The notes under the pieces: model-generated
The model's input: only the letters and a program-made list of their open reading frames with translations
Told to the model about the DNA's origin: nothing
Database searches by the model: none
DNA from: a virus
IMG/VR virus record: IMGVR_UViG_3300048573_000007
Coordinates: 1-20,241 of that record
Strand: one strand, 5' to 3'
Length of the DNA: 20,241 nt
Program-made: the position numbers and the translations under genes
Shown: piece by piece, positions 1-20,241 of the stretch
Layout: the number at the start of each line of letters is the position of its first letter
Numbering within the stretch: the first letter of the stretch is position 1

Positions 1-942
1 CAAAGCAGTAGTATGAAAGACAAACAAGCTCTTAAAGAAGCTGCTGAACTCATCAAAGAGTATCTGATGCTTAACAAACGTATCAGTCAGATTGAGTCAT
101 GGTTAGAGGCTGTGGGTAAGGATGGTAGAGTTCACGGTAAAGTAATTACTAATGGAGCGGTAACGGGCAGAGCTACCCATTCATCGCCAAACCTTGCACA
201 GATACCTAACACCTCATCTGTGTACGGTGCTGAGTGCCGACAGTGTTGGACAGTAGAGGAAGGGAATGTGCAGGTTGGTGTCGACTTATCTGGTGTAGAG
301 TTGAGGTGTTTGTCTCACTATATGCAAGATACTGAATGGCAGCGTGAATTGTTGGAAGGCGATGTACACTGGAAGAACACACAAGCTTTCGGCTTAGTTC
401 CTATGGGTACGTTGAAGGAAGACACAAAGGAGCATAAAGATGCCCGTAACTTGAGCAAGACACTGACCTATAGTGTGCTGTATGGAGCAGGAGCAGCTAA
501 GGTCGGCTCTACTGTTGGAGGATCAGCGAAGCAGGGAGCTAAACTAATTGACAATTTTTTGAATAACACACCTTCTTTAAAGAAGTTGAAGGCAAAGGTT
601 GATAAGTTAGCGGCTAAGGGCTTTGTTCCAGCTATTGATGGAAGGAAAATATGGGTACGATCTGAACATGCTGCCTTGAATAGTCTGCTACAATCAGCAG
701 GGGCTATCATTGCAAAGCAGTGGATCGTTTGTTTTACTGATGAGCTGAAGTCAAAGAAAATACCTTATAAGCTACTCGCATGGGTGCATGATGAGGTACA
801 ATTAGAGACTCCAGCAGAATATGGAGAAATTGTGGGTAAGATTGTTGCTGAAGCAGCTACGACAGCAGGGGATATGCTAAATTTCCGTTGTCCTATCGCT
901 GCTGAATATCGTGTGGGTAAGAATTGGTATGACTGCCACTAA
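1..942 (+). CDS. DNA polymerase family A (T7 gp5-like), C-terminal part
   Basis: Replicative DNA polymerase; the palm and fingers of a T7 gp5-type enzyme are visible. The frame is open to the window edge, so the true start and any exonuclease domain lie upstream; the first ATG in view (13) is probably internal. Numbering from that Met: motif A is VGVDLSGVELR with catalytic D91; motif B is RNLSKTLTYSVLYG with R145, K149, Y153; motif C is HDEVQ with D260. The preceding GAVTGRATHSSPNLAQIP segment is also family-typical. The protein ends in NWYDCH, matching the conserved terminal His of T7 gp5. Y153 is at the position of E. coli Pol I F762 and T7 Y526. It should act with the ssb, exonuclease and endonuclease genes just downstream. 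Family certain; only the length is unknown. Confidence 0.95.
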   Translation, partial: QSSSMKDKQALKEAAELIKEYLMLNKRISQIESWLEAVGKDGRVHGKVITNGAVTGRATHSSPNLAQIPNTSSVYGAECRQCWTVEEGNVQVGVDLSGVELRCLSHYMQDTEWQRELLEGDVHWKNTQAFGLVPMGTLKEDTKEHKDARNLSKTLTYSVLYGAGAAKVGSTVGGSAKQGAKLIDNFLNNTPSLKKLKAKVDKLAAKGFVPAIDGRKIWVRSEHAALNSLLQSAGAIIAKQWIVCFTDELKSKKIPYKLLAWVHDEVQLETPAEYGEIVGKIVAEAATTAGDMLNFRCPIAAEYRVGKNWYDCH

Positions 943-1030
943 ATATCCTCAGGGCTTGTTCAAAGACAACCCAGAACTGATGCATAAAGCAGCAGACTAT
1001 ATCGAAGAAAATAATTGTAACAGTTCTTGA
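929..1030 (+). CDS. possible small ORF, 33 aa
   Basis: A short reading frame beginning MTATKYPQGLFKDNPELMHK overlaps the polymerase end by 14 nt, the overlap style used throughout this arm. Composition is protein-like and helical (AADYIEENN). There is no clear Shine-Dalgarno site, and its TGA stop lies inside the -35 box of the downstream promoter, so translation would have to be coupled to the polymerase. I recognise no family. It may be a chance frame. Confidence 0.3.
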   Translation: MTATKYPQGLFKDNPELMHKAADYIEENNCNSS

Positions 1031-1054
1031 CTTCATGTCAGAAGCTGCTATAAT
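1027..1054 (+). promoter_or_regulatory. sigma70-type promoter for tRNA-Leu and ssb
   Basis: The -35 box TTGACT (1027-1032; one mismatch) and a perfect -10 TATAAT (1049-1054) are separated by 16 bp. TG at 1046-1047 gives an extended -10 (TGC-TATAAT). The predicted start near 1060-1063 leaves only a few bases before the tRNA at 1066. It is the best host-type promoter I can see in the window, and would let host RNA polymerase transcribe the tRNA and the operon behind it. Confidence 0.75.
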
Positions 1055-1065
1055 ATAGGTAAGAC

Positions 1066-1150
1066 GCGAGTGTGGTGGAACTGGTATACACAGCAGACTT
1101 AAAATCTGCCGCCGAAAGGCTTGCGGGTTCAAATCCCGCCACTCGTACCA
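1066..1150 (+). tRNA. tRNA-Leu (anticodon UAA)
   Basis: Complete class II tRNA of 85 nt including an encoded CCA (1148-1150). The acceptor stem GCGAGTG pairs with CACTCGT, the outermost pair being G-U. The anticodon stem GCAGA/TCTGC carries loop CTTAAAA with anticodon TAA at 1100-1102. A long variable arm (GCC-GAAA-GGC) is typical of Leu, and the T arm is GCGGG-TTCAAAT-CCCGC. It reads UUA (and UUG by wobble), codons that occur often in the neighbouring phage genes. It lies directly behind a strong promoter and ahead of ssb. There is no intron or truncation. Confidence 0.97.
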
Positions 1151-1182
1151 ACAATGACAGCACGGAAAGACGGCATCAACAT

Positions 1183-1200
1183 TTTAAATAGGAATTTAAA
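1183..1200 (+). promoter_or_regulatory. AT-rich hairpin presenting the ssb ribosome binding site
   Basis: TTTAAAT (1183-1189) and ATTTAAA (1194-1200) form a 7-bp stem whose 4-nt loop is AGGA, the Shine-Dalgarno element of ssb (ATG at 1203). The arms are exact complements, but the stem is all A-T and weak. It could be a translational operator, for example for SSB autoregulation as known for T4 gp32, or a chance product of AT-rich leader sequence. Confidence 0.35.
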
Positions 1201-1202
1201 TC

Positions 1203-1616
1203 ATGGATAACAAACCAGTCAAAGTCTCCGGTCAACTCTTTTGGGCTAACTGGATGAAGGAACATAACACCAAGTTCAATGAAGACAACACCAAGTACGA
1301 ATGTACACTCGGTATGCTCTCTGACAAGGCTTGTGAGGCTCTTAAGGGCTTGGGTATTGTGATCAAGAACAAAGACACGATGGGTAACTACATTGTTGGT
1401 AAGTCCAAGTTCGTGTTTGAGCCTGTGGACACTGAGGGTAATCCTGTTGATATCAGCAAGATCGGTAACGGCACTAAGGTAACTGCTTTGGTTGGTAGCT
1501 ATCGTCACAAGATGAGTGCCAAGTACGGTGCTGCTCCCTCGATCAGTAAGTTGATCGTTACTGACTTGGTTGTCTACGGCGAAGACGTTGACGGCGACGA
1601 TGACGACATCCTCTAA
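1203..1616 (+). CDS. single-stranded DNA-binding protein (T7 gp2.5-like)
   Basis: A 137-aa protein that would coat ssDNA during replication and recombination. The N-terminal two-thirds (VKVSGQLFWANWMKEHN onward) is compatible with the OB-fold SSBs of T7-like phages. The C-terminus is strongly acidic (EDVDGDDDDIL, 127-137) and ends in a hydrophobic residue, the hallmark tail by which SSBs contact polymerase, helicase and nucleases. AGGA lies 9 nt before the ATG, inside a small hairpin. It is the first protein gene after the promoter and tRNA. The acidic-tail codons overlap the start of the next gene. At 137 aa it is shorter than T7 gp2.5 (232 aa). Function rests on tail and context rather than clear fold motifs. 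Confidence 0.8.
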   Translation: MDNKPVKVSGQLFWANWMKEHNTKFNEDNTKYECTLGMLSDKACEALKGLGIVIKNKDTMGNYIVGKSKFVFEPVDTEGNPVDISKIGNGTKVTALVGSYRHKMSAKYGAAPSISKLIVTDLVVYGEDVDGDDDDIL

Positions 1617-2460
1617 GGAGAAACTTCAGATATCTTTTAGCGGTGGGCGCACAAGTGCTTACATGACAAAACTTATCTTAGATAACTGGAAAGATAAGTA
1701 CGATTTCATTGTTACTTTTGCTAACACCGGTAAAGAGCATCCTAAAACATTAGAATTTATTCATAACTGTGATACAATCTTTGGTTTTAATACAGTATGG
1801 CTAGAGGCTAATGTTTTTATGGATGAGCGCAAGGGAACAGGCTTTAAAATAGTATCTTATGAGACAGCTAGTAGGAACGGAAAACCGTTTGAACAAGTTA
1901 TTCGAAAGTACGGTATTTCTAATCCTAGTTACCTGCACTGCACAAGAGAACTTAAATTAGCACCTATGCGGTCTTATCTTGCAAGCTTAGGAATTAACCA
2001 TAAAGAAATTCCTACTGCTATCGGGATACGTGCAGATGAGAAGAGGCGAATCAGTAAAACAGCAGGAGTAGATAATATTATTTATCCTCTAATTACTGAA
2101 TGGCCTTCTGACAAACAAGATGTTCTTGATTTTTGGGAAGATCAGTTGTTTGATTTAGGTTTAGATGAATGGGATGGAAACTGTGTCGGCTGCTTTAAGA
2201 AGTCATTTAAGAAGATTTTTAAACAACTTGACACAGATTCCACTTCTCTGGATTGGCATAATAAGATGGAACAGAAATACGGTTCCGTAAAATGCCCTAT
2301 AGAAAATACTAAACGTGTTTTTTTTAGAGGAAATACATCAGCAGAAGGAGTGATTGAAATGTGGAAACAAGACAGAGAAAACACCCCGACACAGTTAAGT
2401 CTTGATTTATATGAAAACGGAGGATGCTCAGAGTCCTGTGAGGTGTATGAGTCAGCCTAA
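1600..2460 (+). CDS. PAPS reductase-family PP-loop protein
   Basis: A 286-aa member of the phosphoadenosine phosphosulfate reductase/ATP-pyrophosphatase superfamily (adenylate-binding alpha-hydrolase fold). The PP-loop is SFSGGRTSAYM (residues 12-22). Other landmarks are HCTRELKLAPM (113-123), typical of phage members, NCVGC (194-198) and a C-terminal CSESC (276-280). C114, C195, C198, C232, C276 and C280 could include Fe-S ligands, as in DndC-type relatives; that is inference. ATG1600 overlaps ssb by 17 nt but has no Shine-Dalgarno. An in-frame TTG lies at 1570, and a perfect AAGGAG (1615-1620) precedes only an ATA codon at 1630. Candidate roles are sulfur transfer to DNA or tRNA, or an adenylation reaction; true PAPS reduction is not shown. 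No dnd partners are visible here. Confidence 0.8.
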   Translation: MTTSSKEKLQISFSGGRTSAYMTKLILDNWKDKYDFIVTFANTGKEHPKTLEFIHNCDTIFGFNTVWLEANVFMDERKGTGFKIVSYETASRNGKPFEQVIRKYGISNPSYLHCTRELKLAPMRSYLASLGINHKEIPTAIGIRADEKRRISKTAGVDNIIYPLITEWPSDKQDVLDFWEDQLFDLGLDEWDGNCVGCFKKSFKKIFKQLDTDSTSLDWHNKMEQKYGSVKCPIENTKRVFFRGNTSAEGVIEMWKQDRENTPTQLSLDLYENGGCSESCEVYESA

Positions 2461-3154
2461 GATTGCACTGATTGATGCTGACTTTTTAGTCTACCGTATA
2501 GGGTTTACTACAGAAGATGCACCTATTGGAGTGGCTAAGGCCAGGTTAACGGAATGGTTAGAAGACTTTATCTATATCAATCTCAAAGCTGATCATTACA
2601 AGGCTTGGATTACTGGAAGAGGAAACTACCGTTATGACATTGCCAAGACAGTCCCTTATAAAGGCAACCGTAAAGATGTATTGAGGCCTAAGCACTACGA
2701 AGCCCTGCGGGAGCATCTAGTCAAGCGTCACGATGCTATCGTTACAGTTGGTGAGGAAGCTGATGATGCCGTAGCCATTGACTCCAATAAGCTCTTGGAT
2801 GAGTGCTGGATTGTTCATGTGGATAAGGATCTTGATCAGCTTCAGGGATGGCATTACAATCCTGTTCGAGATGAAAGATACTATGTCGATGATTTTAACT
2901 CCTTTAAGTCTTTTGTTTCGCAGTTACTTACGGGGGATAGGATTGACAACATCCCGTGCTTGGCAGGAATTGGCCCTAAAAAGGCTGAAAAAGCGCTTAA
3001 AGATGCAAAGACGAAAGAAGAATTACTCCAAGCAGCGTGGGGAAAGTATCAAGAACTTGGACATACGTTGGAGTATTTTACAGAACAAGGTCAACTACTT
3101 TGGTTGAGACGTTATGAAGGAGAACTATGGCAACCGCCAAACAAGTTGCAATGA
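2447..3154 (+). CDS. 5'-3' exonuclease (T7 gp6 / FEN-like)
   Basis: Metal-dependent 5' nuclease that removes RNA primers and degrades duplex 5' ends, feeding nucleotides to phage synthesis. Of 235 residues, conserved acids are D10 (IALIDADFLVYR), E103/E104 and D106/D107 (GEEADDAV), D126/D128 (VDKDLDQL) and D164/D167 (GDRIDNIP), followed by a helix-three-turn-helix, GIGPKKAEKAL (174-184). I chose ATG2447 because homology begins right after it; this gives a 14-nt overlap with the PP-loop gene. Its nearest GAGG is only 3 nt away, so an upstream start (GTG2438, ATG2411 or TTG2402, adding 3-15 residues) is possible. The 3' end overlaps endonuclease I by 28 nt. Confidence 0.9.
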   Translation: MSQPKIALIDADFLVYRIGFTTEDAPIGVAKARLTEWLEDFIYINLKADHYKAWITGRGNYRYDIAKTVPYKGNRKDVLRPKHYEALREHLVKRHDAIVTVGEEADDAVAIDSNKLLDECWIVHVDKDLDQLQGWHYNPVRDERYYVDDFNSFKSFVSQLLTGDRIDNIPCLAGIGPKKAEKALKDAKTKEELLQAAWGKYQELGHTLEYFTEQGQLLWLRRYEGELWQPPNKLQ

Positions 3155-3522
3155 AGTATGGGTTTCGTAGCGGATTGGAAGAGCGTATTGCGGAGCAGTT
3201 AGATAAGTTAGGTGTTGAGTACACATACGAGAAGGTTAAGCTGAAATACATCAAACCTGCTTCCTCTCATGTGTACACTCCCGACTTTCAGCTCCCTAAC
3301 GGGATCATTGTGGAGACTAAAGGGCGCTTCTTAGCACCTGATCGTCAGAAGCATTTGTTGGTTAAGAAACATAATCCTGAGCTTGATATTCGATTTGTCT
3401 TTAGTAACTCTAATGCTCGTATTAGTAAGACATCAAAGACAACCTATGCCATGTGGTGTCGCAAGAACGGCTACAAGTTCGCTGATAAAACTATCCCTGA
3501 GGAGTGGATCAATGAATGTTGA
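3127..3522 (+). CDS. endonuclease I, Holliday-junction resolvase (T7 gp3-like)
   Basis: A 131-aa junction-resolving enzyme that cleaves branched DNA and, in T7, also helps degrade host DNA. The T7 catalytic set is intact: the acid in RSGLEER (E18/E19), D53 in YTPDFQLP, and E63/K65 in VETKGRF, corresponding to T7 E20, D55, E65 and K67. AAGGAG (3117-3122) sits 4 nt before ATG3127. The gene begins inside the exonuclease gene by 28 nt, so the two nucleases are probably made together. The short C-terminal part after the active site (MWCRKNGYKFADK) is typical of the family, which acts as a domain-swapped dimer. Confident assignment. Confidence 0.95.
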   Translation: MATAKQVAMKYGFRSGLEERIAEQLDKLGVEYTYEKVKLKYIKPASSHVYTPDFQLPNGIIVETKGRFLAPDRQKHLLVKKHNPELDIRFVFSNSNARISKTSKTTYAMWCRKNGYKFADKTIPEEWINEC

Positions 3523-3676
3523 ACTTATCAAAGAGAATGAAGACGGTAGCGCAAGCTATACCTTTGACATGACTCGTGAGGAAACAGAGGCACTACTTCG
3601 CTTCGGTATCCTTGAAGCGTTGAAGGCAGCTATTCGTGAAGGTGATAAATTGAAAGTAGAAGGTGAAGATGTCTAA
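3512..3676 (+). CDS. small conserved-type phage protein, 54 aa
   Basis: The 54-residue product starts MNVELIKENEDGSASYTF and continues with a helical stretch, TREETEALLRFGILEALKAA (21-40), then a charged tail. GAGGAG (about 3498-3503) lies 8 nt before the ATG. It overlaps endonuclease I by 11 nt and thyX by 8 nt. A beta-hairpin followed by an amphipathic helix, with no cysteines and no membrane segment, suggests a small soluble, possibly dimeric, accessory protein. I have no function for it. Confidence 0.75.
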   Translation: MNVELIKENEDGSASYTFDMTREETEALLRFGILEALKAAIREGDKLKVEGEDV

Positions 3677-4334
3677 AGTATCATTGGTTTGTTATTCTGT
3701 CCCTTCACCAGGACTTATCGAGAAAGGTATCAAAGATGCTCAAGACCTTCTTGCCTACATGGCTCGTGTCTCTAATCCAGACAACCAATACGCCACACAG
3801 TCAGGCCCGAAGCTACTGAAGTATCTGATCAACAACAAGCACTGGAGTCCTCTGGAGATGGTACACTTGTCCTTGGAGATTGAGACTACTCGTGATATTG
3901 CTCGTCAGATTCTTCGTCATCGTAGCTTCAGTTTCCAAGAGTTCTCTCAACGGTACGCTGTAGCTCAGGACTTTGAGTTGTCTGAAGCACGTATGCAGGA
4001 CAGTAAGAACCGACAGAACAGTCTGGTAACAGATGACTATGAGATTCAGAACTGGTGGAACGCTGCTCAGTTGCGAGTACAGACAGATGCTGAGTTTGTG
4101 TATCAAGCAGCTCTGAACAAAGGCATTGCTAAAGAGCAAGCCCGTAAGCTACTGCCTGAAGGTTTGACTATGAGTCGTATGTACATGGCAGGTAATCTGC
4201 GTAGCTGGCTTCACTATGTGGATATTCGCTGTGACGCGGCTACGCAGAAGGAACATCGTGAGGTTGCTGAACAGGTAAAACTGATCGTCTGTGAGCAGTT
4301 TCCTGCAATTAAGGAGTTATTTAATGTTGATTGA
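3669..4334 (+). CDS. thyX: flavin-dependent thymidylate synthase ThyX
   Basis: Makes dTMP from dUMP with methylene-tetrahydrofolate, FAD and NADPH, without needing dihydrofolate reductase afterwards. The 221-aa protein carries the diagnostic RHRX7S motif as RHRSFSFQEFSQR (R83 to R95, S93). HWSPLEMVHLSLEIETTRDIARQ before it and LPEGLTMSRMYMAGNLRSWLHYVDIR near the C-terminus are also characteristic (described here in pieces: HWSPLEMV, LPEGL, GNLRSW). Length is normal for the family. ATG3669 is preferred over an in-frame GTG at 3663 because AAGGTGA precedes it. It forms a dNTP-supply set with MazG, ribonucleotide reductase and glutaredoxin downstream, and overlaps neither mazG coding nor its ATG fully (11-nt overlap). 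Confidence 0.97.
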   Translation: MSKVSLVCYSVPSPGLIEKGIKDAQDLLAYMARVSNPDNQYATQSGPKLLKYLINNKHWSPLEMVHLSLEIETTRDIARQILRHRSFSFQEFSQRYAVAQDFELSEARMQDSKNRQNSLVTDDYEIQNWWNAAQLRVQTDAEFVYQAALNKGIAKEQARKLLPEGLTMSRMYMAGNLRSWLHYVDIRCDAATQKEHREVAEQVKLIVCEQFPAIKELFNVD

Positions 4335-4632
4335 AGAGTATCAAGAACTAGCGTTTAAGACTGCGCTAGAGACTGCTAAGAATCCTGCTTACATGGTGGC
4401 TAATTTGACCTCTGAAGCTGGTGAAGTTGCGGGTAAGTATGCCAAGTGGATTCGAGATGGTATCTTGGATGAAGAGGGTATGCAAAAGGAAGTAGGTGAT
4501 GTGCTTTGGCAGATTGCTGGGTTGTCCACAGTGATGGGCTGGAGCTTGGCAGACTTAGCTAGCAAGAACTTGCAGAAGCTGGCTGACCGCCAGTCACGAC
4601 TTACAATTTCAGGATCAGGAGATGAGCGATGA
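4324..4632 (+). CDS. MazG-like nucleotide pyrophosphohydrolase
   Basis: All-alpha NTP pyrophosphatase that hydrolyses (d)NTPs to monophosphates or possibly alarmones, 102 aa. The metal-binding pattern is present: E31xxE34 (SEAGEVAGKYAKW) and E57xxD60 (KEVGDVLWQI), the core of the MazG/dUTPase-like family. AAGGAG (4311-4316) is 7 nt before ATG4324; the start lies 11 nt inside thyX. One MazG domain only, as in phage copies, versus two in E. coli MazG. In phages it has been proposed to clear non-canonical nucleotides or modulate (p)ppGpp; the sequence does not decide. Its neighbour thyX suggests a role in pool sanitation, such as dUTP or dCTP turnover. Confidence 0.9.
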   Translation: MLIEEYQELAFKTALETAKNPAYMVANLTSEAGEVAGKYAKWIRDGILDEEGMQKEVGDVLWQIAGLSTVMGWSLADLASKNLQKLADRQSRLTISGSGDER

Positions 4633-4898
4633 TTGACCACGAAGACATTATGCAGACATACGGCTTTACCTACACCGAGTGTAACGGTAAAGTTTACAAG
4701 AAAGAAATTAGTACTCCTGGAGCTTCTTGGCACGAGTGCATGGATGACTATGTGAAGTTCTTGGAGTCCGTCTTTGGCTATCCTATCCAGCCTAAAGTTC
4801 GACTGGAAGAGCCTGTGTATTTGGCTGCTATGTACGAGCACTATCCTGACTACCTCGATCCTTGGACTGGTGAGTACTTTACTAAGGATGAAGACTGA
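4629..4898 (+). CDS. hypothetical protein, 89 aa
   Basis: Unrecognised soluble protein, 89 residues, acidic and rich in Tyr, Asp and Glu, particularly towards the C-terminus (MYEHYPDYLDPWTGEYF). AGGAG (4617-4621) is 7 nt before ATG4629; it shares ATGA with the mazG stop and its own TGA overlaps the next ATG (TGATG). This tight coupling argues that it is a real gene. No transmembrane segment, zinc motif or catalytic signature is evident. Two cysteines (C18 and C37) are unpaired by any obvious motif. Confidence 0.8.
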   Translation: MIDHEDIMQTYGFTYTECNGKVYKKEISTPGASWHECMDDYVKFLESVFGYPIQPKVRLEEPVYLAAMYEHYPDYLDPWTGEYFTKDED

Positions 4899-5683
4899 TG
4901 GATAAACCACTGCGGATTCTCTGTATTCCTGATACGCAGTGTAAGCCAGATACGCCTACCGAGCACCTTGAATGGGCAGGTAAGGCTATCTGTGATTACC
5001 GTCCTGACGTTGTTGTTCACCTAGGAGACCATTGGGATTTTCCTAGTTTGAGCAGCCACGATAAAGCCGGTAGCAAATACTTTGAAGGTAAGCGCTATCT
5101 TGCTGACGTTGAAGCAGGCAACAAAGGAATGAATGTATTGCTAGCTCCTTTGAAGACTCTTCAGAAAACTCAGAAGACTGCCAAACATAAGGTGTATAAG
5201 CCTCGTTTGGTCTTCTTAAAAGGAAACCATTGTAATCGGCTTACGCGGGCAGTGCAAAACAACCCGATGCTGGAAGGATTAATGACATATGATCATCTTA
5301 ATCTCAAAGATTGGGAAGTCCATGATTTCCTCCATCCTGTATTTATCAATGGTGTTGGTTTTAATCACTATTGGCCTACAGGAGCGATGGGACGACCAGC
5401 GGGTACTGCTAGTGCTCTTGTCAACAAGCTTCATATGTCTGTCGTGGCAGGCCATCAACAAGGAAAACAGATCGCCTATGGCAAGCGTGCTGACGGGAAG
5501 CCTATCTGTGGTATTATCGCCGGTAGCTACTATTTACATGATGAGTCGTATATGGACAAACTGAGTAATCGTCATTGGCGTGGCTTGGTTGTCTTAAATG
5601 ATGTTAAAGATGGTAGCTTTGATGAAATGCTGCTCTCTATCGAGTACCTGGAAAGGAAGTACAATGACAGCAAACAAATGTAA
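4898..5683 (+). CDS. calcineurin-like metallophosphoesterase
   Basis: A 261-aa binuclear metal phosphoesterase; phage relatives are often annotated as phosphatase or DNA-repair exonuclease, and the true substrate is unknown. Motifs in order are IPDTQ (D12, with Gln14 where Asp-x-His is usual), HLGDHWD (D44, D47), FLKGNH (N110, H111), GFNHYWP (H157) and AGHQQ (H186, where GHxH is usual). The fold is thus complete but two commonly histidine positions are Gln. The start shares TGATG with the preceding stop, and AAGGA lies about 9 nt upstream. It overlaps the next gene by 20 nt. The family is secure; the substrate is not. Confidence 0.9.
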   Translation: MDKPLRILCIPDTQCKPDTPTEHLEWAGKAICDYRPDVVVHLGDHWDFPSLSSHDKAGSKYFEGKRYLADVEAGNKGMNVLLAPLKTLQKTQKTAKHKVYKPRLVFLKGNHCNRLTRAVQNNPMLEGLMTYDHLNLKDWEVHDFLHPVFINGVGFNHYWPTGAMGRPAGTASALVNKLHMSVVAGHQQGKQIAYGKRADGKPICGIIAGSYYLHDESYMDKLSNRHWRGLVVLNDVKDGSFDEMLLSIEYLERKYNDSKQM

Positions 5684-6119
5684 CACTTGCTTTTATGCAC
5701 GAATGGACAAAGAACTTGAAGCTCCTTGTGCAGGCTGCACAGGGTATTCAAACTATGTCAGCGATCAGTTGTATGCTTCTGAGCATACTTATAAGCCTCT
5801 TAAGGAATCTATTGATGAATGGTTTAAGCGAGGCAATGGAGTCTCCAAAGAAGACTTCTGGATCAAGGCTGAGTATGATACAGTGAGTAAACCTAAGCAC
5901 TATATGTTGTTTGAGGAGGAAGGTATTGAAGTTCGGGATGTTATTGAGAAGCTGGTAAAGAAACTGGATCATCATGGCTACAGCGGGATGTTCATTGCTG
6001 ATTATGTGCAGATGATGCAGTACCTCATGCGCTTTATGGAAAAGAATGGTAAAGAAGACCTAGAAAAAAGTCTCTGGTACTTGCCTAAACTAATTGAAGC
6101 TTATGAATCTGACCTTTGA
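5664..6119 (+). CDS. DUF3310-type protein with N-terminal Cys4 motif
   Basis: A 151-aa protein. Residues 76-148 resemble DUF3310, the domain seen in phage nucleotide-kinase-like proteins related to T7 gp1.7: KPKHYM, GIEVRDVIEKLV (87-98), YVQMMQYLMRFMEKNGKEDL (114-133) and a final YLPKLIE helix. Ahead of it lies a likely zinc-binding knuckle, CNTC (C6, C9) and CAGC (C22, C25), joined by a linker. AAGGAAG (about 5655-5661) precedes ATG5664, and the gene overlaps the phosphoesterase by 20 nt. DUF3310 recognition is from pattern memory; kinase activity is not demonstrated here. It probably works in nucleotide metabolism like its neighbours. Confidence 0.75.
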   Translation: MTANKCNTCFYARMDKELEAPCAGCTGYSNYVSDQLYASEHTYKPLKESIDEWFKRGNGVSKEDFWIKAEYDTVSKPKHYMLFEEEGIEVRDVIEKLVKKLDHHGYSGMFIADYVQMMQYLMRFMEKNGKEDLEKSLWYLPKLIEAYESDL

Positions 6120-6258
6120 AGAACTTAAAGAGAAGCTTCAACGTGTTGACGAAGTAACACTGCTGGAACTGTTAGAGATTCGCAGTGATGACATCGTAGA
6201 GCGCTTTGAAGACTACATTGAAGAACAACAAGATAAACTTATGCGGGAGATCGAATGA
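6103..6258 (+). CDS. small acidic helical protein, 51 aa
   Basis: The 51-residue product MNLTFEELKEKLQRVDEVTL continues LLELLEIRSDDIVERFEDYI and ends in a charged helix. It matches by eye a small protein repeatedly found in T4-like and podovirus genomes, of unknown function. It overlaps the DUF3310 gene by 17 nt and shares ATGA with nrdB. Shine-Dalgarno is weak, so translation may be coupled. The leucine-rich N-terminal half, followed by an Asp/Glu-rich helix, suggests a protein-protein interaction module. It is too short for the usual ORF cut-off, but context is convincing. Confidence 0.8.
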   Translation: MNLTFEELKEKLQRVDEVTLLELLEIRSDDIVERFEDYIEEQQDKLMREIE

Positions 6259-7211
6259 GAAACCTTCTAACAAAGAAGACAACATACACCTTCGACTATC
6301 CAGAGGCTTTGGCCTTTGCAGATAAACAGAATGGTGTATTCTGGACTTTTGATGAGATTGACCTGGAGAAAGATGTACACAGTATTCTTACCGACTTTAC
6401 TCCTGCTGAACGTCATGGTGTTACTACTGCACTCAAACTCTTTACCAAGTATGAACTCATTGTGGGTAACGAGTATTGGTCTGGTACTGTTAAACCTAAC
6501 TTTCAGCATCCTGATATTGAGTTGATGGCTGATGCCTTCTGCTACTTTGAAAGTAATGTGCATGCACGCTTTTACAACAGGATTAACGAACTGCTTGGAT
6601 TGGCTACTGAGGAGTTCCATCAGTCTTGGCAGTATGATCCTGTATTGGCTAGCCGTATTGGGTACTTGGACACTATTGTTAGTGGTCGTGATGTTCCCCT
6701 TTCCTTGGCAGTCTTCAGTATGATGGAAGGTTGTGTCTTGTACTCTAGCTTTGCTTTCTTGAAGCACTTCCAGAGTAATGGTAAGAATAAACTGAGTAAC
6801 CTTGTGGCAGGTATCAACTTCTCTGTACGAGATGAGAATATCCACCATGAAGCAGGTGCTTGGCTGTTCCGCACATACATGGAAGAGAATAAGCTAGATA
6901 AGGTATGGATGAAAGCACGAGTTGAGCAAGCTGCTAAGGCATTGGTTGAGCATGAGCACCGTATCGTTGATCTGTTGTTCTCTCATGGGGACATTGAAGG
7001 CATCAACGCTACAGCTATGAAAGCCTTCGTCAATGCACGAGCTAACATCTGCTTGAACAATCTTGGCTTTGACAGTATCTTTGATGAAACTGGTGATACA
7101 ATCTCTGAGTGGTTTTACTTGGGTATTAGTACAGCCACAATTCATGATTTTTTTAGTAAGGTGGGCAACTCGTACCACCGTAAGTGGAATGAAAGGGCTT
7201 TTACATGGTGA
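6255..7211 (+). CDS. nrdB: ribonucleotide reductase class I, beta subunit
   Basis: The radical-generating small subunit (318 aa) of the enzyme that reduces ribonucleotides to deoxyribonucleotides. Likely ligands and radical site: E67 (FTKYELIV), E99 and H103 (FESNVHARFY), Y107 as the tyrosyl radical position, E158 (MMEGCVLYSSF), E194 and H197 (RDENIHHEAG). The C-terminal YHRKWNERAFTW is the kind of tail that docks into the alpha subunit. E99 lies four residues before H103, whereas the E. coli protein has E115-x-x-H118. GGGAG sits 5 nt before ATG6255, which overlaps the preceding stop. The partner nrdA follows after an inserted HNH gene. Confidence 0.96.
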   Translation: MRNLLTKKTTYTFDYPEALAFADKQNGVFWTFDEIDLEKDVHSILTDFTPAERHGVTTALKLFTKYELIVGNEYWSGTVKPNFQHPDIELMADAFCYFESNVHARFYNRINELLGLATEEFHQSWQYDPVLASRIGYLDTIVSGRDVPLSLAVFSMMEGCVLYSSFAFLKHFQSNGKNKLSNLVAGINFSVRDENIHHEAGAWLFRTYMEENKLDKVWMKARVEQAAKALVEHEHRIVDLLFSHGDIEGINATAMKAFVNARANICLNNLGFDSIFDETGDTISEWFYLGISTATIHDFFSKVGNSYHRKWNERAFTW

Positions 7212-7678
7212 TACAATCAAAGTACGATGCTGAAATACAAGATAGGTTTTTCTATGACGGTGCGTGTTTAAGGTACCACATATCTGGAGAGAAAGCTGGA
7301 ACTTTATCTGCTAATGGCTATCTGATGGTAACAGTTCTCGGAAAACAGCTTTATGTGCATCGTATATGTTGGTTTCTTGTCTACAGGGAATGGCCTACAA
7401 AAAACATAGACCATATCAATGGAGATAAAACAGATAACAATATGTCAAATTTACGTGAAGCAACACATTCACAGAACGGCTGTAACCGTCTGAACTCAGC
7501 TAACAAGTCTGGACGTAAGAATGTGTACTGGAGCAACACACGTAATCGTTGGGTGATTGATATTACCTTAAATCGTGTCCGAGTCTTTCACAAAGTGGTG
7601 GAAGATTATGATGAGGCTGTTGCGCTTGCAAAAGCTAAAATGGATGAACTACATGGAGAATTTGCACGTTATGAGTAA
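7205..7678 (+). CDS. HNH homing endonuclease with AP2-like domain
   Basis: A free-standing homing endonuclease, 157 aa. The HNH core is at 50-87: YVHRICWFLVY, then IDHINGDKTDNNMSNLREAT, with H70, N80 and N82 prominent. An AP2-type DNA-binding tail follows at about 101-155 (SGRKNVYWSNTRNRWVIDI, YDEAVALAKAKMDELHG). It lies between nrdB (7-nt overlap) and nrdA (8-nt overlap), a position analogous to mobE in T4. GAAAGG lies 8 nt before ATG7205. Codon use is more AT-rich than in the flanking genes, fitting independent arrival. It should cut related phages lacking the insertion and spread by gene conversion. It is not part of an intron: both flanking genes are intact. Confidence 0.93.
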   Translation: MVIQSKYDAEIQDRFFYDGACLRYHISGEKAGTLSANGYLMVTVLGKQLYVHRICWFLVYREWPTKNIDHINGDKTDNNMSNLREATHSQNGCNRLNSANKSGRKNVYWSNTRNRWVIDITLNRVRVFHKVVEDYDEAVALAKAKMDELHGEFARYE

Positions 7679-9383
7679 TACACCAATGTTGGACAATAAG
7701 TATGAATTCTTGAGTGCGGAGCGTAAACGTCTGCAACAACAAGGACTTCTTCCTACTTGGTATCAGACAGGCGGTTGGGGACTGTTCAAGTCCAAGTACA
7801 TGGAAGGCTCAGTCTCATTTAAGAACCGTGTAGAACAGATTGCTGAGACAGCAGCTAAACATGCACCTAAAGACGGTAAAGATTGGAAAGGTAAGTTTTA
7901 TGAAGTTATCTGGAATGGTTGGCTCAGCCCTTCAACGCCTACGCTGGCTAATCTTGGTACCAATAAAGGGATGCCTGTGGCTTGTAGCGGTCAGTACATT
8001 GGTGATTCTGTTGCTGACTTTTATGGTGAACTACTTGATACAGCTGTTCTTACTAAGAATGGTTTTGGTACTAGCGGTTACTTGGGCGACATTCGACCCA
8101 GGGGTTCTCAGATCGGGACTGGCGGGACAGCTTCGGGAGTCTTACCGGTCTTTCAAACCTACGTGGATGCGATGAAGCGTGTCACTCAAGGGGTTGCTCG
8201 TCGTGGTGCTTGGGCAGGTTATCTTCCTATTGATCATCCTGACTTTCACGAGTTGGCTGATTGGGTGAAGAATAACCCTGACGATGCTAACGTAGGCTGG
8301 ACTATCAGCAACGAGTTCATGGACTCCTTGGACTCTGGTCATCCAGAAGCTATTGAACGTTATCAGAAGGCACTGAAGCTGAAGATGTTGACAGGTAAGG
8401 GTTACTTCTTGTTTACCGATAAGGTTGCTGAAGCCCGTCCTGAGATGTACAAGGCTCATGGCTTGGATGTTAAGGCTTCTAATCTGTGTACAGAGATTAT
8501 GCTACACAGTGGTGAGGAAGAGACATTCACTTGTATCTTGGCTAGTATGAACTTGGAGAAGTATGATGAGTGGAAAGACACGGATGCTGTATTTACTGCG
8601 ACAGTATTTCTTGATTGTGTTACTAGTGAGTTCTTGTCGATGGCTGCTGGCAAAAGAGGCTTTGAAAAGGCAGTGGCGAGTACTAAAAAGAGTCGTGCGC
8701 TAGGTCTTGGTGTCCTTGGTTGGCACTCACTGCTGCACAAGATGAAACTACCGTTTGAGAGCTTTGAAGCTCGCCGACTTAATGTAAGGATTTTTGATGC
8801 AATTTCCTCCCAAAGCGCCTCCGCGTCCTCCTACCTCGCCGAACAACTTGGAGAACCTGAGTATTGCCGAGGCTATGGAGTCCGTAATACACACCGTCTT
8901 GCAGTCGCTCCCACCATGTCAACAAGCCAGCTTATGGGCGGTGTATCACAAGGGATTGAGCCGTTTATTGGAAATGTGTTTGTCCAGCAAGGGGCAGGAG
9001 GGGAAACTATCCGAGTAGTTCCTGAACTGCTGGAGATCATGAAGCGTGAAGGCGTGTACAGTCGTGAGACATTGCTTGAGATTGCAAGCCATGATGGTTC
9101 TGTCCAACACGTTCCGTGGATGACTCCTGAGGAGAAGGAAGTATTCAAGACAGCCTTTGAGATTGATCCTTATGCGATCCTTCAACAGGCTTCTGATCGA
9201 CAGCAGTATATCTGCCAAGGTCAGTCCATCAATCTGTTCTTCGGTGCAGATGATCCAGAGGAACACATTAGCGCTGTCCACAAGGCAGCGTTTAAAGACC
9301 CTCGTATCTTGAGTTTGTATTACATTCGTACCAAGGCTGGTGTTAGTGCCAGCTCAGGCGAATGTGTTGCTTGCGAGGCTTAA
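7671..9383 (+). CDS. nrdA: ribonucleotide reductase class I, alpha subunit
   Basis: The catalytic large subunit, 570 aa. The active site is complete: C105 (VACSG), the N271-C273-E275 triad (SNLCTEIM), C288 (FTCILASMNL) as the second redox Cys, Y550/Y551 in LYYIRTKAG for radical transfer, and a C-terminal ECVACEA pair (C565, C568) for re-reduction by glutaredoxin. Substrate loops are LSPSTPT (86-91) and APTMSTSQ. It lacks an N-terminal ATP-cone, so overall activity is probably not shut off by dATP, as in many phage enzymes. ATG7671 overlaps the HNH stop; its only Shine-Dalgarno (GGAG, 7655-7658) is inside the HNH gene. The glutaredoxin gene follows 12 nt later. Confidence 0.96.
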   Translation: MSNTPMLDNKYEFLSAERKRLQQQGLLPTWYQTGGWGLFKSKYMEGSVSFKNRVEQIAETAAKHAPKDGKDWKGKFYEVIWNGWLSPSTPTLANLGTNKGMPVACSGQYIGDSVADFYGELLDTAVLTKNGFGTSGYLGDIRPRGSQIGTGGTASGVLPVFQTYVDAMKRVTQGVARRGAWAGYLPIDHPDFHELADWVKNNPDDANVGWTISNEFMDSLDSGHPEAIERYQKALKLKMLTGKGYFLFTDKVAEARPEMYKAHGLDVKASNLCTEIMLHSGEEETFTCILASMNLEKYDEWKDTDAVFTATVFLDCVTSEFLSMAAGKRGFEKAVASTKKSRALGLGVLGWHSLLHKMKLPFESFEARRLNVRIFDAISSQSASASSYLAEQLGEPEYCRGYGVRNTHRLAVAPTMSTSQLMGGVSQGIEPFIGNVFVQQGAGGETIRVVPELLEIMKREGVYSRETLLEIASHDGSVQHVPWMTPEEKEVFKTAFEIDPYAILQQASDRQQYICQGQSINLFFGADDPEEHISAVHKAAFKDPRILSLYYIRTKAGVSASSGECVACEA

Positions 9384-9395
9384 CTAAGGAGAAGT

Positions 9396-9581
9396 ATGAA
9401 GATTGTAGTCTACAGCAAGGAGAACTGCCCTGCTTGTACGACTCTGAAGGCTCGTCTGACTAAGGAAGGCGAGTCCTTTACAGAGATCGTGGTAGGTAAA
9501 GATATGACCCGTGAGGAGTTCCTTGAGAAGTTCCCGCAGGTGCGTATGATGCCTCATTTGGTATTCGCGAATGGCGAATAA
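9396..9581 (+). CDS. short glutaredoxin-like protein
   Basis: Thiol-disulfide carrier expected to re-reduce the nrdA C-terminal cysteines. The 61-aa protein has the first beta-alpha-beta of the thioredoxin fold: KIVVYSKENCPACTTLKARL with redox motif C11PAC14, and the cis-Pro strand MMPHLVF (Pro at about 53). It stops at FANGE, so the last strand/helix of typical 75-90-aa glutaredoxins is missing or minimal. AAGGAG is 4 nt before the ATG, and the gene follows nrdA by 12 nt. The function is strongly supported by motif and position; whether the short form is fully active is open. Confidence 0.88.
   Translation: MKIVVYSKENCPACTTLKARLTKEGESFTEIVVGKDMTREEFLEKFPQVRMMPHLVFANGE
9562..9580 (+). repeat. 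hairpin over the glutaredoxin stop codon
   Basis: TATTCGC (9562-9568) and GCGAATA (9574-9580) form a 7-bp stem with a 5-nt loop, overlapping the TAA stop (9579-9581). There is no T-run after it, so it is not a classic terminator. It might be an mRNA processing or stability element between glutaredoxin and phoH, or chance. Confidence 0.4.
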
Positions 9582-9613
9582 CACAGATAGTAATTAAAGA
9601 GGGAGTATTATTG

Positions 9614-10360
9614 ATGGCAAGTAAACAAATGAACCGAGCTATTCCAGCTAAAGAACTAACGCCTCGTGAGAAGGTAAGCAATAGCTTGAAGCTGAAGCTA
9701 GATGACATGACAGTTATCAAACCTAAGACTGAGAAGCAGATGGACTTCTTTGAGGCGTATCAGGCTTCTAACTACTTCATGGCCTTACATGGAGTAGCAG
9801 GTACAGGTAAGACATACATTGCCTTGTACAAGGCTTTGGAAGAGGCTATGGATCGCAATAACCCTTTCAACAAGGTGACTGTGATTCGCAGTAGTGTCCA
9901 AAGTCGTGATATGGGTTTCTTGCCGGGCGATGCAGATGAGAAGATGGAAGTGTACATTCAGCCTTACCGTCAAATCTGTAGTGACCTGTTCAAGCGTAAA
10001 GACGCTTGGGATCGACTGGTCGAGCAAGGACATATTGAGTTTGTCTCTACCTCGTTCATTCGAGGAACAACCTTCTCTAACAGCATCATTGTCGTGGACG
10101 AGGTTCAGAACCTTACTTTTGAAGAATTAGATACAGTCATCACACGAGTAGGAGATAAATCTAAAATTATCTTCTGTGGCGATTACCGCCAAACTGATTT
10201 GAAGAAGAAGGATGATAAATCGGGTATCTTAAAGTTCTTTGATATTGCCGCTAAAATGAAAGAGTTTGTACGTATTGAGTTCCACATCGAGGATATTGTT
10301 CGTAGCTCCTTAGTTAAGAACTATATTATTGCGAAGACTAAATATGAGGATGGAGAATGA
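9614..10360 (+). CDS. phoH: PhoH-like ATPase
   Basis: A 248-aa P-loop ATPase of the PhoH family, common in phages, with unclear biochemical role (RNA-linked or phosphate-stress functions have been suggested). Walker A is G60VAGTGKT67 (LHGVAGTGKTYIAL), Walker B is IIVVDEVQN (158-166), and a sensor-like IIFCGDYRQTD follows (185-195). The segment SSVQSRDMGFLPGDADEKM (93-111) is characteristic. GGGAG (9601-9605) lies 8 nt before ATG9614; an in-frame TTG at 9611 would add only one residue. No N-terminal PIN domain is present, so this is the short form. Its stop overlaps the next gene's ATG. Confidence 0.95.
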   Translation: MASKQMNRAIPAKELTPREKVSNSLKLKLDDMTVIKPKTEKQMDFFEAYQASNYFMALHGVAGTGKTYIALYKALEEAMDRNNPFNKVTVIRSSVQSRDMGFLPGDADEKMEVYIQPYRQICSDLFKRKDAWDRLVEQGHIEFVSTSFIRGTTFSNSIIVVDEVQNLTFEELDTVITRVGDKSKIIFCGDYRQTDLKKKDDKSGILKFFDIAAKMKEFVRIEFHIEDIVRSSLVKNYIIAKTKYEDGE

Positions 10361-10626
10361 AACAAGTAGATAAACCTATTGTACGGTTCCTGGGTAAGCC
10401 TTTGTTCTATACTGTAGAACTGGTTCCTAGGCACCAAGAGCTTTATGGTCAGTATGCCGACGAAGACGGCTATGTAGAATATGCTCGTGTCTTTGGTCTA
10501 GATCATCCACTCTTAGGCACTGATACTATCCGTACCTCTGTCGTGGTAAAGAAACATGATGATGGATCGTTTGAGACATTGAATACACTGTATGTACCTG
10601 CTGAGGAGAAACATGAAAGCAAATGA
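10357..10626 (+). CDS. hypothetical protein, 89 aa
   Basis: Unrecognised 89-residue protein beginning MKQVDKPIVRFLGKPLFYTV. It looks largely beta, with several strands (IVRFLG, FYTVELV, RTSVVVKKH, FETLNTLYV) and a highly charged C-terminus (PAEEKHESK). It shares ATGA with the phoH stop; GAGGA (10346-10350) is 6 nt upstream of its ATG. Its 3' end overlaps the ClpP-like gene by 14 nt. No catalytic or metal-binding motif is visible. The tight coupling on both sides supports a genuine gene. Confidence 0.8.
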   Translation: MKQVDKPIVRFLGKPLFYTVELVPRHQELYGQYADEDGYVEYARVFGLDHPLLGTDTIRTSVVVKKHDDGSFETLNTLYVPAEEKHESK

Positions 10627-11239
10627 AAGCTTGGAAGAACTCTTGATGATGCCTCAAGAACAGAAGGGACTGATTCGTACTATCACTCAACAAGCACACA
10701 CCCATCTGGTGTTCATTGACGATGATATTACTGATCCTCGTAACTATCGTGATGTAATTCACTGCTTGGCTACTTGTGGGGACAATGACTCAGTTAATTT
10801 ATTGGTGAACAGTTCAGGTGGTCGTACAGACTCTATCTGGCAGATCATCGAAGCAATGAAAGGATGTCGTGGTGACGTATCTGTTACAGTTATTGGTGCT
10901 GCGTATAGCGCTGCTAGTATGCTGGCTTGCATGGCTCCTGAGTGTTATATTGCTGATAGTGCTGAGTTTATGCTACACACTGCCCATTATGGTTCTATTG
11001 GCACTGTACCGAACGTCAAAGGACAAACAGAGTTTGCTACGCGACAGATTAACAAGCTTCTCGATCAAGCCTACAAAGGATTCTTGAGTGACAAGGAACT
11101 TGATGAACTGAAGAATGGTAAGGAGTTCTGGTTTGATAGCGAAGAGTCGATTAAGCGTATGGCTCGGAGACACAAGTATCTGAACGGGTTGCATAAGCCT
11201 GTGAAGGTTAAGAAGGTCAAGGAAGAAACTGTTGAGTAA
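10613..11239 (+). CDS. ClpP-like serine protease (S14)
   Basis: A 208-aa serine peptidase of the ClpP/crotonase-like fold. The nucleophile is S99 in VIGAAYSAASML (matching G-x-A-x-S of ClpP), the likely base is H122 in FMLHTAHYG, and the acid is in the FLSDKEL or FWFDSEES region (D160/D175). VNSSGG (66-70) is the substrate-strand glycine motif, and FWFDSEESIKRM is typical of ClpP-like C-termini. GAGGAG lies 4 nt before the ATG. In many phages such proteins mature the head, but this one is the last gene of the early arm, opposite in strand to the virion genes. The C-terminus is lysine-rich. Proteolytic fold well supported; target unknown. Confidence 0.9.
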   Translation: MKANESLEELLMMPQEQKGLIRTITQQAHTHLVFIDDDITDPRNYRDVIHCLATCGDNDSVNLLVNSSGGRTDSIWQIIEAMKGCRGDVSVTVIGAAYSAASMLACMAPECYIADSAEFMLHTAHYGSIGTVPNVKGQTEFATRQINKLLDQAYKGFLSDKELDELKNGKEFWFDSEESIKRMARRHKYLNGLHKPVKVKKVKEETVE

Positions 11240-11242
11240 ATG

Positions 11243-11288
11243 AAAAAGGCCCGTTAGAGCGATGAACTCTAACGGGCCTTATTTGTTT
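11243..11288. terminator. bidirectional Rho-independent terminator between convergent arms
   Basis: A perfect 14-bp stem, AAGGCCCGTTAGAG (11246-11259) with CTCTAACGGGCCTT (11267-11280), and a 7-nt loop. On the + strand it is followed by TTATTTGTTT; read on the - strand it is followed by TTTTT. It sits 4-7 nt after the ClpP-like stop (+) and immediately after the stop of the last - strand gene, so it ends both transcripts. Confidence 0.93.
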
Positions 11289-11511
11289 ACACTTTGTTAT
11301 TGTGCATCAGAGCACTGATACCAGCAACGATACCGCCAATCCAGAGCAAAGGTTTAGCCACCTTAGCTACCCAATCAAGGACTGTGAAAGCACCTTGAGC
11401 AGCCTGGAAAGCAGTTACCATGTCTTCTGTGTCTGTCGCTACCTTATCTACCTTAGCCTCAACTGCTATGAGCCTTTCATAGATTTCGTTATGGGAGACT
11501 TCTCCGGTCAT
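11287..11511 (-). CDS. single-TM lysis-region membrane protein
   Basis: A 74-aa protein with an N-terminal amphipathic region, possibly coiled-coil (HNEIYERLIAVEAKVDKVAT, 7-26), and one C-terminal transmembrane segment at about 52-69 (AKPLLWIGGIVAGISALM), ending in HNNKV. It is the last gene of the late operon, straight after the three-TM-type holin. Topology suggests a holin, antiholin or small inner-membrane accessory, but no family is certain. AGGAG upstream and an ATGA overlap with the preceding gene support the start. Its stop abuts the bidirectional terminator. Confidence 0.8.
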   Translation of the reverse strand: MTGEVSHNEIYERLIAVEAKVDKVATDTEDMVTAFQAAQGAFTVLDWVAKVAKPLLWIGGIVAGISALMHNNKV

Positions 11512-11912
11512 CTCTTACTCCTGATTTCAGTAATTTTCTCTAAACTACGAGAACCGAAGTAAGCACCAAAGCAGAGCATACCCCAATTACCCAATAAAGT
11601 GACGTAGGCTTCATTGGCATTGTAACCGTAGGCCGACATCATAGCAAAGGTAAAGTAACCTGTGAAGATAGCGATTAAGGACAGAGGACGAATGTTCTTA
11701 GACAACCAAGAATCACTCGACATATCTGCCTGCCATCGTCCTGTAATGTTATTCTGCTCTGTCTTGAACAGCTCAGTATCATTAGCCATCTTAGCGAGTT
11801 CACCTGACTGAGCCATCTCCATAAGCTTCACCTGAGCCTCTGCCTTTTGAACAGGATCAGGAAAGAACTTATCAAGAATCTTGCCTGCAAAGGGTAACAG
11901 TAGTTCAATCAT
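11508..11912 (-). CDS. putative holin (GTA_holin_3TM type)
   Basis: Would permeabilise the inner membrane to time lysis. The 134-aa sequence opens MIELLLPFAGKILDKFFPDP, followed by a charged helix, then NNITGRWQADMSSDSWLSKN (54-73), a pattern typical of the holin family first described in gene transfer agents. Hydrophobic segments lie at about 77-94 (LSLIAIFTGYFTFAMMSA) and 102-120 (AYVTLLGNWGMLCFGAYFG), with a weaker one at the N-terminus. It starts on ATGA overlapping the endolysin stop, with TAGGAG upstream. Family match is by recognition; holin activity is inferred from this and the endolysin next door. Confidence 0.85.
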   Translation of the reverse strand: MIELLLPFAGKILDKFFPDPVQKAEAQVKLMEMAQSGELAKMANDTELFKTEQNNITGRWQADMSSDSWLSKNIRPLSLIAIFTGYFTFAMMSAYGYNANEAYVTLLGNWGMLCFGAYFGSRSLEKITEIRSKR

Positions 11913-12292
11913 ATGTATTTACTCCTATGTAGCTCAAAATGAGGGCCATCTTTAAAGGACTGCCAATCACCGCCCCAAACCAGATCAATCTTCATGTCTT
12001 TAGCAATCTTCTTGATATGGTCTGCCACTCCTTGGTAATACTTGAAATCCCATGTAACCTTACCATCAACCAGAACAGCAATATCCACAGCTTTACCTGT
12101 CAGATGCCTGCTATTCATGGTCTGAGACTTGCCTGCATCAAAGAGTTCCTTCTGGCGCTCTCTGGTGCGTAAGCCTTCAGTGATGGAGAAGTCCAAAGGA
12201 GACTCTTTGATAGCCTCCTCTAGCACTTTCACTAGGTCAGGATGTACTCCACTTAGACGTTCCTTGCTTCGTGTTCCGAATGAGAATGTCAT
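11909..12292 (-). CDS. endolysin, M15 (VanY-like) peptidase
   Basis: A 127-aa zinc peptidase likely to cut the peptide cross-links or stems of peptidoglycan, like the L-alanyl-D-glutamate endolysins of T5-type phages. Zinc ligands are H63 and D70 in SRHLTGKAVDIA and H118 in DGPHFEL; EGLRTRERQKELFDAGKSQ (39-57) is the conserved substrate-side segment, and VWGGDW (105-110) the usual aromatic strand. There is no signal peptide, so release depends on the holin gene that follows. GGAGG lies upstream; the start overlaps the preceding stop as TAATG. There is no separate cell-wall-binding domain. Confidence 0.95.
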   Translation of the reverse strand: MTFSFGTRSKERLSGVHPDLVKVLEEAIKESPLDFSITEGLRTRERQKELFDAGKSQTMNSRHLTGKAVDIAVLVDGKVTWDFKYYQGVADHIKKIAKDMKIDLVWGGDWQSFKDGPHFELHRSKYI

Positions 12293-14154
12293 TAGAAGCC
12301 TCCAAGTTCTTTCCTTAAAGCATCAAGTTCTTGCTGCTCTTGTGGGGTTAATTGAACTGGCTGAGAAGGGCCTGTCTGCATCTGTGTCAACTGTTCTGGA
12401 GTTACTTTAATTTCTCTATACATCTCTCCAAGCTTCAACAAAGCCGCTGAAGTGTTGCCCTTACTCGCTGCGGTAGAAGCTTGTAGCAGTTTATTAGTAG
12501 CGGCACTAGAGTATGCAATCTTAGCTGCAATCTTTGGAGCAACTACCAAACTAGCCAATCCAGCGACAGCCCCATAGCCAGCACCCATAGAGTCACCGGA
12601 ATAGACATTACCAGCAGAAGCACCTAACACACTAGACAAAGTAGCAGCAGTAGCCAAGTCAATAGACTTACCTCGTTGACTCAACATCTCTCCGGCTTTA
12701 GCGATTACTTTAGCTCGGTTCTGCACAGCTTCTGGAAGGATTGCTTTAAACTGTTCAGCAGTTGCTTTGTCTTTAAGCTTATTACCAATGTTGGTCAAGC
12801 CACCATCAGCAAATGTCTTCTCAAGATAAGCACGTTGAATGTTTTCCGCAAGACCTGAAGTATCTACGCCTAATGACTTAGCACGGTTTAACATCATCTG
12901 TGTTTCCTTCCAAGAAGAAACATTACCAGCACTGATGATGTTATCAGCAATCTTCTCAGGATATTTATTTGCAGCGGTCGCCAACAGTTTAGGATCAAGC
13001 TCAGTAATGGCTTGTTTATAACCTCCTGTTAGAGCCTTATAACTATCTTTCAAAGTAGGAGAAGCAGCCTCAGCCGCCGCATCCATAGCAGTGTTAATCT
13101 CACTTACAGCTTTGTTGACAATTTTGTAACCAACAGTGCCTTTTTCAAGTTCTCTCTGTTTTTCTAACAAAGTAGAACGAACTTCGTTTGCTTGTTTAAA
13201 GGTAAGATTTGGTTTAATAGCTAACAAATCCTGAGCCTCTCTATACCCGCTAGTCCCCATAAGACTAGAAGCCGAAGCACCCGCTGTCAACTTTTCTTGT
13301 GCTTGCTTAATAGCAGCAGCTCCAATATTATTGATAGAAGACATGGACACAGGCGTAGCGCCTTCTTTGTCCATCAATTCACCAAGACGATCACCATAAT
13401 CAGTATATAAAGTAGAACGTCCTTGTTTTTGAGCTGTTACCAAACCTTGACCAATCTCTTCACGAGAGAGAACAGTATTAGTCAGATCATCAGCAAGAGC
13501 AGACACTTCATTAGACAAAGCGTTCTTCATCTCAATGTCTTTAACTGAAGCAGCCTTTGTCGGACCAATACGAGAAACACGCTCTGTAATCTTAAACAGT
13601 GTAGATTCAGGAGCAGCTTCTTGGATACCCAAAGTAGTTCCTTGACGTTGCAAGAGGCGCTGAACCTCTTGTCTAGCTGCAAGTTCATCCGCTTGAGAGA
13701 TAGCAGGCCCAAACAAGCGAGTACCTAGAGGAGATTCCCTAAAAGCTGTTGCTCCTTTAGAGAGACCCTTACCGATCATCTGACCGACACCTTCAGCGCC
13801 TGCGCCAAGCAGGAATTCTTTTGGGTACTCTAAAGCCATACGAGCAGCGTCCACAGGTTTATTAAGACCAAAAGTCTCAATAGCTTGTTTACCTGCTGTT
13901 CCTAGAGCAGCTCCTGTACCTGACAAAGCCATTCGTGCAGGAAGACTCAACTGACCAACGCCAGGGATAAGAGTAGCCCCAATAGAACCGAGCATTGGTA
14001 AAGTCTCAGCTCCTACTTCAAGGGCTGTCTTACGAGTCTGTTCAGGACTAAAAGTAGGAGTAACTGTCCCTGCTAAAGGCTCTCCAAGAGGGCCATAGCC
14101 CATCTCTTGTCGAAGAGCATCTAACTCTTGTTGTTCTGCTTGTGTTAAAGCCAT
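12292..14154 (-). CDS. large internal virion/ejection protein (T7 gp16 position)
   Basis: A 620-aa protein in the place of T7 gp16. It is rich in Ala, Gly, Leu and Lys, with long predicted helices through the middle (roughly 120-480). Two Gly/Ala-rich hydrophobic stretches lie at about 52-87 (GSIGATLIPGVGQLSLPARM) and 497-550 (SSVLGASAGNVYSGDSMGAG and GAVAGLASLVVAPKIAAKIA); they could enter the host envelope during DNA ejection. The same peptide, LTxxEQQELDALRxE, occurs at residues 3-18 and 602-617. I see no lytic transglycosylase motif. GGGGGT precedes the ATG (TAATG overlap). Virion role is inferred from composition and gene order; no sequence family is recognised. Confidence 0.65.
   Translation of the reverse strand: MALTQAEQQELDALRQEMGYGPLGEPLAGTVTPTFSPEQTRKTALEVGAETLPMLGSIGATLIPGVGQLSLPARMALSGTGAALGTAGKQAIETFGLNKPVDAARMALEYPKEFLLGAGAEGVGQMIGKGLSKGATAFRESPLGTRLFGPAISQADELAARQEVQRLLQRQGTTLGIQEAAPESTLFKITERVSRIGPTKAASVKDIEMKNALSNEVSALADDLTNTVLSREEIGQGLVTAQKQGRSTLYTDYGDRLGELMDKEGATPVSMSSINNIGAAAIKQAQEKLTAGASASSLMGTSGYREAQDLLAIKPNLTFKQANEVRSTLLEKQRELEKGTVGYKIVNKAVSEINTAMDAAAEAASPTLKDSYKALTGGYKQAITELDPKLLATAANKYPEKIADNIISAGNVSSWKETQMMLNRAKSLGVDTSGLAENIQRAYLEKTFADGGLTNIGNKLKDKATAEQFKAILPEAVQNRAKVIAKAGEMLSQRGKSIDLATAATLSSVLGASAGNVYSGDSMGAGYGAVAGLASLVVAPKIAAKIAYSSAATNKLLQASTAASKGNTSAALLKLGEMYREIKVTPEQLTQMQTGPSQPVQLTPQEQQELDALRKELGGF
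12304..12351 (-). repeat. terminal peptide repeat, C-terminal copy
   Basis: Encodes LTPQEQQELDALRKEL, residues 602-617 of the 620-aa protein. It matches the copy at residues 3-18 in 12 of 16 positions, but many codons differ. Confidence 0.85.
14101..14148 (-). repeat. terminal peptide repeat, N-terminal copy
   Basis: Encodes LTQAEQQELDALRQEM, residues 3-18 of the 620-aa protein; the partner of the copy at its C-terminus. Confidence 0.85.
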
Positions 14155-15323
14155 TATTGACCCCCTGCTTTACGTTCCAGTTCAGCTAATCGTTTCATCT
14201 TTGTACTAACTTCAGATCGAGCTTCTTCTGAACCTTTAACAAAATCATACTGAGACAGTTTACCTTGCTGTTGGAACTCATTAGCTTTCTGATACTGACG
14301 TTGGTTAATCAAAGCATCCTTTTCAATGTTTGTCAGGATACCCTTCAAACCTGCTTTAGTAACTGTTCCTTGACCGATAGCTTCACCCAAGATAGCCATA
14401 TCTTTATCAGACAGGGAACCTTTAAGGACGGTAGAGTTACCAATCTTCAAGTTATTCTGCAAAGAACGAAGTTGTTCTGTCTCGGATGTTCCTTTAATAG
14501 GTACACCAAAAGTCTCAGCCAGTTGACCGGCAGTCAATTTAGCGTCTGCACCAAAACCAGCAAAGGATTGGTCAATCAGAGGCTTAATTGTCTTGACTGC
14601 TTCTAATGTCTGTCCTGCTTGGATGCCTGTATCACGAAGCTTACCAAAAGCATCCACGTTAGACTTTGTAACTGCTTCGTCTTGCTTAACCATCACATCA
14701 ACTTTAGTGCCTCGTTGAGGAGCACTACCTACACGAGCAATCTTAGCTCCTGTTTGCTTGTTGATTAGGAATACACCGTCTGCTGTTTCGCTCAATACAG
14801 TAGGATCGCCTTTATCAATAGGTTCCAGATCAGCAATATTACCAGACTTTTCGTAAGCAGCCACAGAATCTGTAGTGTACTTACCTGTACGAATCAACTG
14901 CTGCACAGGATCAGCAGCAGCACGTTCACGCATATTCTTGGTAATCTCAGATTCAGTCTTACGTGCTTCCAAAGCTGCTTTAGCGGACTGTTGATAGCGA
15001 TTAGTCAGCTCGCTCACCAACTGATAGTCCTTGTTCTGCATAGCAGTCTGAATACCTTGCTTCAACGACTCAGGATTGCTCAAGTCTAAGTTCTGCAACA
15101 TACTTTGACGTTGCTGGATACGCATCATTTCAGGGTCTTGAGCACCAAGCAAACCACCAGCAACACCTGCCAAGCGATTACCTGCTGTGTAGAAGCCTGC
15201 CTGAGCAGCCTGCATAGGACTCAACTGTGCAAAGTTTGTAGCCTGTTGAGCCAATGCAGCTTCACGTTGAGCTACCAAAGATTCTGGAGTAACTCCGAAT
15301 AAACTATTCATAACTTCAGCCAT
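14154..15323 (-). CDS. internal virion/structural protein (T7 gp15 position)
   Basis: A 389-aa protein of a type common in podovirus late operons. The N-terminus (MNSLFGVTPESLVAQ, then LSPMQAAQAGFYTAGNRLAG and LLGAQDPEMMRIQQRQSML) looks like virion ejection/structural proteins of other phages. The middle has LNLSNPESLKQG-like segments and long Gln/Lys-rich helices. The C-terminal half (about 220-389) is helical, with LKGSLSDKDMAILGEAIG around 300-317, and ends LAELERKAGGQ. GGGAGT lies upstream of the ATG, 2 nt after the previous stop. Function is inferred mainly from position between gp14- and gp16-like genes; I do not recognise an enzyme. Confidence 0.65.
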   Translation of the reverse strand: MAEVMNSLFGVTPESLVAQREAALAQQATNFAQLSPMQAAQAGFYTAGNRLAGVAGGLLGAQDPEMMRIQQRQSMLQNLDLSNPESLKQGIQTAMQNKDYQLVSELTNRYQQSAKAALEARKTESEITKNMRERAAADPVQQLIRTGKYTTDSVAAYEKSGNIADLEPIDKGDPTVLSETADGVFLINKQTGAKIARVGSAPQRGTKVDVMVKQDEAVTKSNVDAFGKLRDTGIQAGQTLEAVKTIKPLIDQSFAGFGADAKLTAGQLAETFGVPIKGTSETEQLRSLQNNLKIGNSTVLKGSLSDKDMAILGEAIGQGTVTKAGLKGILTNIEKDALINQRQYQKANEFQQQGKLSQYDFVKGSEEARSEVSTKMKRLAELERKAGGQ

Positions 15324-15325
15324 GT

Positions 15326-16279
15326 TTACTCCCAGTATTGTGTGCCAAAGGCGTATGCAGAAGGATCAGCTTGGAAAGTACCAGAGGAGCTTCCACCCAT
15401 CCAGTTACCAATACCTTGCATCAGTTGTTTATTTCCAGCAGCTCCGGTCAAGAAAGCACCAAAGGGGCTAGTAGCGTTCATGTTGTTGGCAGCAGTCTGA
15501 GCACGATAGATAGTATCAGCAGCGTTAGCAGCACCTTGAGTAGTACGACCACCGATGTTCAAACCTAAGTCCAGAGCACCTTGACCAGCAGATTCCATTG
15601 TCTGACCTAAGCCAAACTGAGTCTTCAGAGGATTATAACCAGCAGTAGCCAGATCAATACCTGTACCGAAGAGGCCTGCACCGAACTGAGTCTGAGCACG
15701 TCCTTGCTGCTGTGCCTGAGAAGCCAGATTCAAGTCCTGTAGCGCTTGAGCATTCAAAAGAGCTTGTTGTTCAGGGTTAGCAGCGCCCATCATACCGCCT
15801 TGAGAGACAGCAACACCACCACGGCCTGTGTTGAACAGATTCTGTGTGAGACCTGCTTGAGCTTGTTGTCGGCTAGGAGCCAAGAGAGCCTGCTGAGACT
15901 GCATCCACTGCTGTGCAGCGGCTTCAGGAGACTGAGCAAGATACTGATTACCTAGGTTAAATAAGCCTTGTTGAGCAGCTTGAGCCTGTTCAGCAGTCTG
16001 GAAGCCTTGACCACCAGCTTGAGAGAACAGACGATCACGCATAGCAGCGATGTCAGGAGCTACGTTGTAGCCTGCACCGATAACGTTACCGTTAGCGTCT
16101 GTGGTAAACTGAGAAGTACCGAAGCGGGTAGTCACGCCTACGGGGCGGAACTTCTGAGCTTCAGCAGCAATACGAGCAGCTTCTACATTAGCGTCAGCAG
16201 CGCCTTGAGCTGCGTCAGCCTGCATAGAAGAACCTAAGAGGCCTAAGCCTCCACCAATGAGAGCAGCTTCGATACCCAT
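15326..16279 (-). CDS. internal virion/ejection protein (T7 gp14 position)
   Basis: A 317-aa, Ala/Gln/Gly-rich protein. It starts with a Gly-rich hydrophobic segment (MGIEAALIGGGLGLLGSSMQ) and an Ala-rich helix, as do small podovirus DNA-transfer proteins. TTRFGTSQFTTDANGNVIGAG (about 50-70, split here from its flanks) is a motif I associate with phage structural proteins. The middle is Gln-rich (QAQAAQQGLF, QQWMQSQQALL, ASQAQQQGRAQTQ) and the C-terminus is Gly/Ala/Ser-rich. No signal sequence or catalytic motif. It starts on TAATG, with GAGGA upstream. Likely carried inside the capsid and ejected to help span the envelope; that is inference from composition and gene order. Confidence 0.65.
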   Translation of the reverse strand: MGIEAALIGGGLGLLGSSMQADAAQGAADANVEAARIAAEAQKFRPVGVTTRFGTSQFTTDANGNVIGAGYNVAPDIAAMRDRLFSQAGGQGFQTAEQAQAAQQGLFNLGNQYLAQSPEAAAQQWMQSQQALLAPSRQQAQAGLTQNLFNTGRGGVAVSQGGMMGAANPEQQALLNAQALQDLNLASQAQQQGRAQTQFGAGLFGTGIDLATAGYNPLKTQFGLGQTMESAGQGALDLGLNIGGRTTQGAANAADTIYRAQTAANNMNATSPFGAFLTGAAGNKQLMQGIGNWMGGSSSGTFQADPSAYAFGTQYWE

Positions 16280-16566
16280 TATTTAATCCTCACAAATAGT
16301 TGTCTTGTTTGTCCGTCAGCGCCTACGAAGTCACTGTGGTATTTAAAATCCATCATGTCTATAAACTTTAAGTGTTTGTTGTCATTAAGTTCATGGATAG
16401 CAAAGATTGGGCTTCTGTGTATCTCTACCAGCTTATCAAAATCTGCTTTCAATTGTTGCTTAACCGATTTAGACCACCTATAACAATCACAATGAACAAA
16501 TGTCATATTGAATGTGTATTCAAGATAGACTGTGTAATCAGTTGAGTTTATTACAGGTGTCTTCAT
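16279..16566 (-). CDS. small protein resembling T7 gp13 (GNAT-like remnant)
   Basis: A 95-aa protein starting MKTPVINSTDYTVYLEYTF. Its C-terminal half (KQQLKADFDKLV, IHELNDNKHLKFIDMMDFKY, DGQTRQLFVRI) resembles by eye the end of T7 gp13, an acetyltransferase-like protein needed for virion morphogenesis: a helix, an N-x-x-H-L-x-F element and a closing DGQxxQLF strand. The position, just before the gp14-like gene, agrees. ATG16566 is 2 nt after the tail-fibre stop; an upstream GTG at 16587 would add 7 residues. It is shorter than T7 gp13 (138 aa) and lacks an obvious acetyl-CoA P-loop, so catalysis is doubtful. The similarity is modest. Confidence 0.55.
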   Translation of the reverse strand: MKTPVINSTDYTVYLEYTFNMTFVHCDCYRWSKSVKQQLKADFDKLVEIHRSPIFAIHELNDNKHLKFIDMMDFKYHSDFVGADGQTRQLFVRIK

Positions 16567-16568
16567 AG

Positions 16569-17237
16569 TTAAGCAGTCCGCTTCCACATCGCTACTGTGA
16601 TGTATGGTTGAAGGTTCGCGTTAGTTCCGCTGGAGCCTGTGCTTGTGTTTGTCGTAGCTACGGTGATACCTGTGGTTGCTGTATTAGTGCCTGTACCGAT
16701 AATATAAGGCCCTGTGTCTGCACCCGTGTTTGCTACACGGCTTCCATTACCTCCCGTGTAAGTATTAACAGAATGGGAGTGTCCTGGGTCAGTGACTGTC
16801 GAGGTAGCCGTGTGTGTGTGGCTGACAACAATAGCATCTTTGCTACCGCCAGTCTCCTCCAAAGCGTCAAACAAAGTATCACTGCCATTCAAGCCAACCA
16901 TGACTCGACCCGCACCAAAAGCCACCCAAGTACCGAAGCCTAACAATGTAGCGGGGTTAGTCGTCACGCCTGCGTTGATATAAATAGAACCGACAGGGTA
17001 CAACGCTTGAACAGCAGCTACAGTAGCAATGGCGGTTCCTCCTATGGATAAAGAAGGAGTGGGAGCTGTAGGGGTTCCTGTCAAAGCAGGACTAGCCAAG
17101 TCAGCCTTGGTAGCAACTGCTGTGGCAATGTTGTTAAATTCAGTATCAAACTCAGCACCTTTGATAATCTTTAAAGGATTACCAATAGCCAGTGAATCTT
17201 TACTGGTAAAGTTAGTTGATTTTACGTATTCGCTCAC
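16569..17237 (-). CDS. short tail fibre / tail collar-type receptor-binding protein
   Basis: A 222-aa putative adsorption protein. Residues 1-45 form a helical attachment-like region (GNPLKIIKGAEFDTEFNNI), followed by Ala/Thr/Pro spacer (ALTGTPTAPTPSL). A domain familiar from phage collar/baseplate fibre tips comes next: YPVGSIYINAGVTTNPATLL, GFGTWVAFGAGRVMVG, then a His-rich SHTHTATSTVTDPGHSHSV with paired HxH motifs that bind metal along the trimer axis in T4 gp12-like tips, and the closing LQPYITVAMWKR. The start is GTG17237, supported by AAGGAA (17248-17243) 5 nt upstream. Gly/Thr/Ser-rich stretches near 160-205 probably form the variable tip. Confidence 0.85.
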   Translation of the reverse strand: MSEYVKSTNFTSKDSLAIGNPLKIIKGAEFDTEFNNIATAVATKADLASPALTGTPTAPTPSLSIGGTAIATVAAVQALYPVGSIYINAGVTTNPATLLGFGTWVAFGAGRVMVGLNGSDTLFDALEETGGSKDAIVVSHTHTATSTVTDPGHSHSVNTYTGGNGSRVANTGADTGPYIIGTGTNTATTGITVATTNTSTGSSGTNANLQPYITVAMWKRTA

Positions 17238-17246
17238 GATTATTCC

Positions 17247-18803
17247 TTAAACAATCTTACCATTCTTAGCCTGAATCTCAATCTTCTGGATACTCAAAGC
17301 TGCACCGTTAATGTCTGCTTCGTAGCCAGTCTGAATAACTTTACCTGCTCCTGTAGGATATGCAACTAAAGTCTGTAATGCTGTACCGTTAGAGTAAATA
17401 GCTTCAGAAGTATTATACTCGTTTATTCCGAAATATGCAACCCCTTGAGCAGGAATATTTACGTTTTGAGCATAATAATTACCTGTGAAGTCATACCCCC
17501 ACTTTATTGTCACATATTGGTTGGAACCTCCAATAACAACCACTGAAAGTTTCTTCAATACCGAAGTAACTGAAGGAGCACCTAAGTCCGTATGGTTGGT
17601 AAAGTATTGAAAGCGGTAACTACTTTCATTGTCCAAGTAAGAAGTATATTTACCAATGTAACCAGCCTTACCGATCAGCAGGCTCTTGTCTCGCATGTAG
17701 CAGAAGCTCTTAGGCTCCATGCTGTCCCACATAGTTACTCGACTAGCTCCGTCCTGCAAAGTAGCTTTCATGTCAAAGCAGTACACAGTCTTGAGAACGG
17801 GCAGAGTCAATAGGTAGAATGAATCAAAAGGACTGTAAACAGACTTGATGGTAGAAGCTACTTCACCAGCAACTGCACTCATCAGATCATTACGTACGTT
17901 CTTAGACAAATCCCTGAAAGGTGCTGACTTTTCTTGAATGGTTCGTAAGACACTACGAACACCTGTATCAGACAAGAAGATAACATCTGAGCCTGTGTTC
18001 TGGATAGTATCCCTAGCGATACAGCCAATACCTGTGATAGCGTCTGAAATCTTAAACACTCCAGCAGAGAGTACATCCTGAGCACCTGAGTACACCAAGA
18101 TATTGTTCTTACCGAAGATGAACAGATAACCGTTGTGTGAAGCAAGACCTGTGATGTTATCCGCACCGTTAGGCCATACAGAAGATACGTCAATAGAGCC
18201 GGTAGAACCGTTAGCCCACTTATGTCCAGAAAGGATGTCAGACCAGTAGATAACTGCTTTCTCAGTAGCTAAATCAGCTACCCATAAGCGTCCATAAGCA
18301 GACATAACGATGTTACCACTAGGCACTGTTCCTGTGTACCCTGTCTTCTCAGACACTCGACGGTACGTTGTAGTACTTACAGCAGGATCAAACACCAATG
18401 GATCATGTCCTGATTGGAACAGATACAAACATTCGTTTAACACAGCAATCTGCCAGTTACTGTCTGTGATCGTCGGAGATATACCTCCACCCCCGTATGT
18501 CAGCTCAGAAAGAGTACTACCTGTAAGTTTAAACAGTTTATTGTTGCCCGCTACTACTGTGTACTCAGCTCCTGCATCGGTAACTACTTGCCCGATAGCT
18601 TCTACGTCAGCGCTACCAAGAGCTGCTAAAGTAGTGTGCTGAGGTGTCCAGCCTTTACGAGCACCTACACGGCCATACTGGTCAATGACACAGTTATTAG
18701 CTACCAAGGCAAAACCGGAGGATAAGTCTAGTGAGCTATCCTGCGTATTCAATCCCATGAAGCCTGGAGCAGTAATAGAGAAAGTCTGAATCTGCTGGCT
18801 CAT
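17247..18803 (-). CDS. tail nozzle-like protein (T7 gp12 position)
   Basis: A 518-aa, beta-rich protein, likely a tail-tube or nozzle component of a short-tailed virion. The opening (PGFMGLNTQDSSLDLSSGFA, then NNCVIDQYGRVGARKGW) is typical of podovirus tail proteins that start with MxGLNTxxS and xNxxxDxxGxxxxRxG. Repeated beta-propeller-like strands follow (WQIAVLNECLYLFQSG, YGRLWVADL, GYLFIFGKNNILVYSG, VIFLSDTGVRSV). It is shorter than T7 gp12 (794 aa). The start shares ATGA with the gp11-like gene, and GGGAGG lies upstream. Assignment rests on motif style and its place directly after the adaptor gene. Confidence 0.75.
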   Translation of the reverse strand: MSQQIQTFSITAPGFMGLNTQDSSLDLSSGFALVANNCVIDQYGRVGARKGWTPQHTTLAALGSADVEAIGQVVTDAGAEYTVVAGNNKLFKLTGSTLSELTYGGGGISPTITDSNWQIAVLNECLYLFQSGHDPLVFDPAVSTTTYRRVSEKTGYTGTVPSGNIVMSAYGRLWVADLATEKAVIYWSDILSGHKWANGSTGSIDVSSVWPNGADNITGLASHNGYLFIFGKNNILVYSGAQDVLSAGVFKISDAITGIGCIARDTIQNTGSDVIFLSDTGVRSVLRTIQEKSAPFRDLSKNVRNDLMSAVAGEVASTIKSVYSPFDSFYLLTLPVLKTVYCFDMKATLQDGASRVTMWDSMEPKSFCYMRDKSLLIGKAGYIGKYTSYLDNESSYRFQYFTNHTDLGAPSVTSVLKKLSVVVIGGSNQYVTIKWGYDFTGNYYAQNVNIPAQGVAYFGINEYNTSEAIYSNGTALQTLVAYPTGAGKVIQTGYEADINGAALSIQKIEIQAKNGKIV

Positions 18804-19453
18804 ACGGCCTCCCAGACATCTTCCTCTACATAGCGAGAACTCTCAATAGCGATAGCATCAGCCAACGAAGACTTGTACAAGCCATAGGCTTCAGAGCTAT
18901 TCAAACCACCATCTTCACCCCGTTCAACCAAAGCCCGTGCAAAAGCACCAAGGATAACAGGTTCTTTAGGAGACAACAAAGTATCTGTGTCTGCTGTCAG
19001 GTCGTTCTGAGGGATGTACAAGTTAAAGTACAATGTCAAGTTAGCGTCAGGCACAGGATAGAAGTCTACCTTGGTATCACCTGTGCTATGTACACCGTTA
19101 AAGTTATAGTACATTGGTTTAGCTGCACGAGTGTCATTCAGCAGATACTGCGACATGCGTGTAGTACTGATAGCTACCAAAGGATACTTGTTTGTGATGT
19201 CTTGAGCATCAATGACTTTGAAGCGAGTACCTGAACCTGTCAGCACATAGCCATAGGTGTCAGGTAAAGTATCAATAATCAAGGTGTCTGTCAAAGCGTT
19301 CCACGAGTAAGCATCTTCTACTTGTCTCTTGGCGTCATTGACCAACTTACCAACAAGCTTAGAGAGTACGTTTTCCTGCACAGTAGATACTTCAGGTTCA
19401 CGCATACGAACGAGAATATCATTGACCAATTCTAGGTAAGTAGGCAAAGCCAT
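18800..19453 (-). CDS. tail adaptor / tubular protein (T7 gp11-like)
   Basis: A 217-aa head-tail adaptor or gatekeeper, expected as a ring beneath the portal. The N-terminus, TYLELVNDILVRMREPEVST followed by LVNDAKRQVEDAYSWNAL (about 37-54), is the helical signature of gp11-type tubular proteins. A beta-domain follows (TYGYVLTGSGTRFKVIDAQD, DTKVDFYPVPDANLTLYFNL), and the C-terminus is helical (LGAFARALVERGED). Length is close to T7 gp11 (196 aa). AAGGAA precedes the ATG, 2 nt after the preceding gene's stop. Followed by the nozzle-like gene with a 4-nt overlap, as in T7. Confidence 0.85.
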   Translation of the reverse strand: MALPTYLELVNDILVRMREPEVSTVQENVLSKLVGKLVNDAKRQVEDAYSWNALTDTLIIDTLPDTYGYVLTGSGTRFKVIDAQDITNKYPLVAISTTRMSQYLLNDTRAAKPMYYNFNGVHSTGDTKVDFYPVPDANLTLYFNLYIPQNDLTADTDTLLSPKEPVILGAFARALVERGEDGGLNSSEAYGLYKSSLADAIAIESSRYVEEDVWEAV

Positions 19454-19455
19454 AA

Positions 19456-19791
19456 TTAGATTCCTTCTTTCTTGAATAACTCAAAGGTACAAATAGTGCT
19501 GAAAGAACTTCCAGATTCACTTGTCATAACGACTGTATCACCTTCTTCCATGACCACATAAGCTCCGCCATCCATGCGAACATAGTTTTTAGAGCTAACA
19601 CCACTGTCCATGACATAGATGTCCGCAGAAGCACTAGAATCTCTCCAATACACAGAGATAGTTTTAGTAGAACCTGTGTTGTTAAACAAGTACATTAAGT
19701 TCCACTTGGCAAAATATCCAGTAGGGATTGTATAAATTGCAGTGGGAGTAGCTGCTACAAGATTCATACCGATAGAAACAGGGCGTGTCAT
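19456..19791 (-). CDS. small beta-rich virion-type protein, 111 aa
   Basis: A 111-residue protein predicted as a compact beta-sandwich: NLVAATPTAIYTIPTGYFAK, then NLMYLFNNTGSTKTISVYWR, then ICTFELFKKEGI at the end. This strand pattern is common in small phage structural or decoration proteins placed between surface and tail genes. There is no membrane segment or enzyme motif. AAAGG precedes the ATG; the next gene starts 2 nt after its stop. I cannot name the family; a virion role is inferred from its place in the late operon. Confidence 0.75.
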   Translation of the reverse strand: MTRPVSIGMNLVAATPTAIYTIPTGYFAKWNLMYLFNNTGSTKTISVYWRDSSASADIYVMDSGVSSKNYVRMDGGAYVVMEEGDTVVMTSESGSSFSTICTFELFKKEGI

Positions 19792-19802
19792 ATTTACCTT
19801 TA

Positions 19803-20241
19803 TTAAAACACCTGAGTTGAGCCGTAGTACACAGCAGTTACAGCAGAACTTCCATAGTACAGTTGAGTGACGTTAGTAGAACCGTAGTAAATATCAGAAG
19901 CAGAAGCAGCGGACACCTGACCATTGATGTAGCTAACGGACAAATACTCCATCGTGCCGTCATTGGACAGAAAACTAAGGCCCGTGTTGTTGCCCATATC
20001 CATTGACAACACACCCATGTTCCACGCTGTCGGCTTCTTCAGAATCGCCTGAGTCGTGTTGGTCGAGCCAAGCTGCAACAGGTTTCCCAATGCGCCACTG
20101 ATTGTGAAGCTGGTGAACTCGTTGGTCGTGCCTCCTGTGAACTGGATGCGTCCAATGGCTGTATTGGTCAGTCCTGCGAACTTGTTGGAGCCTGTGACGG
20201 TCAGCGTGCCCGTGCCGCCTTGGTTCAGTGTGGGGTAGGTC
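19803..20241 (-). CDS. beta-repeat surface/structural protein, 5'-truncated by window edge
   Basis: The frame is open to the right edge of the window, so only the C-terminal 145 residues are seen; a TTG at 20090 is not a credible start. The visible N-part is a repetitive Gly/Thr-rich beta region (LNQGGTGTLTVTGSNKFAGL, then IGRIQFTGGTTNEFTSFTIS), resembling beta-helix or autotransporter-like repeats of surface fibres. A short globular part follows (ILKKPTAWNMGVLSMDMG). The C-terminus has three tandem YYGS units ending GSTQVF, a style of repeat seen at the ends of many phage structural proteins. The part above about 19980 is visibly more GC-rich than the rest. Probably a head fibre, decoration or tail protein. 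Confidence 0.7.
   Translation of the reverse strand, partial: TYPTLNQGGTGTLTVTGSNKFAGLTNTAIGRIQFTGGTTNEFTSFTISGALGNLLQLGSTNTTQAILKKPTAWNMGVLSMDMGNNTGLSFLSNDGTMEYLSVSYINGQVSAASASDIYYGSTNVTQLYYGSSAVTAVYYGSTQVF
19806..19889 (-). repeat. three tandem YYGS peptide repeats
   Basis: Encodes YYGSTNVTQL, YYGSSAVTAV and YYGSTQVF at the extreme C-terminus of the truncated surface protein. The period is 10 residues (30 nt). Confidence 0.85.

Follow-up and report, generated by a model that had tools for sequence, protein, structure and literature searches.

The gene at positions 1600 to 2460 of the stretch of viral DNA analyzed here (20,241 bases, hereafter the window) is, judged by its sequence, a new member of a known phage family, that of NinC of lambda (PHROG 424), an identity that the earlier note on this DNA had not recognized. 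We propose that its product is an SspD/DndC-like PP-loop enzyme that may move sulfur onto phage DNA, a reading that we hold tentatively and judge to fall just short of probable. The gene and the neighbors that matter to the argument are as follows.

1600..2460, + strand: NinC-family PP-loop gene, predicted [4Fe-4S] sulfurtransferase, 286 aa (PF01507, PHROG 424, PADLOC SspD)
1203..1616, + strand: upstream gene whose end overlaps the NinC start, possibly for an ssDNA-binding protein (from its position and acidic C-terminus)
2447..3154, + strand: 5'-3' exonuclease gene overlapping the NinC end (PHROG 107, E 7.7e-60)
13..942, + strand: family A DNA polymerase, C-terminal part (PHROG 17, E 4.4e-93)

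The NinC-family frame runs for 286 codons from an ATG at 1600 to a TAA stop at 2458-2460. Its first 17 nt also belong to the upstream gene, and at its 3' end it runs into the 5'-3' exonuclease gene. The gene is real and under strong purifying selection (dN/dS ∼0.04): the ratio is 0.043 against the relative L002 and 0.036 against L001, where dS is near saturation, and substitutions relative to a third relative are saturated. From this low dN/dS it follows that the protein is used.

Assignment to the NinC family follows from a nearly full-length match of the window protein to PHROG 424 (E 9.5e-49), taken together with its tblastn kinship to lambda-type NinC; its only Pfam match is to the broad family PF01507 (29.6 bits). 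When the window protein was used as the tblastn query, matches were found in 474 of 50,697 phage records, every one below 60% identity, and these relatives include lambda-type NinC, Chi-like phages, many Vibrio phages, and a jumbo Tenacibaculum phage. NinC of Escherichia phage 4W, for example, shows 29.6% identity across 95% (tblastn). The NinC rows form a single clade in the first of our two trees (26/26, support 100/98). Lambda NinC itself (Orf290) has the same motifs and the same five cysteines as the window protein, at ∼30% identity over ∼95% of the length, but lambda-type NinC has MDTG where the window protein has FANTG and is without its C57. The settings also differ, in that lambda ninC sits in the nin region whereas the window gene adjoins a 5'-3' exonuclease gene. 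The family is usually annotated as "PAPS reductase", and a passage of PMC5463345 takes such a phage gene as a sulfate-activation gene. Our literature search returned no paper joining NinC, PAPS reductase, and phage, and the titles and abstract openings that it returned hold no tie of NinC to SspD/DndC, from which we do not claim absence from print. Lambda ninC is not needed for plaques, according to an excerpt of PMC10695390, and the lambda interaction map lists no partner for NinC in the portion of PMC3224144 at hand; dispensability and the absent partner would be in keeping with a requirement for the gene against certain hosts only and, equally, with a minor effect.

The sequence features on which the functional reading rests are these.

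1639..1656, + strand: PP-loop SGGRTS, residues 14-19, with Thr/Ser where SGGxDS has Asp
1717..1731, + strand: FANTG, residues 40-44; lambda-type relatives, SspD, and CysH have Asp in place of the Asn
1936..1965, + strand: HCTRELKLAP with C114, residues 113-122, common to DndC and SspD (WCTxxMKxxP)
2176..2193, + strand: GNCVGC with C195/C198, which align with the CxxC of SspD and DndC and are predicted Fe-S ligands
2422..2442, + strand: GCSESCE at the C-terminus with C276/C280, a tail that the model leaves disordered; a terminal Cys pair is found in SspD too

The search for relative loci matched at least 599 stretches, of which 80 loci were kept. Conservation was read from 62 non-redundant relatives, to which a 92% identity cutoff had reduced 82 sequences, and from a lambda-type set of 54 sequences left from 80 NinC matches by the same 92% identity filter. 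All five cysteines, C114 (CTxxxK), C195/C198 (CxxC), and C276/C280 (CxxxC), are invariant in 62/62 relatives, as are S14, G15, G16, and S19 of the PP-loop, the motif F40-G44, the residues K119, G142, R144, D146, E147, and R150, and, further on, G193-C195, C198, K200, K201, K205, and R243. The earlier note had the open reading frame, its coordinates, the PP-loop letters, and the CxxC and CxxxC clusters as we find them. It had also called the PP-loop intact, which is right for SGGRTS at residues 14-19 but not for the canonical Asp: residue 18, the Asp of SGGxDS, is Thr in 60/62 relatives and Ser in the other two, never Asp, and in the lambda-type set it is Thr in 48/54 and Ser in 6/54. The replacement of Asp by Thr/Ser may have abolished or altered ATP-pyrophosphatase chemistry. 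C114, C195, and C198 are present in 54/54 lambda-type sequences, C276 in 50/54, and C280 in 52/54. Four lambda-type copies (L200, L216, L240, and L254) are without the C-terminal cysteine pair, possibly a natural loss of a sulfur-relay tail; in L200 and L216 a separate Dam gene lies 1.2-1.3 kb off.

Profile comparisons favor a position nearest SspD for the NinC family, on the DndC/SspD side rather than that of CysH. The PADLOC SspD model matches the window protein (E 5.6e-13) and 62/62 relatives (best 2.1e-23), where the BrxP model matches 29 and two DndC models match 13 and 8. In hhalign, the NinC profile aligns with SspD at prob 99.0 (E 7.5e-18), with CysH at prob 92.2 (E 6e-7), and with DndC at prob 81.9 (E 1.1e-5), which places DndC below CysH; no DndC model is among the NCBIfam matches to the window protein at E <= 10. 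The likeness to DndC drawn in the earlier note is upheld insofar as profiles, PADLOC, and cysteines put the protein with the Fe-S-type enzymes of the SspD/DndC side, but SspD fits better.

DndC, SspD, CysH, and CysD comparators were gathered from whole genomes and aligned with the NinC rows. SspD (4/4) and DndC (7/7) resemble NinC in having C-T-x3-K plus CxxC. SspD further shares the PP-loop domain, WCTxxMKxxP, and a Cys pair at the extreme C-terminus, but its tail reads ACxxC where NinC has GCxxSCE (CxxC vs CxxxC spacing), and its PP-loop is SGGKDS in 4/4 where the NinC family has SGG[RK]TS, with Thr/Ser at residue 18. Unlike NinC, DndC has open frames of 541-626 codons, SGGKDS, no C-terminal Cys pair, and an extra Cys shortly before CxxC, a loop Cys that is absent from NinC; the three aligned positions of its Fe-S cysteines are present in NinC. 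These are Cys146, Cys280, and Cys283, which a passage of PMC12193691 describes as the three cysteines common with APS reductase for a 4Fe-4S cluster. APS-type CysH has CC-x3-K and PAPS-type CysH has neither CTxxxK nor CxxC, whereas NinC has both. CysH also differs in lacking an SGG PP-loop and in its single catalytic Cys within an ECGLH tail (6/6 CysH/APR comparators), which no NinC row has, and it is like NinC in supplying the best solved-structure matches of the window model. BrxP of type 4 BREX, whose PADLOC model matches the NinC relatives more weakly than that of SspD, is often fused to DUF4007 (an excerpt of PMC12839542), unlike NinC. Among RNA thiolases, NcsA (6scy) gives a weak match with the profile (E 1.4).

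Trees were built from chosen subsets of 50 rows (first) and 45 rows (second), the second leaving out the long rows L012, L133, L150, L156, and L157. In the first tree, with L156 included, NinC groups with SspD at 82/84; in the second, NinC joins SspD in 67% of bootstraps, and the clade is broken. The second tree, unrooted, separates NinC, SspD, and DndC from CysH and CysD at 94/94, in 92% of 200 bootstrap trees. The topologies that unite NinC with DndC (p-AU 0.201) or with CysH and CysD (support 24/20) are not rejected, and as a sister group of the NinC sequences the trees are compatible with SspD, DndC, or CysH+CysD. With 535 codons, the long row L156 is an SspD-like open frame that carries SGGIDS, RSGCKMC, and a Cys pair at its C-terminus; it may be a fused PT-type enzyme.

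An AlphaFold2 model of the window protein has a mean pLDDT of 92.0 and a pTM of 0.89, with pLDDT <50 for residues 273-280 in the C-terminal cysteine tail. The best Foldseek match of the model is CysH 6vpu (E 9.1e-5), and APS reductase 2goy, LarE, and NcsA are also matched. In VIA-align, where rows within 1 Z were taken as tied, the PAPS/APS reductases among the rows listed have Z 11.8-13.1 (rmsd 3.3-4.0 over 160-183 residues), and GMP synthetases (Z ∼11), [4Fe-4S] LarE (11.2), NcsA (11.1), and TtuA (∼10) are among them as well. Taken alone, the modeled fold says PP-loop/sulfonucleotide reductase class. The closest solved chain by sequence is chain C of PDB 21fy (PptA; E 0.054, and 0.027 with the profile), which carries the motifs FSCGAPS and NNCVGC; our literature search found no explanation of the name PptA.

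The link to DNA is drawn from the lambda-type relatives and from neighboring genes, which include those for DNA polymerase, helicase-primase, and exonuclease. In Vibrio phage 34E29.1, a single ORF joins a Dam domain (PF05869, E 1.8e-38) to NinC, and a gene of phage 44E38.1 is annotated as "Dam methyltransferase with PAPS reductase domain". Searching IMG/VR with the fused NinC-Dam query gave 80 loci, 76 of them with a NinC match. NinC and Dam share one ORF in 14 of the 80 (and in 2 isolates besides), a Dam ORF overlaps NinC directly upstream in 6, and a Dam ORF lies 1.2-2.2 kb from NinC in another 6, numbers that are not frequencies because the fused query is biased towards Dam; the other 54 loci, including 4 with Dam only, have no Dam beside NinC. 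Pfam confirmed Dam in 7/7 tested IMG/VR fusions and 2/2 tested upstream genes. Both gene orders are found, and in L201 and L217 the Dam stop is overlapped by the NinC ATG. Because the fused proteins are mutually related, the number of fusion events may be small. No fusion is present in window-type loci (0/113), where a Dam-like ORF occurs in 1/113 (L029); we saw the Dam fusion only in the lambda-type subfamily. Fusion and overlap with Dam in these relatives point to DNA rather than tRNA.

The same association would also suit the maker of a non-PT DNA modification that leaves the backbone free of sulfur, such as a base hypermodification derived from sulfur and built jointly with a base methyltransferase. 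Among the 16 fusions examined, 13 have an NPPY motif, and L014 has NCPY; a C5-MTase, as well as MT-A70, EcoRI-type, and N6/N4 MTases, lies close to some NinC relatives. As neighbors we scanned, on either side of NinC, the nearest ORF with 80 aa or more, dropping those >900 aa (116 genes, first 25 families per scan). Among the matches listed for these 116 nearest neighbors, the raw counts are 2 for MT-A70 and 1 each for EcoRI methylase and N6_N4_Mtase, alongside 8 for DNA_pol_A, 5 for AAA_25, 3 for T7 helicase-primase, and 3 for 5_3_exonuc. Most window-type relatives, however, are without an MTase found adjoining, and we consider this alternative unlikely, although it is the best placed of the four that we weighed.

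A PF00266 cysteine desulfurase was found in 0/16 NinC phage records (control 14/14) and DndD likewise in 0/16 (positive control, 4/4 dnd genomes); SspB-like PF13182 gave 0/16 with a control that was silent too. For the window, the search for partner genes is bounded by the fragment itself, which spans 20 kb. As neither desulfurase nor DndD is present in NinC phages, NinC alone cannot be a complete phosphorothioation system, and any sulfur must be host-derived. Passages of PMC8569181 and PMC10853773 describe IscS as able to replace DndA, and in an excerpt of PMC12707154 DndC/SspD is the final sulfur donor ahead of insertion.

In the mechanism that we propose, C114, C195, and C198 would hold a [4Fe-4S] cluster, one iron of which would not be ligated by these residues as Thr here occupies the place of the second Cys in the CC pair of APS reductase. 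Three-Cys clusters with an open iron occur in LarE- and TtuA-type sulfur transferases. In NinC, either the open iron or the mobile pair of C-terminal cysteines would take sulfur from the host cysteine desulfurase IscS, which is our candidate donor because NinC phages carry no cysteine desulfurase. The PP-loop would bind a target-activating nucleotide, and sulfur would be placed in the backbone or a base of DNA as it replicates or recombines, with some phages coordinating this with Dam methylation; the purpose may be to mark or protect phage DNA. A more specific form of the proposal is a stand-alone viral DNA sulfur-modification enzyme, lambda's included, that would work with a noncanonical SGGxTS PP-loop and host IscS and, in part of the family, would write sulfur and methyl marks together as one polypeptide or operon with Dam. 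This form we also regard as unlikely, though less so than any of the four alternatives. Against the DNA-sulfur reading we count the change of the PP-loop Asp, the missing desulfurase and DndD, the dispensability in lambda, the Dam fusion seen in one subfamily only, the rank of CysH above DndC in hhalign, the range of sister groups that the trees allow, and the fact that phosphorothioate is not known in lambda DNA.

Some of these points would be expected of a catalytically altered SspD/DndC-like decoy or regulator, which, by binding DNA, persulfide carriers, or the PT machinery of the host, would blunt PT-based defense instead of modifying DNA itself. The Asp of SGGxDS is replaced in 116/116 sequences (62 + 54), the partner genes are absent from NinC phages, and ninC is dispensable in lambda (PMC10695390, as excerpted). 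Yet the five cysteines, K119, R144, D146, E147, and R150 are invariant in 62/62 relatives, which is the pattern of an active site, and fusion to Dam suits a modifying enzyme. A decoy is thus a doubtful explanation, second among the alternatives.

The ssb-NinC-exonuclease order of the earlier note stands for the exonuclease by PHROG 107, the Pfam match of which is below the curated cutoff; the ssb at 1203-1616 is without HMM support, with no PHROG at E <= 0.1 and no meaningful Pfam match. The gene at 1203-1616 is conserved and clustered in 9 loci, and its C-terminus is acidic like that of ssDNA-binding proteins. As a fixed order the arrangement was rejected, for in L015 and L016 NinC follows a c11 gene and in L018 and L019 it lies beside c0/c9 genes. 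An upstream ORF of at least 60 codons ends between -25 and +39 nt from the NinC start in 79/114 loci, and these ORFs fall into BLAST clusters of at most 5 loci, mostly singletons. Ten of them compared with PHROGs gave an HNH endonuclease, an endolysin, a terminase small subunit, a pyrophosphatase, and unknowns. A constant upstream partner was rejected on these unrelated products and tiny clusters, and with such varied upstream ORFs NinC resembles a cassette that is translationally coupled but has no constant partner.

Profiles also identify endonuclease I, ThyX, MazG, PhoH, and a ClpP-like protease in the window. At 5598-6119 is a nucleotide kinase-like protein (PHROG 236, E 7.1e-15) whose cluster occurs in 12 relative loci. 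An HNH_3 endonuclease gene (7205-7678, E 4e-13) between nrdB and nrdA, both ORFs read by eye, resembles a homing endonuclease insertion. A short glutaredoxin gene (9396-9581, PF00462, E 2.6e-8) lies 3' of an ORF that we took by eye for ribonucleotide reductase; the glutaredoxin could also serve an Fe-S enzyme as reductant.

A tRNA-Leu(UAA) lies at 1066-1150, 450 bp upstream of the NinC gene, and an enzyme like TtcA, NcsA, or TtuA that thiolates tRNA or other RNA, possibly the phage tRNA-Leu, and tunes translation in the infected cell would share the fold class (NcsA and TtuA, with the Z values above). ARAGORN, however, finds a tRNA in just 3/60 relative loci, one of these of uncertain type, and on that count a link to tRNA as a general rule was rejected; moreover, SspD is closer than any RNA thiolase met in the profile searches, and some lambda-type relatives are fused or coupled to a DNA methyltransferase. 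We therefore rank RNA thiolation third among the alternatives and regard it as rather improbable. Of the DNA or RNA target suggested in the earlier note, DNA gains from the Dam fusion and coupling in part of the family, but the nearby tRNA does not hold up. A true PAPS/APS reductase serving sulfate assimilation, as the customary auxiliary-metabolic-gene label has it, is very improbable, since the PF01507 match, the Foldseek match to CysH 6vpu, and the PAPS/APS reductases at the top of the VIA-align rows listed are set against the lack of the ECGLH catalytic tail present in all six CysH/APR comparators, a much greater distance of the NinC profile from CysH than from SspD (the two grounds on which CysH was rejected as the leading reading, the tree alone being compatible with it), and the absence of sulfate-assimilation genes among the window genes examined, an apartness that the earlier note had rightly pointed out.

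On these comparisons the evidence takes the NinC family away from sulfate assimilation and closer to the sulfur chemistry of nucleic acids, with DNA appearing a more likely target than RNA. Hundreds of phage genomes, lambda included, carry a NinC-family gene, often labeled "PAPS reductase". If NinC puts sulfur on nucleic acid, the sulfate-assimilation inferences in phage papers, such as that in the passage of PMC5463345, would need revision. The function of lambda ninC, an orphan for decades, would become directly testable as that of a DNA-modifying enzyme with existing strains, and the family would be a viral counterpart to bacterial phosphorothioate defense systems.
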